The notes under the pieces were generated by a model, which saw nothing but the letters and a program-made list of their open reading frames with translations, was not told the DNA's origin and ran no database searches. Both the position numbers and the translations under genes were made by a program. Positions 1-64,000 of a stretch of 64,000 nt of DNA are shown one piece after another. The stretch covers positions 1-64,000 of the forward strand of contig NZ_MKKC01000072.1 in the NCBI RefSeq assembly GCF_001942255.1, written 5' to 3'. The stretch is from Nocardiopsis sp. CNR-923 (lineage in GTDB: Bacteria > Actinomycetota > Actinomycetes > Streptosporangiales > Streptosporangiaceae). Position 1 is the first letter of the stretch. Each line of letters begins with the position of its first letter.

Positions 1-262
1 CCACGGCCAGATCGGGCCACGCTGGCCGGTGCTTGCGGACCTGGACGGTGAGCGTCACCTTCCCGCCGCACTCGGTGCGTGATCCGGTTCCAGCCAGTGA
101 GTTCCCGTACTGGCTGGGAATGTTGGCGCCGAGTCCGCAGGGGGCGGCGGCACGACCGATCGCGGTGTCGGTCCCGGCCCACGCCGCCGCGCCGACGAGC
201 ACGGTCCCCGCCGCCAGAACGCCGACTGCCACGGTACGCGCGATGCTGTTCCTGGTCTTCAC
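1..262 (-). CDS. Small secreted protein, partial (C-terminus outside window)
   Basis: A GTG start at 262-260 follows a GAGGAAAA ribosome-binding site at 270-263. The first 35 codons encode a typical Sec signal peptide: KTR-rich start, a hydrophobic Ala/Val/Leu core, then AWAGTD. The mature part contains at least two cysteines (CGLGAN and ECGGKV) that could pair outside the cell. The reading frame stays open to the window edge (87 codons visible). I do not recognise the family; exported hypothetical protein is the safest name. AT-rich DNA with DnaA-box-like sites lies directly upstream. Confidence 0.6.
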   Translation of the reverse strand, partial: MKTRNSIARTVAVGVLAAGTVLVGAAAWAGTDTAIGRAAAPCGLGANIPSQYGNSLAGTGSRTECGGKVTLTVQVRKHRPAWPDLAV

Positions 263-333
263 TTTTCCTCATTCTTCGCCGAGGGGTCGAGGCGTTGAGG
301 AGAATTCCCGGACCTGCTCCGCTGAAACGGGGG

Positions 334-441
334 TGTGGATAACCTTTATTTTCGCTGGGTGATTAATCACGGTTTGATAGGTAATGTGGAGCCGATTCTG
401 CGCTAATTCAGGGTGCGGGTCTGTGGATAACCTGTGGAAAA
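334..441. promoter_or_regulatory. Cluster of three DnaA-box-like nonamers
   Basis: TGTGGATAA (reverse complement of the classical TTATCCACA DnaA box) occurs exactly at 334-342 and 422-430. A one-base variant TGTGGAAAA lies at 433-441. All three have the same orientation, inside one of the most AT-rich stretches of the window, between the secreted-protein gene and the aldolase terminator. No dnaA, dnaN or parAB gene is near, so this is unlikely to be oriC. It may be a DnaA-binding regulatory or titration site. Confidence 0.4.
359..370. promoter_or_regulatory. 12-bp perfect palindrome, possible operator
   Basis: GTGATTAATCAC is a perfect 12-bp palindrome, unusually AT-rich for this genome. It sits about 100 bp upstream of the GTG start of the secreted-protein gene (start at 262, minus strand) and between the DnaA-box-like sites. 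Position and symmetry suit an operator. The regulator is unknown. Confidence 0.3.
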
Positions 442-447
442 CCAGAA

Positions 448-483
448 GGGGTGTCCGGGTGCGTTCCCGCACCCGGACACCCC
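448..483 (-). terminator. Strong stem-loop terminator of the aldolase gene
   Basis: Positions 448-463 and 468-483 form a perfect 16-bp inverted repeat with a four-base loop (TTCC). It lies 48 bp past the aldolase stop codon at 531. There is no long T-tract, which is usual for high-GC actinobacterial terminators. Confidence 0.75.
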
Positions 484-530
484 CGTCGCGAACCGCGCCC
501 GCTCCGCGCGGGCGCCCTCGCCCTCCGCCA

Positions 531-1553
<1,023 letters not shown>

Positions 1554-1733
1554 GCTAACTCTCCCTGGAATCGGCCTGGAGCGAGCGGCCGCCGGTCCTT
1601 CGCCCGGCGGCACCCCCACGTGCGTTGCCCCGGTGGAGGCCGGCCGTCGGGGGGTCGGCCCAAGGGGAGGGCCGCGTCCGGGTGTGTCCACCAGGTGTGG
1701 TCCAAGTATCCCGAACACGTGCGGCGCTTGAAA

Positions 1734-1745
1734 AGGTCTAGACCA
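1734..1745. promoter_or_regulatory. DasR-like (dre) palindrome upstream of fbaA
   Basis: AGGTCTAGACCA contains the perfect 10-bp palindrome GGTCTAGACC, the core of the dre site bound by the GntR-family regulator DasR (consensus ACTGGTCTAGACCACT in streptomycetes). Twelve of sixteen consensus positions match. It lies about 180 bp upstream of the aldolase start and also upstream of the divergent gene at 1924. Binding is inferred from the motif only. Confidence 0.45.
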
Positions 1746-1923
1746 AATTGGCCAGGGTTGAGCTCGTATGCGCAGGTCCTGGGTGTGCGGCCGCCGGGGG
1801 AGTCGCGAACCGGGCAGCCAGGGTCGCGGGAGGTCACGCGACGCGTGCCCGGGTTGGTGGTCTCGTGAGGTCGTCGGGCCCCTGCTGTCGCTTTTTGTCG
1901 TGATACACGCTACATTCAACGCC

Positions 1924-2343
1924 GTGGGAAGGCACAGGAACGATCCGCGCGGCGTTGGCCAGGTGATGGCCATCGTCGGGGCCGTCCTGCTCTTAGCCGC
2001 TCTGGTGGCCCTCGGCGGCTACTTCCTCTACCGGTCGCTGCCGAGCGACGGCTCCAGCGTGAGCGCCAACGCGTCAGGAGCCTCCGCCGACGTGGAGGAG
2101 CCGGAGAACATGGGCGTGCTCTACGTGCGCGTTATCGGCGAGTCCAGCAACGTCTTCGTCCGGGTCCCGGGCGGTGACGTCCTGCACGACCAGGTGATAA
2201 GGCAGGGCGGATCGATCACCTTCGCCCAGCCGCCGCTGGAGGTCACCATCAGCGACCCCGCGGCGGTCGAGGTCTTCGTCAACGGCAGCCAGCGCGACAT
2301 CTCCGACCGCGACGAGGACTACAGCTTCACCATCGGCGAGTAG
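1924..2343 (+). CDS. Small membrane-anchored protein with RodZ-C/DUF4115-like domain
   Basis: This 139-residue protein starts at GTG 1924, just before a hydrophobic helix (about residues 14-38, VMAIVGAVLLL onward). After a short Ser/Ala-rich linker, residues 60-139 form a compact beta-rich domain. Features such as YVRVIGESSNVFVRVPGG resemble the small extracellular DUF4115/RodZ C-terminal fold. The predicted topology is a short cytoplasmic tail, one membrane helix and an external domain. Longer upstream starts give low-complexity sequence and are disfavoured. Function is unknown. A hairpin follows at 2378-2400. Confidence 0.7.
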   Translation: MGRHRNDPRGVGQVMAIVGAVLLLAALVALGGYFLYRSLPSDGSSVSANASGASADVEEPENMGVLYVRVIGESSNVFVRVPGGDVLHDQVIRQGGSITFAQPPLEVTISDPAAVEVFVNGSQRDISDRDEDYSFTIGE

Positions 2344-2377
2344 ACCCGCGCCGGATCACACACCCCGGACGCACCGA

Positions 2378-2400
2378 CGGCGGGGCCGTCGACCCCGCCG
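2378..2400 (+). terminator. Hairpin terminator between convergent genes
   Basis: CGGCGGGG at 2378-2385 pairs perfectly with CCCCGCCG at 2393-2400 across a seven-base loop. It lies 35 bp after the stop at 2343 and just before the convergent pyrE stop, so it may act in both directions. Confidence 0.6.
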
Positions 2401-2420
2401 CTCCGATGCCGCACGCGCAC

Positions 2421-2952
2421 TCAGACGTCCAGGTCGGACGCCTCGAACACCGCCCGGTACTCCAGGCCCTCCCCCGTCACCCGCTCACGCGCGCCGCGGT
2501 CCACGATCAACGCGACCGCGACCACCTCGCGCCCGCCTCACGGAGCGCCTCCACCGCCGTCAGCACGGAGCCGCCCGTGGTCGAGGTGTCCTCCAGGGCG
2601 AGCACGCGCCGACCCCTCACGTCGGGTCCCTCGATCCGGCGCTGTAGACCGTGCGCCTTGCCCGCCTTGCGCACCACGAAGCGTCCAGCCCGCGCCCGCG
2701 CGCGTGCGCGGCGTGCAGCATCGCGGTGGCCACCGGGTCAGCGCCCAGGGTCAGTCCGCCCACGGCGTCGAACTCCAGGTCCGCGACGTTGTCCAACATG
2801 ACCGAGCCGACCAGGGGCGCGGCCTCCGCGTCCAGGGTCACCCGACGCAGGTCGACGTAGTAGTCGGCCTCCATCCCGGAGGACAGGGTCACCTTCCCGC
2901 GGACGACCGCCTTATCGTTGATCTTACGCAGGAGTTCATCACGTTCGCTCAT
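2421..2952 (-). CDS. pyrE: Orotate phosphoribosyltransferase (frameshifted twice)
   Basis: PyrE transfers phosphoribosyl from PRPP to orotate, giving orotidine 5'-phosphate in pyrimidine synthesis. The N-terminus ([13 protein letters not shown], then [11 protein letters not shown] and [13 protein letters not shown]) is typical. Two single-base deletions interrupt the frame. One is near 2680 (GACGCTTCG where GACGCCTTCG is expected) and the other near 2527 (CGCGAGG where CGCGGAGG is expected). Restoring one base at each gives a continuous 177-residue protein with the PRPP-binding [12 protein letters not shown] motif and a natural TGA at 2423-2421. PyrE is normally essential, so sequencing error is more likely than decay. 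Confidence 0.88.
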
Positions 2953-3019
2953 GATCAGTGAGCCTAGAACACCGGGCGGGGCCGCGCGGACGCGCCCGCC
3001 CAGGTCGGGAGGGGTGACC

Positions 3020-3361
3020 GTGCCGGGACCCGAGGGCACCGTCCGGGTGGAGACCACCGTCGACGGACGGGAGAGGGCGGAACGCGTGGCGCGGTCGCTG
3101 ATCGAGCACCGCCTGGCCGCGTGCACGCAGGTGAGCGGGCCGATCACGAGCTTCTACCGGTGGGAGGGCGAGGCCCACGTCGACGAGGAGTGGCTGGTCG
3201 TCGCCACGACGTCCGCCGACCGGGTGGACGCGCTCGTCGCGCACGTCGCGCGGATCCACCCCTATGACGTCCCCGAGGTCGTCGCCGTGCCGGTCATCGG
3301 GGGCAACACCGCGTACTTGGAGTGGGTGGTCGAGGAGACGCGGAGCGGCGGCACCGCGTGA
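3020..3361 (+). CDS. cutA: CutA1-like divalent-cation tolerance protein
   Basis: The 113-residue product matches the CutA1 family of small trimeric ferredoxin-fold proteins linked to divalent metal tolerance. Diagnostic segments are RVARSLIEHRLAACTQV near the N-terminus, the SFYRWEG strand, EEWLVVATT, and the C-terminal IHPYDVPEVVAVPV followed by GNTAYLEWV. GTG 3020 is chosen because GGAGG at 3009-3013 lies six bases upstream; GTG 3014 overlaps that site. The stop overlaps the next gene in a GTGA motif at 3358-3361, suggesting translational coupling. Confidence 0.9.
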   Translation: MPGPEGTVRVETTVDGRERAERVARSLIEHRLAACTQVSGPITSFYRWEGEAHVDEEWLVVATTSADRVDALVAHVARIHPYDVPEVVAVPVIGGNTAYLEWVVEETRSGGTA

Positions 3362-3958
3362 TCGCCGTCCTCCTCCCCCCGCCGCTCGGCCGCCCGTCGC
3401 GGCTCCCCGCTCTGGCGGGCGCTGGCGGCCCGCGGCGTCACACCCGTCCAGCCCCGGATCGGAGACGACCGGATCCCGCCGCACGCGGGCCGCTACGTCG
3501 CCCGCGCCAGCCTGGAAATCCACCGACTGGCGGGCACGGCGAGCCCGGTCGCGCTGGTCGCCGAGGGGGACGCGGGCCCGCTCGTCGGCGCGGTGGGCGC
3601 GGCCCAGCGCGCGGCGCACCGGCCGGTGTTCGGATACGTTCTCGTGGACGCCTTCCTGCCCCAGCCCGGCGGTCCCACCCGGGCCGAACTGGAACGGGCG
3701 CAGAGCCCGGAGGGGGGCGTGGGGGATGCTGCGGACACCGGTTCCCGGGACGACGAGCCGCCCGGATACCGGTCCGAGCACCTGCCGATGGTCGCCGACT
3801 GGCCGGACGCCCCGTGCGGCTACCTGCTCACCGGCCCGGACCGCGCGCACGCTGCCCGCCTCGCCCGGATGCGCGGCTGGACGGTGCGTGAGACCGTGCC
3901 CGGGGAGGCGGCGGACGCCCTGCGGGAGCTGCTGGTGGAACTGCGGGGCACCGGCTGA
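3358..3958 (+). CDS. Alpha/beta-hydrolase-like protein, degenerate (frameshifted near start)
   Basis: A GTG at 3358 overlaps the cutA stop, and the downstream reading frame (about 3400-3958) encodes a coherent protein. A frame change in the C/G-rich stretch around 3370-3420 is needed to join the start to it. The visible segments GVTPVQPRIGDD, PVALVAEGDAGPLVGAV, YVLVDAFLP and the C-terminal TVPGEAADAL follow the layout of small actinobacterial alpha/beta hydrolases. The nucleophile-elbow region reads AEGDAGP instead of a serine-containing HSGAG-type motif, so catalysis is doubtful. I rate the family assignment as tentative. Confidence 0.45.
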
Positions 3959-4033
3959 GCGGTTCCGCCTGGGCGCCGTCCCCGGCCCCTCGCCCCCGCC
4001 CGGGAGAGGGGCACGACCGGGGCCGGGCCGGGA

Positions 4034-7000
4034 TCACCCCCGGTGGGAGCCGCCCGGGGCTCTCAGCGCGGTCTGCACCAGCCGCGCCGAACCGCCCCGC
4101 GCCACCCACGTGCCGCGACCGGGCGGCTGTGGCGACGCGTACAGCCTGGGTAGGAGCTGCCCCTCGCTGCGGTCGCCCGACATCACCAGAGCGCCGGTGC
4201 CGATCTCCCGCATCGCCTGCACCAGCGGGTCGAACAGTCCGCGCCCGGCACCGGCCACGCGGCGCGCCACCACGAAGTGCAGCCCGATGTCGCGCCCGTT
4301 CGACACGAACGGCACGAACGGCGCCAGCGGCTTCTGACCCGCCGTCGTCAGCACGTCGTAGTCGTCCGCGAGCACCACGATCCTCGGACCCCTGATCGCA
4401 CCCGGTTCCAGCGCGTCGAGGTCCCCGTCCTCGGGCAGACGGCCCTCCAGTTCCCTGGCGACGCCGCCCGCCAACCCCGCGCACACCCGCGGACTGCTCG
4501 CGTACCCGCCCGTGTACTCCTCCGGGACCACGTCCCGCAGGGTGCGCCTCGGGTCCATCACCGCGAACACCACCTCGTCGGAGCTGTACCGCTCGACCAG
4601 TCCCTCGGCCACCAGACGCAGCAGGTTGGTCTTGCCGCACCCGCCGTCCCCGAGGACCAGCAGGTTCTGGTCTGCGTCGAACAGGTCGAGCAACACCGGC
4701 TCCAAGGCCCGCTCGTCCACCCCGATCGGCACCTTCTTCGGCTCGGAGTCCCGGGTGGGCAGCGTGCGCGCGGGCAGTTCGTGCGGCAGGACGCGCACCT
4801 CCGGAGCGCGCTTGCCGCGCCAGGCCCGGTTCACCGAGCGCACGGCGGCCTGCACGATCTCACCGAGCCCCTCGTCGCCGGTGACGCCGTCGAACCTCGG
4901 CAGCGCCACCTGTCCGAACAACTCGGTGTCCGTCAGGGCCCGGCCGGCGCCCTGGGGCCGATCGTCTCCGCCAGTTTGCGGTCGATCGTCGACTCCGACG
5001 GGTCGTTCAGGCGCAGTTCCACCTTCTGGCCGAAGTTCGACTGCGCGGCGATGCGCACGTCGTTCCAGCGCAGCATCCCCGCCACCACGTGGACGCCGTA
5101 CCCGCCGCCGCGCTGCAACAGGTCGTTGACCATCGGGTCGATGTCCTCGAAGTCCTTGCGGACAGCTCCGAAGCCGTCCACGCACAGCACCACGTCGGCA
5201 CTGGCCAGCTCGGGCACCTCGCCTCGGGCGTGCTTCCGTCGCAGCTGCCGCACCGAGTCGATGCCCCGCTTCCGGAACACCTCCTGCCGGTGGTCCAGCA
5301 TCCCGCGTAGCTCCTCCACCGTGCGCCGCACCCGCTCGGCGTCGGTCCGCACGGCCACACCGCCCACGTGCGGCAGTCCGGCCAGGGATTGCAACCCGCC
5401 GCCGACCAGGTCCAGCCCGTACACGGCGACCTGCTGCGGTGTGTGCGTCAGGGCCAGCGACAGCACCATCGTGCGCAACAGGGTGGTCTTGCCGCTCTGC
5501 GGACCCCCGATGATCGCCGCGTGCCCTCCGGAGGCGGTCAGGTCCAGCTCCCACACGCCCTGCCACTGCTTGGTCGCGTCGTCCAACAGCCCGACCGGGA
5601 TGGACAGCTGAGTCCGCTCCCCGGGAAGCCGCAGCCCGTCCTCGGTCTCCTCCGGCGCGCCGACCACCGTGTCCAGGGTGGTCACGGACGGCAGCGGCGG
5701 CAGCCAGATCTCGCGTGTGCGCTCCCCGTGCCGCGCGAACTGGCCGACCATCACGTCCAACAGCGTCGGGCCGACCGTGCGGGAGGGCATCGGCGACTCC
5801 TCCGCGGCCGGTGCGTCCGCCCGCACCGCGGACGCGTCGTCCCGCTCGTTGAAGGCGGTGTACCGGCGCACCGACGGGGCCGCCTCGGTGTCCTCCTCGG
5901 CCACCGGCCCGCGGTAGGGCCCCGACACGTAGCCCGCCTTGAACCGCTGGTAGACGCTGGTGTCCACCTTGAGGTAGCCGAAACCGGGCAGGGACGGCAG
6001 GTGGAAGGCGTCGGGCGTGTTGAGCACGGTGCGGCTCTCCTCCTCGGAGAAGGTCCGCAGGCCCAGGCGGTAGGACAGGTAGGTGTCCAGGCCGCGCAGC
6101 TTGCCGCCCTCGATGCGCTGGCTGGACAGCAGCAGGTGCACGCCGATGCTGCGGCCGATCCGGCCGATCGACAGGAACAGCTCGATGAAGTCGGGTCGGG
6201 CGGTGAGGAGTTCGCCGAACTCGTCGATGATGACGAGCAGGTGCGGCAGCGGCGCAAGGCCGGGATCGTGCTGGCGCCTGAACTGGTAGTCGCCGATGCT
6301 GGCCACGTTCCCGGCGTCGCGCAGGACCTGCTGGCGGCGCTGCACCTCACCCGACAGGCTCGCGTGGACGCGCTCGATCAGCGCGGCGTCGTCCTCCAGG
6401 TTGGTGATCACCCCGGCGACGTGCGGCATGTCCTCGAAGGGGGCGAAGGTGGCCCCGCCCTTGTAGTCGACCAGCACCATGCTCACCCGCTCGGGCGGAT
6501 GGGAGGCGGCCAGGGCCAGGACGAGGGTGCGCAGCATCTCGCTCTTGCCGGAACCGGTCGCGCCGACGCACAGTCCGTGCGGGCCCATGCCCAGCTGGGC
6601 CGACTCCTTGAGGTCGAGCACGACCGGTTGCCCCATGTCGTCCACACCGATCGGCACCCGAAGGAACGCGCGTTCGCTGCGCGGCGACCACACGCGCCGT
6701 ACGTCCATCGCGGCCGGGTCCCGCACCCCCATCAGGGCGGGGAAGTCGATGTTGCCGCCTTCCTGCGCGCTCTCCTCGATGGACTCCGGGGAGAGCCGCA
6801 GCGGTGCGAGCATGCGGACGAGGCCGGAGAGCGTGGCGGCCGGGACGTCGTCCACGGTGCCGGACATGACCAGGGGGTCGGCGCCGCGCAGCTCCTCGAT
6901 CCGCACCTGGTCGCCGGTCACGGTGACGCGGACGTTGACGTCGCCGGGCTCGTCGATCTGCCGCGACACCAGGTGCAGCACGGTCACACCCAGGTCGGCC

Positions 7001-8031
7001 GGGTCCATCGTGTGGTCGGGCCGCACCAGTTCGGCGGCGACCCCGCCGTGGGTGTCGTGGACGACGATCAGGCGGCGGAGCATCCGGTACGCCTCGCGCT
7101 TGCCCATCCCGCGGCGGACCTCCGACGCGAAGTCGGTGCGCGAGCGCAGTTCGTCGGCGAGGAGCCCGCCCAACCGGCCGGGGTCGGGCGCGATGAGGCG
7201 GACCGCGGCCCCGTTCTCGCGTCGCCGCTGGTCCAGGACCTGCGGCAGCCACGGTAGCCAGGTCCAGTCGTCGGCGCGCCCGGCGGGATAGGCGACGGCC
7301 AGCCCCGCGTCCTCGGGGGCGTGGAAGGCGCCGAACTGGGCGGCCAGGGCGCGGACGAGGCGCATCACGTCCTCGCGCTCGCCGATGACGCTGACGTTCC
7401 CGGCCATGTCCAGGGGCAGGGTGAGCGGCATCTCCGGGATCGTCTCGAACCGGCGGATCGCGGCCTGGGCCTCGGAGAGCATGAACGGGTCCGTGGGGGT
7501 GAGGGCGGTGCCCTGCTCGGCCAGCCGCAGGCGGCGGCCCTCGGTCAGACCGGTGCCGATCCGCACCCGCAGGAAGTCGCGGTGGCGCCGACGGCGCTCC
7601 CACAGGCGCGTCGGGTCGCGGACGACGTCGTAGAGCGCCTCGGGCGGGGGGTCGAGCAACCTGGCGTGGGCTCGGGTGCGCTGCTCCCAGCCGCTCAGTT
7701 CCTCGCGCAGCTCCTCCAGGTACTGGAGGTAGAGTTCGCGCTGGTTGCGGCGCTGTCGGCCGACCTGGCCCCGTCGGGAGAACAGCATGGCGAGCGCGCC
7801 GAGGAGGGCCACGCACAGGAGCACGGCGCCGAGCGCCATGAACGCCGGGTTGCGCATGACCATCATGATCGTCAGTGACGCCATCATGCCCACCATCGGC
7901 AGGATGGACATGAGGGGGTTGCCCTGCGTCTTCCCGTCGGGCAGCGTGGGCGGCGCCTCCACCTCGTGGGGTTCCTGAACCGGAGTGGGGTGGACGGTCC
8001 GTGTCGGCCGGTGCACGACGCGCAGGCTCAT
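4034..8031 (-). CDS. eccC: Type VII secretion FtsK/SpoIIIE-type ATPase EccC (one frameshift)
   Basis: EccC is the motor and substrate receptor of the T7SS core in the inner membrane. The roughly 1332-residue product has two membrane helices at about residues 41-85, then three FtsK-type ATPase domains. Domain 1 has a canonical Walker A GATGSGKSE near residue 490 and Walker B LLVIIDEF. Domain 2 has GGPQSGKTT near residue 840 with a degenerate second motif (CVDGF). Domain 3 has GDGGCGKTN near residue 1127 and VVLADDYD. The frame breaks near 4955, where GGGG should be GGGGG; restoring one base joins the domains. The ATG at 8031 is preceded by GAGAGGAA. It is encoded in one piece, not split into EccCa/EccCb. 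Confidence 0.95.
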
Positions 8032-8171
8032 CGGCGTTCCTCTCGGCTCGGGCTGCGGGGATGGGCGGGTCTGGCCGGACGGAGACGTGCCCTGACGTGG
8101 GGGAGCGGAGTTCGCGGGGGATGCCGCGGCGGGCCCGCGGGATGCGCAGAACCCTATCGAAGTCGGTTCTG

Positions 8172-9607
8172 TCAGGACGTTCCGGAGGAGTCCGGCGACC
8201 CCTCGGGGCGCAGGTGCCCCATGAGGCTGCGGAAGCGGTCCCAGGCGTTCGCCTCCGTGCCGTTCCCGATCAGGTACCAGACGGCGGGGGTCATGGGCGG
8301 GCCGAACGGGACCGAGCGCACCGGGGCGGACAGGGCGCGGTCAGTCCCGATCGTCGAGACCGCCTCCGCTCCGAGGGCCATGCCCACGGGAATCGGCGCC
8401 CCCGACCACCGGGCCGGATAGGTCAGGTCGGACCGGCCGCCCATCCGGCGCACCGTCGCGTTCTGGAGCACGTCGCGTGCGGCGAGCTCCTTGACGACCG
8501 TGGTCAGGGCCGCCGTGTCGGGCTCCTCCCCGGGCTCGTGCCCCACCGCGAACGTGATGTTCTCCCGCACGCCGTTGGCGGTCCGCCCCACCCGTTGGGT
8601 GCCGGCGAACGGACGGACTCCCTCCCCCCGCACGCTCTCCGGCGGCCCGGAGAACGCGATGAGCGTCTGGGCGGGCACGCGTCTGCGGCACGTCGCGGTC
8701 ACGGCGTCGCGGTCCCAGGCGTGCGCCAGCGGTTCGCCGGTCCCCCACAGGGAGGGGAGGGCGCCGCCCAGGGTCTCGGCGAGGAGTTCCGCGGCCCCGC
8801 CCAGGAGGAGGTCGTCGGTGGCCGGGTGCTCCACGTTGACATCGACGAGCAGCTGTGCGCCCAGATCCCGCGCGGACCCCCGGAACGCCTCGTGCGGTCC
8901 GTCCTCGGCGGAGGCGTTCGGGTCCACGACGAACCCGGAGTCGGCGGCCCAGACCAGTGGGACCCCGGAGAACCCGTCGTAGTGGGCCGCGTCCGGCGCT
9001 GGACGACCCACCGGCAACCGGGACGTGCGACCAGGGAGCGAAGCGCGTACGTCAGTCGGCTGGCGGAGGGCGTGACGAGCTGGAGGCGGCGTCCCTCCCG
9101 TCCGTATTGGGCCACGGCGTCCAGGAGCCAGGGGGAGAGCGGCACCAGGGGGCGGTCCTGGAGCACGACGAAGCACTCGCCCGGGACGGCGGCGACCGCG
9201 GGGTGGTCGGCGGCGCCGTTGAGGTGTGCGTGGCTCCGGTCGAGGCGGCGTTCGGGCTCCCACAGCACACCGTCGTGCTCGTCGGCCAGGTACCGGGCGA
9301 ACCGGCGGACCACGCCCGCGGTGTCGACGTCCGGGACATCGGTCCCGTGCGCCTCCACCCAGTACGGGGAGGAGGGCAGGTCGTCGCTGACTCCGTCGGC
9401 CAGCAGGCGGTCGGCCTCGGCGGACGTCTCCAGCCGCTGGGCGGCCTGGAGGGCGGCCACGATCCGGCCGTCGTCGTCGCGCAGCTCCACCAGCGCGCCC
9501 TCGGCCACGAGCCGGACCCTCAGGGCGGGTCCGGCCTCGACCATGGCCCTGGTCAGGGACCGCCGGTCGGGCGGCTGGGACAGCAGGGCGACCACGTCGT
9601 GGCTCAA
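8172..9607 (-). CDS. T7SS-locus conserved hypothetical protein (DUF6177-like; one frameshift)
   Basis: A TTG start at 9607 follows GAGGAG at good spacing. The TTG overlaps the stop of the upstream small gene (TTGA). The product is about 478 residues once one missing base near 8998 is restored; the join falls between RPGCRWVVQ and APDAAHYDG. It has no signal peptide or membrane helix and no recognisable catalytic motif. The composition and position next to eccC match a conserved family found beside actinobacterial T7SS genes, which I recall as DUF6177. That name is from memory, not from a search. A role in secretion is inferred from position only. Confidence 0.6.
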
Positions 9608-9987
9608 GGAGTCTCCTCACGTGCGGGGCGGCGCCGGGCGGGCGGTCTCCGTGCGGTGGGGACCGCGGCGGTGGCCGTGGGGGTGACGGGGGCGGGATCG
9701 TCTTTCCCGGTGCGCGCCGTTCTTATCCGACCGGTGCAATTCGGTGCGACCGGTCCCGATCGTATTCGACGGCGCTTCCGTGGGATCACGCCGTGCCGCC
9801 GACTGTTCCCATCGGCCAGGACTTCGAGTTCGTCGACCTCCGGATGGGGACGGTGTTTCGGATGGGGTTTTCCGTGCCACCGGAGGCACTGTGGGGCGGG
9901 CGCTCCGGCTCCCGCGTCCGCGCGGTGTGCGCGGACCTCCCGCTCCGCGTCGAGGACAGCTTCGGAAGCCATTTCGATGTTGTCCAC
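9604..9987 (-). CDS. Possible small protein translationally coupled to the DUF6177-like gene
   Basis: GTG 9987 is preceded by GAGGAGG (10001-9995) with a seven-base gap, and the stop overlaps the next start (TTGA at 9607-9604). These signals favour translation. The 127-residue product begins with an acidic helix-like stretch (DNIEMASEAVLDAEREV) and turns into a very basic, Pro/Arg-rich tail. Third-position GC is lower than in neighbouring genes, so the ORF may be fortuitous or frameshifted. No family is recognised. The region also serves as the upstream DNA of the divergent ESAT-6-like genes. Confidence 0.35.
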   Translation of the reverse strand: MDNIEMASEAVLDAEREVRAHRADAGAGAPAPQCLRWHGKPHPKHRPHPEVDELEVLADGNSRRHGVIPRKRRRIRSGPVAPNCTGRIRTARTGKDDPAPVTPTATAAVPTARRPPARRRPAREETP

Positions 9988-10148
9988 AGGTGGCCCTCCT
10001 CGCTATTCTCCGTCGGCGGCCACTTGTATTATTCGAAGTCCCCCGCCAACCGGGGCGGCGGTTCCGTGAAGTCGGAACCACGGCGACTCCACGCGCGTCT
10101 CCCTCCCGGAGGCGACCGCCTCGCGAGGCCCCCGAGGAAAGGTGAAGG

Positions 10149-10478
10149 ATGCCACGCTGGGACCAAGGCGATACGACGCTGGTCACCCTGGGACAGAACA
10201 CCGCGGGCAGCGGTGACGAACTCTCCACGCTGATCGGTCAGCTCGTCCAGGCGGCCGAGCCCCTCTACGGCAAGTTCGACGGACCCGGCAAGGCCGCGTT
10301 CGACTCCTTCAAGAACCGGGCCGACGCCATCGCCGCCGATCTGCGCGCCGGGCTCGGCTCCATCCAGGAGGGGCAGGCGGGCATGCAGGCGGCCTTCCAG
10401 ACCGGTACCCAGACCATGACCGACGACGCCAACCAGAACATGGCCGCGGCCAACTTCGACGCCGCGAAGTTCAGGTAG
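10149..10478 (+). CDS. ESAT-6/WXG100-like small T7SS protein (first of pair)
   Basis: This 109-residue, mostly helical protein without signal peptide has the size and position of a WXG100-superfamily T7SS substrate. Instead of a WXG turn it shows FDGPGKAAFDSF near residue 43, which could form the bend between two helices. The C-terminus ends FDAAKFR. The ATG at 10149 follows AGGAAAGGTGAAGG. It lies 34 bp before a second ESAT-6-like gene, and such pairs usually form heterodimers exported through EccC. The exact subfamily is not certain. Confidence 0.7.
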   Translation: MPRWDQGDTTLVTLGQNTAGSGDELSTLIGQLVQAAEPLYGKFDGPGKAAFDSFKNRADAIAADLRAGLGSIQEGQAGMQAAFQTGTQTMTDDANQNMAAANFDAAKFR

Positions 10479-10512
10479 ACCGCGCCCACCCCCACCTGGA
10501 GGAGAACCTCAG

Positions 10513-10812
10513 ATGTCCGGACGCAACGCCTACAACACGGATGCCTCCTCGGAGGTCCAGGGCAATATCAACGGCATCATGAACCGCCTGGAGGCGATCA
10601 TCGGCCAGCACGAGAGCGACGTCGCCACGGCGATGAGCGACTTCGAGGCCGACGGCGTCTCCGACGAGTACCACGGCAAGGAACAGAAGTGGGACGCGGC
10701 GGCGAACGAGGTCCGTGAGATCATTCGCCTCGTGCGCGAGACCCTGGAGTCCAACGACGCCACGGCCCAGGAGACGCTGAGCCGCGCCGGAGCCGCGGTC
10801 GCCAACATCTGA
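10513..10812 (+). CDS. Pore-forming ESAT-6-family-like protein (second of pair)
   Basis: The 99-residue product follows a strong GGAGGA site. It has the pattern of actinobacterial proteins annotated as pore-forming ESAT-6 family: an N-terminal NAYNTDASSEVQGNI helix, the turn DGVSDEYHGKEQKW replacing the WXG motif, and a second helix ending LSRAGAAVANI. It probably partners the preceding gene product as a helical hairpin heterodimer. A secreted role is inferred from family and context. Confidence 0.8.
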   Translation: MSGRNAYNTDASSEVQGNINGIMNRLEAIIGQHESDVATAMSDFEADGVSDEYHGKEQKWDAAANEVREIIRLVRETLESNDATAQETLSRAGAAVANI

Positions 10813-10887
10813 TCGACCCCGGCGAGACAGGCAGCGACCAGGTCGTCCCCCGCCCGGGGCGCCCGTGACCAGAACCGAGGAGTGCTG

Positions 10888-11865
10888 TTGGCCCGCGACT
10901 ACGACAGCCAACTTCTTGAGTCCATCGCGGTCCGTCGGCAACGCCTGCGCGAGGCGGTTCTGTTCGGCGGCCAGCGCACCAGACGCCGCCTCGACGAGAA
11001 CCTGGGCAAGCTGGTGATCAGCGCCTGTCTCGCCGCCGTGGTCTGCGGGGCCACGGTCGGATGGTCGTTCGTCACCGCCACCCTGAGCGACCAGCGGATC
11101 GAACAGGAGCAGGCCTCCTCCGGTCCGGCGGGCAACGCCGTCCCGCCGTTTCCGGGGGACTGGGTCGGAGCGCGGATCACCCTGGAGAACGCCCGCGAGG
11201 AGCTGGTCGCGGCGGGCGTCCCCGACACCCTGTACGTCCTCCCCGGCGACGAGCGGCCCGTGCCGGGGACCGTCGACAGCTACTACCTGGTCACCGAGGA
11301 CGCGGAGGGGTACTTCGACTCCTCGGTCATCGCCTTCGACCAGGGGCGGACCGGGACGCGGTTCACCACCGAGGACGAGGCGGCCCGCTGGCTGTTCCAG
11401 GAGCTGGCCACCACTGAGGCGGAACCCGCGCCCCTGACCGCCGCCCAGGAGGAGGCCGTCGCCGGGGCCGCGGCGGAGCTGACCTCGCAGGTACGGGACA
11501 ACCTCGCGGACCGCAGCGGCGACTCCTACCGGCACACCCTGGAGGTCGGCGACGTCGTCGACGCCTTCGGCCAGGAGAGCGGCCGTTTCCTCTTTCCCGA
11601 CGGCACTCCCTTCCCCAACCGCGGTCTGCCCGAGCACGCGCGCAGGTCTCCGGACGGGCAGGACCTGTACCACCGCTACCGGGTCATCCACCCCTTCCAG
11701 GTGGGCGCCAGCACCGCGGCCCCCGACGGAGCCAGCCCGGGTGGCGCCGTCCGCTTCAGCCTCGACACGGCCGGGTTCGCGGAGGTCCCGCCGGTACCCA
11801 CCGTGCGCTGGCTGATCGGCCATGGCTACCTTGAACGCGTCGCCGTGAGCGACGTTCCCGCCTGA
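10888..11865 (+). CDS. Membrane-anchored TNT-fold protein in T7SS locus
   Basis: The 325-residue protein has a basic N-terminal tail, one membrane helix at about residues 45-70 and a long external part. Residues about 225-320 resemble the TNT (tuberculosis necrotizing toxin) NAD-glycohydrolase domain: FGQESGRFLFPDGTPFPNRGLP, then YHRYRVIHPF, SPGGAVRF and VRWLIGHGYL. Two residues I expect in active TNT appear absent: the Arg of the DRxG motif (here DAFG) and the Gln of the GGGxQ motif (here GGAVR). This suggests a catalytically impaired fold, perhaps structural or regulatory. TTG 10888 is preferred because GAGGAG is five bases upstream; GTG 10882 is an alternative. Confidence 0.75.
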   Translation: MARDYDSQLLESIAVRRQRLREAVLFGGQRTRRRLDENLGKLVISACLAAVVCGATVGWSFVTATLSDQRIEQEQASSGPAGNAVPPFPGDWVGARITLENAREELVAAGVPDTLYVLPGDERPVPGTVDSYYLVTEDAEGYFDSSVIAFDQGRTGTRFTTEDEAARWLFQELATTEAEPAPLTAAQEEAVAGAAAELTSQVRDNLADRSGDSYRHTLEVGDVVDAFGQESGRFLFPDGTPFPNRGLPEHARRSPDGQDLYHRYRVIHPFQVGASTAAPDGASPGGAVRFSLDTAGFAEVPPVPTVRWLIGHGYLERVAVSDVPA

Positions 11866-11932
11866 GGACCGCACGGGTGCGGATCCGAACCTGGCGGGAC
11901 CCCCGCCAGCCACGCAGCACGATTGGAAGGCC

Positions 11933-13258
11933 ATGACCGCTTGGAGCCGGGTGACGCTCGTCGGTGAGGAGCGCCGGGTCGACGCCGTCCTGCCCGCGTC
12001 GGAGCCCATCGGCGCGCTCATGCCCGAGGTGCTCGACCTCCTCGGCGACGAGGTGGGCCACCCCGCCCGGTCGCGGCACCTGGTCACCGCCTCGGGCATG
12101 GTCCTGGCGGGCGACACCACCCTCGCGGACCGGCGGATCACCGACGGAGCGGTGCTGCGGCTGGTCAGTGCGCAGGAGCCGGTACCGGCACCCGTGGTGC
12201 ACGAGGTGCCCGAGGCGGTGTCCATGGCCCTGGACGGCCACCAGGGCCGGTGGAACCCGACCGCGGCACGGTGGACGTCCACGCTCGCGTTGGTCGTTCT
12301 GACCCTGAGCACGGGGTGGATCGTGTGGGGCTTCGCGACGGGAGGGGCGGCGATCGGCGGCATCGTCGCGGGCGCCGTGCTGCTTCTGGCGGTGGGGGCC
12401 GCGATCGGGCCGACGTGGCGCGAGCCCCTGGGCACCGCACTTGCGATGAGCGGCACGGCGATGGGCGCGCTGGGCCTGTGGTTGGCCAGTGACCTGTTCG
12501 GCTGGCCGCACTGGGTGCGCTGGGGCGGGATCGCCGCCCTGGCGGCCGGGGCGGTGCTGCTGCTCGGCTTGACCTCCGGGCTCGGCCGGGGAGGGCTGAC
12601 CGGTGGCGGGGTCGGCCTGGCGCTGGCGGCGGTGTGGTCGGTGGGGGCCGCGCTCGGTTTGCCGAACCACCAGGTCGCCGTGGTCATGGCCGTGGCCTGC
12701 GTGGTGCTGCTGAGCACGCTGCTGCGGTTGGCGCTGGTGTTCTCGGGACTGGCGGTGCTGGACGACAACCGCAGTTCGGGCGACGCGGTGACCCGGGCCG
12801 ACGTGCTCACCTCCGTCGCCGGCGCGCACCGGAGCCTGGTGATCGCGACCGTGGCGGTCGCGGTCGCGGCCGCCACCGCGGGGCTGGGGTTGGCCTCGGA
12901 GTCCAACCCCTGGACGGTGGGCCTGTCGGCGGTCCTCGCCGTGGTGGTCGCCAGCCGGGCGCGGTTGTTCCCCCTGATCGCCCAGAAGTCCGTGCTCATC
13001 GTGGCGAGCCTGGTCGTCCTGGTGAGCGCCCTGTTCGCGGTGGCCGAGGCCTGGCCATGGGGGGTGTGGTCCGCGTTGGGCGTGGCGGTCGCGGTCGCGG
13101 CGATTCCCGCGGTGGTCCTGTCCGTCGAACAGCCCGAGCACGTTCGAGCTCGACTGCGGGGAGTCACCAGCCGGTTCGAGGCGATCGCGGTCGTCGTCCT
13201 CATCCCGTTGGCGATCGGCGCCTTCGGCACCTACGAACGGCTCCTCGCAACGTTCTGA
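11933..13258 (+). CDS. eccD: Type VII secretion integral membrane protein EccD
   Basis: EccD forms the central membrane vestibule of the T7SS. The 441-residue protein starts with a ubiquitin-like YukD domain (about residues 1-80, with RVTLVGEERRVDAVLP and the GDTTLADRRITDG turn). It continues with about 11 closely spaced hydrophobic helices from residue 115 to the end, matching the EccD architecture. It is slightly shorter than typical (about 450-500 residues). GGAAGG precedes ATG 11933. It follows the TNT-fold gene by 67 bp and precedes the MinD-like gene by 12 bp, consistent with one operon. Confidence 0.9.
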   Translation: MTAWSRVTLVGEERRVDAVLPASEPIGALMPEVLDLLGDEVGHPARSRHLVTASGMVLAGDTTLADRRITDGAVLRLVSAQEPVPAPVVHEVPEAVSMALDGHQGRWNPTAARWTSTLALVVLTLSTGWIVWGFATGGAAIGGIVAGAVLLLAVGAAIGPTWREPLGTALAMSGTAMGALGLWLASDLFGWPHWVRWGGIAALAAGAVLLLGLTSGLGRGGLTGGGVGLALAAVWSVGAALGLPNHQVAVVMAVACVVLLSTLLRLALVFSGLAVLDDNRSSGDAVTRADVLTSVAGAHRSLVIATVAVAVAAATAGLGLASESNPWTVGLSAVLAVVVASRARLFPLIAQKSVLIVASLVVLVSALFAVAEAWPWGVWSALGVAVAVAAIPAVVLSVEQPEHVRARLRGVTSRFEAIAVVVLIPLAIGAFGTYERLLATF

Positions 13259-13270
13259 CCTGGAGGGACG

Positions 13271-14173
13271 ATGAGCGTTTCGCAGACGACCACCGTGTCC
13301 GGCGATCGCGCGGTAGCGGGTGACACCCTGGTGCGCCGAGTCGGGCGCGCCACGTTGCGCCCGTTCCGGTCGGTGGACGAGGTGGCCTGGGCGGTCGAGG
13401 TCGGTCGGCGGTTGCAGCGGTCCACCGCCACGGGGCGGCGGATCGTCGTGGACGACCTCGGGACGGGTGCGGACACCGCGGTGGTGACCGCTCTGCTCGC
13501 CCGCGCGTTCGCCCATTACCGGCACGACCGCGTGCTCGCCGTCGACGCGACCGGGCGGTCGCCGTCACTCGCGGTGCGGCTGGGCGCGGACGGAACGGCC
13601 CACCTGGATTCGGGTGTGGACGAGGCCGCCTTCGAGACGGCACGCGAGGTGTTGTCGCAGGCGGGCGAGGGGTTGTGGACGGTCGCGACGGCACGGGACG
13701 ACGCGGCGGCCTACGCGTCCCGCCTGCTGCCGCTGTCCCGCTTCTTCGGGGTGACGTTGGTCGCCGGCGCGGGGGACGCGGCGTTCGTGGACGCCGCGGC
13801 CGAGGCGGCGCACGCTCGCGTGTGGGTCGTGCGGGCCACGCGCGCGGCCGTGACACGCGTGGGCCGTGCCCTCGACGCGTTCGTCCAGGGCGGTCGGGAG
13901 TTCGAGGCGCGGCGGACGGTCGTGGTCCTGTTCGACGAGCGGCGCGGCGAGGATCCGGGCCTCGACGCGGCGCGCACGGCACGGGTCGTGGCCGACAGCG
14001 GTGCGGGTGTGGTGCGGATGGCGCATGATCGGCACCTGGCTCGGGGGAGGGGGGTTCGGGCCCGCGACATCGCCGCGGCGACGCACCGAACGATCCTGGA
14101 CGTGGCGGCTGAGGCGCTGAACCGCGCGGTCGACGGCGACCGCCCGGGCGCGCGGAGGGGACAGACGTTGTGA
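13271..14173 (+). CDS. MinD/ParA-like protein lacking a Walker A motif
   Basis: This 300-residue soluble protein resembles the SIMIBI MinD/ParA-like ATPases found in T7SS loci. VDDLGTGADTAVVTALLARAF sits where a KGGVGKTT P-loop would be, followed by VLAVDATGRSP in place of the usual DxDP segment and WVVRATRAAVTRVGRALDAF resembling the later switch helix. No GK(T/S) is present, so ATP hydrolysis is not expected. It lies directly after eccD, and its TGA overlaps the GTG of the next gene. A scaffolding or regulatory role in secretion is inferred. Confidence 0.65.
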   Translation: MSVSQTTTVSGDRAVAGDTLVRRVGRATLRPFRSVDEVAWAVEVGRRLQRSTATGRRIVVDDLGTGADTAVVTALLARAFAHYRHDRVLAVDATGRSPSLAVRLGADGTAHLDSGVDEAAFETAREVLSQAGEGLWTVATARDDAAAYASRLLPLSRFFGVTLVAGAGDAAFVDAAAEAAHARVWVVRATRAAVTRVGRALDAFVQGGREFEARRTVVVLFDERRGEDPGLDAARTARVVADSGAGVVRMAHDRHLARGRGVRARDIAAATHRTILDVAAEALNRAVDGDRPGARRGQTL

Positions 14174-15558
14174 ACCATCGGAACCCGCGGCATCCCGAGG
14201 ACCCGAAACGCCCTGACGTGCCCGAGGCGGACCCGCACCCGCACGGGCAGCCGTACATCCCGCCGAGCCCTTACGCGATCGAACGGCCGGCGCCGCACGA
14301 GCCGACCGGCCCCAACCAGACGCCCTGGGAAGCACCCTCCGGCCCGCACCAGTCGGCGTGGTTCGCCGACTCCGGGCCGCACCAGGCTCCGTGGTCGGGG
14401 CACTCGGGGTCGCAGCGCCCTGCGGCGCCCCCCGGCGGGGCGCCGTCGTCGCGCGTCGTCGCGCAGGACTCGGTGGCCGAGGCCTTCCTGACGGGTGCGC
14501 CCAAGCCCGAGCCGCCGCCCGCCGAACCTCCCGGCCCTGCTCCGCGGCCCCCGCACGGTGCGGCCCCGGCGTCGCCCTGGGCGCCCCCGACCGACGGGTC
14601 GCGGTCGGGATCCGCGCCCGGGGCCCACTGGCGGGGGCCAGCCGCGTCCGGGACGCCCGATCCCCGAAGCGAACGGGGAAGCGGTTTCCAGGCGGGGCCG
14701 GTGACGCCCGTTCCCGGGGGGCCCGCGCCTGGCCTCGGGCAGGGCGGTGCGCCTTCGCGGGAGGTGTTCCCAGGGGCGTACGGGCAGCCGCCCGGGGCGT
14801 CGGATGTCCTCCCTCCGGCTCAACCCGGAACCGGAACGCCCGTGGCCGGAGGGTTCGTTCCAGAGTCGCCTGGGCTCGGAGCGTCGAGCACGGGGGCTCC
14901 GCCATCGGGTCCTCCGATCCTGGGGCCACCTGGGCCCGGGACCGAGCGGGGCAGTGCCTCCCCGCGGAGGCCGGGGCCGTGGGATGCGCCGCCTGGCCCA
15001 GGCGTCGGGAGGTCAGGCGGCTCCGCGTCCCCCACTCCGGCGTGGTTCGGCACGACGGCGCCCTCGGACGTGCCCCGAACGACGCCGTCGGCCCCGGATC
15101 AGCGCGCCGCGCCGACCACGGGCGAGCCCCCTCAGGGGGGCGCCGCGCGACCCCCGGCCGCCGACATGCCAGTTGTGGGGGTCCACCCGAACTCCGACAC
15201 GGGGGAGACCGACGTCTTCCTCGTCCACGGCTCCGAGCGAAGGGCTCGCGGGAAGAAGGTTCAGGTAGCCCCCGAGGCCGCGCCCTCCGCGCCGCCCGAG
15301 GCCACCGTGTCCACGGAGGCCGCGACCTCAGCGTCTCCGTGGGCGCGTGCTCCCGAGGAGGCGGCACCGCCCACCGCCCGGTCCGTCTCGGGCGTCCTGC
15401 CCGTTCCGGAACCCTCCGCGACCGGGTTCCTCGACGGCGCACACACGCCGACACCCGGTGGGTATGAGGCGCGCATCGCCGCGATCCGGCCCGTTCCGGT
15501 CGCGTGGACGCGGCGGGCCGTCTTCGCGGTGACCGGCGGCCGGGTCAACCTCGGTTGA
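14170..15558 (+). CDS. Proline-rich EspI-like protein without its ATPase domain
   Basis: A GTG at 14170 overlaps the preceding stop. The 462-residue product is a Pro/Gly/Ser-rich, probably disordered chain with repeated PHQxxW modules near the N-terminus (PNQTPWEAPSGPHQSAWF). The last 20 residues (VPVAWTRRAVFAVTGGRVNLG) match the short linker that precedes the MinD-like ATPase domain in EspI-like T7SS proteins. Here a stop codon follows at once and no ATPase sequence continues downstream. The ATPase-like domain is instead encoded in the upstream gene. A hairpin terminator follows at 15576. Confidence 0.65.
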   Translation: MNHRNPRHPEDPKRPDVPEADPHPHGQPYIPPSPYAIERPAPHEPTGPNQTPWEAPSGPHQSAWFADSGPHQAPWSGHSGSQRPAAPPGGAPSSRVVAQDSVAEAFLTGAPKPEPPPAEPPGPAPRPPHGAAPASPWAPPTDGSRSGSAPGAHWRGPAASGTPDPRSERGSGFQAGPVTPVPGGPAPGLGQGGAPSREVFPGAYGQPPGASDVLPPAQPGTGTPVAGGFVPESPGLGASSTGAPPSGPPILGPPGPGTERGSASPRRPGPWDAPPGPGVGRSGGSASPTPAWFGTTAPSDVPRTTPSAPDQRAAPTTGEPPQGGAARPPAADMPVVGVHPNSDTGETDVFLVHGSERRARGKKVQVAPEAAPSAPPEATVSTEAATSASPWARAPEEAAPPTARSVSGVLPVPEPSATGFLDGAHTPTPGGYEARIAAIRPVPVAWTRRAVFAVTGGRVNLG

Positions 15559-15575
15559 TCCCGTGATCGGGTGAC

Positions 15576-15605
15576 GCACGGGGAGGCGCGCCCGCCTCCC
15601 CGTGC
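15576..15605 (+). terminator. Terminator of the T7SS operon
   Basis: A perfect 13-bp stem (15576-15588 with 15593-15605) closes a four-base loop, 18 bp after the stop of the EspI-like gene. It marks the end of the rightward T7SS transcript. The rest of the stretch to 15815 shows no gene. Confidence 0.75.
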
Positions 15606-15815
15606 GGACGCGCCTCCGGGGGCGTCGGGTCTCGACACCCCCACGCCGGACGCGTCTCCGGGCCGCCCCGAAGGGGCCAGAGGACCCGTGTCCCGTCCGG
15701 CGGGCCGACGCACCACGCCCCTCCCCTCAGTGGGGCGCGGAGGTCGGCCCACCGCCCCGCGCCGGGTCGCGCCTCCCTCATGGCGGACCGCGCGGCGCGG
15801 GGCGGCGTCATGCGG

Positions 15816-16529
15816 TCATGGCCCCGACCTCGCCAGGCCGTCGACCAGGGTGACCGCCTCCACAAGGGTCGGGGGGAGCGGAACCGCCCACACGCCGGCC
15901 CCGTGACCCCAGCCTGACTCTCGGCGCAACTCGGCCAGCCGTGCGTCGAGGTCCTTCGACTCCTGCGCGACCACCGCGATCCGGACCCGGCCGAGCAGGC
16001 ACACCGATTCCCCGCGGGTGAAGAACCGGCGCAACTCGTAGCCGAGCACGATCAGCCGGGCGGCGCGCCGCCACGGATCCATCGCCGGGTCCAGCGTCAC
16101 CACGACCAACCGGTGCTCCACGGCGGGAGGGGCGTCGTGGCCGATCGGGTACAGCTCGCCCAAGCGGGCCCTCAGGTAGGGCAGGGTCGCCAGGCCGGTC
16201 AGCGCGTCCCGGCAGGCGTCCTCCGACCGGCATCCGTCCGCCCACCCCTCAGCCATCGCTCTGACCAGCCGCAGCGGTGGATCACCCCACCCGACCGCCT
16301 CGGTGAACGCCGCCAGGTCCGCCAGGCTCTGCCCGACCCCGACGCCCGCCCGTGCCCGCGCCGCTCCCAGACGACCGGAGGCGTTCGCCAGACCGGACCC
16401 GGTCGCGAAGGACTCGCACACCGCGTCGACCGCCGGAGTCCACCAGCCGGCCCCCGTGTCCCACCCCGTTTCCCGGCTCCGCGTCGCCCACAGGCGCGCA
16501 GCTCCCGGGCACGGACCCTGTGGTCGCAT
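15816..16529 (-). CDS. Degenerate GGDEF-like protein divergent from the sigma factor
   Basis: This 237-residue protein has no signal peptide or membrane helix. Its middle part carries DALTGLATLPYLRARLGELY, the classic N-terminal signature of GGDEF (diguanylate cyclase) domains. It then has HRLVVVTLD, and ESVCLLGRVRIAVVA in place of the strand holding GGDEF. The catalytic GG(D/E)EF residues are absent (GRVRI), so cyclic-di-GMP synthesis is not expected. ATG 16529 is the most upstream reasonable start. The divergent position beside the ECF sigma gene suggests shared control, but this is inference. Confidence 0.55.
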   Translation of the reverse strand: MRPQGPCPGAARLWATRSRETGWDTGAGWWTPAVDAVCESFATGSGLANASGRLGAARARAGVGVGQSLADLAAFTEAVGWGDPPLRLVRAMAEGWADGCRSEDACRDALTGLATLPYLRARLGELYPIGHDAPPAVEHRLVVVTLDPAMDPWRRAARLIVLGYELRRFFTRGESVCLLGRVRIAVVAQESKDLDARLAELRRESGWGHGAGVWAVPLPPTLVEAVTLVDGLARSGP

Positions 16530-16760
16530 GCCCCGGCTCCCGCCGCGTCGTCACCCATGGCACCGCTCCCCCCTGTCGTCCGTTCCCCCGGCGCCGGTCG
16601 CGGCCCGCGCACCCGGGCCCGTCCGTCCGCCTCTGCCTCGGATTACGGAGATCGGTGGCGGCTATGACGCCGATGCGGGATATTTTTTCGGGGACCTGCG
16701 AAAACGACGCCGATCCGGCGTTCCTCCCAGCTGGCGGGGACTGTTGAGAAAGGACGCCGG

Positions 16761-19747
16761 GTGACCGACGCCGACGGCCATCACACAGAGGTGCTTACTG
16801 GTGACGACCAGTGCATCAAGCGGGTGCGCGGCGGTGACACCGCGGCCTACGGCGTCCTCTACGAACGCCACGGCCGCGCCGCGCGCGGTCTGGCCCGCCA
16901 ACTCCTGCGCGGGGAGGCCGAGGCGGAGGATGCCGTCGCCGAGGCCTTCACCAAGGTGCTCAGCGCCATCCAGCGCGGCCAGGGACCGACGGACTCCTTC
17001 CGCCCCTACCTGCTGACCGCCGTTCGCAACGCCGCCTACGACCGCGGACGCGGGGAGAAGCGCCAGGTCGTCACGGGAGACATCGAGAGCCTCGATGCGG
17101 GCGAGCCCTTCGTCGACCCGGCGCTCGCGGGCCTCGAACGCTCACTGATCGCCCGAGCCTTCCTCTCCCTCCCCGAGCGCTGGCAGGCGGTGCTGTGGCA
17201 CACGGAGATCGAGGGGGTCAAACCCTCCGAGGCCGCACCCGTCCTCGGGATGAACGCCAACGGCGTCGCCGCCCTCGCCTACCGCGCCCGCGAGGGCCTG
17301 CGGCAGGCCTACCTCCAGATGCACCTGGCGGGCGGGGGCGCCGCCGAGCCGTGCCGTCCGACCCTCGGCCTGCTCGGCGCCTACGTCCGGGGCGGCCTGG
17401 CAAAGCGGGACACCGCCAAGGTCGGTGCGCATCTGGACGGTTGCGCGGACTGCCGCGAGGTGTGCGCGGAGCTCATGGACGTCAACGTCGGACTGCGCGG
17501 GACCGTTCTGCCGCTGGTCGCGGGGGCCGGCGCCGCTGGCTACCTCGCCTCCGTCCCGGGCGGAGCCGCCACCGGCGCCTGGTGGGGTCGGATGTCGCGC
17601 GGTCAGCAGCAGGCGACGGCCGGAGCCGCCGCGACGACGGCCGTCGCGGTCGCGGTCGCCCTCGCGCTGGTGGGCGGCGGGGACCCGCTGCCGGATCCGC
17701 CGGGCGCCGCGCCTTCCGTTCCACCCGCGCGGCCCGTTCCCGCGGACGATCCTCCCGTGCAGGATCCCCCGCGGCACCCGGTCGCGCCGGTCACCGAACC
17801 GGTGCCGTCCGAGGAAACCGAGCCCGAGCCCGACCCTGAGCCCGAGCCTGAGCCTGAGCCTGAGCCCGAACCCGAACCCGTGGTCGTGCCGCCCGCGGAC
17901 GTGCCGGAGGCCGAGGTCCCCGCGCAGGACGCTCGCGAACCGCTGTTCGCGGCGGGCATCGACCGGTCGGGGCGCTGGTTCCGGGCAGCGACGGAATCAT
18001 GGTCATGGACGTGCGCAACATCGGCGCGGCCACCGTGGACGAGGTGGTCGCCCGCATCACGCTGCCGCCCGGGGTCGAGATGGTCGCCTCCGGCGGAGCG
18101 GGCAACGCGGTCTCCGGCGCGTCCGGCCACGGGGACTGGAGTTGCGCGGCGGGCAGCGGCGGCGGCCGGTGCGTGCACCCGGGCATGGACACGGGCCAGA
18201 ACGGCACCCAGTTCTTCGACGTACGGGTGGCCGGGGACGCCGGCACCGGGATCCCCGCCGCGGTCTCCCTGTCGACGGGTGGCGTCTCCGTCACCGCGGC
18301 GGGTGAGCGCGGCGTGACCACCGAGGGCGTGGCCGCGCGCTACGCGACGGCGGGGCGCGTCCGTACCGAGACCGTGGGCAACGCTCTGATGACGTGTGTC
18401 GAGCCGGATCTCCCCGAACCCCCGGAGGTACCGTGGCCGTGGCCCTGGCCCGTGCATCCGCACACACCCTGGCACGGCCACGTGCACGGGCATCCGCACA
18501 CACCTTGGCACGGCCACGCGCACGGGCATTGGGACGGGGGTCTGGGCATGTCTTCGGGCACGCGGCAGTGGGCGGTCCCCGAGCCGACGACCGACGCCGA
18601 CACCCGGCGGGTGCCGACGGGCGGCCGATCCGGTCTGGGACTGGAGGAGTCGACCGAGAACCCAGACGCCGATGGTGCCGGTGAGAGCGCAGGGAACTCG
18701 GAGGATTCGGCCGTGACCGAGGGTGAGGTCGGACTGGCGGGCGTCGGAGCCGACACCGAGGGCCCGGCTCCGTCGGAGGCGCCCGGTCACCCGGAGGGAG
18801 CCGGCTCGCCGCCGGCCTCCGGCGCGTCCGAACCGCGGGTGGGCCCCTCGGGCCCTGAGGAGCCCGAAGTTCAGGACGCCTCCGAGTTTTCGGTAGGTCC
18901 GGAACCCACGTCCATTCCCGAGGAGGACGGCCGCGCGGAGGAGGGGCTCTGCGCCCAGGCGCGCGCACGGGAGGGATACCTGCTCGACAACGACCACTGG
19001 GAGATGGCGCCGCTCGATCGGGACTGGAACCCCGACACCGTCTCCTCCAGTTCCGCGATCTGGGAACTGCCCGAGGGCGGCGTGGTGCGCTGGGCGGGCC
19101 TGTACTTCTCGGCGGGGGGCCGCCACAACGCCCCCACCGCCAGGATCAAGGGTCCCGCAGTGGACGGGTACCGAACCGTCGAGGCGGACGAGACCCGTGT
19201 CGTGGAACTGCCCGGCTACCCCGTCTACCACGCGTTCGCCGACGTCACCGACCTGGTGCGCGCCCAGGGCGGCGGCGAGTGGTGGGTCGCCGACGTCCCC
19301 GCGGCCGAGGGCCGGGGCCGCTACGCCGGGTGGAGCCTGGTGGTGGTGGTGGAGGATCCCCGAGTGGGCTCGTACAACCAGGCGATGGTGCTCGACCACA
19401 CCGACCTGGTCTTCCAGGGCGGCTCGGTCGGCTATGCCGTGTCCGGGCTGCTGCCGGCCGCCGTGCCCTCCACGCTCGACGTCGTGGTCTGGGAGGGCGA
19501 CGCGGGCCTGGACGGTGACTCGGTGGCGGTGGACGGAACCGTTCGCACGCCGCGGGGCGACGACGCGGGCGAGGCCAACTGCTTCGTCGGTTCCGCGCGC
19601 GGCGCCGTCGGGGATCCCGCCACGTTCGGGACGGACGTGGTCCGATTCGACGCAGTACTGGGACGTGAATCGGACATCCGAATCAGGTCACATCAGGACG
19701 CCGTGGTGGCGGGAACCATTGCTCTGACCGCACCCATGCGCACCTGA
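16761..19747 (+). CDS. Membrane-tethered ECF sigma factor with zinc finger and His-rich extracellular domain (one frameshift)
   Basis: GTG 16761 follows GAGAAAGGA. Residues about 23-95 form sigma region 2 and about 125-185 region 4 (LPERWQAVLWHTEIEG and an HTH). A zf-HC2-like segment (H224, C228, C231) follows, then a hydrophobic helix at about 285-308. Outside come a Glu-Pro repeat (about 353-373), a beta domain, a His-rich double repeat (about 565-590), an acidic linker and a C-terminal beta-rich domain (about 730-995, ending ALTAPMRT). A missing G in the GGGG run at 17969-17972 breaks the frame; repairing it gives 995 residues. ECF factors with fused zinc finger, membrane helix and external domain are known (for example the ECF53 type). 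Here sigma, anti-sigma-like and sensor parts share one chain. Confidence 0.85.
18455..18526 (+). repeat. Two tandem 36-bp repeats encoding a His-rich segment
   Basis: Positions 18455-18490 and 18491-18526 are near-identical 36-bp units differing at two positions. Each encodes a HPHTPWHGH(V/A)HG module, and a third partial unit (HWDGG) follows. The repeat lies in the predicted extracellular part of the sigma-factor fusion and could bind transition metals. Confidence 0.8.
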
Positions 19748-19945
19748 ACTCCCGACTCGGTATGACTTCCCGATCACGCTGTGTGGGTGGTGAAAGGGGC
19801 GAGTCACCCCGGAACTCCGCCTGTGCGTAGCGTGACCATAACCGTGAGTGTTCGCGGGTGGCACGCAAAACAAGACAGACTTGGCTAGGCTGTGGCCCGG
19901 TCATGGATATGGCCCCAGAGTCAACAGGGAAGGGGGCGGTGTCAC

Positions 19946-21678
19946 GTGGACCGCTGCGCGTTGTTCGTCGACGCGGGATACCTTCTCGCGGACGGCGCGA
20001 TGGCCGTACACGGAACCCGCAACCGGGACTCCGTCTCCTGGGACTACTCCGGTCTCGTCCAGTTCCTCAACGAGGTCGCGCGGGACCGCACCGGCCTGCC
20101 GCTCCTGCGCTGCTACTGGTACGAGGCCGTCGCCGACGACCGGCGCACCCAGGAACAGGACGGCATCGCCGACATCCCCGGCATCAAGTTCCGCGCGGCC
20201 CGGATACGGCCCGGTCGCCGCGAGGGTGTGGAGAGCTACGTCCAGCGCGACCTCACCACCCTCGCGCGAACCGGTGTCCTGTGCGACGCGGTCCTGGTCA
20301 GCGGTGACGAGGACATGGCCTCGGTCGTCGCGGACGTCCAGGACCTGGGCGTGCGCGTCACCGTCGTGCACGTCTCGGTCGAGGGCAACTGGACCATCTC
20401 CCGAACCCTGCGCCGGGAGTGCGACGACCTCATCGAGATCGGCGCCGGCCACCTGCGCCCGTACGTCAACCTGCTCACCAGCGGTGGTGCCACGCAGGAG
20501 ACCGCGGCCAAGACCACGACGCCGTTCTCCAACGGCCGTGCCCGCTCCGCGCCTGACACACCCCGCCAGCCGGTCGAGGTCCAGCCCGGCGGCGGCAGGG
20601 TCGAGCCGGTCGGGGGCGCGGGCGGCGGTCTCGACGCGATCTTCGCCAGCACGGGCCCCCAGTCCGTTCCGCAGGGCAGCGCCATGGACCAGCTGCGCGC
20701 GATGCGGCGCTCGCTCGCCCAACAGCGCGGCGACCACCTCGCCGGACCCTCCGCGGACAGCCCGGCGCCGGTCCCATCGACGCCAACGGGTTCCCCTCCG
20801 GCGCCCAGGCGCCGATGGGCGGCAGCGGCGCCTTCCCGAGCACGACGCAGACGGCCGCGGGCGGACACGCGCGGGGCGGGCAGAACGGCCAGGCTCTCTA
20901 CTCCGGGGGAGACCAGGCCGCGCACGGCACCGAGCAGAACGGGTACGGCCTGCCCGGCAGAGCGGTGCCGGGGCAGGTCGGGCCAGGCGCCCACCAGCAC
21001 CCGGCGACCGGACCCCAGTCCGCGTTCACCAACGGCACGGGACCGCAGCGGTCCTTCGCCTCGGGCACCGGCCCCAGCGTTCGTTCGCCTCGGGCACGGG
21101 ACCGCAGCGGTCCTTCGCTCGGGGACCGGCCCCCAGCGTTCGTTCGCCTCCGACACCCACCAAGGCACCCGCCTCCGCAGAGAAGCGGGCCGCCACCCCA
21201 GACGGACCCGCGTTTCGGGCCGGGCGACACGCCGGGTTTTGGGGGTGCGAACGACGCAAACCCTACCTATGGGACCAGTACGGAAACTGACGCCGCTGGC
21301 CGCGGCGAGGCGGCTCCCGGATACGGGGGTTCGCCGCGTACTGGTCCCGAGCTTGACGGCCCCTTCGGCCGACGGGGACTCCAGGAATCCAGTCCCAGTC
21401 CTGGATATCCCCAGCAGACACACGTCGTCGCGCATACCGTGGACGATGCGGTGCATGTCGCACACAGAGAAGGGAACGACTTCGCGGAGTCGATCGCGCG
21501 TGAGGCGCCCGCCCTGTGGGTCGAGGCGGTCCTCGCCCGGAGGCCCCGGATGCCCTCCGACCTGGAGGCGCGTCTGCTTCAGGGCTCTGCGCTGCCGATC
21601 GACCACCTGCTGAGGGACGAGGTCCGGGACGGACTGCGCCAGGGGTTCTGGCAGGCACTGGAGCGCGCCAGACCCTGA
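19946..21678 (+). CDS. NYN-domain (PIN-like) protein with long disordered tail (frameshifted)
   Basis: GTG 19946 begins a NYN/LabA-type domain: RCALFVDAGYLL with the first catalytic Asp, VQRDLTTLARTG with the second, and AVLVSGDEDMASVVADVQDLG with the third (residues about 1-170). NYN domains are metal-dependent RNase folds. A Pro/Gly-rich tail follows with four 10-residue GTGPQRSFAS repeats and a conserved helical C-terminus (about 21470-21678, PALWVEAVLARRPRMP). One base is missing near 20775, and further shifts in the repeats make several short frames appear open. The corrected length is about 577 residues. Target RNA is unknown. Confidence 0.75.
21034..21152 (+). repeat. Four 30-bp tandem repeats in the NYN-protein tail
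   Basis: Four units of about 30 bp encode GTGPQRSFAS-like modules; units 1 and 3, and units 2 and 4, are most alike. The visible length (about 119 bp) is one base short of four units, and the reading frame changes inside it. This fits indel errors in a repetitive region. Confidence 0.65.
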
Positions 21679-21705
21679 CTGGCGCGCGGGAGCGCGAGTT
21701 AGGGG

Positions 21706-22278
21706 ATGGGGGCGATGCGGTTGACCCACGTGACGGCGGCCGATCTCGACCGTATGGAGTTCCACGCCGTCCGGTCGGGTGAGCACGGCTCCGTCGCCGC
21801 CCAGTTGCAGGACCTGGCCAACCGGGTCGACTCCGGGAGCGAGATCACCCGCGCGGAGCTGTTCGTGCGCGCGGGGGAGCAGTGGGAGATCGCCCAGGAG
21901 TACGAGCACGCGTGCGCGGCCTACCAACGGGCGATCGACGACGGCGGTCCGACGGTGATCGACCCGCGTGCCCTGAGCGCGGGCGCCCTGCTGCAACTGG
22001 ACGAGATCGATCGGGCCTACACGCAGCTCAAGCGGCTGGAGGGCGAGCGGGTGCTCGGCCTGCCCACCTACGTCCACGTCGCCGAGGTGCTTCAGGCGCA
22101 CGACGACCTGGCGGGCGCCGAGCGCTGGGCGACCGTCGGGATCCGTGCCCACATGGGCACCATGGCCTCGCCGTACGTGCGCGACCTTCTCGACGAGCTG
22201 CTGCGGATGCGGTTCCGCGTCCGCACCGACCTCGGACTGGGCGAGGACGACCTGGACGGCCTACTGGACATCGACTGA
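21706..22278 (+). CDS. Conserved TPR-like hypothetical protein
   Basis: This 190-residue soluble protein is almost entirely helical. It has TPR-like pairs: AELFVRAGEQWEIAQEYEHACAAYQRAI, then LSAGALLQLDEIDRAYTQLKRLE and YVHVAEVLQAHDDLAGAERWA. It ends in an acidic tail. ATG 21706 and ATG 21715 are both possible; AGGGGA at 21701 is better spaced for 21715. It follows the NYN gene by 27 bp and is probably cotranscribed. Function is unknown. A hairpin follows. Confidence 0.7.
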   Translation: MGAMRLTHVTAADLDRMEFHAVRSGEHGSVAAQLQDLANRVDSGSEITRAELFVRAGEQWEIAQEYEHACAAYQRAIDDGGPTVIDPRALSAGALLQLDEIDRAYTQLKRLEGERVLGLPTYVHVAEVLQAHDDLAGAERWATVGIRAHMGTMASPYVRDLLDELLRMRFRVRTDLGLGEDDLDGLLDID

Positions 22279-22309
22279 CCCCCGCGCCGGTCAGCCGCGC
22301 CGTGCCGGC

Positions 22310-22331
22310 CGGGCGGCCCTCCGGCCGCCCG
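22310..22331 (+). terminator. Hairpin terminator
   Basis: A perfect 9-bp GC stem (22310-22318 with 22323-22331) with loop CTCC lies 32 bp after the TPR-like gene. It separates that transcript from the nrdAB control region. Confidence 0.65.
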
Positions 22332-22536
22332 CGGACGTGACTGTCGAAGCGTGTCGTGAGCTTTCTGACGCGCCTGGTGCGTCACACCGCCCCCGGGCCC
22401 CTAGGCTGTGTCGGGTCGCGGTCGCGCCCACCTTCGAATCGACGGTCGAAACCCCGCGAAACGGGCATGTTCGCGCACCCCATACCACGCCGCCGGTGCG
22501 TCCACCGCCGCGGCCCTCTGCTGGGTAAAATCCAAG

Positions 22537-22587
22537 ACACGCCATCATCTTGCGGTGTTCCAACGCCCCATCCCCAAGATGTAGTAT
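22537..22587 (+). promoter_or_regulatory. Two NrdR-like boxes overlapping the nrdAB promoter
   Basis: Box 1 (22537-22558) runs from ACAC to GTGT around CATCATCTTG. Box 2 (22572-22587) is CCCCAAGATGTAGTAT, whose reverse complement shares ACTACATCTTG with actinobacterial NrdR boxes. Their centres are about 29-31 bp apart, near three helical turns, as usual for NrdR pairs. A possible promoter is -35 TTCCAA at 22558-22563 and -10 TAGTAT at 22582-22587 (18-bp spacing), so box 2 overlaps the -10. NrdR is a dATP/ATP-sensing repressor of reductase genes. Binding is inferred. Confidence 0.55.
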
Positions 22588-22591
22588 CTGT

Positions 22592-22745
22592 CCCGCTGGT
22601 GGTTCACCCCGACGGGGTGAGGCAAGAGGGAACCCGGCGCGCATCCGGGACTGCCCGCCACGGCGAGTGGGATCGGACTCCGCACACGTACTGGAATCCC
22701 CCGAGAGACCCCCGGGGAGCGACGCTCAGGAGACCGACCGCACGC
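22592..22745 (+). promoter_or_regulatory. Cobalamin (B12) riboswitch upstream of nrdAB
   Basis: Conserved cobalamin-riboswitch elements occur in the correct order. These are a GGTGGTTC segment, GAGGGAACCCGG (about 22626-22637), ATCCGGGACTGCCCGCCAC (about 22643-22661), ACTGGAATC and the B12 box AGGAGACC at 22728-22735. The aptamer starts a few bases after the putative -10. A hairpin near 22762-22787 could act as expression platform. In streptomycetes a B12 riboswitch shuts off the B12-independent class I reductase when cobalamin is available; the same logic is likely here. Confidence 0.85.
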
Positions 22746-22929
22746 CCGGGGACCTGCCACCGGCGCGCACCGGACCGTGCGCCGACGACGGGGCTTCGAG
22801 AGCGGGCCACCGCGACCCACCGGTCACGATGACCACGCGCGCTGAGCGTGTCGGCCCACCGGTGTGCCGTGGCCGTGTTTCTCGTGTCCCTCCCCGCCGG
22901 GACTCTTCTACCGAGGTTGGAGCCGCTGT

Positions 22930-25442
22930 ATGACCCTTGACGTCGAGGCCGTGCCCGCATCCGTTCGGCCCGAGCCGACCCACGACGGTGCGCCCCCCGC
23001 CGCCGCCGACCGGATCGCGCACGTCGTGACCGAGGCCTGCGGGCGGCTCACCGGTGTTTCGGCGGACAAGGTCCTCACCGAGGCGCGCCGCGGCTTCTAC
23101 CCCGCAATCTCGGACGCGAGGTGGAACTGGCCCTGGTCATGGCCGCCCGCAGCTTCGTGGAGGTCGACCCCGACTACTCCTACGTGGCCGCCCGCCTGCT
23201 GCTGGACACGCTCCGCCGCGAGGCCCTCACCTTCATCGCCGGCATCCCCCAGACCGCCAGCCAGTCCGAGATGGCCGACCGCTACCCCTCCTACCTGGCC
23301 GCCTACGTCGGGCGCGGTATCGACCTCGGCCAGCTCGACCCGGCGCTGGCCACGTTCGACCTGGAACGCCTGGGCGCCGCACTGCGCCCCGAGCGGGACG
23401 AGGACTTCACCTTCCTCGGCATCCAGACCCTCTACGACCGCTACTTCCTGCACAGCGACGAGGTCCGCTACGAGCTGCCGCAGGCGTTCTTCATGCGGGT
23501 GGCCATGGGCCTGGCCCTCAACGAGGACGATCGGGACGCCCGCGCGATCGAGTTCTACGAGCTGCTGTCCTCGTTCGACTTCATGGCCTCCACCCCCACC
23601 CTGTTCAACTCGGGCACGGTGCGGGCGCAGCTGTCCTCCTGCTTCCTGACCACCGTGGGCGACGACCTCCAGTCGATCTTCCACGGCATCAGCAACAACG
23701 CGATGCTCTCGAAGTACTCGGGCGGACTGGGCAACGACTGGACGCCGGTGCGCGGCCTGGGCTCGCACATCCGCGGCACCAACGGCAAGAGCCAGGGCGT
23801 CGTCCCGTTCCTGAAGATCGCCAACGACACCGCGGTCGCGGTGAACCAGGGCGGCAAGCGCAAGGGCGCGGTCTGCGCGTACCTGGAGACCTGGCACATC
23901 GACATCGAGGAGTTCCTCGACCTGCGCAAGAACACCGGTGACGAGCGCCGCCGCACGCACGACATGAACACCGCGAACTGGGTCCCGGACCTGTTCATGC
24001 AGCGGGTGGAGCAGGGCGGCACCTGGACGCTCTTCTCCCCGGACGAGGTGCCCGACCTGCACGACAAGTACGGGTCCGAGTTCGCCAGGACCTATGCCCA
24101 CTACGAGGCCGAGGCCGCCGCGGGCCGGATCAAGGTCTCTAAGCGGGTCCAGGCCGTGGACCTGTGGCGCCGCATGCTCACCATGCTGTTCGAGACCGGT
24201 CACCCGTGGATCACGTTCAAGGACCCGTGCAACCTGCGCTCGCCGCAGCATCACTCGGGCGTCGTGCACTCCTCCAACCTGTGCACCGAGATCACGCTGA
24301 ACACCAGTGCCGACGAGGTCGCCGTCTGCAACCTGGGCTCGGTCAACCTGGCCCAGCACACCGGCCCCGGCGGTCTGGACGCCGAGCGCCTGCGCCGCAC
24401 CGTGCGCACCGCCGTGCGGATGCTCGACAACGTCATCGACGTGAACTTCTACACGATCCCCGAGGCGCGCCGCGCGAACATGCGCCACCGCCCCGTGGGT
24501 CTGGGCCTCATGGGTTTCCAGGACGCGCTGTTCAAGCTGCGCACCCCGTTCGCCTCCGAGGGCGCGGTCGACTTCGCTGACGAGAGCATGGAGCTGATCA
24601 GCTACTACGCCATCGAGGCGTCCATGGAGCTGGCGGTCGAGCGCGGTTCCTACGAGACCTTCGACGGCTCGCTGTGGAGCAGGGGCGTCCTGCCGATCGA
24701 CTCGCTGCGGCTGCTCGCCGAGGCGCGCGGCGGCGACCTCGACGTGGACCGGGGCGAGACCCTGGACTGGGACTCGCTGCGCGAGCGCGTGCGCACCACC
24801 GGTATGCGTAACTCGAACGTGATGGCGATCGCCCCGACCGCGACCATCGCCAACATCACCGGCGTGAGCCAGTCGATCGAGCCCGTGTACCGGAACCTGT
24901 TCGTCAAGTCGAACATGTCCGGCGACTTCACCGTCGTCAACCCGTACCTGGTGCGCGACCTCAAGGAGCGCGGCCTGTGGGACGACGACATGGTCTCCGC
25001 CCTGAAGCTGCACGACGGCAGCCTGGGCGACATCGACCGGGTTCCCGACGACCTGAAGGCGCTGTACGCGACGGCGTTCGAGCTCGACCCGAACTGGCTC
25101 GTCGATGCTGGTTCGCGCCGACAGAAGTGGATCGACCAGGCCCAGTCGCTGAACCTGTACATGGCCGCTCCCAGCGGTCGCAAGCTCGACGCGCTGTACC
25201 GCCGTGCCTGGCGCTCCGGACTGAAGACCACGTACTACCTGCGTTCGCAGAGCGCCACCCACGTGGAGAAGAGCACCCTGAAGGGTACGGACGGCCGCCT
25301 CAACGCCGTGTCCTCCGGCTCGGCTCCGGCGGCCGCGGCCCCGAGCCCCGCGCCCGCCGCGCCCGCCGGCGCGGAGGAGTTCGAGATCGTGGAGGGCCAG
25401 GCGTGCTCCATCGAGGACCCCGAGTGCGAGGCCTGCCAGTAG
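22930..25442 (+). CDS. nrdA: Class I ribonucleoside-diphosphate reductase, large subunit (one frameshift)
   Basis: NrdA reduces ribonucleoside diphosphates to deoxyribonucleotides using a radical delivered by NrdB. The 837-residue product shows an ATP-cone-like N-terminus ([13 protein letters not shown]), active-site LSSCFL and SNLCTEI cysteine motifs, the GLMGFQD segment and [16 protein letters not shown]. The C-terminus is ECEACQ with the CxxC redox pair. The start ATG 22930 lies about 185 bp after the riboswitch. A missing G at about 23118 (GCGAGG for GCGGAGG) breaks the frame between YPAISDA and [11 protein letters not shown]. The error context is the same as one in pyrE, so it is probably artefactual. 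Confidence 0.95.
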
Positions 25443-25577
25443 GTCCGCCCGTCCGGGAACTCCGAGCCGCGGGGCCGTCCGCGTACGTCGCGGTCGGCCC
25501 CGCGCCGGGCCGCCCGGCCCCCGCACATCACGCATCACCACGTCCGGCCCCGCCGGAGAACGGAAAGCGACCGCAGT

Positions 25578-26659
25578 ATGACCACAGCACCCGACCACAG
25601 CGCCAGCGCCGCCAGCGGCCTCGGGGAGATCGAGCGTGACGCCGCGCGCGTCAACGTCGACGACAAGGCGATGATCACGCCCGCGCCGACGTCAACCAGC
25701 TGCTCCCGCTCAAGTACACGTGGGCGTGGGACAAGTACCTGGCGGGCTGCAACAACCACTGGATGCCCACCGAGGTCGCGATGCAGGCGGACATCGCGCT
25801 GTGGAAGTCCAAGGACGGGCTGACCGAGGACGAGCGCCTGATGCTCAAGCGCAACCTCGGCTTCTTCGCCACCGCCGAGTCGCTGGTCGCCAACAACATC
25901 GTCCTGGCCGTGTACCGCCAGCTGACCAACCCGGAGTGCCGCCAGTACCTGCTGCGCCAGGCCTTCGAGGAGGCCGTGCACACGCACACCTTCCAGTACA
26001 TCTGCGAGAGCCTGGGCCTGGACGAGGGCGAGCTCTTCAACATGTACCGGGAGATCCCGTCGATCACGGCCAAGGACGCGTGGGCGCTCAGGTACACGCA
26101 GAACCTGGAGGACCCGGACTTCCGCACCGGCACGCCCGAGGCGGACCAGGCGTTCCTGCGCGACCTGGTCGCGTTCTACGTGATCTTCGAGGGCATGTGG
26201 TTCTACACGGGCTTCGCGCAGATCCTGTCGCTGGGCCGCCGCAACAAGATGGTCGGCATCGCCGAGCAGTACCAGTACATCCTGCGCGACGAGTCGATCC
26301 ACCTGAACTTCGGTATCGACGTGATCAACCAGATCAAGATCGAGAACCCGCACCTGTGGACCGAGGAGTTCCAGGCCGAGGTGCGCACGATGCTCACCGA
26401 GGCCTGTGAGTTGGAGGTCGCCTACGGTCGCGAGACCATGCCGCGCGGCGTGCTGGGCCTCAACGCCGAGCTGTGCGAGAAGTACATGCATTTCATCACC
26501 GACCGCCGCGCCGAGCAGATCGGCCTGGCGCCGATCTTCGGTGAGACGGAGAACCCGTTCCCGTGGATGTCGGAGATGATGGACCTCCAGAAGGAGAAGA
26601 ACTTCTTCGAGACCCGGGTCATCGAGTACCAGACCGGCGGCGGTCTGGACTGGGACTGA
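25578..26659 (+). CDS. nrdB: Ribonucleotide reductase small subunit, probably class Ic (one frameshift)
   Basis: NrdB holds the metallocofactor that starts the radical reaction. The roughly 360-residue protein has diiron/Mn-Fe ligands in EEAVHTHTF, the EGMWFY helix Glu, and RDESIHLNF. Four residues after the first ligand His, where canonical NrdB has the radical Tyr, the codon at 25991-25993 is TTC (Phe, about residue 139). The protein is strikingly like chlamydial NrdB (HTHTFx[20 protein letters not shown] and [12 protein letters not shown]). This is the hallmark of class Ic, which uses a Mn/Fe cofactor. One A is missing at about 25677 (ATCACGCC for ATCAACGCC), restoring [16 protein letters not shown]. 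Confidence 0.93.
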
Positions 26660-26672
26660 CCCGCGCGGACCC

Positions 26673-26709
26673 GGCCCCCGTGATCCGTCGGCGGAGGATC
26701 GCGGGGGCC
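26673..26709 (+). terminator. Terminator of the nrdAB operon
   Basis: A 14-bp stem (26673-26686 with 26696-26709, one non-Watson-Crick position) encloses a nine-base loop, 13 bp after the nrdB stop. Confidence 0.75.
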
Positions 26710-26796
26710 GCGTCGGGAGGTCTCCGGGAACCGTCCCGGAGCTCCCGACGCCCCTCGGGCGGGCACGAAGGCGCCCCCGTTTCGGCGGGTTCCGGC

Positions 26797-26837
26797 GATC
26801 CCCGCGACACCCTGGATTTCGGGGAGTCGCGGGGATC
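26797..26837 (-). terminator. Hairpin at the end of the Trypco1-like gene
   Basis: A perfect 12-bp repeat (26797-26808 with 26826-26837) with a 17-base loop overlaps the stop codon of the leftward gene ending at 26836. It may also back up termination of nrdAB. Confidence 0.55.
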
Positions 26838-27180
26838 ATCCGGTGTTGGACCAGGTCATCCTGACGTTGAAGGTGGCCTCGCCGCTGCCCTTGACGACCA
26901 CGGCGTCGGCCTCGGCGCTCACGTTCACACCGAATTGCACCTCCGTTTCCGTCGGCGCGAACTGGGACGAGGCGAGTTCGGTCAACTGCGTGGACACGGC
27001 CTCGCCGACTTTCCTGATGCGCAGCAGGACCGAGTCGAGCTGTTTCTCCCCGAGCATCTTCGTGGCGTCCCGTGCGACGTTGGACGCGCCCTCGCGTCGG
27101 ACGGGGGCGGATTCGACGCTGATCACGGTGCCGTCGTCGGCGACGAAATCGATCACTCTGTTCACGCTGACCTCACGCAT
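26836..27180 (-). CDS. Trypsin-co-occurring domain (Trypco1 / CU044_2847-like) protein
   Basis: The 114-residue protein fits the CU044_2847/Trypco1 family. It has an N-terminal beta hairpin (VIDFVADDGTVISVE), a central helix (DSVLLRIRKVGEAVSTQLTEL) and two C-terminal strands (TEVQFGVNVSAEADAVV, then EATFNVRMTW). Members usually sit near trypsin-like proteases or conflict-system genes, as here. ATG 27180 is the longest start; GTG 27165 has a better placed GAGG and may be the true one. It is separated from the main cluster by the DUF397 gene. Confidence 0.75.
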   Translation of the reverse strand: MREVSVNRVIDFVADDGTVISVESAPVRREGASNVARDATKMLGEKQLDSVLLRIRKVGEAVSTQLTELASSQFAPTETEVQFGVNVSAEADAVVVKGSGEATFNVRMTWSNTG

Positions 27181-27237
27181 TCTTCGAGGGGGCAGTGGTA
27201 TTCCGGTGAGCCGGGGCGGAAAGTAAAATCATGGGAC

Positions 27238-27528
27238 ATGTCCGGAATAGGCGAGATTCCGCGGCCGTCCGAGCGGAGGAAACGGTGGGACGATCCAGTG
27301 AGGACCGGGCGAGACAGCGAGCGTGCCACCTGGCGGGACGGCACCGATTGGCGTAAGTCGTCGTGGTCCGGCGGCAGTGACCGATGCTGTGAGGCCTCCT
27401 GGGAACGACGTGGCCACGTGCTGCTGCGCGACTCGTTCCGGCCGGACGGGCACGTCCTGCGGTTTCCCTCCCGGGAGTGGCTGTTCCTGCTCTCGTCGCT
27501 GTCCTCGCCGTTCCCGGGGCGGCCCTGA
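27238..27528 (+). CDS. DUF397 domain protein
   Basis: The 96-residue product has an N-terminal charged segment and then a DUF397 domain: DWRKSSWSGGSDRCCEAS, VLLRDSFRPDGHVLRFPSREWLFLL. DUF397 proteins are small partners of XRE-DUF5753 regulators in actinomycetes. No XRE gene adjoins this one, so it is an orphan here. ATG 27238 is the only good start in frame; its ribosome-binding site is weak. It converges on the FxsT-like gene with a 24-bp gap. Confidence 0.75.
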   Translation: MSGIGEIPRPSERRKRWDDPVRTGRDSERATWRDGTDWRKSSWSGGSDRCCEASWERRGHVLLRDSFRPDGHVLRFPSREWLFLLSSLSSPFPGRP

Positions 27529-27551
27529 CCGCCACCGGGCGCGATCGCGGC

Positions 27552-30139
27552 TCAGTCCCTCATCGACAGGATGTCGGTGTCCAGCCGGGTGAAGTCCGCC
27601 ATCGTGGTCACGAAACGGTGGTCCAGTCCGAACCGCGCGGCGTACTGGTCGCGTAGCGCCTCCCACTCCTCATGAACGTCCTCACCCAGTGCCCGGCGAC
27701 TGATCAGCAGGTTGCGCCGGGCTGTGGTGAGGAAGAGATGGTGTTCGCCCAGGGCGTCCCGGCACAGGTCGACGCTCGACGCGTCCTGCGCCCGCGCCTC
27801 CTTGAGCCGCCCCAACGCGAACAGGTCGTTGCCCAGGTTGACCTCGACCGCGGCCAGGGTGATCCGCGCGTCCGGAAAGTGCTGCCGGATCCTCTCCCTG
27901 GCGGTCGTGTCGAGTCCGTGCGCTCGCTCGTACTCTCCCGCGACACGGAACACGATCGCGGCGTTGGCCCGGGAGGCCCAGGGGAAGAGGTGGTGCTCGG
28001 GGAACTCGTCGTCCACGTGTGCGAGGAGATCCTCGGCCAGCGTGGTCCCCGCCTCCACCTGGCCGGCGAAGGCCAGATTCACCATGTGGATGCTGTTGAT
28101 GTGCAGCGCTGGGCGGCTGTGCGGCTGGTAACGCGGAATGGTGGCCTCGCGTTCCTTGGCGGACAACTCCAGGGCCGCCTCGTGGTTGCCGAGCCTGCGG
28201 TGGAGCACCGAGAGCGAGGTCGGGATGTCCGCGGTGTGGGTGCTGGCGTCCGCGACGGCGGCCTCGAACCGTCTCTGGCAGTCCTCCAGGATCTCCCGGG
28301 CCTCCTCCAGGTAGCCGAGGGCCATGAGGCTGAGACCGGTGGACAGGCGGGTGCGCAGGGACGGGATGCCGTTCTCGCCGAACAGGTACTCCCGTTGGTC
28401 GAGGGTTCGCCGGTCCAGGTCCAGGCATCCTGGAAGCGTCCCAGACGGCGCAGGTTCACGCCGATGTCGTGTGCGATGACCAGGGTCTTCTCGTCGTCCT
28501 CGGTGAACCGGGCCGTTCTGACGCGGTGGATGTCCTCGAACATGCCCAGGGCCTGGTCGTAGTGGCCGAGGTTGCTGAGGGCGATGGCGCGGGCTCGATG
28601 GGCGTCGAGCGCCTCCTCGCTCTCCGGGCCCTCCAGTTCCGCCTGCTCGGCGTACATCCGGTCCGCCTCGGCGAGCGCGGTCCGATTCTCACCCTGGATG
28701 CGAAGGATCATCGTGCGCTGAAGCTGAACCTGGAAGCGCTGTCCCGTGTCGTCGTACCAGGACTCGATGGCTCGGTCCGCCAGGTTCAGCGCGGCCCGCT
28801 CGTCCCCAGTCTCCACCAGGTAGGTGATCACGTTGTGGACGAGCCCCCGGACCTGGGGGTCGTGGCTGCGCCAGGCCTCCGACGCCCGCACGTGCGTGTA
28901 CAGCAGCTGGTACTCGGACCAGTTCTGCGGGAGTTCGGGGCCGAGCGGGTCACTCTGGGCCAGGAGCCGGTGGGCCAGGTCACGGTAGCGCACGCTCTCC
29001 TCGTCGCTCACCGTGCGCTGGACGACCGTCTGGAAGGTGACGTGCATCTGGAAGGTGTGGTTGGTCCGGTCGAACTCGGCCAGACTGTGCCTGCTCACGT
29101 AGCGCAGCACCTTGGACAGCGCCATCTCGTTGCCCAGGATCTGCGCCAACTGGGGGTTGGAGCTGAGTCCCCGGGCCCTGTGGAACAGCGTGCGCGCCAA
29201 CGGGCGGGGCCCGAAGAAGGAGCACAGTTGGATGAACTCGCGGACCATCTGCTTGACGGCCCGATCCGAGCCGGTGCCGCGCCGTAGGTCGTCGAGCTGC
29301 ATGTTCCAGGCCGCGGCGAGCGGGAGCGGGTACAGGTCCTCCGACTCCACGTGCGTGACGAGTTCGTCGAACTTGTCCTGGATGAGGAGGAGGAAGTCCT
29401 CGACGCTCATCAACGAGTCGCGCAGGTAGGCGCCGACCTGCGCCAGCGCGAGGGGCACGTGCTCCAGACGATCGGCGATGCGACGGGCGTCCCCGTCGTC
29501 ATCCAGACCGTGGGGGCAGATCTTGCGGAGGAGCGCCACACTCTCCTCCGGCTTGAGGGTGGGGACGACCGAACCCTCACTGCGGCCGCTCGGGATCCAG
29601 CTCTGGTCCCGGGAGGTGATGATGATGTCGCCGGGCCCGTTGGCGGGCAGCTCGGCCGTGTCGAGGGAGTTCAGGTCTCCCACGTCGTCGAGGACGAGCA
29701 GCCAGTGGCCGATCTCGGGGGCGGTTTCGAGCGCGTCGCGGACCCGTTGCGCCGTCATCTCCAGGTTGCCGCCCTCCTCGGCCAGACCGAGGTGTCTGGC
29801 GAGGTTGACGTAGGACTGGTGGATGTCGGTCACGCCGCCGGCCGGGATCCACCAGATGAGGTCGTAGTCGTCCCGGTAGCGGTGCGCGTACTCGATCGCG
29901 ATCTGGGTCTTGCCGATACCGCCGCCGCCCGCCAACAGGTACACGCTGCCCGAGGCTTCCGACAGCAGGTCGTGGATCCGCCCGAGGATCTCCGTACGGC
30001 CGGTGAAGTTGAGGTTGTGCGGGGGCACGCCGCCGAGTTTGGCGAGCCGTCGCGCCCTGGGCCGCCTCGCGTGGGTCCGCCGCGGGTCCAGGGGCTCCGA
30101 CGGAGTGGGTTCCGTGTCGAAGATGTGGGTGTCGGTCAC
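27552..30139 (-). CDS. fxsT: FxsT-like NB-ARC/TPR protein (one frameshift)
   Basis: GTG 30139 overlaps the preceding stop (GTGA). The corrected 862-residue protein has an NB-ARC/STAND ATPase with Walker A GGGGIGKT (residues 71-78), Walker B HWLLVLDDVGD near 145 and a sensor-like IIITSRD. A winged-helix region follows, then TPR repeats from about residue 420 to the end (ESWYDDTGQRFQ, HYDQALGMFEDIHRVR, LGYLEEAREILEDCQ). A missing C near 28422 splits the frame. It corresponds to the tetratricopeptide protein of FxSxx-COOH systems. No FxsA peptide or FxsB radical-SAM gene is visible nearby. It probably senses a signal and assembles with the SAV_2336-type and protease proteins. Confidence 0.85.
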
Positions 30140-31329
30140 GGTCGCGTCGGTTCCTCTCGGACGGTCTCGGGCGGCGTACTGTGCTCGGCCCCGTCTGCGG
30201 AGGTTTCGCCGAGGGCGGTGCGCAGGTGCTCGGCGAGCCGCCGGTACTCGCCGGGCATCTCGGACAGAGCGGGCAGGAGGGCCCTGGCCAGGCCCTCCTC
30301 GCCGTCGAGGTCGGTGACCCGGGGGGCACCGGTCTCGATCCTGGACAGCCATTGAAAGACGCGGGCGCAGTCCTTGAACTCGATGGCCATCGAGGACAAC
30401 ACCGAGCGCATCACGCTGAGGTCGCCGAACCTGCCGAGGAGGTCCCTGCGCACGCCGGGAAGGAATTCCAGGGCGGGGGCGGCCGGGTCGTCCAGGTCGC
30501 CCAGCGGATGGGAGGGGTCCACCAGGTCGCCGCCGAACACCTCGGCGATCTCGGTGACGGCCGCGCGTGCGTCGCGCGGCGCGTGCGGAAGGTTCCGTTG
30601 GAGCAGTTCGGCGACCGGCAGGTTGACGGGTGCCTGGGTGAGGCGCACGGCGAGTTCGCGCGCGCCGCGCGAGGCCTGCGCGAGGAACCGCGACACGGGG
30701 TCGGGGTCCCAGGGGACCGTCTCCGGGGGACGCGCGCCGTCTGGTGGGAGGACGGCTGCGTCCGCCCGCCAGATCCCTCCGGTCCCGTTCGCCACGGTGA
30801 TCCACTCGGCCAGGGAGTCGGGACCGAACGCCAGCACCGGCAGTAGGGCGGCGCCCTCCGGGACGGCGGTGTCCTCGGCGTCGTCCGCGGTGGTCATGGG
30901 GGTCCGGGCGCCGGGCGCTGAGGGGGACGCCCCGGTCAGGCGCAACGGCTGGGGCGCGAGCGGCCCCCGGGACCAGACGGAGCGGTCGAGGAGGTGGAGG
31001 AGGGCGGTCGGCTGCCGGGTGGCGACCGAGGCCACCCAGGCACGGAACCGCCGCTGCCGCCATCCCCGGTCCTGCGCGTCGGTGACGATGACGGCGGCGT
31101 CGACTCCGTCGGGGAGCGGGTCGGCGAGCGGCCACGGAGGGCCGTGCCCGCCTCTGGCGTGTCCGGCGTCGAACCGCACGACCGGCGATCCGGCCCGCGC
31201 GGCGTGTTCGACCAGTGTGGCGACGTTGTCCCGGTGCAGGGCCATGAGGGGGGAGGAGTCGATGAGGACGACCAGGCGGGAGGGCCCGCCCGTCAGATTT
31301 TCGAGTGCGCTGTGAAATGTGTTCGACAA
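30136..31329 (-). CDS. SAV_2336 N-terminal-domain-related protein
   Basis: The 397-residue protein starts at TTG 31329 (AGGAGG nine bases upstream) and opens with a vWA-like SAV_2336 domain. LVVLIDSSPLMALHRD gives a DxSxx MIDAS-type motif; VDAAVIVTDAQDRGWRQRRF and ALLHLLDRSVW follow. The C-terminal part has FLAQASRGARELAVRLTQAPVNLPVAELLQ, typical of the region linking SAV_2336 to NB-ARC/TPR partners. A longer in-frame extension to 31443 lacks support. It is directly coupled to the FxsT-like gene, suggesting a complex. The biochemical role is unknown. Confidence 0.75.
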   Translation of the reverse strand: MSNTFHSALENLTGGPSRLVVLIDSSPLMALHRDNVATLVEHAARAGSPVVRFDAGHARGGHGPPWPLADPLPDGVDAAVIVTDAQDRGWRQRRFRAWVASVATRQPTALLHLLDRSVWSRGPLAPQPLRLTGASPSAPGARTPMTTADDAEDTAVPEGAALLPVLAFGPDSLAEWITVANGTGGIWRADAAVLPPDGARPPETVPWDPDPVSRFLAQASRGARELAVRLTQAPVNLPVAELLQRNLPHAPRDARAAVTEIAEVFGGDLVDPSHPLGDLDDPAAPALEFLPGVRRDLLGRFGDLSVMRSVLSSMAIEFKDCARVFQWLSRIETGAPRVTDLDGEEGLARALLPALSEMPGEYRRLAEHLRTALGETSADGAEHSTPPETVREEPTRP

Positions 31330-31518
31330 CGTCGAACTCCTCCTGGAAGTCTCCTCCCACAATCCTGCCACGACGGTTCGCCTTCCGCGATACGCGGAGC
31401 CTCGTTTGGCCTCGTTCCGTGGATAACAGCAGCTCCGTGCCACACCGGGCTGTCTTTGTGCATGGCCTAAAAAGTGAAGACTGTGAGGTATGTTGACTTG
31501 GATGAGTTTTGTTATTCT
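31330..31518 (-). promoter_or_regulatory. AT-rich leader of the SAV_2336/fxsT pair
   Basis: This 189-bp gap is far more AT-rich than its surroundings, especially 31465-31525. A 60-codon ORF (MHKDSPVW...) runs through it but lacks an FxSxx-type C-terminus and a ribosome-binding site. The gap probably holds the promoter of the leftward pair; no clear -35/-10 could be fixed. Confidence 0.35.
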
Positions 31519-33426
31519 TTATAGGCCTCCGTCCTTTTTGTCCGATGAAGTGGGATGATCGTGCTCCTGGAGGGCCTGGCGCGGGAGGTTGTCCCCGTAG
31601 ACGTCGTGGACGAGGACGATGCTCCGGTTCTCCGCGTCCCCCTTGGCGCGGTCGCGCAGGTGTCTGGCGAGGCCGGAGATCGGGACGCGTGAACCGGGGT
31701 CGCGGTCGAGCAGCTCCTTGGCCAGCTCGCGGATCGCCTGTCGCGGGCCGCGGATGACGGTCGGGATCCCCTGGTGGAGCGCGGAGTCGTAGATGTGTCG
31801 GATGTCTTCGTTGTCCGATTCGGCCATGCAGAGGGTGACGTCCCCGTCGTTCAGCAGGTGCACCACCTCGCTCATCGGAAAGTCCCATGTGAGGAGGGTG
31901 TTTCGATCTCTCACCAACGTGTCCGACCTCTGCTGTTCGCAGTTGCGACGCCACTTGCCGGGAAGCGCCTCCATGTAGGACGCGGACTGGACCCGCTCCC
32001 TGACGTGGTACACGATCTCGTACGTCGCGCCGAGCCGCGGCGGGTACTCCAGCAGCGCGCGGTGCGTGGTGGCCTGCCCCAGGTTCAGGTGCAGGAGTTC
32101 CTTGGGGAGCAACACGCGTAGCCGCAACGACTCCTCGTCCGGCGTGACCAGCCCTCTCATGGCCGCGTCGCCCATGAGGTCGCCGATCTCGTCGAGGATG
32201 TCGGCCTCGCGGACGACCTTCGTGCCCTGGAGCAGGAGCCGGTAACCCTCCTTGTCCATGTGGGCGGTCCGGTGGGACAGCCGGTAGCCCCCGGTCACGG
32301 GCTCCAGATCGAAGAGCACCACCGTGTCCGGTTCCGCCGCGCCCACGAGCGCGTCCGGCTTCCTCTGGCGGAGCAGCCGATGGTCGCGGTGCCGGGTGAG
32401 GACATTGTCCCAGTCGCTGCCCAGGGGGTGGGCCTCCTGCCTGATCCACGGCCAGACCGTCGGGGGGAGCGGTCGCCGGACCCCGATCTCTCGGTAGACG
32501 TGGTGCACCCAGGCGACCCGGGGCGGTGGTTCGCCGACCGGAGGGACCAGATCCCACAGCGCTGTGAGCACCTGCCAGGCCGTCGTGCCCGACGCCCGTC
32601 GTCGGACCTTGCGCAGTTCGTCGGGGTTGAGCAGGGACTCGGGCGGGACCTCCGCCACGGACACGGAGTCCAGCAGGTCGTGCAGGCGGGCGTAGGCCTC
32701 CCTGCCGCAGAGCGACTCGTCCGCCAGGCGCCGCACGGACACGCCCCCTTGGCCGTCCCGGTCGCCGACGAACTCCTCGACCGGCAGCAGGAAGGCGATG
32801 CCCGAGGGCTGGTCGGGGTCGTTCCACAGGTAGTGGTGGTTCTTCTGCATGATCCCCACGAGTTCGCCGGTGTCCGTGCGCACCGCGCAGCCGCTGAACC
32901 CGCCGGTGATCTGGGTCGGCCGCGACCCGGGCACCTCGACCTGGTGGGTGGCGCCGGTGGGGCCGCCCCTGCCCCGGTAGACCACCGAGGCCTGGAGCGA
33001 CCGCATGCCCACGGGGTACCCGACCACGTACAGCACCTGCCCCAAGGAGACGTTCGCGCACCCGCTCATCTTGGGGAAGTCGGTGTCGGGCAGGCCCGGG
33101 CCCCACAGCCGGAGCACGGCCAGGTCGCGGCTGCCGTGGCCGGCGGCCCACAGATCCGGGAGGACGTCGGCGTCCCATACCCGGTCGTCGAACGACATCA
33201 GCCGGACCGCGGTCCCCTGCCCGGGGTGCTCCTCCGGATCACCGGGACGGCCGAGGGCGGCGTTGACGACGTGCGCGCACGTCACCAGCAGGCTGGGCGA
33301 CACGAGGACGGCGCCCCCGACGACACCGTCGGCGTGGTCGAGCATCCGCATCTGCCACGCGGTTCGTTGGGTTGCAGACCGCTCGGGGGGTGGGGGGTGG
33401 GCACGATCCCGGAACCTCTCTCGCAT
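31519..33426 (-). CDS. Trypsin-like protease fused to VMAP-type C-terminal region
   Basis: The 635-residue protein has an S1 trypsin-like domain (about residues 30-215): H52 in VTCAHVV, D101 in RDLAVL and S178 in GGFSGC, so the triad is intact though the serine motif is GFSGC rather than GNSGG. No signal peptide is seen, so it probably acts in the cytoplasm. Residues about 225-290 form a small helical adaptor-like region (SVAEVPPESLLNPDELRKVRR). The rest matches the VMAP C-terminal domain of vWA-MoxR-associated conflict proteins, with LPKELLHLNL, VYHVRERVQ and GIPTVIRGPRQ. It likely cleaves itself or a target when the partner proteins signal. It lies upstream of the SAV_2336/fxsT pair. Confidence 0.8.
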   Translation of the reverse strand: MRERFRDRAHPPPPERSATQRTAWQMRMLDHADGVVGGAVLVSPSLLVTCAHVVNAALGRPGDPEEHPGQGTAVRLMSFDDRVWDADVLPDLWAAGHGSRDLAVLRLWGPGLPDTDFPKMSGCANVSLGQVLYVVGYPVGMRSLQASVVYRGRGGPTGATHQVEVPGSRPTQITGGFSGCAVRTDTGELVGIMQKNHHYLWNDPDQPSGIAFLLPVEEFVGDRDGQGGVSVRRLADESLCGREAYARLHDLLDSVSVAEVPPESLLNPDELRKVRRRASGTTAWQVLTALWDLVPPVGEPPPRVAWVHHVYREIGVRRPLPPTVWPWIRQEAHPLGSDWDNVLTRHRDHRLLRQRKPDALVGAAEPDTVVLFDLEPVTGGYRLSHRTAHMDKEGYRLLLQGTKVVREADILDEIGDLMGDAAMRGLVTPDEESLRLRVLLPKELLHLNLGQATTHRALLEYPPRLGATYEIVYHVRERVQSASYMEALPGKWRRNCEQQRSDTLVRDRNTLLTWDFPMSEVVHLLNDGDVTLCMAESDNEDIRHIYDSALHQGIPTVIRGPRQAIRELAKELLDRDPGSRVPISGLARHLRDRAKGDAENRSIVLVHDVYGDNLPRQALQEHDHPTSSDKKDGGL

Positions 33427-33578
33427 CCGTCGTGCCCAAGACAGTTCCCCCTCGGACTGGCGCGAACCGCCGTGGCCGAGGTGTGCGGGGGAGGCGTGGG
33501 AGAGCGCTCGGAGCGGGGGCGCGCCACCGTGCGGGGGGTCGGGTGAACGCCAAAGATCCCATCACGGGCTGTCGGTTA

Positions 33579-33592
33579 TGTCCGATCGGACA
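33579..33592. promoter_or_regulatory. 14-bp perfect palindrome between divergent genes
   Basis: TGTCCGATCGGACA is a perfect palindrome in the 355-bp gap between the trypsin-VMAP gene (start 33426, leftward) and putP (start 33782, rightward). It lies 153 bp from the former and 190 bp from the latter. Its symmetry fits a dimeric regulator. The rest of the gap is relatively AT-rich promoter DNA without a gene. Confidence 0.5.
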
Positions 33593-33781
33593 AACGACAG
33601 GTCGCGCGCGTGGCCGCCGGAACAATCATGCCTGGTCGAAGACTCGGCCAGATATCAAAGAGGTGATGTTCCACGCACAAATGTTGTGACTCGGCGAACA
33701 CGGGGTCATGATCACCCACATAGTTCGTAATAAGCGCGTAAGGGTCACGACCGCGCGCATCAGAGAAAGGAGGGGACGGTC

Positions 33782-35325
33782 ATGGACGGCTCCATGCTCG
33801 GTTCGGTCTTGACCTTCGCGGTGTATCTCGCCGTGATGGTGGGCATCGGTCTCTGGGTCTACCGGCGTACTGTCTCGCAGTCCGACTTCGTGCTCGGTGG
33901 TCGGCAGCTCAACAGCTGGGTCGCGGGCCTCAGCGCCAACGCGAGCGACTTCAGCGGCTGGCTGCTGCTCGGCCTACCCGGAGCCATCTACATCTCGGGC
34001 CTGGGCGAGGCCTGGATCGCGGTCGGCCTGGCCTGCGGTTTCGCGGGCAGCTGGATCCTGCTCGCGCCCCGCCTGCGCGTGTACACCGAGCGCGTCACCG
34101 ACGCCCGGACCGGCGGCGAGTCCGACTCGCTGACCCTGTCCTCCTTCCTGGAGAACCGCTTCAACGACCCGACCCGACTCCTGCGGGGCGTGTCGGCGGT
34201 GCTGATCGTGGTCTTCTACTTCTTCTACGTCGCCTCCGGCCTGGTCGCCATGTCGGCCCTGTTCGACCAGGTCTTCGGTCTCGACCCCGCGCCCGCCATC
34301 GCCATCGGCGTCGGCATCGTCGTCCTGTACACCGTGCTGGGCGGATTCCTCGCGGTCTCCTACACCGACGTCGTGCAGGCCGTCATGATGTGGCTCGCCC
34401 TCCTCGTCGTGCCGATCATGGCGGTCGTGGCCCTCGGCGGATTCGGCGGCCTCACCTCCGGCGTGGCCGAGCAGAGCGACGGCCTGATGTCGATCGTCGG
34501 CGGCACCTCGTTCAACGCGGAGACGCTCGTCTGGGAGAGCACCGACACCCTCGGCTGGGTCGTCATCGTCTCCGGCCTGGCCTGGGGCCTCGGCTACTTC
34601 GGCCAGCCGCACATCCTCGCCCGCTTCATGGGCATCCGCTCCGTCAAGGACATCCGCCACGCCGGGATCGTCAGCGTCAGCTGGGCCGTCACCGCCATGG
34701 CGCTCGCCCTCGTGGTCGGCTTCGTCGGCATCGCCTACTTCGAGACCCCGCTGGAGAACCCCGAGCAGGTCTTCCCGCAGCTCATCGAAGCGCTGACCCA
34801 CCCGCTCGTCGCGGGCGTCCTCCTCGCGGCGATCCTCGCCGCCGTCATGAGCACCGCCGACTCCCAACTCCTGGTCGCGGCCTCCGCCCTCACCGAGGAC
34901 GTCTACCGGGGCTTCGTCTCCCGCGACGCCGACCCGCGCCTCCTGCTGTGGATCAGCCGCGGCACCGTCGTCGCCGTCGCACTCGCCGCGGCGGGCATCG
35001 CCCTCTGGGGCGACAGCTCGGTCATGGACCTGGTCGCTACGCCTGGGCGGGCTTCGGCGCCGGGTTCGGGCCGGTCCTGCTGCTCGCGGTGTTCTGGCGA
35101 CGCATGACCTGGGCGGGCGCGCTCGGCGGCATGGTCGTCGGCGGCGCCACCGCGATCGTCTGGGACGTCGTCGACTCGGCGTACCTGAACACCGGGCTGT
35201 ACGCGATGGTTCCGGCGGTCGCGCTCGGCTTCGGCGCGATCTTCCTCTTCAACGGCCTCGGTCGGGTCACCGGAGCCATGGCACGGGACTTCGAACGCAT
35301 GGAGGCCGAGGTCAAGGGCGCCTGA
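33782..35325 (+). CDS. putP: Sodium/proline symporter (one frameshift)
   Basis: This solute:sodium symporter-family protein has about 13 membrane helices and 514 residues after correction. PutP hallmarks are SDFVLGGRQLNSWVAGLSANASDFSGW near the N-terminus, LPGAIYISGLGEAWI, the YFGQPHILARFMGIRS segment and the MSTADSQLLVAASALTED sodium-site helix. It imports proline with Na+. AAAGGAGGGG sits six bases before ATG 33782. A missing base near 35037 (GTCGCTACGCC for GTCGCCTACGCC) interrupts LVAYAWAGFGAGFGP. Transcription is probably monocistronic, ending at tandem hairpins. Confidence 0.93.
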
Positions 35326-35344
35326 GCGCACCCGCCACGGCGTC

Positions 35345-35407
35345 CGGGGCGCAAGCCCCGCGCCACCCGTGGCACGGGCCCGTACCGCGTCGGCACGGGC
35401 CCGTGCC
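35345..35407 (+). terminator. Two tandem hairpins after putP
   Basis: A 6-bp stem with GCAA loop (35345-35360) is followed by a perfect 13-bp stem (35371-35383 with 35395-35407). They start 20 bp after the putP stop. Confidence 0.7.
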
Positions 35408-35447
35408 GCTCTGGCGTAGCAACCGTACGGAACGGTAGAACGGTGAC

Positions 35448-36031
35448 ATGTCGTCACTGGCACAACACCCCGCCGCGTGGTCCCGGACCGACGTACCCGA
35501 GGGACTCGGCCTCGGCGCCCTCCTGCCCGAGCCCGACGGGTACCGGTTGGAGGCCGGAGAGGTCGTCGTGGAGGGCGACGAGCGGTTCCTGACCCGCTTC
35601 ACGGTCCTTACCGACCTGGCCTGGGCGACACGGGAGGCGCGAGTCGAGGTCGTCTCCGCACGGGGTACGGAGTCGGTCACGCTGACCGCGCACGGGGGCA
35701 ACTGGACCGACGGCCAGGGCAGACCCAGACCCGAGCTCAGGGGCTGCCTGGACGTGGACGTCGCCGCGACCCCCCTCACCAACACCCTCCCGATCCGCGC
35801 CTGGGCCTGAACCCGGGGGAGTACCGCGACATCGCGGTGGCCTGGATCGACATCCCCTCCCTGCGGGTCCGCCGCGTCCGCCAGCGGTACACACGCCACC
35901 CCTCCGAGGGCGGTCTGGAGCGCTACACCTACCGCGACCCCCTGCGCGGGGAGTACCGGCTGTCCGTGGACGCCGACGGCCTGGTCGTGGACTACGAGCG
36001 CTTCGCCCGCCGACTCGGCCCCGACGGCTGA
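35448..36031 (+). CDS. Putative glycolipid-binding protein (one frameshift)
   Basis: The corrected 194-residue protein resembles the putative glycolipid-binding family (PF06475). It has an all-beta body with DLAWATREARVEVVSARG, LTAHGGNWTDGQG, RGCLDVDVAATPLTNTLPIRR and the later RVRQRYTR, ERYTYRD, DGLVVDYERFARR. One missing base near 35805 (CCGCGCC for CCGCCGCC-like) separates two frames. No signal peptide is seen. The ribosome-binding site before ATG 35448 is weak. The ligand is not known here. Confidence 0.75.
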
Positions 36032-36118
36032 GCGGCCCTTCCGCACCCCGGAGTGCCTCCGCGGCTCCCGAACGGCGATAATCGGCGGGCACACCCACCT
36101 CACCCACAGGGAACCGCA

Positions 36119-36958
36119 GTGACCGACACCGAGCTGAGCCGGGCCAGACGCGAGATCATTCGCGACCTCGACGTCCCCGGTAACTTCGACGTCCGGGCCG
36201 AGATCGAACGACGCGTCGCCTTCCTCGCCGAGCGCCTGACCACCACGGGCGCGACCGCGCTCGTACTGGGGATCAGCGGCGGCGTCGACTCGCTCACCAC
36301 CGGACGCCTGTGCCGCCTCGCCGTGGACCGCGCCCGCGCCGCCGGGCACGCCGCCGAGTACGTCGCGATGCGCCTGCCCTACAAGGTGCAGAAGGACGAG
36401 GACGACGCCGCCCGCTCGGTCGAGTTCACCGCCCCCGACCGCTGCCTCACCGTCGACGTCGGGCCGGCCAGCGACGCCGTGGCCGACTCCCTCACCGCCG
36501 CCGGGATGACCTACGCGAGCGCGGTCTCCGAGGACTTCGTGGTCGGCAACGTCAAGGCCCGTCAGCGGATGATCGCCCAGTACGCGGTGGCGGGCGGTCT
36601 CGGCGGCCTCGTCGTCGGCACCGACCACGCGGCCGAGGCGGTCACCGGATTCTTCACCAAGTACGGTGACGGCGGGGTCGACCTCGTCCCGCTGACCGGC
36701 CTGACCAAGCGCCGGGTGCGCGCCGTGGCCGCCGCGCTCGGCGCCCCCGACGACCTGGTGCACAAGGTGCCCACGGCCGACCTGGAGACCCTGTCGCCGG
36801 GCAGGCCCGACGAGGAGGCGCTCGGCCTCACCTACGAGCAGATCGACGACTTCCTGGAGGGTCTGCCCATCCCCGAACACGTCGAAGCGGCCCTGGTCGA
36901 CCGCTACCGCGCCACCGCGCACAAACGCGCCCTGCCCACGGCTCCCCCCTCGGCCTGA
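36119..36958 (+). CDS. nadE: Ammonia-dependent NAD+ synthetase
   Basis: NadE converts deamido-NAD to NAD+ with ATP and ammonia, the last step of NAD synthesis. The 279-residue protein has the PP-loop LVLGISGGVDSLTTG, then VAMRLPYKVQKDEDDA, NVKARQRMIAQY, LVVGTDHAAEAVTGFFTKYGDGGVD and HKVPTADLETL, all standard for the short NH3-dependent form. It lacks a glutaminase domain. GTG 36119 is chosen; an upstream extension is not conserved. It stands alone, 87 bp after the preceding gene. Confidence 0.95.
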   Translation: MTDTELSRARREIIRDLDVPGNFDVRAEIERRVAFLAERLTTTGATALVLGISGGVDSLTTGRLCRLAVDRARAAGHAAEYVAMRLPYKVQKDEDDAARSVEFTAPDRCLTVDVGPASDAVADSLTAAGMTYASAVSEDFVVGNVKARQRMIAQYAVAGGLGGLVVGTDHAAEAVTGFFTKYGDGGVDLVPLTGLTKRRVRAVAAALGAPDDLVHKVPTADLETLSPGRPDEEALGLTYEQIDDFLEGLPIPEHVEAALVDRYRATAHKRALPTAPPSA

Positions 36959-37294
36959 GCCCGGGTCGCCTCGGTGCGGGCCGGGGTGTCCCGGGCTCGC
37001 CCGGCCGGGGCCCGACCGCGCCGACCCCCCGGTCGCCACCGCACGATGGTGCCCGCGACCACCGTCGACGGGTGGGCGGACCGGGGGTCGAAGAGTGGTA
37101 TCAGAGCCATCGCGGCGGCCTCCACCGACTACCTAGGGTCGTAACGACGACGCACCGGCGGGGCGCGGACATTCCGCCCAGGCCGGGGCCCGTCCGACCA
37201 CACGTCGTCGCCCCCTGATCCCGGTCGGCACGACACCTCCTCCGCCGCGCGGGGCACGCGCGCTCCCACGGTGGAGACGACCCGGGAGCGACCG
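36959..37294. other. Intergenic region without a recognisable gene
   Basis: This 336-bp gap between nadE and the acyltransferase gene contains a GAGCCCGGG...CCCGGGCTC inverted repeat at 36957-36998 that may terminate nadE. The remainder, GC-rich and without a convincing ORF, probably holds the promoter of the next gene. Confidence 0.4.
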
Positions 37295-38631
37295 ATGACC
37301 ACGATCTCGCGAACCGGCGGCGCAGACGGGCCGTCCGTCCCGTCGGCGCCGCGTCCCGCACCCGAACGCGACGTCCGGACCGGGGCCACGCGACCCCTGC
37401 CCGGCCGCGACCGGTTCCTCGACGTCCTCCGCCTCCTCGTCATCGTGCTGGTCGTCCTCCAGCACTGGTGGTACCCGGTGCTCACCGCGGCTCCGGGAGG
37501 CCTGACCATGGACAGCGTCCTCACCGTGCCGGGCGCTTCGGCCATGACGTGGGTCTCCCAGGTCATGCCACTGATCTTCTTCGTCGGCGGCGCGCCAACC
37601 TCATCAGCCTGCGGTCGGCCGCGGCGGGCGGTGTCGCGGCCACGACGTGGCTGGCGCGCCGGTTGCGCAGGCTCGCCTGGCCGGTCGTCCCGCTCGCCGC
37701 CGTCTGGATCGCCGCGACCCACCTGCTGGCCCTGGGCGGGGTTCCGGAACAGCCGGTGTCGGTGGCGGCGGACGCGGTGGGGATCGTGCTGTGGTTCCTG
37801 GCGGTGTACGTCCTGGTGGTCGTGGCGACACCGGTCCTCCTCCCGGTCCAGGACCGGTTCGGCTGGCGGGTGGCGGCGGCGCTGTTCGCCGGGGCGGCCC
37901 TCGTCGACGTCGTCCGCTTCGCGACGGGGGTGGACGCGGTCGGCTACGCGAACGTGGTCTTCGTGTGGCTGGGCGTGCACCAGCTCGGTCTGCTCTACGG
38001 GGCCGGGGCGCTGCGCCCGCGTCAGGGAGCGGTGCTGGCGGCGGGCGGCGCGGTCGCGGCCGCCGTGCTCATGCTGACCGGTCCGTACTCGCCGAACATG
38101 ACCGGTGTCTTCGCCATGGAGGCCTCCAACGCCGGTCCGCCGACGTTGGTCCTGGCTGCGCTGGGCGCGGTGCAGGTCGGCGCGGCGGTCCTGCTCCGCC
38201 GGTGGATCGCGGCCTGGGCCGACCGCCCCGGCCCCGCGCGGGTGCTGGACGCGGTCTGCCCGACCCTGATGACCGTGTACCTGTGGCACATGGTCCCGGT
38301 GAGCCTGGTCGCCGCCGTCCAGGTCTACGGCCTCGGCGTCGACACCCCCGACCCGATGACGGTTCCCTGGCTGGTGTGGGGTCTGGCCGGTACGGCGGCG
38401 CTGCTTCCGCTGACCGCCGTGCTCGCGTCCTGGGCGGTGCGGTTCGAGACGCCTCCGGCACGGCTGAGCGGGGTCCCGGGACCGATCCGCGCCCTCGCGG
38501 CGGCCGCGCTGGTCGGCGGCGGACTGGGCACCCTGGTCGCGGTGGGGCTCGGCGCCGGTGGGGGGCCCGTGCTCGGTCTGCTGGCCGTGGTGGCCGGACT
38601 GCTGCTCACCCGGGGGCCGCGGCGCACCTGA
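37295..38631 (+). CDS. Acyltransferase-3-type membrane protein (one frameshift)
   Basis: The corrected 445-residue protein has about 10 membrane helices. Acyltransferase_3-like features are the N-terminal RDRFLDVLRLLVIVLVVLQHW helix with the conserved His, then MPLIFFVGGRANLISLRS with a basic loop, and LMTVYLWHMVPVSLVAA near the C-terminus. Such enzymes O-acylate sugars or lipids at the membrane; the substrate is unknown. A missing C near 37590 (GGCGGCGCGCC) splits the frame. ATG 37295 follows GGGAG. Confidence 0.8.
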
Positions 38632-38711
38632 GGCGCGTCCGGTGTTCGCAGGGCCGATCCGAGGATCCGCGCACGGTCGCCGAGCACATCCGGCGGACGT
38701 GCCGCGCGGCC

Positions 38712-38743
38712 GGCCCGGCGGGGGCGCCCAGGACCGCCGGGCC
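38712..38743. terminator. Hairpin between convergent genes
   Basis: A perfect 10-bp stem (38712-38721 with 38734-38743) lies between the acyltransferase stop (38631) and the antiporter stop (38755), so it can serve both strands. Confidence 0.6.
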
Positions 38744-38754
38744 CCCGGGACGCG

Positions 38755-40746
38755 TCAGGAGGCCCCGGCGGGGACCTCCGCGCCGCGGACCAGCCGTTCG
38801 TCCAGGACGCACCATGCCCAGTCGTCGCCCGGCTCCGCGGAGAACAGGACGGGGTGGCCGCACACGCCCGCGTGCCCGCTGGCGTGGCGGCCGGGTGAGT
38901 CGTCGCAGCACCCGACGAACCCGCACTGGGCGCAGATCCGCAGGTGGACCCAGTCACGCTGTCCCTTGCGCAGACACTCGGTGCAGCCGGGGCTCTTGGG
39001 CAGCACGGGCGGGAGCTCCTCCATGTGGGCGCAGGAGGTGTCGGGGTCGGCGACGAACCGGGTGACCACGGTCGGGTCGGGATGTCCCCGGTGGGTGTGG
39101 TCGATGCCGAGGAGGTCGAGGACGGTTCCGCCCAGTGGTTCGGTCACCGCCCGGTGCGTGTCCACGATCCTGCGGACGGACGCGTCGTACAGTCCCACGA
39201 CGTCGGTGGTGTCCTTCGGGCGCACCACGATCGGCACCCCCGGCGCGAGCCCGTTGAGGACGTGCGCGATGTGGACGGCCTCCTCGGACTCGTTCTCGGC
39301 GATGACGATGAGCTTCACGCGGTCCATGCCGACCCCGTGCAGCACGCTCGCCTTGGTGGCCTCCCCGCGGACGACGGTGTGGCCGAGGTTCTCCGCGGCG
39401 GCCGCCAGGTCGGGGCTGAGGGTGGTCACGGTCGACGGGACGCCGTTGACGCTCAGGTAGTGCCCCAGGTTCCGCGCGACCGGCCCCCACCCGACCATCA
39501 GCACGCGGTCGCGCGTGTCGTCGGCCTCCACCGCCGCGCTGGCTGTCGGTGCTGCGGCGCCCTCCGGCATGCGGCGGGCGACCACCTCGCCGAGCGCCCC
39601 CAGCGCGGGCGTGGCGGTCATGAGGACGACGGTGACGGCGACCAGGAGCTGGCCGCCCTCGGCGCCCATGCCGACCGGCGTCAGACCGTACTCGGCCCCG
39701 GCCTGCTGGAGGACGAAGGAGAACTCCCCGATCTGAGCGAGCAGGAACGCCGACGCGACGGCCGTTCGGGCGCCCACGCGAAGCGCCGAGACCGCCGCGA
39801 AGGCCGTCACCACCTTGACCGCCACGACCGCCACGGCCGCCAGCAGGACCATCCACCACAGTTCGACCAGGACGGAGACGTCGAGCAGCATGCCGATCGA
39901 GACGAAGAAGACGGCGCTGAACACCATCTGGAGCGGCATGATCTCGCTCAGGGCGTGGGCGCTGTGCCGGGACTCGCTGAGCACCATGCCCGCGAGGAAG
40001 GCGCCCAGGGCGTCGCTGACCCCCGCCAGGGAGGTCAGGTAGGCCACGCCGAGGGCGATGGCCACGACCGACAACAGGAAGACCTCCGGCGAGCACAGGC
40101 GGGCGACGCGCTCCAGCAACGGCGGCATGACCTTGCGCGCCACCACGATCACGGCGGTCAGCACGAGCGCCGCGGTGCCGAGGGCCTGGAAGATCCCCCA
40201 GGCGCCGCCCGCCTCGCCGCCCAGGATCGGGATGAGCATGACCATGACGACGATGGCGAGGTCCTGGAGGATGAGGGTGCCGACGGAGGCCTGGCCGACG
40301 GGGCGCTGGGTGACGCCCTTGGCGGCGATGACCTTCAGGACGATCGCGGTGGAGGACAGCGCGACCAGGAAGCCGGTGAAGACGCCGATCCGCCAGTCCA
40401 TCCCGAACACGACGCAGAGCCCGGCCACGGCCGCCGTGGTCAGCGCCACCTGGAGGGTGCCGCCGCCCAGGACGAACCGTTTGATCCGCGCGAGCCGTTC
40501 GACGGAGAACTCCACGCCGATGGTGAAGAGCAGCAGCATGACGCCGATCTCGGCCGCCGCCTCCACCTGGGTCTCGTCCGCGACGACCCCGAGCTGGTGG
40601 GGGCCGATGAGCACGCCCGCGAGGAGGAAGCCCACGATCGGGACGACCCTGAGGCGGACGAACAGCGCCCCGATCAGGCCCGCCGCGACGAGCAGGGCGA
40701 CGATCGGGCCGAGGTAGACGGGGGTCTCCCCCGCAGCGAGCATCAT
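38755..40746 (-). CDS. Kef-type cation:proton antiporter with RCK domain and UBP zinc finger
   Basis: The 663-residue protein combines a CPA2/KefB-like antiporter (about residues 10-400, with ALSSTAIVLKVIAAKG, AFLAGMVLSES and QIGEFSFVL) with an RCK/TrkA-N domain (VLMVGWGPVARNLGHYL, a Rossmann nucleotide-binding fold). A C-terminal UBP-type zinc finger (about 580-650) carries CTECLRKGQRDWVHLRICAQCGFVGCC and HASGHAGVCGHPV. It likely exchanges K+ or Na+ for H+ under nucleotide control. The zinc finger is a normally eukaryotic-looking module also known in some bacterial proteins, and it is unusual on an antiporter. GGAGG precedes ATG 40746. Confidence 0.9.
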   Translation of the reverse strand: MMLAAGETPVYLGPIVALLVAAGLIGALFVRLRVVPIVGFLLAGVLIGPHQLGVVADETQVEAAAEIGVMLLLFTIGVEFSVERLARIKRFVLGGGTLQVALTTAAVAGLCVVFGMDWRIGVFTGFLVALSSTAIVLKVIAAKGVTQRPVGQASVGTLILQDLAIVVMVMLIPILGGEAGGAWGIFQALGTAALVLTAVIVVARKVMPPLLERVARLCSPEVFLLSVVAIALGVAYLTSLAGVSDALGAFLAGMVLSESRHSAHALSEIMPLQMVFSAVFFVSIGMLLDVSVLVELWWMVLLAAVAVVAVKVVTAFAAVSALRVGARTAVASAFLLAQIGEFSFVLQQAGAEYGLTPVGMGAEGGQLLVAVTVVLMTATPALGALGEVVARRMPEGAAAPTASAAVEADDTRDRVLMVGWGPVARNLGHYLSVNGVPSTVTTLSPDLAAAAENLGHTVVRGEATKASVLHGVGMDRVKLIVIAENESEEAVHIAHVLNGLAPGVPIVVRPKDTTDVVGLYDASVRRIVDTHRAVTEPLGGTVLDLLGIDHTHRGHPDPTVVTRFVADPDTSCAHMEELPPVLPKSPGCTECLRKGQRDWVHLRICAQCGFVGCCDDSPGRHASGHAGVCGHPVLFSAEPGDDWAWCVLDERLVRGAEVPAGAS

Positions 40747-41017
40747 CAGGCGCCTCCTTCGCGGTTCCCGGTACGCCGGTCCCGGGCGGCCGCCGGACGC
40801 GGTGCGACAGGGTCGCTCTCCGGCGGTGTCACCTCGGAGGTTATCGACGTGGCTGCCCGTGTTCACCAGGGGCCTCGCCGGGCTCGCCGGACACGGGCGC
40901 CCCGGCAGCGCTCCGAGGGGCGGACCGCGCCGTCCACGGGCCGTGGATCGTCCTGCTCGTGCGCTGACCGGCGCGGCTATCGTGAACCGCGTACCGACAC
41001 GCCGAGGAGGCAGTGGA

Positions 41018-42373
41018 TTGACGGCTTCGCAACGATCCGGTCCGGGACACCCCGCCTGGCTGCGCGCTGAGGAGCGGCGGCTGCTCGCGTTCGCCGCACG
41101 CTCAGTGGTGGCCGACGGCTTCGGGTGGCTGGACGCCCGTGGCCGGGTGGAGGAGGACCGGCCGACCGCGACCTGGATCACCGCTCGCATGACGCACGTG
41201 TTCGCTCTGGCGCACCTGCGCGGCGAGGAAGGCGCCGACCGTTGGGCCGACCACGGGCTCGCCGCGCTCGCGGGGCCACTGCGGGACGCCGCGCGGGGCG
41301 GGTGGTACGAGCAGGTCCCGGACCGCGGAGATCAAGGGAACCGCTCCCAGGATGAGGGGAGCCTCCGGAAGGACGCCGCAGACGGACCGGACGGGTCCGC
41401 CGGGACGGGTGCGTCCGTCGATGCCGCGGCCGACGGACAGCGCAGGTCCGCCTACACGCACGCCTTCGTGGTCCTCGCCGCGGCGAGCGCCGCGCTTGCC
41501 GGCCGACCCGGTGCCCGCGACCTGCTGGACGAGGCCCTGCGCGTGGTCGACGCCCACTTCTGGGAGGAGTCGGCGCGAGCGGTGCGGGAGAGCTGGGACG
41601 GTGCGTGGACCAGCACCGAGGACTACCGGGGCGCGAACAGCAACATGCACTGCGTGGAGGCGTTCCTGGCCGCGGCCGACGCCACCGGCGACCGTCGTTG
41701 GACCCTCCGGGCGCTCGCCGTCGCCGAGCGCCTCGTGCACCGCGTGGCCGCCGACCACGGCTGGAGGCTGCCCGAGCACTTCACCTCCGACTGGCGTGCC
41801 CTGCCCGACCACAACCGGGACCGGCCGGACGACCCCTTCCGACCCTTCGGCAGCACCACCGGCCACCTCCTGGAATGGGCGCGGCTGCTGGTCCACCTGG
41901 AGCTGGCCCTGAGGGACGCGGGGGAGGCCGTGCCCGACTGGCTGCGCCCGGACACCGTGCGGCTCTTCGACCACGCCGTCCGGCGGGGGTGGGCGGCGGA
42001 CGGCGCGGACGGGTTCGTCTACACGCTGGACTGGGCGGACGCGCCCGTCGTGCGGGAACGCATGCACTGGGTGGTCGCCGAGGCCACGATGGCCGCGTGG
42101 GCGCTCGGCGCGCTGACCGGTGACGACGGCTACGCCCGCCACTACGACCGCTGGTGGGACTACGCCGACCGCCACCACCTCGACCGCGAGCACGGGAGCT
42201 GGCACCACGAACTGGACCCCGCGGGTCGCCCGGCGGGCGCGGTCTGGCCTGGCAAGCCCGACGTCTACCACGCCTACCAGGCGACCGTCCTGCCCCAGAT
42301 CGGCCTGGCGGGCTCGCTCGCGGCGGCCGCCGCGGGAAACAGCCCGACGCGCGGGACCTGGGGAGCGCCGTGA
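41018..42373 (+). CDS. AGE-family sugar epimerase/isomerase
   Basis: This 451-residue cytoplasmic protein matches the N-acylglucosamine 2-epimerase (alpha6/alpha6 barrel) superfamily. Features are TWITARMTHVFALAHLRG, YTHAFVVLAAASAAL, GANSNMHCVEAFLAA, HNRDRPDDPFRPFGSTTGHLLEWARLL, HWVVAEATMAAWALG and GKPDVYHAYQATVLP. Similar enzymes isomerise mannose/fructose or sulfoquinovose/sulfofructose. TTG 41018 has GAGGAGG seven bases upstream. The stop overlaps the start of the kinase gene (GTGA at 42370), so both act in one pathway. Confidence 0.88.
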   Translation: MTASQRSGPGHPAWLRAEERRLLAFAARSVVADGFGWLDARGRVEEDRPTATWITARMTHVFALAHLRGEEGADRWADHGLAALAGPLRDAARGGWYEQVPDRGDQGNRSQDEGSLRKDAADGPDGSAGTGASVDAAADGQRRSAYTHAFVVLAAASAALAGRPGARDLLDEALRVVDAHFWEESARAVRESWDGAWTSTEDYRGANSNMHCVEAFLAAADATGDRRWTLRALAVAERLVHRVAADHGWRLPEHFTSDWRALPDHNRDRPDDPFRPFGSTTGHLLEWARLLVHLELALRDAGEAVPDWLRPDTVRLFDHAVRRGWAADGADGFVYTLDWADAPVVRERMHWVVAEATMAAWALGALTGDDGYARHYDRWWDYADRHHLDREHGSWHHELDPAGRPAGAVWPGKPDVYHAYQATVLPQIGLAGSLAAAAAGNSPTRGTWGAP

Positions 42374-43365
42374 GCGCCCCGAGCCCCCGGTTGGTCGTGG
42401 TCGGGGAGAACGTCATGGATCTGTTGCCCACCGCGCACGGGCCCGACGTCCTGCGCGCCGTGCCCGGAGGCGGGCCCGCGAACACCGCGGTGGCCGCAGC
42501 CCGGCTGGGCACGCCCACCAGGCTGTTGGCCCGGATCGGCGCCGACGGTTTCGGTGCACGGATCCGGGACCGCCTCCTCGGAGAGGGACTGGACCCGTCG
42601 GGACTGGTCGCCGCCGACGAACCGTCCGCGCTGGCCGTCGCCACGGTCGGCCGGGACGGTTCCGCGCGCTACGACTTCCGGATGGACGACGCCGCCGACT
42701 GGCGCTGGCGCCCCGGCGAGCTGCCCGAGTCGTTGGATTCGCGGGTCAGGGCGGTGCACGCCGCGTCGTTGGCCCTGTTCCGGGAACCGGGGTCGGCCAG
42801 GATCGAGGCGATGCTGCGGCGCGAGCACGGGCGCGACGAGGTCACCGTCACGCTCGACCCGAACATCCGGCCCGACGGCGTCGGCGACCCGGACGAGGCC
42901 CGCGCGCTGGCGCTGCGGCACGCGGCGCAGGCGCACCTGGTCAAGGCCAGCGACGAGGACCTGGCCTTCCTCTGTCCGGATCTGCCTCCGCTGCGGGCGG
43001 CCCGCGCGATCGCGACACTGGGCCCGGCGCTGGTGGTGGTCACCCTGGGGGCGAAGGGCGCGGTCGCCCTGACCCACACGAGGGAGGTCGAGGTCCGCGC
43101 GCCCAGGGTGCGGGTGGCGGACACGGTCGGTGCGGGGGACGCCTTCATGGGAGCCCTGCTGCACTGGCTGGACCGAGCCGGGCGGCTGGGTCGCGGGCCG
43201 CGGGCCCGCCTGGCCGCGCTCGGCCAGGACTCCCTGCGGGAGCTGTTGACCTTCGCCACCGCGGCCGCCGCGTGCACGGTGACCCGGGAGGGGGCCGACT
43301 CGCCGACCGCCGACGAGCTCGCGGCCGTGCTGGAGGAGGCGGACGCCGTCGACACACGGGGGTGA
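42370..43365 (+). CDS. PfkB-family sugar kinase (fructokinase-like)
   Basis: The 331-residue protein has the ribokinase/PfkB layout: N-terminal VVVGENVMDLLP, PGGGPANTAVAAARLG substrate lid, TLDPNIRPD, VVVTLGAKGAVAL and the nucleotide/anion-hole signature VADTVGAGDAFMGALL with the catalytic Asp. It probably phosphorylates the ketose made by the preceding isomerase, with which it overlaps by four bases. Confidence 0.9.
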   Translation: MSAPSPRLVVVGENVMDLLPTAHGPDVLRAVPGGGPANTAVAAARLGTPTRLLARIGADGFGARIRDRLLGEGLDPSGLVAADEPSALAVATVGRDGSARYDFRMDDAADWRWRPGELPESLDSRVRAVHAASLALFREPGSARIEAMLRREHGRDEVTVTLDPNIRPDGVGDPDEARALALRHAAQAHLVKASDEDLAFLCPDLPPLRAARAIATLGPALVVVTLGAKGAVALTHTREVEVRAPRVRVADTVGAGDAFMGALLHWLDRAGRLGRGPRARLAALGQDSLRELLTFATAAAACTVTREGADSPTADELAAVLEEADAVDTRG

Positions 43366-43527
43366 GGGTGCCGCCCCCGCGGGTCACCGCCGGTGTCGCC
43401 GCTGTCCGCGAACGGGAGGAGGCCGTCCACTCGGTGGGCGGGGGCGGGCGGCGGGGTTCCGGTCGGTCGCGTCGCTGACGCCACCGTCCCGGGGCGGCCG
43501 TGCCGTGGCTCGGGCCGATGCCCCGGG

Positions 43528-44698
43528 TTACGGCAGTCCCTCCCTGGTCTGGGCGGCCAGGTGGTCCACGACGTCGGTGATGCGTCCCCGCCGGTTCAGG
43601 AACGCCCGCTGCCGGGCCGCGCCGGACCCGGCGGCCCGTACCCGGTCGAGCAGTCCGACCACGAGCGCGGCGTCCCCGTTCGCCTCCAACCCCGGCAGGG
43701 CCGCTCCGAGGATCCGGTCCAGCGCGAGCGCGCCCGGCAGCGGCTCCCCGGTCAGCGGGTCGGGGACGCGGCCCTCCAGTCCGTCGCGGGCGGCCCGCCA
43801 GATGGCCGCACGCAGCGCGGGGGCGCCGATCTCCGGAGCGGGCATCGCGTGCCGCACGTCGGACAGCGCCCGGGTGACCAGTCCTCGTGTGAGCGCCGCG
43901 AACAGCAGCGCCTCGTCGGCCGTGGCCGCGACGTCGCCCACCCGGATCTCCAGGGTGGGCAGGTGGTCCGAGAGGCGGATGTCCCAGTAGACCATGTGCC
44001 GGTCCAGGATCGCCCCGCTCCCGGCGAGCGCCCCGACGGCGCGTTCGTGCTCGGCTAAGGAGCGGAACAGCGGCGGCGGTCCGGCCGACGGCAGCCGGTT
44101 CCACGTGATGGTGCGCCAACTGGCGTATCCGGTGTCCCGCCCCTCCTGGAAGGGCGAGTTGGCCGACAACGCGACCAGGAACGGCAGCCATCGGCGTAGG
44201 TGACCGGCGACCTCGACGGCGGTTTCCCGGTCGGGGATGCCGACGTGGACATGGCAGCCGCACACCACGTGGGCCTCGCGCAGCGCTCCGAAGTGGGTGG
44301 CGATGTCCGCGTAGCGCGTCCCGTCGCTGACCCTGGCCGATGCCGGGTCGCCCAGCACCGGGGTGCCCGAGGCGACGACCGTCAGCCCGGCCCCGGCCGC
44401 GGCCCGTACCAGTTCGCGCCGCGCGGAGCGCAGGAAGCGCCCGGCGTCCTCGGACGTGCCGCACACCGGGCTGTTGGTCTCCACCTGAGCGCGGGTGAAC
44501 TCGGCGCACAGCGCCCGCCCAGGTGGCGGGCGTTGGACAGCACCTCGGCGCGCGCGAGAGGATGCGGCGGCTGCGGGGATCGACGATGAAGAACTCCTCC
44601 TCGACACCGAACGTGGGCGGGTTCGCCCGGTTCTCGGCCCGCGCGCCGAGCGGTGTGCGATCCCGCGTGCCGTGCGCGGCCAGGAAGCGGTTCTCCAT
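43528..44698 (-). CDS. YbdK-type carboxylate-amine ligase (two frameshifts)
   Basis: The N-terminus carries GVEEEFFIVDPRSRRI, diagnostic of the GCS2/YbdK glutamate-cysteine-ligase-like family. Later segments include EFTRAQVETNSPVCGT, CGCHVHVGIPDRETAVEV, SANSPFQEGRDTGYASWRTITW and HLPTLEIRVGDVAATADEA. Two single-base deletions near 44520 and 44555 break the N-terminal third; the corrected length is about 390 residues. ATG 44698 is the family start. The enzyme joins a carboxylate to an amine with ATP; the substrate is unknown. It is divergent from the LAL regulator. Confidence 0.88.
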
Positions 44699-45131
44699 GG
44701 ACGTCGGTCCCTTCTGGTGTCCCGTCCCCCGACCCCGGGGGCGTCTCGCACTGGATATCCCGTGAAGGTCGCCCGCGACAGTGTCCTTGGGAGGACAAAG
44801 AGGTATCCGAGGGCTGTTCCGCACTCATTGTCGGTATCGCGTATCAGGATCGCGGGAGAATCGCGGCCTGATCACCACACGATGACCGCGGGGGCGGTCG
44901 CGATGCGGTCGCCTGCACGCGAACGAGTGACGCACGCCACGCTCGACGTGTGCTGGATCCCAGGTGGCCGTCCTCCTTCCACGCACGAGGACCCCGCGCG
45001 CACGTCCCTCTCCCGGTCGTGCGGACGTGTCCGGACTCCGTCGCGCGCGACTCCGCCCAGCCATCGGTGGATCGACCAGTATCCCCGCCCGCACCTGCCG
45101 TGACGGGGATCGCGTGTGCGAAGGTCAGCGT
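44699..45131. other. Divergent intergenic region
   Basis: This 433-bp stretch separates the ligase (leftward) from the LAL regulator (rightward). ORFs crossing it have no recognisable protein features. It must hold the promoters of both genes. I see no clear operator. Confidence 0.4.
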
Positions 45132-47917
45132 GTGGCTGGCAGGAACACGGGCCCCCAGGAACGGCGTCTCCGGGGCCGGGACGCAGAGCGACGGATCCTC
45201 GCGGACGCACTCGACGGCGCGCGGTCCGGCGCCGGCGCCGCCGTCCTCCTCACCGGAGGGCCGGGCGGAGGCAGGACCGCGCTCCTCGACGGCGTCCGCG
45301 CGAGCGCCGCCGATCTCACCGTCCTGCACGCGGCCGGGGTCCCCTCCGAGACCGACATCCCCCTCGCCGGACTCCACCGGCTCCTGCGCCCCGTCGAGTC
45401 CGAGACCGAGCGCCTGCCCGACCGCCGACGGGCCCTCCTCCGCGCCGTCCTCACCCGCGGCGTCCTCGCCGACGCCGACCGCTTCGCCTTCTACACGGCC
45501 GTCCTCGACCTCCTGCGCCTGGCCTCCGAGCGGCGGCGGTCGTACTCTGCGTCGACGACGCCGACCACCTCGACCCGCCCTCCCTGGAGGCGCTGGCCTT
45601 CGCCGCCCGCCGACTGTCCGACCTGCCGATCGCGGCCGTGTTCGTCGCCCGCGACGACCACGCAAGGTGAGGCAGACCCCCGAGGGAGACCCCCTCGTCC
45701 CGGGCGTCACCGAACTCGTCCTGCCGCCCCTGACCGAGCGCGCGATCCACGACATCCTCACCGACCGCGCCCCCGTCGTCCCCGCGTCCGCCGTGCGCGC
45801 CGTCCTCGTCCGGTCCGCGCACGGCAATCCCGCGGTGGTCCTCAGCCACCTCCACTCCCTCTCCCAGGACCAGCTCCGCGGCGAGGCGCCCCTGCCCGAC
45901 CCCCTGCGGCTGCCCGAGCGACTGCGCTCGGCCCTGCTCACCGCCTACCACGCGCTTCCCGCACCCGTCCGCCACCTCCTGCTCATCGCCGCGCTCGCCA
46001 CCGACCCCTGCGCGACCCTGCTGACCAGGGCCAGCGGCAGCCACTCCCTGACCGTGGGGGATCTCGAACCCGCCGAGGAACTCGGACTGGTCCGCGTGGA
46101 CGGCGGCACCGTCGTCTTCCCCGACCCCCTGCTGCGCGAGGCGATCGCCCAGGACGCCCCCGTCGGCGCCTGCGCGCGGTCCACGCGGACCTCGCCGGGG
46201 CCGTCGACCCCGAGTACGCCCCGGCTGAGTTCGCCCGCCACACCGCCGCCGGCGCCAGCGCCCCCGACGCCGCCCTGGCCGACGCCGTCGAGGCCGCGGC
46301 GCGCCGGGTTCGCCGGCTGGAGGGCCGCGTGCCGCCTCCCTCGCCCATGAGCACGCCGCCGACCTCTCCCCGGACTCCGACGTCCGCGCCTGCCGCCTGG
46401 CCTCCGCCGCCTACCAGGCCTACGTGTACGGCGGCACCGAACGGGCGGCGCGCCTGCTCGACCGGGCCCGCCCGCTCGCCGTCTCCGACCGCCGCCGCGC
46501 GATCATCGACCTCGTCGAGGCGCAGTCGTCCATGCGCGGCGGCAACGTCATCGAGGTCGCCGAGCGCCTGTACGCCGTCGGCAGGGAACTCGTCGCGCAC
46601 GACCGCGCCCTGGCCCTGCGCGCCCTGGTGCGCTCCGCCGACTCCGCGTCCCTGGCGGGCGACCCCGTCCGGTACAGGAGGGCCGCCGACCTGGCCGTTC
46701 CGCTGGTGCGCGCGGGGGACTCGGCGTCGATGCGGCTGGTCGCCGCCTTCCTCGAAGGGTGCTCCCTGTCCTTTCGCGGCGAGTACACGACCTCGACCCC
46801 GCTCCTGCGCGAGGCCGTGCGGCTGTCCGAGGGCCTGGACAAGCCCTCCGAGCTGATCTGGGCGAGCGTCGGCGGGCTCCGTCTGGGCGACGCCCCGTTC
46901 GTGCGCGCGGTCACCTCGCGCGCCGTGGAGGCCGGCACCGCGCAGGGCGAGTACGCGACCCTGCCAGCGGCGCTGGCCCTCCAGGTCTTCTCCGAGTTCT
47001 GGAGCGGTCGCTTCCCCTCCGCCGCGGGGCACGCGCTCAGCGGGCTCAAGGCGGCGCGCGAGTACGGCCAGCCGGTCTGGGCGACCCATCACCTGGCCTC
47101 GCTGGCGATGATCGCCGCCATCCAGGGCGACGTGGAGACCTGCCGGATCCGGGCACGCGCGGTCACCTCGCAGGCGGGTGAGCGGAGCCTGGGGCTGCCC
47201 GCCGCCCTGGCGGCCTGGGCGCTGGCCGTCCTGGAGCTGTCCCGGGGCAACGCGGCGGAGGCGTTCTTCCGGCTGCGCGCCCTGGTGCACGCCGGTCCCG
47301 GGCACGGACACCCCACGATGCGCCTGCTCACCGCGCCGCACTTCGTGGAGGCGGCGATCAGGATGGGCGAGACCGAGTGGGCGCACACGTCGCTGGCCGG
47401 ATACGAACGTTGGGCGGAGGCGGTCGGGAGCCCGTCCGCACGGGCCCTCGCGGCACGCGGCCGCGGCCTGCTGGCGACGGGCGACGAGGCCGCCGACCAC
47501 TTCGGGAACGCGCTGGCCCTGCACCGGGACTGCGGTGACGACGACGTCGAGCAGGCCCGTACCCACCTGCTCTTCGGGGCCTTCCTGCGCCGCGCCCGCC
47601 TGCCCGGTCGGGCGCGCGAGCACCTGTACGACGCGCTGGAGTCCTTCGAGCGCTTCGGAGCACGGCTCTGGATCCGCCAGGCGCGGGCCGAGTTGAGGGC
47701 GATCGGGACCTCGGAACGCGACCCCGACCCGCCCGCCACCGGCGACCTGACCGCCCAACAGCAGCAGATCGCCCGACTGGTGGCCGACGGCGCGACCAAC
47801 CGTGAGGTCGCCGCGCACATGTTCATCAGCCCGCGCACGGTCGAACACCATCTGCGCGGCATCTTCCGCAAGCTCAACATCAGGTCCCGCGTGGACCTGG
47901 CACGACTGCTCAACTGA
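45132..47917 (+). CDS. LAL-type LuxR-family regulator (four frameshifts)
   Basis: The corrected product of about 929 residues is a large ATP-binding LuxR regulator. The AAA-like N-terminus has GGPGGGRTALL (residues 42-49 plus) where Walker A Lys is replaced by Arg, then VVLCVDDADHLDPPSLEAL as Walker B. A long helical TPR-like middle follows. The C-terminal GerE HTH starts at LTAQQQQIARLVADGATNREVAAHMFISPRTVEHHLRGI. Single bases are missing near 45538, 45666, 46170 and 46330. GTG 45132 follows GAAGG. Such regulators often activate antibiotic or catabolic genes; the target is unknown. Confidence 0.85.
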
Positions 47918-47920
47918 CGC

Positions 47921-48312
47921 GGGGCGGGCCGAGACCGACCCCGGCTGGTACGAGCAGTCGGACGAGCACGAGAAGAAGGCGACGGAGATCCGCTTCTTCC
48001 ATCCGTTCGTGGTTCCGGGTTTCTTCCAGGTCGAGAGCCGCACCCGGGTGATCGCGACCCACTCGGTCCCGGCGGGCGGCCGCGACTCCGTGCTGCGCGC
48101 CGTCCAGACGCGCAAAGCCTGGCGGGAACGCCTGCGCATACTTTGAGGACCGAAGTCCCATAATCTGTTCCGATCATTCCGTCGACGAACATGTCACGGA
48201 CGAGGTCACCCATGTCCGATATCTTGAGTCGGTGTGCAATAAACTCCAGGCATGGGCTCTGTCCCCTGACGATTCGCTAGAGAAGACAAAAGATCGGAAG
48301 GACGCGCTGTGA
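47921..48312 (+). pseudogene. Remnant of an XRE-family DUF5753 regulator
   Basis: The frame up to 48146 encodes WYEQSDEHEKKATEIRFFHPFVVPGFFQVES..., matching the start of a DUF5753 domain (E..A..IR.F.P..VPG.LQ). Another frame up to the TGA at 48310-48312 encodes VTHVRYLESVCNKLQAWALSPDDSLE, its C-terminal helices. The HTH domain and about 100 central residues are missing. The final TGA overlaps the DUF397 start (GTGA), the normal arrangement for this pair. Unlike the single-base shifts elsewhere, this looks like genuine decay. Confidence 0.65.
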
Positions 48313-48491
48313 ACGAGTGGCACAAATCCACGTAGAGTAGCCAGAGGGCGCATAGCTGCGTTGAGGTCAAGGAGATGGCGCCCGCCGTCCTCGTGCGCGA
48401 CACCGAGAACCGGGGCCTCGGTCACCTGAGCTTCACGCCCTCGGCGTGGAGTTCCTTCCTCGGGGAAGTGAAGGGCTACGCCGCTGGATAG
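48309..48491 (+). pseudogene. DUF397 gene interrupted by an amber codon
   Basis: GTG 48309 opens VNEWHKST, then TAG at 48333-48335 stops translation where DUF397 proteins usually have Tyr (KSTYS). The same frame continues as HSCVEVKEMAPAVLVRDTENRGLGHLSFTPSAWSSFLGEVK to a TAG at 48489-48491, a clear DUF397 domain. The change is a substitution, not an indel. Confidence 0.75.
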
Positions 48492-48514
48492 CCCTTCGCC
48501 CGTTCGCCCCCATG

Positions 48515-48557
48515 GAGAAGGCCCGCCACGGAACCCTCTCCCGTGGCGGGCCTTCTC
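48515..48557. terminator. Strong bidirectional hairpin
   Basis: A perfect 17-bp stem (48515-48531 with 48541-48557) with a nine-base loop lies between the DUF397 remnant and the convergent polyester hydrolase gene (stop 48650). Confidence 0.75.
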
Positions 48558-48649
48558 GTGAGCGAATCAATCCTCACGTCACCCACGCGATCATCGCCGG
48601 AATTGCTGGGCGCAAGATCCCGGGCCGTCGTGTGTCGGCGGCGTCCGGA

Positions 48650-49584
48650 TCAGGAACCGTGGGGGCAGGAGTCCCGGTAGTCGGAGAACTCCGTGCCGGA
48701 ACCGGTCCTCGGCGGCGGGCACAGGAACTGCTCGTACCGCAGGTCGTCGTCGACGAACCGCTTCAACCAGGAGATGCTGAACCTGGCGATCGTCGCGTCG
48801 GAGAAGTTGGGCGCGAAGTGGCTCGCGGCGCGCAACTCCAGATAGGCCGAGTCCAGATCCGGCTCCAGGCTCTTGTAGAAGGGGATGGAGTGAAGCGCCA
48901 CCGGCGCGATGGTGTCCAGTTGCGCGCCGATCACCAGCGTCGCACCTCCACGTCCGACCAGTCGTCCTGGAGGTGCCAGGGCGTGAGCGGGATGGCCGCC
49001 CGCAGTTCCGGACGGTCCTCGGCGATGGCCAGCGCTCCTCCGCCGCCCATGGAGTGCCCCATCACGGCGAGGCGGTCGCCGTCCACCAGGTCGGCGACGT
49101 CGCTGTCGTCCACCAGGTAGTCCAGGGCTGCGTCGATCTGGCGGCCGCGGCTCTCGGGATAGTCGTAGCGGGTGTTGGTGTCGATGGTGAACACCACGAA
49201 GCCCTGCGAGGCGATCCGGTGCCCGTACCAGGACATCGTCCACTGGCTCGCCGTGTACCCGGGCGCGATCACCACGCCGCCGAAGGTCCCCTCGCTGGTG
49301 TCGGTCGGGTAGTAGACCGTGCCGCCGCCGAAGCCCGGGACCGCTGACGAGACGTTGACCGTGTCGGTGGCGAACGGACCACGGACGGCGGTCACGCTCT
49401 CCTCCGTGGGGTCGGGGCCTCGTTCGTTGGGGTTGTCGGCGGCGTGGGCGGGGGCGGTGCCGGTGGCGATGCCCACCGCCACGGTCAGGGCCAGAGCCAG
49501 CCTCGACCACGGGCGGAAGGCCCGGGAGCGGGGGCCGGAGGAGGTTCGCGGTACGGCGGGGGATGGGGGATTCTTCGTTCGCAC
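48650..49584 (-). CDS. Secreted cutinase/polyester hydrolase (PETase-like; one frameshift)
   Basis: A GTG start (49584, GAAGGA upstream) opens a signal peptide ending near residue 48 (APAHA). The mature part resembles Thermobifida cutinases: NPNERGPDPTEES, FGGGTVYYPTD, IAPGYT (oxyanion Tyr110), GHSMGGGG (Ser178), TPWHLQ (Trp203), GAQLDTIAPV (Asp224) and ASHFAPN (His256). Subtracting 48 gives 130/176/208, the numbering known for TfCut2. The C-terminal QFLCPPP...DSCP pair matches its disulfide. A base is missing near 48942 before TLVIGAQLD. The enzyme should hydrolyse cutin and related polyesters outside the cell. The corrected length is 311 residues. Confidence 0.92.
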
Positions 49585-49857
49585 GTCGTCGTCCTTCGTC
49601 GGTCAGCGGGGCACGTCGGGTCGCGTTTGTGTGGGGCGTCCGTCGTCGAGGAGCGGGTCCGCCCTCCGCCGATGGCGTCTTCGGAGGCGCGTACGGTGCG
49701 GTCGTTCTTCCAACGGAAGGCGAACCCGCTGGACCGGTGCGTCGGCCCGGTGCCACTATGGGGTCGTTCTCGTCGACGCGAATCCGGGAAATCACCAGTG
49801 ATCTTTACCGGCCGGTTAAGTTGCGGCGCGCGCGCCGGTCCCGGGCATGCCGCAGTA

Positions 49858-49876
49858 CCCGGGGGCGGGCCCCGGG
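49858..49876 (-). terminator. Short GC hairpin after the P450 gene
   Basis: CCCGGGG at 49858-49864 pairs with CCCCGGG at 49870-49876 across five bases, 18 bp past the P450 stop. The rest of the 49585-49893 gap holds the hydrolase promoter region, including the palindrome ACCGGCCGGT at 49807-49816, and no gene. Confidence 0.5.
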
Positions 49877-49893
49877 AGCGGCTCCGCGGCCCG

Positions 49894-51288
49894 TCAGTCC
49901 TTCTGGCGCCGTCCCCGCCACCAGGACAGGAGGCGGTCCAGCAGATCCGGTTCGCGGTGGTCCTCCGCCGCCGGGCTCGGCGCCGGGGAGCGGGACCCGC
50001 GCGGAGTCGGGTCGGGCCCCGCCTGCCGAAGGGGCTCGCCCGGCACGAACACGACCGGGAGCTCCCGCAGACCGCGCACGAACACCGACGGCACCATGCG
50101 CAGGTCCTCCGTCGGCACGGCCAACCGGAGTCCGGTGAGGCGTTCGGTGAGCGTGCGGACCGCGACGGCGGCGATCATCCGGGCCAACTCCCGTGCCGGA
50201 CACGCGTGCGGTCCCGCGCCGAACATGAGGTGCGCGCGGTTGCCGATGGCCACCCCGGAGTCGCCGGGCTCGGGATCGGGCCGCACCGCGGGGTCGCGGT
50301 GTCCGGGCGCGAATCCGATCAGCAGCGCGTCCCCCGCGCGCACGTCGGCGCCGCCGATGCGGACGTCCTGGAGGGCGAACCGGGCGGCGAGCAGCTGGAA
50401 CGGCATGTCCGTCCACATCACGTGGTCGAGGAGGTCCTGGATCGACACGCGTGCGTCGGCCTGGGCCTGCCGGATCTCGGGGTCGGTCAGGAGTGTGCGG
50501 ACGGTGTTGCCGATGAGGTGTGTGGTGGGCTGGTGGCTGGCATTGTTGATCAGCGCGGCCTGGTGGGCGACCTCGTGGTCGCTGAGGCCCACGGGGTGCT
50601 CCAGCATCCACGAGACGAGGTCCGCGCCGGGCCGCTCTCTCTTGCGCACCACCAGTCCCGCGAAGTACTGCTGGAGCCGCGACACCGCGTCCGAGCCGCG
50701 TTTGGTGTCCTCCTCGAAGACGATCGACGTCAGGTCGCCGAGCATGTGGCCGTAACTGTCGGACAGGCCGTACAGGCGGTTGACCACCAGGACCGGCAGC
50801 GGACCGGCGAACTCCGAGACGAGGTCGGCGCTCCCCCTGGAGACGAAGGCGTCCACCAGGTCGTCGGCGATTCGCCGGACCACCCGTTCGGTGGCGGTCA
50901 GGTCCACTCTGGCCAGGGCGTCCACGATGGGCGTGCGCAGCCGGGTGTGCTGGGGGCCGTCCGAGTACAGGGCGTTGGGCCGCCAGGACAGCGTCGGTCG
51001 GGACGTGGCCAGGTCGACGCGGCCCTCGACCACCTCGCGCCAGCGGCGTGTGTCCCGCGTGAACAGGCGCTGGTTCCGCAGGACGGTGAGGTTCTCGTGG
51101 TACCCCAGTAGGACCCACGCGCGGACGCCGTCCTCCAGTTCCACGGGCGCGACCGCGCCGTGGCGCTCCCGCAGCCCCTCCCAGAGCGCGTCGAGTCCGG
51201 CGTCCGGCTGGGGTCCGTGCAGGCGGGCGGGCTGGTGCGGGCACTGGCCGGTCGGCGGGTCGCCGCCGTCGGTTCGGGTGGTCGTCAT
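49894..51288 (-). CDS. Cytochrome P450 lacking the ExxR motif (CYP157-like)
   Basis: The 464-residue protein has the P450 heme-thiolate motif FGAGPHACPAREL near residue 355 and an atypical I-helix (ALINNASHQPTTHL instead of AGxDT). The K-helix ExxR is absent: SIQDLLDHVMWTDMPFQLL reads DHVMW where CYP157 family members have EQSLW. CYP157 enzymes are known in streptomycetes to lack ExxR and usually accompany CYP154 and conservon genes, not seen here. ATG 51288 is chosen; GTG 51336 is possible and neither has a clear ribosome-binding site. The substrate is unknown. Confidence 0.82.
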   Translation of the reverse strand: MTTTRTDGGDPPTGQCPHQPARLHGPQPDAGLDALWEGLRERHGAVAPVELEDGVRAWVLLGYHENLTVLRNQRLFTRDTRRWREVVEGRVDLATSRPTLSWRPNALYSDGPQHTRLRTPIVDALARVDLTATERVVRRIADDLVDAFVSRGSADLVSEFAGPLPVLVVNRLYGLSDSYGHMLGDLTSIVFEEDTKRGSDAVSRLQQYFAGLVVRKRERPGADLVSWMLEHPVGLSDHEVAHQAALINNASHQPTTHLIGNTVRTLLTDPEIRQAQADARVSIQDLLDHVMWTDMPFQLLAARFALQDVRIGGADVRAGDALLIGFAPGHRDPAVRPDPEPGDSGVAIGNRAHLMFGAGPHACPARELARMIAAVAVRTLTERLTGLRLAVPTEDLRMVPSVFVRGLRELPVVFVPGEPLRQAGPDPTPRGSRSPAPSPAAEDHREPDLLDRLLSWWRGRRQKD

Positions 51289-51712
51289 CGGGTGCGCGGC
51301 CTCGGGGCCGCCTCCCTCCCTTCGAGGAGAAGACACGTCGTTGCGGTGACGGGAGGGGAGGAGCGGGCGGTCCCGTGGTTCGGAGGGCGTGGTCCGCGCG
51401 GGGGACGCGGCCGTGCGGGGTGTCCCGGCACGTTGGAGAATCGGGATGACCGCCCTGGTCGTGAAATTCTAGAGCGGTTGCGGGACATTCCTCAACAGCC
51501 CGCGGAAATGCTGTGCGGTAGCGCTGGGAGGGCGCGGAGGAACGGCGAGTGAATTCGGGTGCTACGGTCGTCCGTTTCCTTTCTGTCGTATTATCGACGG
51601 CCCTTCGATTGAGGGGTTGGCCCGATCATTCGCGTGATGTCAGTGTTCGCGCCGTGGCCGCGGCCCCGTTCGCGGGCCGGGACTGTCGGTGCCGCTCCCT
51701 AGCGTTGTCCTC
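51289..51712. other. Divergent promoter region
   Basis: This 424-bp gap between the P450 (leftward) and SWIM operon (rightward) has no convincing gene. Its central part (51460-51640) is less GC-rich and includes TATTAT at 51589-51594, a possible -10. I could not fix a -35. Confidence 0.35.
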
Positions 51713-53039
51713 GTGAGCGATCGATGGAGTACCGACGACGTCTGGGCTCTGGCTCCGGACCCCTCGTCCCGCAAGGCGGCGCTCAAGGTCGCCAAGACGG
51801 GTTCCTGGCCCCAGCGGGGAGCGATCACCGGGACCTCCGGCACCACCTCAGCCGTCTGGGGCGAGTGCGAGGGGAGCGGCGCCAGACCCTACCTCGCCGC
51901 CGCCCACCTGGACGCGCCGGCGGACCCGCCTACAAGTGCGGCTGCCCCAGCCGCAAGATCCCCTGCAAGCACGTGCTCGCCCTGCTCGTCCTGTGGGCTC
52001 AGGACGGCGTGGACGTGCGCGACGAACACCCCGAGTGGGTCGCCGCGTGGCTGACCGGACGCGCCGCACGCCAGGCCAAGGCACGGGAGAAGGCACAGGG
52101 GAGGGCCGCCGACCCAGCACGGGCCGAGGTCACCCTCAAAGAGAGGGAGAAAGCCGTCGCGAACGGCATGGACGAGCTGTGCCTCTGGCTCAAGGACCAG
52201 ATCGACACGGGTCTGGCCGAGGCGCCCAAGCACCGCTACGGCCACTGGGACCGGATGGCCAAGCGGCTCGTGGACGCGAAGGCGGGCGGGGCCGCCTCCA
52301 CCGTCGCCGAACTCCGCCCGGCCGTCCGCGCCCCGAGTTGGCCCGAGGTCCTCCTGGAGCGGTTGAGCATGATCCACCTGCTGGTCAGCGCGCACCGCGC
52401 CGGGGACGCCCTGGACGAACGCCTTCGCGGGGTGGTCCGGGCCAGGATCGGCATCACCACCAAGGCGGACGAGGTCCTGGCGAACGGCCAGCGCGTCCAC
52501 GACACCTGGCGGGTCCTGGGCCGACGGGACATACCCGCTTCCGAGGGCGACATGACCGCCCGCCGCGTGTGGCTGCGCGGAGCGGACACCGGGCGTCTCG
52601 CGCTCTTCCTCAGCTTCGCGCGACCGGGACAGGCTCCCGCCGCCGTCTTCCGCGTCGGGACCGAGGTGACCACCGAGCTCGCCTTCTACCCCGACGGCCA
52701 GCGCGTCGTTCCCGCGGGTGACGGCGACACCCGTGCGGCGCTTCCGCCCGAGGCACGACCGTGGCCGAGGCGCTCGACGCCTTCGCCGCCGCGCTCGCGC
52801 TCGACCCCTGGCGGGAGTCCTGGCCGGTCGTCCTCGACGGGGCCGCCCCCGCCCGCGACGGAGCGTGGCACCTGGTCGACCGTGTCGGCGCCTCCCTACC
52901 CCTGGAAGCCGGGGATCCCTGGCGGCTGCTCGCCGTCACCGGCGGCCACCCCGCCACCGTGGCCGCCGAGTGGTCACCCCGCAACGGACTGGTCCCCCTC
53001 ACCGTGTGGGACGCGGACGGAAAGGCCATCGCACTGTGA
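51713..53039 (+). CDS. SWIM zinc-finger protein (two frameshifts)
   Basis: GTG 51713 starts VSDRWSTDDVWALAPDPSSRKAALK, typical of SWIM proteins in MoxR/VWA operons. The SWIM motif YKCGCPSRKIPCKHVLALL (CxCx6CxH) follows at about residues 70-88. A long helical region (DELCLWLKDQIDTGLAEAPKHRY) and a beta-rich C-terminus ending WDADGKAIAL complete about 442 residues. Bases are missing near 51920 and 52740. Its TGA overlaps the next GTG. SWIM fingers bind DNA or proteins; the role here is unknown. Confidence 0.85.
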
Positions 53040-54595
53040 CACCCGCCCCCCGGTCCCCGGACGCCGTCGCCCCGCACACCCCGACCGACTCCTGGGACCT
53101 GCTGGTCTCCACCGCCCTGATGGGCACCGCCCGCCGCGCCGTCCCCGACACCCCCGACCTGCCCGACACCCCCGCCGCGGAGGGGGCCGAGGCCCTGCTC
53201 GACCGCGCCGCCCTCGCCACCGTGCGGCGCAACGCCGGGTACACGCCCGGCACCGCCGAGCCCGTCGCCCCGGACCCCGGGGCCGTGCCGCTCCGGATCA
53301 CGGGCACGGCCGCGGACCGGCTGGCGCTGATCGTGGCACAGCGCTCAGAGGTCCTTCCAGAGTGGCTGGCCCTGGTCGCGGCCGGCGGACGCGAGGTGGA
53401 CCACGCCAACATCCCGGCCCTGCTCGAACACGGCGTGCACGGCACCCGGCTCCGGCCCGCCATCGCCGCCGCGGTCGGAGCCCGGGGGCGCTGGCTGGCC
53501 GGACTCAACGAGCGGTGGGCGTACGTGACCGCCGAGCGCCTGCCCGGCGACGCCTTCTCCGAGAAGGAGTGGACGGACGGCACCCCGCTCGAACGCCGTC
53601 GTGCCCTCACCGCCCTGCGCGCCGGTGACCCGGACGCCGCCCGCGCGCTCCTGGCGTCGGAGTGGCCCTCCCTGGGCAGGGCCGAGACGCGCCGCGGTCT
53701 GCTCGACACGCTCTCCGACCGCCCTGTCCCCGGTGACGCGGCGTTCCTGGACGGCGTCCTCGACGACCAGGCCGCCAACGTGCGCGGACTGGCGCTGTCG
53801 CTGCTCACCAGGCTCCCCGCGAGCGCCCACGCCCACCGCCTTCGCGGCTACGTCCGCGAGCACGCCCGGCTCGGCGAACGCCGGGAGCTCGTGGTCGACG
53901 ACATCCCCGCGACCCGTGCCGACATCCTCCGCGACCTGGCTCTGGTGGCCCCCGCGACCGCCCGTTCCGGCGACGACTTCGAACGGACCTGGGCCCTGAT
54001 CACGCACGCGCCCCTGGACGTGTGGACCGACCTGTTCGGCGCCACCCCCGACGAGGTCTTCGCGGCGGCCGGCTCCGCGCGCGAGACCCGTCTGAGGGAC
54101 GCGTTCGCCAACGCCATCGGACTCCAGCGCGATCAGGTGTGGGCCCGTGCCGTCCTGCGCCTCCTGGGAGAAGCAGAGGGACTGGTGGGGCGGCTCGCCG
54201 ACGCCGCCCGGGGCCGCGAGTCCGCCCACGTGGAGGCCCTGCTGGGTGTGCTCCCCGAGGAGGAGCGCCGCGCCGTGGTCCTGGCCGCCGCGCGCGACCG
54301 GAACCGCGCCAAGACCCGCGACACAGACCTCGCCCACCTCGCCCGCGCGGTCGGCGCGGCCTGGGACCGGGAACTGTGCGAACTGTTCCTGGACCGCCTG
54401 GGCGGTCCGGCCCCCGAGCACGGCCGCACTCCGTCCGCCTACCGCGCCCTCTGCGAGCTTGCGGCCGAGCACCTGCCCCCCGAACGCCTCGCCGACCTGC
54501 CGCATGATCCGCCGCGACGCGGGTCCGAGGCCGAGGCCTTCCTGTGTCTGAGGGAAACCCTCCGCTTCCGTCTCGACATGCACAAGGAGCTCTAG
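53036..54595 (+). CDS. DUF5691 family protein
   Basis: This 519-residue, mostly helical protein has HEAT-like repeats (ALLASEWPSLGRAETRRGLLDTL, DGVLDDQAANVRGLALSLLTRL). It starts WDLLVSTALMGTARR, which I associate with DUF5691. It overlaps the SWIM gene by four bases and abuts the MoxR gene with no gap. It has no catalytic motif I recognise. It is a fixed member of SWIM-MoxR-VWA operons, so an adaptor role is plausible. Confidence 0.75.
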   Translation: MTPAPRSPDAVAPHTPTDSWDLLVSTALMGTARRAVPDTPDLPDTPAAEGAEALLDRAALATVRRNAGYTPGTAEPVAPDPGAVPLRITGTAADRLALIVAQRSEVLPEWLALVAAGGREVDHANIPALLEHGVHGTRLRPAIAAAVGARGRWLAGLNERWAYVTAERLPGDAFSEKEWTDGTPLERRRALTALRAGDPDAARALLASEWPSLGRAETRRGLLDTLSDRPVPGDAAFLDGVLDDQAANVRGLALSLLTRLPASAHAHRLRGYVREHARLGERRELVVDDIPATRADILRDLALVAPATARSGDDFERTWALITHAPLDVWTDLFGATPDEVFAAAGSARETRLRDAFANAIGLQRDQVWARAVLRLLGEAEGLVGRLADAARGRESAHVEALLGVLPEEERRAVVLAAARDRNRAKTRDTDLAHLARAVGAAWDRELCELFLDRLGGPAPEHGRTPSAYRALCELAAEHLPPERLADLPHDPPRRGSEAEAFLCLRETLRFRLDMHKEL

Positions 54596-55762
54596 TTGAC
54601 CAGCACCACCCCCTCCGTCAGGACCGACGCGTCCCGACCCTCGCCCTCCACCACCCTCGACGGAGGCCTTCGGCCCAGTTCCTCCCGTGCTCTGCGCCCC
54701 CACGCCGAACAGACCTACGCCGCCGAGCTGGAGGCGCTGGCCACGACGGACGACCGCCAGCGTCCGCCCGGCTGGAAGCTCTCCCCCTGGGCCGTCACCC
54801 AGTACCTGCTGGGCGCCGCGCTGGAAGACGGAACGGAGATCACGCCCAAGTACATCGGCTCGCGCCGGGTCGTGGAGGTCGCCGTGGCGACCCTGGCCAC
54901 CGACCGCGCGCTGCTGCTGATCGGTGTCCCGGGCACGGCCAAGACCTGGCTGTCGGAGCACCTCGCGGCGGCGATCGCCGGTGACTCCACCCTCCTCGTG
55001 CAGGGCACCGCCGGAACCTCGGAGGAGGCCGTCCGGTACGGCTGGAACTACGCCAGGCTGCTCGCCGAGGGGCCGTCCGAGGCGGCGCTGGTGCCCAGCC
55101 CGGTGATGACCGCGATGGCACGCGGGTCGATCGGACGGATCGAGGAGCTCACCCGCATGCCCTCGGACGTGCAGGACGGCCTGATCACCGTGCTGTCGGA
55201 GAAGGCGCTGCCCGTCGCCGAGCTGGGCATCGAGGTGCAGGCGCAGCGCGGGTTCAACATCATCGCGACCGCCAACGACCGCGATCGCGGCGTCAACGAC
55301 CTGTCCAGCGCGCTGCGTCGCCGGTTCAACACGGTCGTGCTGCCGGTCCCGGACAGCGTGGAGGACGAGATCCGCATCGTCACCCAGCGGGTGGAGCAGC
55401 TCGGCCGGGCGCTGGACCTGCCGGAGGTGCCGACCAGCCTCACCGAGATCCAGCGCGTGGTCACGGTCTTCCGCGAACTGCGCGCGGGGGTGACCGAGGA
55501 CAACGGCACCAAGCTGAAGTCGCCCAGCGGGACGCTGAGCACCGCCGAGGCGATCTCGGTGATCACCAACGGCATCGCGCTGGCCGCGCACTTCGGCGAC
55601 GGTCAGCTGCGGCCCGCCGACGTGGCCGCCGGGATCCAGGGCGCGGTCGTCCAGGACCGGGTGTCCGACGGCGTGGTCTGGCGGGAGTACCTGGAGACCG
55701 TCGCGCGAGCCCGCGACGGGTGGGGCGAGTTCTACCGGGCGTGCCGCGAGGTGGGCGCCTGA
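54596..55762 (+). CDS. MoxR-type AAA+ ATPase
   Basis: TTG 54596 follows directly on the preceding TAG, with AAGGAG upstream. The 388-residue protein has a MoxR-like AAA+ core: Walker A LIGVPGTAKTWL near residue 108, a segment IEELTRMPSDVQDGLITVLSEKALPV around the second motif, and FNIIATANDRDRGVNDLSSALRRRFN with sensor 1 and arginine finger. MoxR ATPases work with VWA proteins as chaperones that insert metals or remodel complexes. Its natural partner is the VWA protein at 58203. Confidence 0.92.
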   Translation: MTSTTPSVRTDASRPSPSTTLDGGLRPSSSRALRPHAEQTYAAELEALATTDDRQRPPGWKLSPWAVTQYLLGAALEDGTEITPKYIGSRRVVEVAVATLATDRALLLIGVPGTAKTWLSEHLAAAIAGDSTLLVQGTAGTSEEAVRYGWNYARLLAEGPSEAALVPSPVMTAMARGSIGRIEELTRMPSDVQDGLITVLSEKALPVAELGIEVQAQRGFNIIATANDRDRGVNDLSSALRRRFNTVVLPVPDSVEDEIRIVTQRVEQLGRALDLPEVPTSLTEIQRVVTVFRELRAGVTEDNGTKLKSPSGTLSTAEAISVITNGIALAAHFGDGQLRPADVAAGIQGAVVQDRVSDGVVWREYLETVARARDGWGEFYRACREVGA

Positions 55763-58206
55763 TGGCCCGAGCCCGACTGGACACGAGCGGGCTGCACGTC
55801 CTGGGCGTGCGGCACCACGGCCCCGGTTCGGCCCGGGCCGTCCGGGCGGCCCTGGAGGAGATCGAACCCGACGTCGTGATGATCGAGGGGCCGCCCGAGG
55901 CGGACGCGCTCACACACCTGGTGGGGGAGCTGGAGCCCCCGGTGGCTCTGCTGGCCTACGTGAACGACGCGCCCAAGGGCGGCCGTGCGACGGCGGACGC
56001 CGCCGCACGCCGGGCGCGCGACGGGTGGGCGTTCTGGCCGTTCGCGAGCTTCTCACCGGAGTGGGCGGCGCTGCGCTACGCGGTCTCCCGTGACGTACCG
56101 GTGCGTTTCTGCGACCTGCCGGCGGCGCACACGCTCGCCGGGCGCGTCACCCCCGCCGAGCCGGCGTCCGCCGACCCGCCCAAGGCGGACGGCGAACCGG
56201 CGCCGGAGGGCGGTCCCGAGGGGGACGGCCGGCCGAACGCGGAGGGTCGACCGGAGACGGGCGATGTGCCGACCGCGAGGAACCAGCCGAACGGGGACGA
56301 CGGGTCGCCGTCCGACGGCCCGTCGACGGCGGAGCGTGACGAGCGGGTCCGTGCCGACCCGCTCGGGGTCCTCGCCGAGGCCGCCGGGTACGACGACGCC
56401 GAACGCTGGTGGGACGACGTCGTCGAGCAGCGGGGCGACGGGGAGCCCTCACCGTTCCCCGCCATCGCGGACGCCATGGCCGCGGTCCGGGCCGAGGCCG
56501 GGCCGGAGAGCGGTCGGGACGCGCGCCGCGAGGCGTACATGCGCCAGACCCTGCGCGCCGCCCTGAAACAGGGCCACGACCGGGTGGCCGTCGTGTGCGG
56601 CGCCTGGCACGCCCCGGCCCTGCGCGACATCGCGGACTACCCGGTCAAGGACGACACCGCCCTGCTCAGGGGCCTGCCGAAGGCCAAGGTGACCGCCACC
56701 TGGGTGCCCTGGACGCACGGCCGCCTCGCCACGGCCAGCGGCTACGGGGCCGGCGTGACGGCGCCCGGCTGGTACCACCACCTGTTCACCGCCCCCGACC
56801 GGCCGGTGCAGCGGTGGCTGACCGACGCCGCGCGAATGCTCCGCGAGGAGGGGCAGCACGTGTCGTCGTCGCACGTCATCGAGGGGGTGCGGCTGGCCGA
56901 GAGCCTCGCGGTCCTGCGGGGCCGCCCGCTCGCCGGGCTCGACGAGGTGTCCGAGGCGCTCACCGCCGTGCTGTGCGAGGGCGAACCGATCCGCGCGGCG
57001 CTCGTCCACGGACGCATGTCGGTCGGCGAGCGCATGGGGTCGGTGCCGCCGTCCACCCCCATGGTCCCGTTGCAGCGCGACGTCATGGCGGCGCAGAGGC
57101 GGCTGCGGCTCACGCCCGAGCCGTTCGACCGCGACCTCGACCTCGACCTGCGCAAGGACAGCCAGCGCCAACGCGGGGTGCTGCTGCACCGGCTGCGCCT
57201 GCTCGGGGTCACCTGGGGCGTGCCCCGAACCCCCGAGGGCGGCCAGAAGGGCACCTTCCGGGAGTCATGGCGGATCCGGTGGGAGCCGGACATGGACGTC
57301 GCGCTGATCGAGGCCAGCCAGTGGGGGACCACCGTGGCGTCGGCGGCGACGGCCCGGGTGGCGCACCAGGCCCGCGAGGCGTCGCTGCCCACGCTGACCG
57401 CGCTCACCGAGCAGTGCCTGTTCGCGGAGCTGGGCGACGCCCTGCCCAGGCTGCTGTCCCTGCTCATGGACCGGGCGGCCACCGACCGCGACGTCACCCA
57501 CCTGATGGACGCGCTGCCACCGCTGGCGCGGTCGGCCCGGTACGGGGACGTGCGCGGCACCGACAACGGCCGCCTGCGCACGGTCGCCGAACAGATCCTG
57601 AGGCGGGTGTGTGTCGGGCTGGCTCCGGCGGTGCGCGGATTGGACGACGACGCGGCGCGTGAGTTCGTCACACGGATCGACGCGGCCCACTCCGCGGCCG
57701 GACTGCTCGGCGGCGAGGGCGAACTGGCGTGGCGGGACACGCTGGTCGCCCTGTCCACGCGCGACACCCTGCCCGGGCGGATCGCCGGCCGGGTCAACCG
57801 GATGCTGTCGGACGCCTCCCTGATGGAACCCGTGGAGCTGCGCCGACGCCTCGGGCTGGCGATGTCGCCGGGCACCGAACCCGCCGAGGCCGCCGCCTGG
57901 CTGGAGGGCTTCCTCCAGGGCAGCGGGCTGATCCTCGTGCACGACGACCGGTTGCTCCGGCTGATCGACACCTGGCTGCTGGGGCTCGCGGAGGACCGGT
58001 TCACGTCGGTCCTGCCCCTGTTGCGACGGACGTTCGGGGCGTTCGACGCACCGGAACGGCGCGAGATCGGGGAGGCCGCCGCACGGATCGGCGGCGGCGA
58101 CGCAGCGAGCCGGAGCACCGAGCGCGGGTCCGTCGACGACGAGCGGGCCGCCCCGGTCCTGGCCGCCGTCGCGGCCATCCTCACCAAAGGAAGGAGCCGC
58201 GGGTGA
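55762..58206 (+). CDS. DUF5682 family protein
   Basis: ATG 55762 overlaps the preceding TGA (TGATG). The 814-residue protein begins GLHVLGVRHHGPGSARAV and EIEPDVVMIEGPPEAD. Together with VAVVCGAWHAPAL this recalls the EreA/ChaN/TraB-like fold with conserved His and Glu. That assignment is fold-level inference. A disordered insert occupies about residues 135-200. The C-terminal half is helical. It is conserved next to MoxR/VWA partners; the biochemical activity is unknown. Confidence 0.75.
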   Translation: MARARLDTSGLHVLGVRHHGPGSARAVRAALEEIEPDVVMIEGPPEADALTHLVGELEPPVALLAYVNDAPKGGRATADAAARRARDGWAFWPFASFSPEWAALRYAVSRDVPVRFCDLPAAHTLAGRVTPAEPASADPPKADGEPAPEGGPEGDGRPNAEGRPETGDVPTARNQPNGDDGSPSDGPSTAERDERVRADPLGVLAEAAGYDDAERWWDDVVEQRGDGEPSPFPAIADAMAAVRAEAGPESGRDARREAYMRQTLRAALKQGHDRVAVVCGAWHAPALRDIADYPVKDDTALLRGLPKAKVTATWVPWTHGRLATASGYGAGVTAPGWYHHLFTAPDRPVQRWLTDAARMLREEGQHVSSSHVIEGVRLAESLAVLRGRPLAGLDEVSEALTAVLCEGEPIRAALVHGRMSVGERMGSVPPSTPMVPLQRDVMAAQRRLRLTPEPFDRDLDLDLRKDSQRQRGVLLHRLRLLGVTWGVPRTPEGGQKGTFRESWRIRWEPDMDVALIEASQWGTTVASAATARVAHQAREASLPTLTALTEQCLFAELGDALPRLLSLLMDRAATDRDVTHLMDALPPLARSARYGDVRGTDNGRLRTVAEQILRRVCVGLAPAVRGLDDDAAREFVTRIDAAHSAAGLLGGEGELAWRDTLVALSTRDTLPGRIAGRVNRMLSDASLMEPVELRRRLGLAMSPGTEPAEAAAWLEGFLQGSGLILVHDDRLLRLIDTWLLGLAEDRFTSVLPLLRRTFGAFDAPERREIGEAAARIGGGDAASRSTERGSVDDERAAPVLAAVAAILTKGRSRG

Positions 58207-59360
58207 ACGCCGTGGACGAACGTGAGCGCCGCTGGCGGCTGGTGCTCGGCCGGGAGGCCCGGTGCTCGGGGCTGAGCGCGGCCGACCAGGGGATGGACGG
58301 GGCCCTGGAAGCCCTGTACAACCGCTCCGCCGCGCCCGCGGACGCCTCCGGTCGGCGGAGCGCGGGGCTCGGGAGTTCGGCCCCCCGGGTCGCCCGGTGG
58401 CTGGGGGACATCCGGGAGTACTTCCCGACACCGGTCGTGCAGGTGATGCAGCAGGACGCCATGGAGCGGCTGGGGCTGCACCAACTCCTGCTGGAGCCGG
58501 AGATGATGGCGGCCGTCGAACCGGACGTGCACCTGGTGGGAACGCTGCTGTCGCTGAACCGGGTGATGCCGGACGAGGCCCGCGAGTCGGCGCGCGCGGT
58601 GGTGCGCAAGGTCGTCGAGGACCTGGAGGAGCGGGTCGCGCGCAAGACCCGTTCGGTGGTGCGGGGCGCGATCGACCGGTCGGCGCGCACGCACCGGCCG
58701 CGCCGGGTGGCGGACATCGACTGGAACGCCACGATCCGGCGGAACCTGGCCAACTACCTTCCCGAGCACAACACGATCGTGCCGCAGACCCTCGTGGGGC
58801 ACGGGCGGCGGAGCCGGGGCGTGCAGAAGGAGGTGGTGCTGGCCATCGACCAGAGCGGGTCGATGGCGGCCTCCGTGGTGTACGCGAGCGTGTTCGGCGC
58901 GGTGCTGGCGTCGATGAGCTCGCTGAAGACGTCGCTCGTGGTCTTCGACACCGCCGTGGTGGACCTGACCGAGCAGCTGACCGACCCGGTGGAGGTGCTG
59001 TTCGGGACACAGCTGGGCGGCGGCACGCACATCAACAAGGCCATTCGCTACTGCCAGGGGCTGGTCACGAAGCCGAACGACTCGGTGTTCGTGCTGATCA
59101 GCGACCTGTACGAGGGCGGTGTCCGGGAGGAGATGCTCAGGCGGGTGGCCGCGGTGAAGGCCGCCGGGACACAGGTCGTCGTGCTGCTGGCGCTGTCCGA
59201 CGAGGGAGCGCCGTTCTACGACCGGGAGAACGCGGCGGCGCTCGCGGCGATGGACGTGCCCGCGTTCGCGTGCACCCCGGACGCTTTCCCCGAGCTGATG
59301 GCGGCCGCCATCCAGGGGCAGCCGCTCACGGCCTGGGTGGACAAGCACCAGGACGCGTGA
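58203..59360 (+). CDS. VWA domain protein
   Basis: The 385-residue protein overlaps the preceding gene (GTGA). Its C-terminal VWA domain has an intact MIDAS: VVLAIDQSGSMAASV, the Thr in GGGTHINKAI, and VLISDLYEGG. The N-terminal half is helical (WLGDIREYFPTPVVQVMQQDAMERL). With the MoxR ATPase it should form a chaperone-like pair that clamps a substrate through a bound metal. A hairpin follows at 59369, closing the five-gene operon. Confidence 0.9.
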   Translation: MNAVDERERRWRLVLGREARCSGLSAADQGMDGALEALYNRSAAPADASGRRSAGLGSSAPRVARWLGDIREYFPTPVVQVMQQDAMERLGLHQLLLEPEMMAAVEPDVHLVGTLLSLNRVMPDEARESARAVVRKVVEDLEERVARKTRSVVRGAIDRSARTHRPRRVADIDWNATIRRNLANYLPEHNTIVPQTLVGHGRRSRGVQKEVVLAIDQSGSMAASVVYASVFGAVLASMSSLKTSLVVFDTAVVDLTEQLTDPVEVLFGTQLGGGTHINKAIRYCQGLVTKPNDSVFVLISDLYEGGVREEMLRRVAAVKAAGTQVVVLLALSDEGAPFYDRENAAALAAMDVPAFACTPDAFPELMAAAIQGQPLTAWVDKHQDA

Positions 59361-59368
59361 CGCGCCCG

Positions 59369-59395
59369 GGTGGGGCCGCGGGGCGGGGCCCCACC
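59369..59395 (+). terminator. Terminator of the SWIM-VWA operon
   Basis: A perfect 9-bp stem (59369-59377 with 59387-59395) with a nine-base loop lies eight bases after the VWA stop. Confidence 0.65.
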
Positions 59396-59798
59396 CCGCG
59401 GTCGCCCACAGGCCGCCCGAACGGCATCCCCTCCCCGTCGGAGATCAGGACTGTCCCCGGTGGCGCGCCTCCTCCCGCTCGACCGGTTCAGCGGAACGCA
59501 CGTCACGGTACTCCCTTGCCGCGGATCGGGAGAACCTCCGCAGACAACGCGACACCAGCCGCGAAATCCGGTGGCCGCCGCCGAGGGGCGCTCGCTAGGC
59601 TGCCTACCGTGCCCGAGTCGAACGAATAGGCCGCCTCAGGGCCGACTCGGCGGACACGCGCCCGCATGCGACGATCGAACGTCCGCCGACCACGCCCTGG
59701 CGGCGGCCGACCACCCAGTCCGTTCCGCCGCGTCAGCGTCCCACACCGGTACGCGCCCCGCGCCGCCCGGCTCCGACCCTGACTCTCGGAGCACGTCC
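59396..59798. other. Intergenic region upstream of the MFS gene
   Basis: This 403-bp gap has no recognisable gene; open frames through it are low-complexity Arg/Pro-rich. It probably contains the MFS promoter. Confidence 0.35.
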
Positions 59799-60926
59799 TT
59801 GCCTGCTCGTCACCGTGACGCGTTCATCCTCGTCACCGTCCTCTCGTCCATCCTCGTCCTGCCCTTGGCCATCACCGGGGCCTCCGCCGCACTGCCCGCA
59901 CTGCGGGCGGAGTTCGGCGGCGCGCTGTCCGCCGCCCAGTGGGTGGTCAACGCCTACAACGCCTGCTTCGCGGCCTTCCTGGTGTGCGCGGGCTCCATCG
60001 CCGACGCGGTCGGCCGGCGCAGGGTCTACGCCACCGGCGTCGGCCCGTTCTTCATCAGTGGACTGACGTGCCTGTTCGTCCAGGACATCACGGCACTCAT
60101 CGCCCTCCGCGCTCTCGGCGGTGTCGGTGCGGCTGCCGTCGTCGCCGGCGGATCCGCGATCCTCACGAGCGTGTTCGAGGGCCCGGCGAGGGCCCGCGCC
60201 TTCGGGCTCCTCGGCACCGTCGCCGGGGCCGGTACCGCTTTCGGTCCCGCTGTCGCGGGACTGCTCATCGCCGCCCTCGGCTGGCGGTGGGCCTTCGCCG
60301 CTCCCGCCGTCGTGGCGGGGGTCGTCCTCCTGCTCCTGCCCGTGCTCCCGCCGACGCGGGGAACCGGTCGCCGCGTCGACGTGCGCGGCGCGGTGCTGTT
60401 CACTCTCGCGCTCCTGATGCTGATCACCGCGCTGGTCGAGGGCCCGGGGCGCGGAGCCCTCCTCGGGGGCGGACTTCTGGTGACGTCGCTCCTGCTGTTC
60501 GGTGGGTTCGCCGCCGTGGAACGCCGTCGTCCGGAACCCCTCGTCGACCTCACCGTGTTGGCCAACCGGCGGTTCGTCGCCTTCTCCCTCGCGGCGGCCG
60601 CGTTTATGGTGGTGCTCGTCCCACTGCTGGTGTACCTGCCCTCCTACCTGATCGCCGTTGTGGGGGTGAGTCCCGCGCGGGCCGGTCTGTGGCTGCTGAT
60701 GCTCACGGCGCCGACACTGGTGCTGCCGACAGTGGGGGCCGAACTGGCCGCGCGGCTGCCGCACACGGCGGTCGTGGTCGGCGCGCTCGCGTTGTCCGGT
60801 GCGGGAGCCGTCGCCCTCTCCACTCTGGGACCGGACGCCACCCCCCTGCGGCTCCTGGTGCCGTTCCTCCTCGTCGCCGCACTCGGCGGCCCGGCGTCCG
60901 AGAGGGTCCGTCCGCACAAGGGCTGA
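59799..60926 (+). CDS. MFS transporter (DHA2-like), C-terminally short
   Basis: TTG 59799 follows CGGAG. The 375-residue protein has about 12 hydrophobic helices and drug:H+ antiporter-2 motifs: LRAEFGGALSAAQWVVNAYN, GSIADAVGRRRVY (motif A) and GAGTAFGPAVAGLLIAALGWRWAF (motif C). DHA2 members usually have 14 helices and more than 450 residues. Here the chain ends SERVRPHKG right after helix 12 and a strong terminator follows, so the last two helices are missing. The substrate is unknown. Confidence 0.8.
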   Translation: MPARHRDAFILVTVLSSILVLPLAITGASAALPALRAEFGGALSAAQWVVNAYNACFAAFLVCAGSIADAVGRRRVYATGVGPFFISGLTCLFVQDITALIALRALGGVGAAAVVAGGSAILTSVFEGPARARAFGLLGTVAGAGTAFGPAVAGLLIAALGWRWAFAAPAVVAGVVLLLLPVLPPTRGTGRRVDVRGAVLFTLALLMLITALVEGPGRGALLGGGLLVTSLLLFGGFAAVERRRPEPLVDLTVLANRRFVAFSLAAAAFMVVLVPLLVYLPSYLIAVVGVSPARAGLWLLMLTAPTLVLPTVGAELAARLPHTAVVVGALALSGAGAVALSTLGPDATPLRLLVPFLLVAALGGPASERVRPHKG

Positions 60927-60948
60927 CGACCGGCGCGACACCGGAAGG

Positions 60949-60987
60949 GGGAACGGCCCGGCCGCTGGGGGCGGCCGGGCCGTTCCC
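60949..60987 (+). terminator. Strong terminator after the MFS gene
   Basis: A perfect 17-bp stem (60949-60965 with 60971-60987) with a five-base loop lies 22 bp after the stop. Confidence 0.8.
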
Positions 60988-61170
60988 GGGCTCCCTCGGG
61001 CGCGTTCCCACCCCCGCCGCCTTGACCGTTCGTTCGGTGAGGGCGTAGCGCTCCGGCAGTCTCCACGGCGTGCATGGCGAGCGGTACGGGTCTCGCGCGA
61101 ACACCGACGGCCAGGGCTGCCGATTGTCGTAGGGTCTGCACAGAACCCGTGCCCTTCCAGAGGAGTGCCC

Positions 61171-61914
61171 GTGGCGAAACCGAAGATCGAGGAACTGGGT
61201 TGGTGTCCCACCCCCATGGGTGAGATCAGCCTCCGCCGCCGTTGGGACCCGGTGGCCCGCGCCGACGTCCACGAAATCCGGCTCGACGACGCGTTCCTCA
61301 TGTCGAGCCTGTTCACCGCGGCCGAGGAGGAGATGGCGCGGCTCGCGTTGGCCGAACTGCGCGCGGGCGGCCGGTCCGAGGGGTTCGACGTCGCGGTCGG
61401 CGGCCTGGGCCTGGGCTACACGGCGGCGGCCGTTCTCGACGACCCGGGCGTGCGCTCCCTGGCCGTGATCGAGGCCCTGGAGGCGGTCGTCGACTGGCAC
61501 GCGCGAGGACTGGTCCCGGCCGCGGGGGCGCTGTCCAAGGATCCTCGCTGCCGTCTGCTCCACGGCGACTTCTTCGCGGCGGTCGCCTCACCGGGCGGTC
61601 TGCTCTCCGGGGCGCCCGACCGGTTGTTCGACGCGCTGGTCGTGGACATCGACCACTCGCCCCGGCACGTCCTGGACCCGTCGCACGCGGACTTTTACAC
61701 ACCGGACGGCACCAGACGTCTCACCGACCACCTGCGCCCCGGCGGGGTGTTCGCACTGTGGTCCGACGACCCTCCCGACGACACCTACCTCAAGGTGCTC
61801 CGCACGGCATTCGACCGCGTGCGCGCCGAGGTGGTCGCCTTCCCCAACCCCTACCGGGACGAGCCGTCGGCGAACACGGTCTACCTCGGCACCCGCCCGG
61901 CCGATCCGGACTGA
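61171..61914 (+). CDS. Spermidine-synthase-like methyltransferase-fold protein
   Basis: GTG 61171 has AGAGGAG nearby. The 247-residue protein matches the polyamine-synthase-like class of Rossmann proteins: MSSLFTAAEEEMARLAL, FDVAVGGLGLGYTAAAVL (SAM/decarboxylated SAM-binding loop), SLAVIEALEAVVDWH, RLLHGDFF, DALVVDIDHSP, then YTPDGTRRLTDHLRPGGVFALWSDD. It may transfer an aminopropyl or methyl group. True spermidine synthase activity is not certain. An 8-bp stem spanning 61899-61928 may terminate it. Confidence 0.8.
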   Translation: MAKPKIEELGWCPTPMGEISLRRRWDPVARADVHEIRLDDAFLMSSLFTAAEEEMARLALAELRAGGRSEGFDVAVGGLGLGYTAAAVLDDPGVRSLAVIEALEAVVDWHARGLVPAAGALSKDPRCRLLHGDFFAAVASPGGLLSGAPDRLFDALVVDIDHSPRHVLDPSHADFYTPDGTRRLTDHLRPGGVFALWSDDPPDDTYLKVLRTAFDRVRAEVVAFPNPYRDEPSANTVYLGTRPADPD

Positions 61915-62071
61915 GGCGGCGATCGGCCCGCGGTGCGGCGCGCTCCACACCCCACTGTCGTCCACCGGCGGCGCGCACTCGGCGCCGCCCTCCGTCCGGT
62001 GGAGCCAGTCGGAGCGCACCAGCGCCTGCTCACGCGTCGGACGGAGGGTGAGGTCGTCGTTCAGGCGTGCC

Positions 62072-62830
62072 CTACTCCTCCGAGGGCAGCAGCCCCCGAG
62101 CGATGACGGATTCGGTCAGTGCGCGCAGGACCTGGTCGGCGTCGCCTTCGTGCCCCGGGTGCCCGGTCGTGCGGCGGACTTCCTCGCGCACGGCCGCCAC
62201 CACGGCCTCCGAGCGCAGGACCGCCGCGAGCGGTTCGGCCCGCAGGGCCTCGTTCCACGTGCGCAGCGTCTCCAGGCGGCCGTTCTCCACCGCCTCGTGG
62301 GTGAGGTGGAACAGCGCGTCGATGCCGCGCTCGTGGGATTCGGCGTCCATCAGGTCGACGTCGACGACCAGGACCGGCTGGGTTCCCTCGCCGTCCCCGC
62401 TGGGCCGCAGGTGGTAGGCCTTCCACAGCCGACCGTTGGTCAGGACGATCCACTCGGCGTCGTGCTCGGCGGCCACCCGGCGGGCGGTCTGGATGTTGCG
62501 CACGTCCAGGTCCTGCGCGCACCCCTTCACCTCCACGGGTGCGAAGAGCGCGCCGTCGCGGACGATCGCGTAGTCGACCGACTCGCCGCCTGTGCGGTAC
62601 TCCGTGGTCAGGTCCTGGTACTTGCTGTAGTTCATGCCGACGCTGAGGATGTCGGCGACGAGCATCCGCGTGTCGCCCTCGTTGGCGCCGCGTTCGACGA
62701 GTTCGGCCAGCGGCCCGGACAGGCGGTCGATCGCGGCGGCGAGCCGACTGCGTACGGGGGTCTCCCAGCTGACGCTCGTGGTCGTGAACTGACCGGTCCT
62801 GGTCATCACCTGGGTTGCCTCAGCGTCCAT
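62072..62830 (-). CDS. PD-(D/E)XK nuclease-like (HSDR_N-type) protein
   Basis: This 252-residue soluble protein has the restriction-endonuclease-like core near residues 65-130: a long N-terminal helix pair, then SVDYAIVRDGALFAPVEVKG (Asp and ExK motif), and RRVAAEHDAEWIVLTNGRLWKAYHL. This is the pattern of type I restriction R-subunit N-terminal domains and related stand-alone proteins. No methylase or specificity gene adjoins. ATG 62830 is used; ATG 62806 is possible. It may be a DNA-repair or defence nuclease. Confidence 0.7.
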   Translation of the reverse strand: MDAEATQVMTRTGQFTTTSVSWETPVRSRLAAAIDRLSGPLAELVERGANEGDTRMLVADILSVGMNYSKYQDLTTEYRTGGESVDYAIVRDGALFAPVEVKGCAQDLDVRNIQTARRVAAEHDAEWIVLTNGRLWKAYHLRPSGDGEGTQPVLVVDVDLMDAESHERGIDALFHLTHEAVENGRLETLRTWNEALRAEPLAAVLRSEAVVAAVREEVRRTTGHPGHEGDADQVLRALTESVIARGLLPSEE

Positions 62831-62969
62831 GCCCGTCCGTTTCCGCGGTCGCCGTGGATCCCGCCGCGGGCTGCCGTGGCGGGATCGTGCCGTGCCGATC
62901 GTACAACTCGGTCGGGTTCGCCGGTTCGTCGGCCGAGGCCTGACGGGGAGAATGAACCGATCCGCGTGC

Positions 62970-63821
62970 TCAGTGCGGGGCGGCGGAGCCGTTCACGGCG
63001 AACCGGGCCCGGAACGCCCTCGGACTCACTCCTCGACGTCGCTTGAAGGCGGTGCTGAACGCCGCCGCGTCGCCGTACCCGACCGCTCTGGCCACCTGTG
63101 CCACGCTCGCGTGCGACTCCGAGAGCAGTTCCTCGGCCGTCTCCATCCGCCGTTCGGTGAGGTAGCCAAGCGGAGACTGGCCCATGACCTCGGTGAACCG
63201 CCTGGCGAAGTGCGCGCGGGACACCTTCGCCCTGGCCGCCAGGGACTCCACCGTCCACGCCGCGTCGGGACGCTCGTGCATGCCTTCGAGCGCGGGTCCG
63301 GTCACGGGGTCCAACGCACCCCGGTACCAGGCGGGGGCGTCGATGCCGCGCTCCTGGAACCAGCAGCTCAGCGTACAGACGAGTCCCAGGTCGAGGACGC
63401 GGTCGATGAGCGCCTGGGAGCCGGGTCCGTGCTGGACGGCCAGGGCCTGCCGCGCCGGTTGGAGCCAGGCGACGTCGTCGATGCCCTCGCGGTGGACCAG
63501 AGCCGGCGGAAGGGTCCGCAGCAGCCGTTCGTGGCGACCGTGAGTGACCTGGTAGACGCCGACGACCAGGGAGGTGGTCTGCGTGTGGTCGTCGACGAGG
63601 ACGAAGTGCTCCGGTCCACGTACCAGCACGGTGTCTCCCGCTCCGACGCGGAGCCGGGTGCCGTCCGACAGGAGCACCGACGCCCCACCGCCGACCACCG
63701 TGACCATCGTCAGCGCCGCTCCCTCGGTGCAGCGGGCCGTCCACGGTTCGCGCAGAGACGTCTGGAAGACGCAGGCCCCCTCCGACCGGATGCCGCGGAG
63801 CATGTCACTGAGAGGATCCAT
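62970..63821 (-). CDS. AraC-family regulator with cupin sensor
   Basis: The 283-residue protein has an N-terminal AraC-binding cupin (about 1-170, with GGGASVLLSDGTRLRVGAGDTVLVRGPEHFVL). It ends in a two-helix-turn-helix AraC domain (ESLAARAKVSRAHFARRFTEVMGQSPLGYLTERRM, then VAQVARAVGYGDAAAFSTAFKRRRGVSPRAFR). ATG 63821 is preferred over a longer start at 63878. It is divergent from the reductase gene at 63902 and probably controls it, as such regulators commonly do. Confidence 0.9.
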   Translation of the reverse strand: MDPLSDMLRGIRSEGACVFQTSLREPWTARCTEGAALTMVTVVGGGASVLLSDGTRLRVGAGDTVLVRGPEHFVLVDDHTQTTSLVVGVYQVTHGRHERLLRTLPPALVHREGIDDVAWLQPARQALAVQHGPGSQALIDRVLDLGLVCTLSCWFQERGIDAPAWYRGALDPVTGPALEGMHERPDAAWTVESLAARAKVSRAHFARRFTEVMGQSPLGYLTERRMETAEELLSESHASVAQVARAVGYGDAAAFSTAFKRRRGVSPRAFRARFAVNGSAAPH

Positions 63822-63901
63822 GACACAAGCGTAGACGATCACAAAAGGAATCGAGCTTCTGAGCCATGGATCGTCCACGTCCGTTGTCTTCTACTGAATC
63901 C

Positions 63902-64000
63902 ATGACCTCACAGACACCTATGGCCAATGACGAGCCGACCGCGTTGGTCGTGGTCTCCCACCACCGTTCGGACTCACTGACCAGGGCCGTGGGCGAGCGC
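63902..64000 (+). CDS. NAD(P)H-dependent flavodoxin-like oxidoreductase, partial
   Basis: Only the first 33 codons lie in the window. After a short tail, LVVVSHHRSDSLTRAVGER matches the first strand, phosphate-binding loop and helix of flavodoxin-fold NAD(P)H:quinone/FMN reductases. It is divergent from the AraC gene across 80 bp of fairly AT-rich DNA. Confidence 0.65.
   Translation, partial: MTSQTPMANDEPTALVVVSHHRSDSLTRAVGER

Follow-up and report, generated by a model that had tools for sequence, protein, structure and literature searches.

In actinomycetes related to Nocardiopsis sp. CNR-923, an ECF sigma factor is joined in a single polypeptide to an anti-sigma-like zinc finger, a membrane helix and an external part made of modules that also occur in surface proteins. 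We analysed the first 64,000 nucleotides of contig NZ_MKKC01000072.1 from this strain (hereafter the window) and the loci of its relatives, and conclude that the fusion of sigma factor and external part is real. Specifically, a scan for proteins with the same outermost domain, which we call the tip, found 275 relatives, and in 71 of the best 80, retained as a set of loci, the sigma factor and the tip lie in one open reading frame (ORF). The general idea of a sigma factor fused to anti-sigma and transmembrane parts has already been published; the layout of the sensor, a DUF11-like stalk carrying a DUF3344-like tip, is new as far as the openly available literature extends. The features of the gene in the window are as follows.

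16761..17699, + strand: sigma, anti-sigma-like and transmembrane half with a GTG start, in ORF 16761-18317 (alignment A2)
16857..17063, + strand: sigma-70 region 2 (PF04542, residues 33-101, E 6.4e-14)
17145..17294, + strand: sigma-70 region 4 (PF08281, residues 129-178, 22.4 bits, below the cut-off of 25.7)
17352..17456, + strand: zf-HC2 anti-sigma-like zinc finger, C198/H224/C228/C231 (PF13490, E 9e-9)
17499..17555, + strand: weaker hydrophobic helix (residues 247-265, KD 1.42)
17619..17675, + strand: transmembrane helix, probably N-in/C-out (residues 287-305, KD 2.02)
17676..17935, + strand: Pro/Glu-rich linker, holding a 6-nt repeat at 17818-17880
17936..17999, + strand: interval of the reading-frame change (from ORFs and relatives; single-frame copies exist in relatives)
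17969..18316, + strand: DUF11-like stalk domain with a conserved Cys pair (profile-profile match)
18329..18397, + strand: first tip segment, ending in a conserved Cys; it also opens the tip of secreted-looking relatives
18398..18949, + strand: hypervariable loop of 184 residues, bounded by two conserved cysteines of the tip (from Cys spacing and relatives)
18950..19744, + strand: core of the tip domain, DUF3344-like, 265 residues (alignment A1; weak PF11824 match)

One chain in relatives and two frames in the draft assembly

The first-pass annotation of this DNA had described a chain running from sigma factor to external sensor, and the domain order that it saw is real. It had named the occurrence of sigma and external parts as separate genes in homologues as a point against a single chain; such a split is present in just three of the best 80 of the 275 tip relatives (L125, L134 and L138), and in six more of these 80 (L111, L117, L118, L131, L132 and L183) the tip lies at a contig end. 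The one-chain reading is thus upheld by the relatives, and by the zinc finger, which resembles an anti-sigma chain of known structure (described below), but not by an unbroken frame in the window. More broadly, the second half of the gene is matched in 36 of 40 genomes of the genus (the strain's own genome included, and a few over short stretches alone), and among 200 genomes sampled from the family the first half is matched in 135 at E 1e-20 and the tip in 97 at E 1e-8.

The fusion is not universal in relatives. One of them, L103:6694-7959 (genus group g34), beside an NYN gene, stops directly behind sigma region 4, lacking the zinc finger and transmembrane helix, and its 16-kb locus contains no tip match. 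Others, L292, L293, L294 and L077, keep the linker and have no tip, and L079 likewise gave no tip match; for these tipless relatives the tip was searched in any frame.

The source assembly is a draft genome of 152 contigs, and the single 995-residue frame read by the first-pass annotation is absent from it. The interval 16761-19747 spans 2987 nt, which is not a multiple of three and so does not form a single frame; the called ORFs show a first frame closing at 18317, while the external part, tip included, continues in another frame to 19747. These positions rule out one intact 995-residue frame in the window, and an end of the frame near 18317, the other finding that the annotation had listed against itself, is true of the assembly as it stands. 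Comparison with the closest relative places the frame change at about 17936-17972; this relative, nearest among the best 80 of 275, is L104 from Nocardiopsis sp. FIRDI 009, and the two proteins share 92% identity across 249 aligned columns in the sigma part and 82% in the tip. The frame break in the window is likely a draft error, because other genes of the same draft are broken too: the ribonucleotide reductase at 22621-25439 needs two frames, as does 4040-8247, the counterpart of a 1398-residue ORF in a relative. It is on these two clear genes that the argument leans; a general count, into which antisense ORFs are mixed, gives 12 frame breaks in 16 gene chains when the ORFs of relatives are compared with the window and 13 in 19 in the reverse comparison. 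If the break were instead a true feature of the strain, the product would be a tipless membrane sigma factor resembling L292-L294 and L077, and the genomes of L294 and L293 (G045 and G069) are indeed without a tip match at E 1e-8. We regard this as very improbable, given that the tip frame in the window is still open and close in sequence to that of L104, and that two frames are also spanned by the two genes just described.

An ECF sigma factor with an anti-sigma-like zinc finger

The GTG start at 16761 agrees with those of relatives in an upstream alignment, and the Pfam matches to sigma-70 region 2, sigma-70 region 4 and zf-HC2 all fall within residues 33-232. Both sigma regions named by the first-pass annotation are therefore found, region 4 just under its Pfam cut-off, and TIGR02937 is matched at 62.2 bits (cut-off 42.9). 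With sigma2 and sigma4 present and regions 1 and 3 absent, the protein has the composition that defines an ECF sigma factor. For the N-terminal part we built a profile, A4, of 47 rows, comprising the window protein and 46 relatives out of the 71 with a single ORF. This profile matches ECF sigma factors of known structure; its positions 4-173 are similar to the ECF sigma factor structure 1or7 chain A (E 2.5e-10), and positions 198-237 are similar to chain B of 3hug (E 7.1e-4), a structure that we take to be SigL with its anti-sigma factor RslA. The H224/C228/C231 finger noted from the letters alone is confirmed by the zf-HC2 match, and these ligands, with C198 in addition, are kept in 47 of the 47 rows. 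The H-x3-C-x2-C pattern and the similarity to 3hug chain B together characterize a ZAS domain, for which zinc binding is predicted.

Membrane helix and linker

The hydrophobic helix that had been noticed after the finger is present at residues 287-305, and in the window it is preceded by two K/R residues and followed by none, although in some relatives (L136, L146) the K/R flanks are equal. The chain is probably oriented N-in/C-out. A weaker helix at residues 247-265 has a summed insertion score of 5.2, versus 1.2 for the helix that follows. This weaker helix may belong to the anti-sigma domain instead of crossing the membrane a second time, and it could alter the topology. The Glu-Pro run previously described as a stalk element is also present, and is encoded by the 6-nt repeat within the linker.

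A stalk and tip related to modules of surface proteins

The profile of the stalk matches a set of 14 repeats, which were cut from surface proteins by motif and which we take to be DUF11-type, with a probability of 94.9 (E 4.2e-8). Neither a Pfam match to the stalk nor a Pfam carbohydrate-binding family was found in the window protein or in the 45 of 71 family ectodomains scanned. Beyond the stalk, a C-terminal domain of the 265 residues attributed to it by the first-pass annotation is recovered in alignment A1. The window tip matches PF11824 weakly (E 0.0081, with 16.2 bits where the cut-off is 27.2), as do few of its kin: three of 21 A1 rows at E 0.1, and three of 45 A3 rows at E 0.01. A more distant protein from another family group, L258, fits the A1 profile and reaches 31.1 bits with PF11824, above that same cut-off. 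A search by sequence found no solved homologue of the tip (best E 0.62), and in a sample of the phylum the tip is matched in 15 of 396 genomes, the strain's own included.

Part of these matches were translated, and similar tips are found there in proteins that look secreted. In L185, L186, L187, L190 and L194 a signal-peptide-like start is followed by the tip and then by repeats, and L189 has the same order up to the point where its frame breaks off; L191, L193 and L195, from a genus group that we take to be Streptomyces, are stand-alone, secreted-looking tip-domain proteins of about 400 residues or slightly more. These secreted-looking DUF3344-like/DUF11-type surface proteins have the same two kinds of outer module as the window protein; unlike it, they have no sigma part, and their tip comes first, after the signal-peptide-like start. 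If the surface proteins are anchored at their C-termini, the tip would be the distal part in both arrangements. The conserved Cys pairs of stalk and tip would suit a location outside the cytoplasm. The portion of the adhesin literature accessible here lists a DUF3344 cluster among fibrillar-adhesin-like proteins and leaves it functionally ambiguous (PMC9210967).

The tip also contains the His-rich double repeat of the first-pass annotation. The repeat exists (36 nt, 18454-18529), but its place is in the tip loop 18398..18949 and it is no part of the stalk. The loop of the window protein contains 12 His, and at least eight are found in the window and five of the 71 relatives alone; on this count we rejected a metal sensor built around the repeat. 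Among the 71 relatives (from the best 80 of 275) the loop is short in 47, with 40 residues or fewer (median 6), and exceeds 40 in 24, and these 24 are all recorded as Nocardiopsis, Streptomonospora, Murinocardiopsis or, in one case, Glycomyces. Two ways of measuring the loop give different lengths in a few rows (L106 and L120, for example), with their class unaffected, and L122, with 41 residues, is borderline. Because loops with at least eight His are this rare and long loops are confined to few genera, the His repeat is, to judge from these alignments, a decoration of one lineage that lies outside the core layout.

A common chassis with different outer domains

The sigma half reaches further than the tip-bearing proteins, and in a sample of the class its alignment, A2, is matched in 66 of 197 genomes at E 1e-35. 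Ten proteins with this sigma, zinc-finger and transmembrane chassis were picked from 38 loci and their outer domains scanned with Pfam, which gave NPCBM in two, ricin in two (one of them, L287, below the cut-off), Ig plus ricin in one, Big_6 in one, CAP in one, DUF3344 in one and no named globular domain in two. In the same Pfam scan L279 had no sigma match and L287 no zinc-finger match. A chassis protein at L291:2949-4412 (- strand) ends in a CAP domain (PF00188), a further type of outer domain.

We placed these proteins in a tree of 55 rows, in which the outer-domain labels of the other rows were assigned by eye; the labels need 13 changes on this tree, versus a mean of 33.3 when shuffled. 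In a second tree of 44 rows, from which 11 long-branched or near-copy rows had been dropped, the three rows of NPCBM type group together as a clade (99/100), and support for the branch separating NPCBM and ricin types from the window's side is 99/97. All tip-bearing rows and their tipless kin form one clade in the best tree, a grouping that is not supported (34/19). The picture is of a common chassis whose outer domains follow clade, and the end of the chassis seems to behave as if it were an exchangeable outer domain. L292, L293 and L294 are placed among the tip-bearing rows (three changes, at least two of them forced), and their missing tip would most simply reflect repeated loss.

Relation to known fused sigma factors

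ECF48, ECF52 and ECF53 are described, in the available text of two papers, as sigma factors with fused anti-sigma or transmembrane extensions (PMC8999054; PMC5826349), and the remark of the first-pass annotation that fused types such as ECF53 exist is thus in print. ECF52 and ECF53 are the closest known kind. Its further remark that the sensor layout was unfamiliar agrees with our literature search, in which the accessible texts describe no sigma factor with a sensor of the DUF11/DUF3344-like kind; one may be reported in a subscription paper.

According to the open part of its description, ECF52 is confined to Actinobacteria, and its member SCO4117 from Streptomyces coelicolor combines a sigma factor, zinc finger, transmembrane region, Pro-rich linker and external domain in a single polypeptide, the C-terminal end being a carbohydrate-binding module (smart00776) (PMC5826349). 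The chain of the window family is built in the same order, but its end is the DUF11-like stalk and DUF3344-like tip. The same difference appears among our loci, where L273 and L275 end in NPCBM and the window protein in the DUF3344-like tip. The genus group of L273 and L275 is taken to be Streptomyces. At the loci L273-L275 (10 kb) no NYN neighbour was seen, unlike in the window. From domain and genus group we infer that the NPCBM-type rows of our trees are ECF52. Membership of the window protein in ECF52 is rejected, with no carbohydrate-binding domain in the window protein or in 45 of the 71 ectodomains and with the NPCBM-type clade separate at the support values given above. The truncation experiment on SCO4117, as far as the available text reports it, concerns ECF52 and not the family of the window protein (PMC5826349; PMC8999054).

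The other comparisons are by description alone. ECF53 is likened to the window protein through its C-terminal anti-sigma/transmembrane fusion in Actinobacteria, as given in the accessible text (PMC8999054). Some ECF52 and ECF53 proteins carry glycosyl hydrolase or carbohydrate-binding domains, according to the part of a further paper that is open (PMC10766802); such domains were not found in the window protein or in the 45 family ectodomains scanned, and the layout of the window family would extend the description of ECF52 and ECF53 past carbohydrate-binding sensors. IutY (ECF243) of Pseudomonas putida combines a sigma factor with a membrane anti-sigma part and undergoes stepwise proteolysis, in the account available to us (PMC8999054), and it belongs to a cell-surface signalling system for a siderophore.

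A proposed mechanism of sigma factor release

We lean, with some reserve, towards a model in which the protein would be a membrane-tethered, self-inhibited ECF sigma factor that is freed by proteolysis once its tip meets a ligand. The zinc-finger domain would restrain the sigma factor in cis, keeping it at the membrane, while stalk and tip stand outside the cell, and the ligand of the tip would lie in or beyond the wall and might be a polymer, a neighbouring cell or one of the cell's own surface proteins. Contact with this ligand would expose a membrane-adjacent stretch to a first protease, intramembrane cleavage would come next, and the freed sigma factor, its inhibitor domain removed or relaxed, would direct RNA polymerase to its targets. 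Cleavage and release are proposed because of the analogy with the published ECF52 proposal and with IutY, both as described in the accessible text (PMC5826349; PMC8999054), and everything in the model beyond the domain layout is drawn from the same analogy. Relatives without a tip (L292-L294, L077) or ending after sigma4 (L103) imply that not every relative would work this way.

Two other readings retain the chassis and change what it senses or how it responds. The tip could sense sugars or a cell-wall polymer as in the ECF52 proposal, its DUF3344-like fold being a lectin that replaces NPCBM; other chassis proteins do bear NPCBM or ricin-type domains, and the ECF52 model, in its openly readable form, is of this kind (PMC5826349), but stalk and tip match no carbohydrate-binding family and the DUF3344 cluster is, in the available text, functionally ambiguous (PMC9210967), and we consider this reading rather unlikely. 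Still more doubtful is a conformational switch without cleavage, in which a signal passing through the transmembrane helix would loosen the inhibitor domain and the sigma factor would stay tethered. The ECF52 proposal, as far as its accessible text goes, permits such a switch (PMC5826349); however, a tethered sigma factor would have to reach promoters from the membrane, and the long, variable linker would be a poor rigid transmitter.

Within the favoured model of proteolytic release, a signal of contact or adhesion is attractive because tip and stalk are common to surface proteins. We raise, as a speculative extension, that the protein may be a contact sensor: when its adhesin-type tip attaches to a surface, to an adjacent hypha or to a partner in the wall, this event, perhaps felt as pulling force, would be converted directly into transcription by one protein, across much of an actinomycete family; the chassis would be general, and the outer domain (adhesin-type, lectin, Ig, CAP or NPCBM) would be swapped between lineages. 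If the model is right, actinomycetes can link a domain of the surface-protein type to gene expression through a single protein, and swaps of outer domains could help to find the signals of many uncharacterised sigma factors.

Genomic neighbourhood

Three features flank the gene.

15816..16529, - strand: divergent neighbour gene with a DPLTGL motif, which we take to be GGDEF-like (at a conserved position in relatives)
16654..16686, + strand: conserved 33-nt upstream element, possible promoter or operator of the sigma gene (62/75 regions)
19892..20800, + strand: N-terminal part of an NYN-domain protein (PF01936)

The divergent neighbour has no Pfam or NCBIfam match, and in relatives its motif reads DPLTGL...YLRTRL; it is perhaps a degenerate GGDEF protein. 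This divergent gene with its GGDEF-like motif is found upstream in 20 of 40 loci, in 47 of the 72 loci with room in a second set (from the best 80 of 275) and also at L257 and L258. Further upstream, at 11933-13258, lies an EccD/YukD gene of a type VII secretion system, and such a gene is likewise upstream in several relatives.

The 33-nt element is present, with at most eight substitutions from either of two reference forms, in 62 of 75 upstream regions and in none of 375 pair-block shuffles, the references having been drawn from the same, related sequences, which favours the count of 62. It may be the sigma gene's own promoter or operator, and autoregulation through it is a guess. At three mismatches or fewer it has one match in its own genome, and among the genomes of eight relatives the other form of the element has one match each in two, in either case immediately before the sigma gene, and none in six; on these counts we rejected it as a regulon motif. 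A shorter core gives 54 sites at up to two mismatches, versus 14 for the reversed pattern, and seven sites in the window at up to three mismatches, versus a chance mean of 2.75.

Downstream, the NYN gene follows in the same orientation as the sigma gene in 40 of 40 and 80 of 80 loci (two sets that share genomes, the latter the best of 275). In the window the region concerned is 19892-21678, where an ORF that matches the C-terminal part of the NYN protein in relatives runs in another frame, and past the NYN domain there is a tandem repeat (29/59 nt) at 21034-21157.
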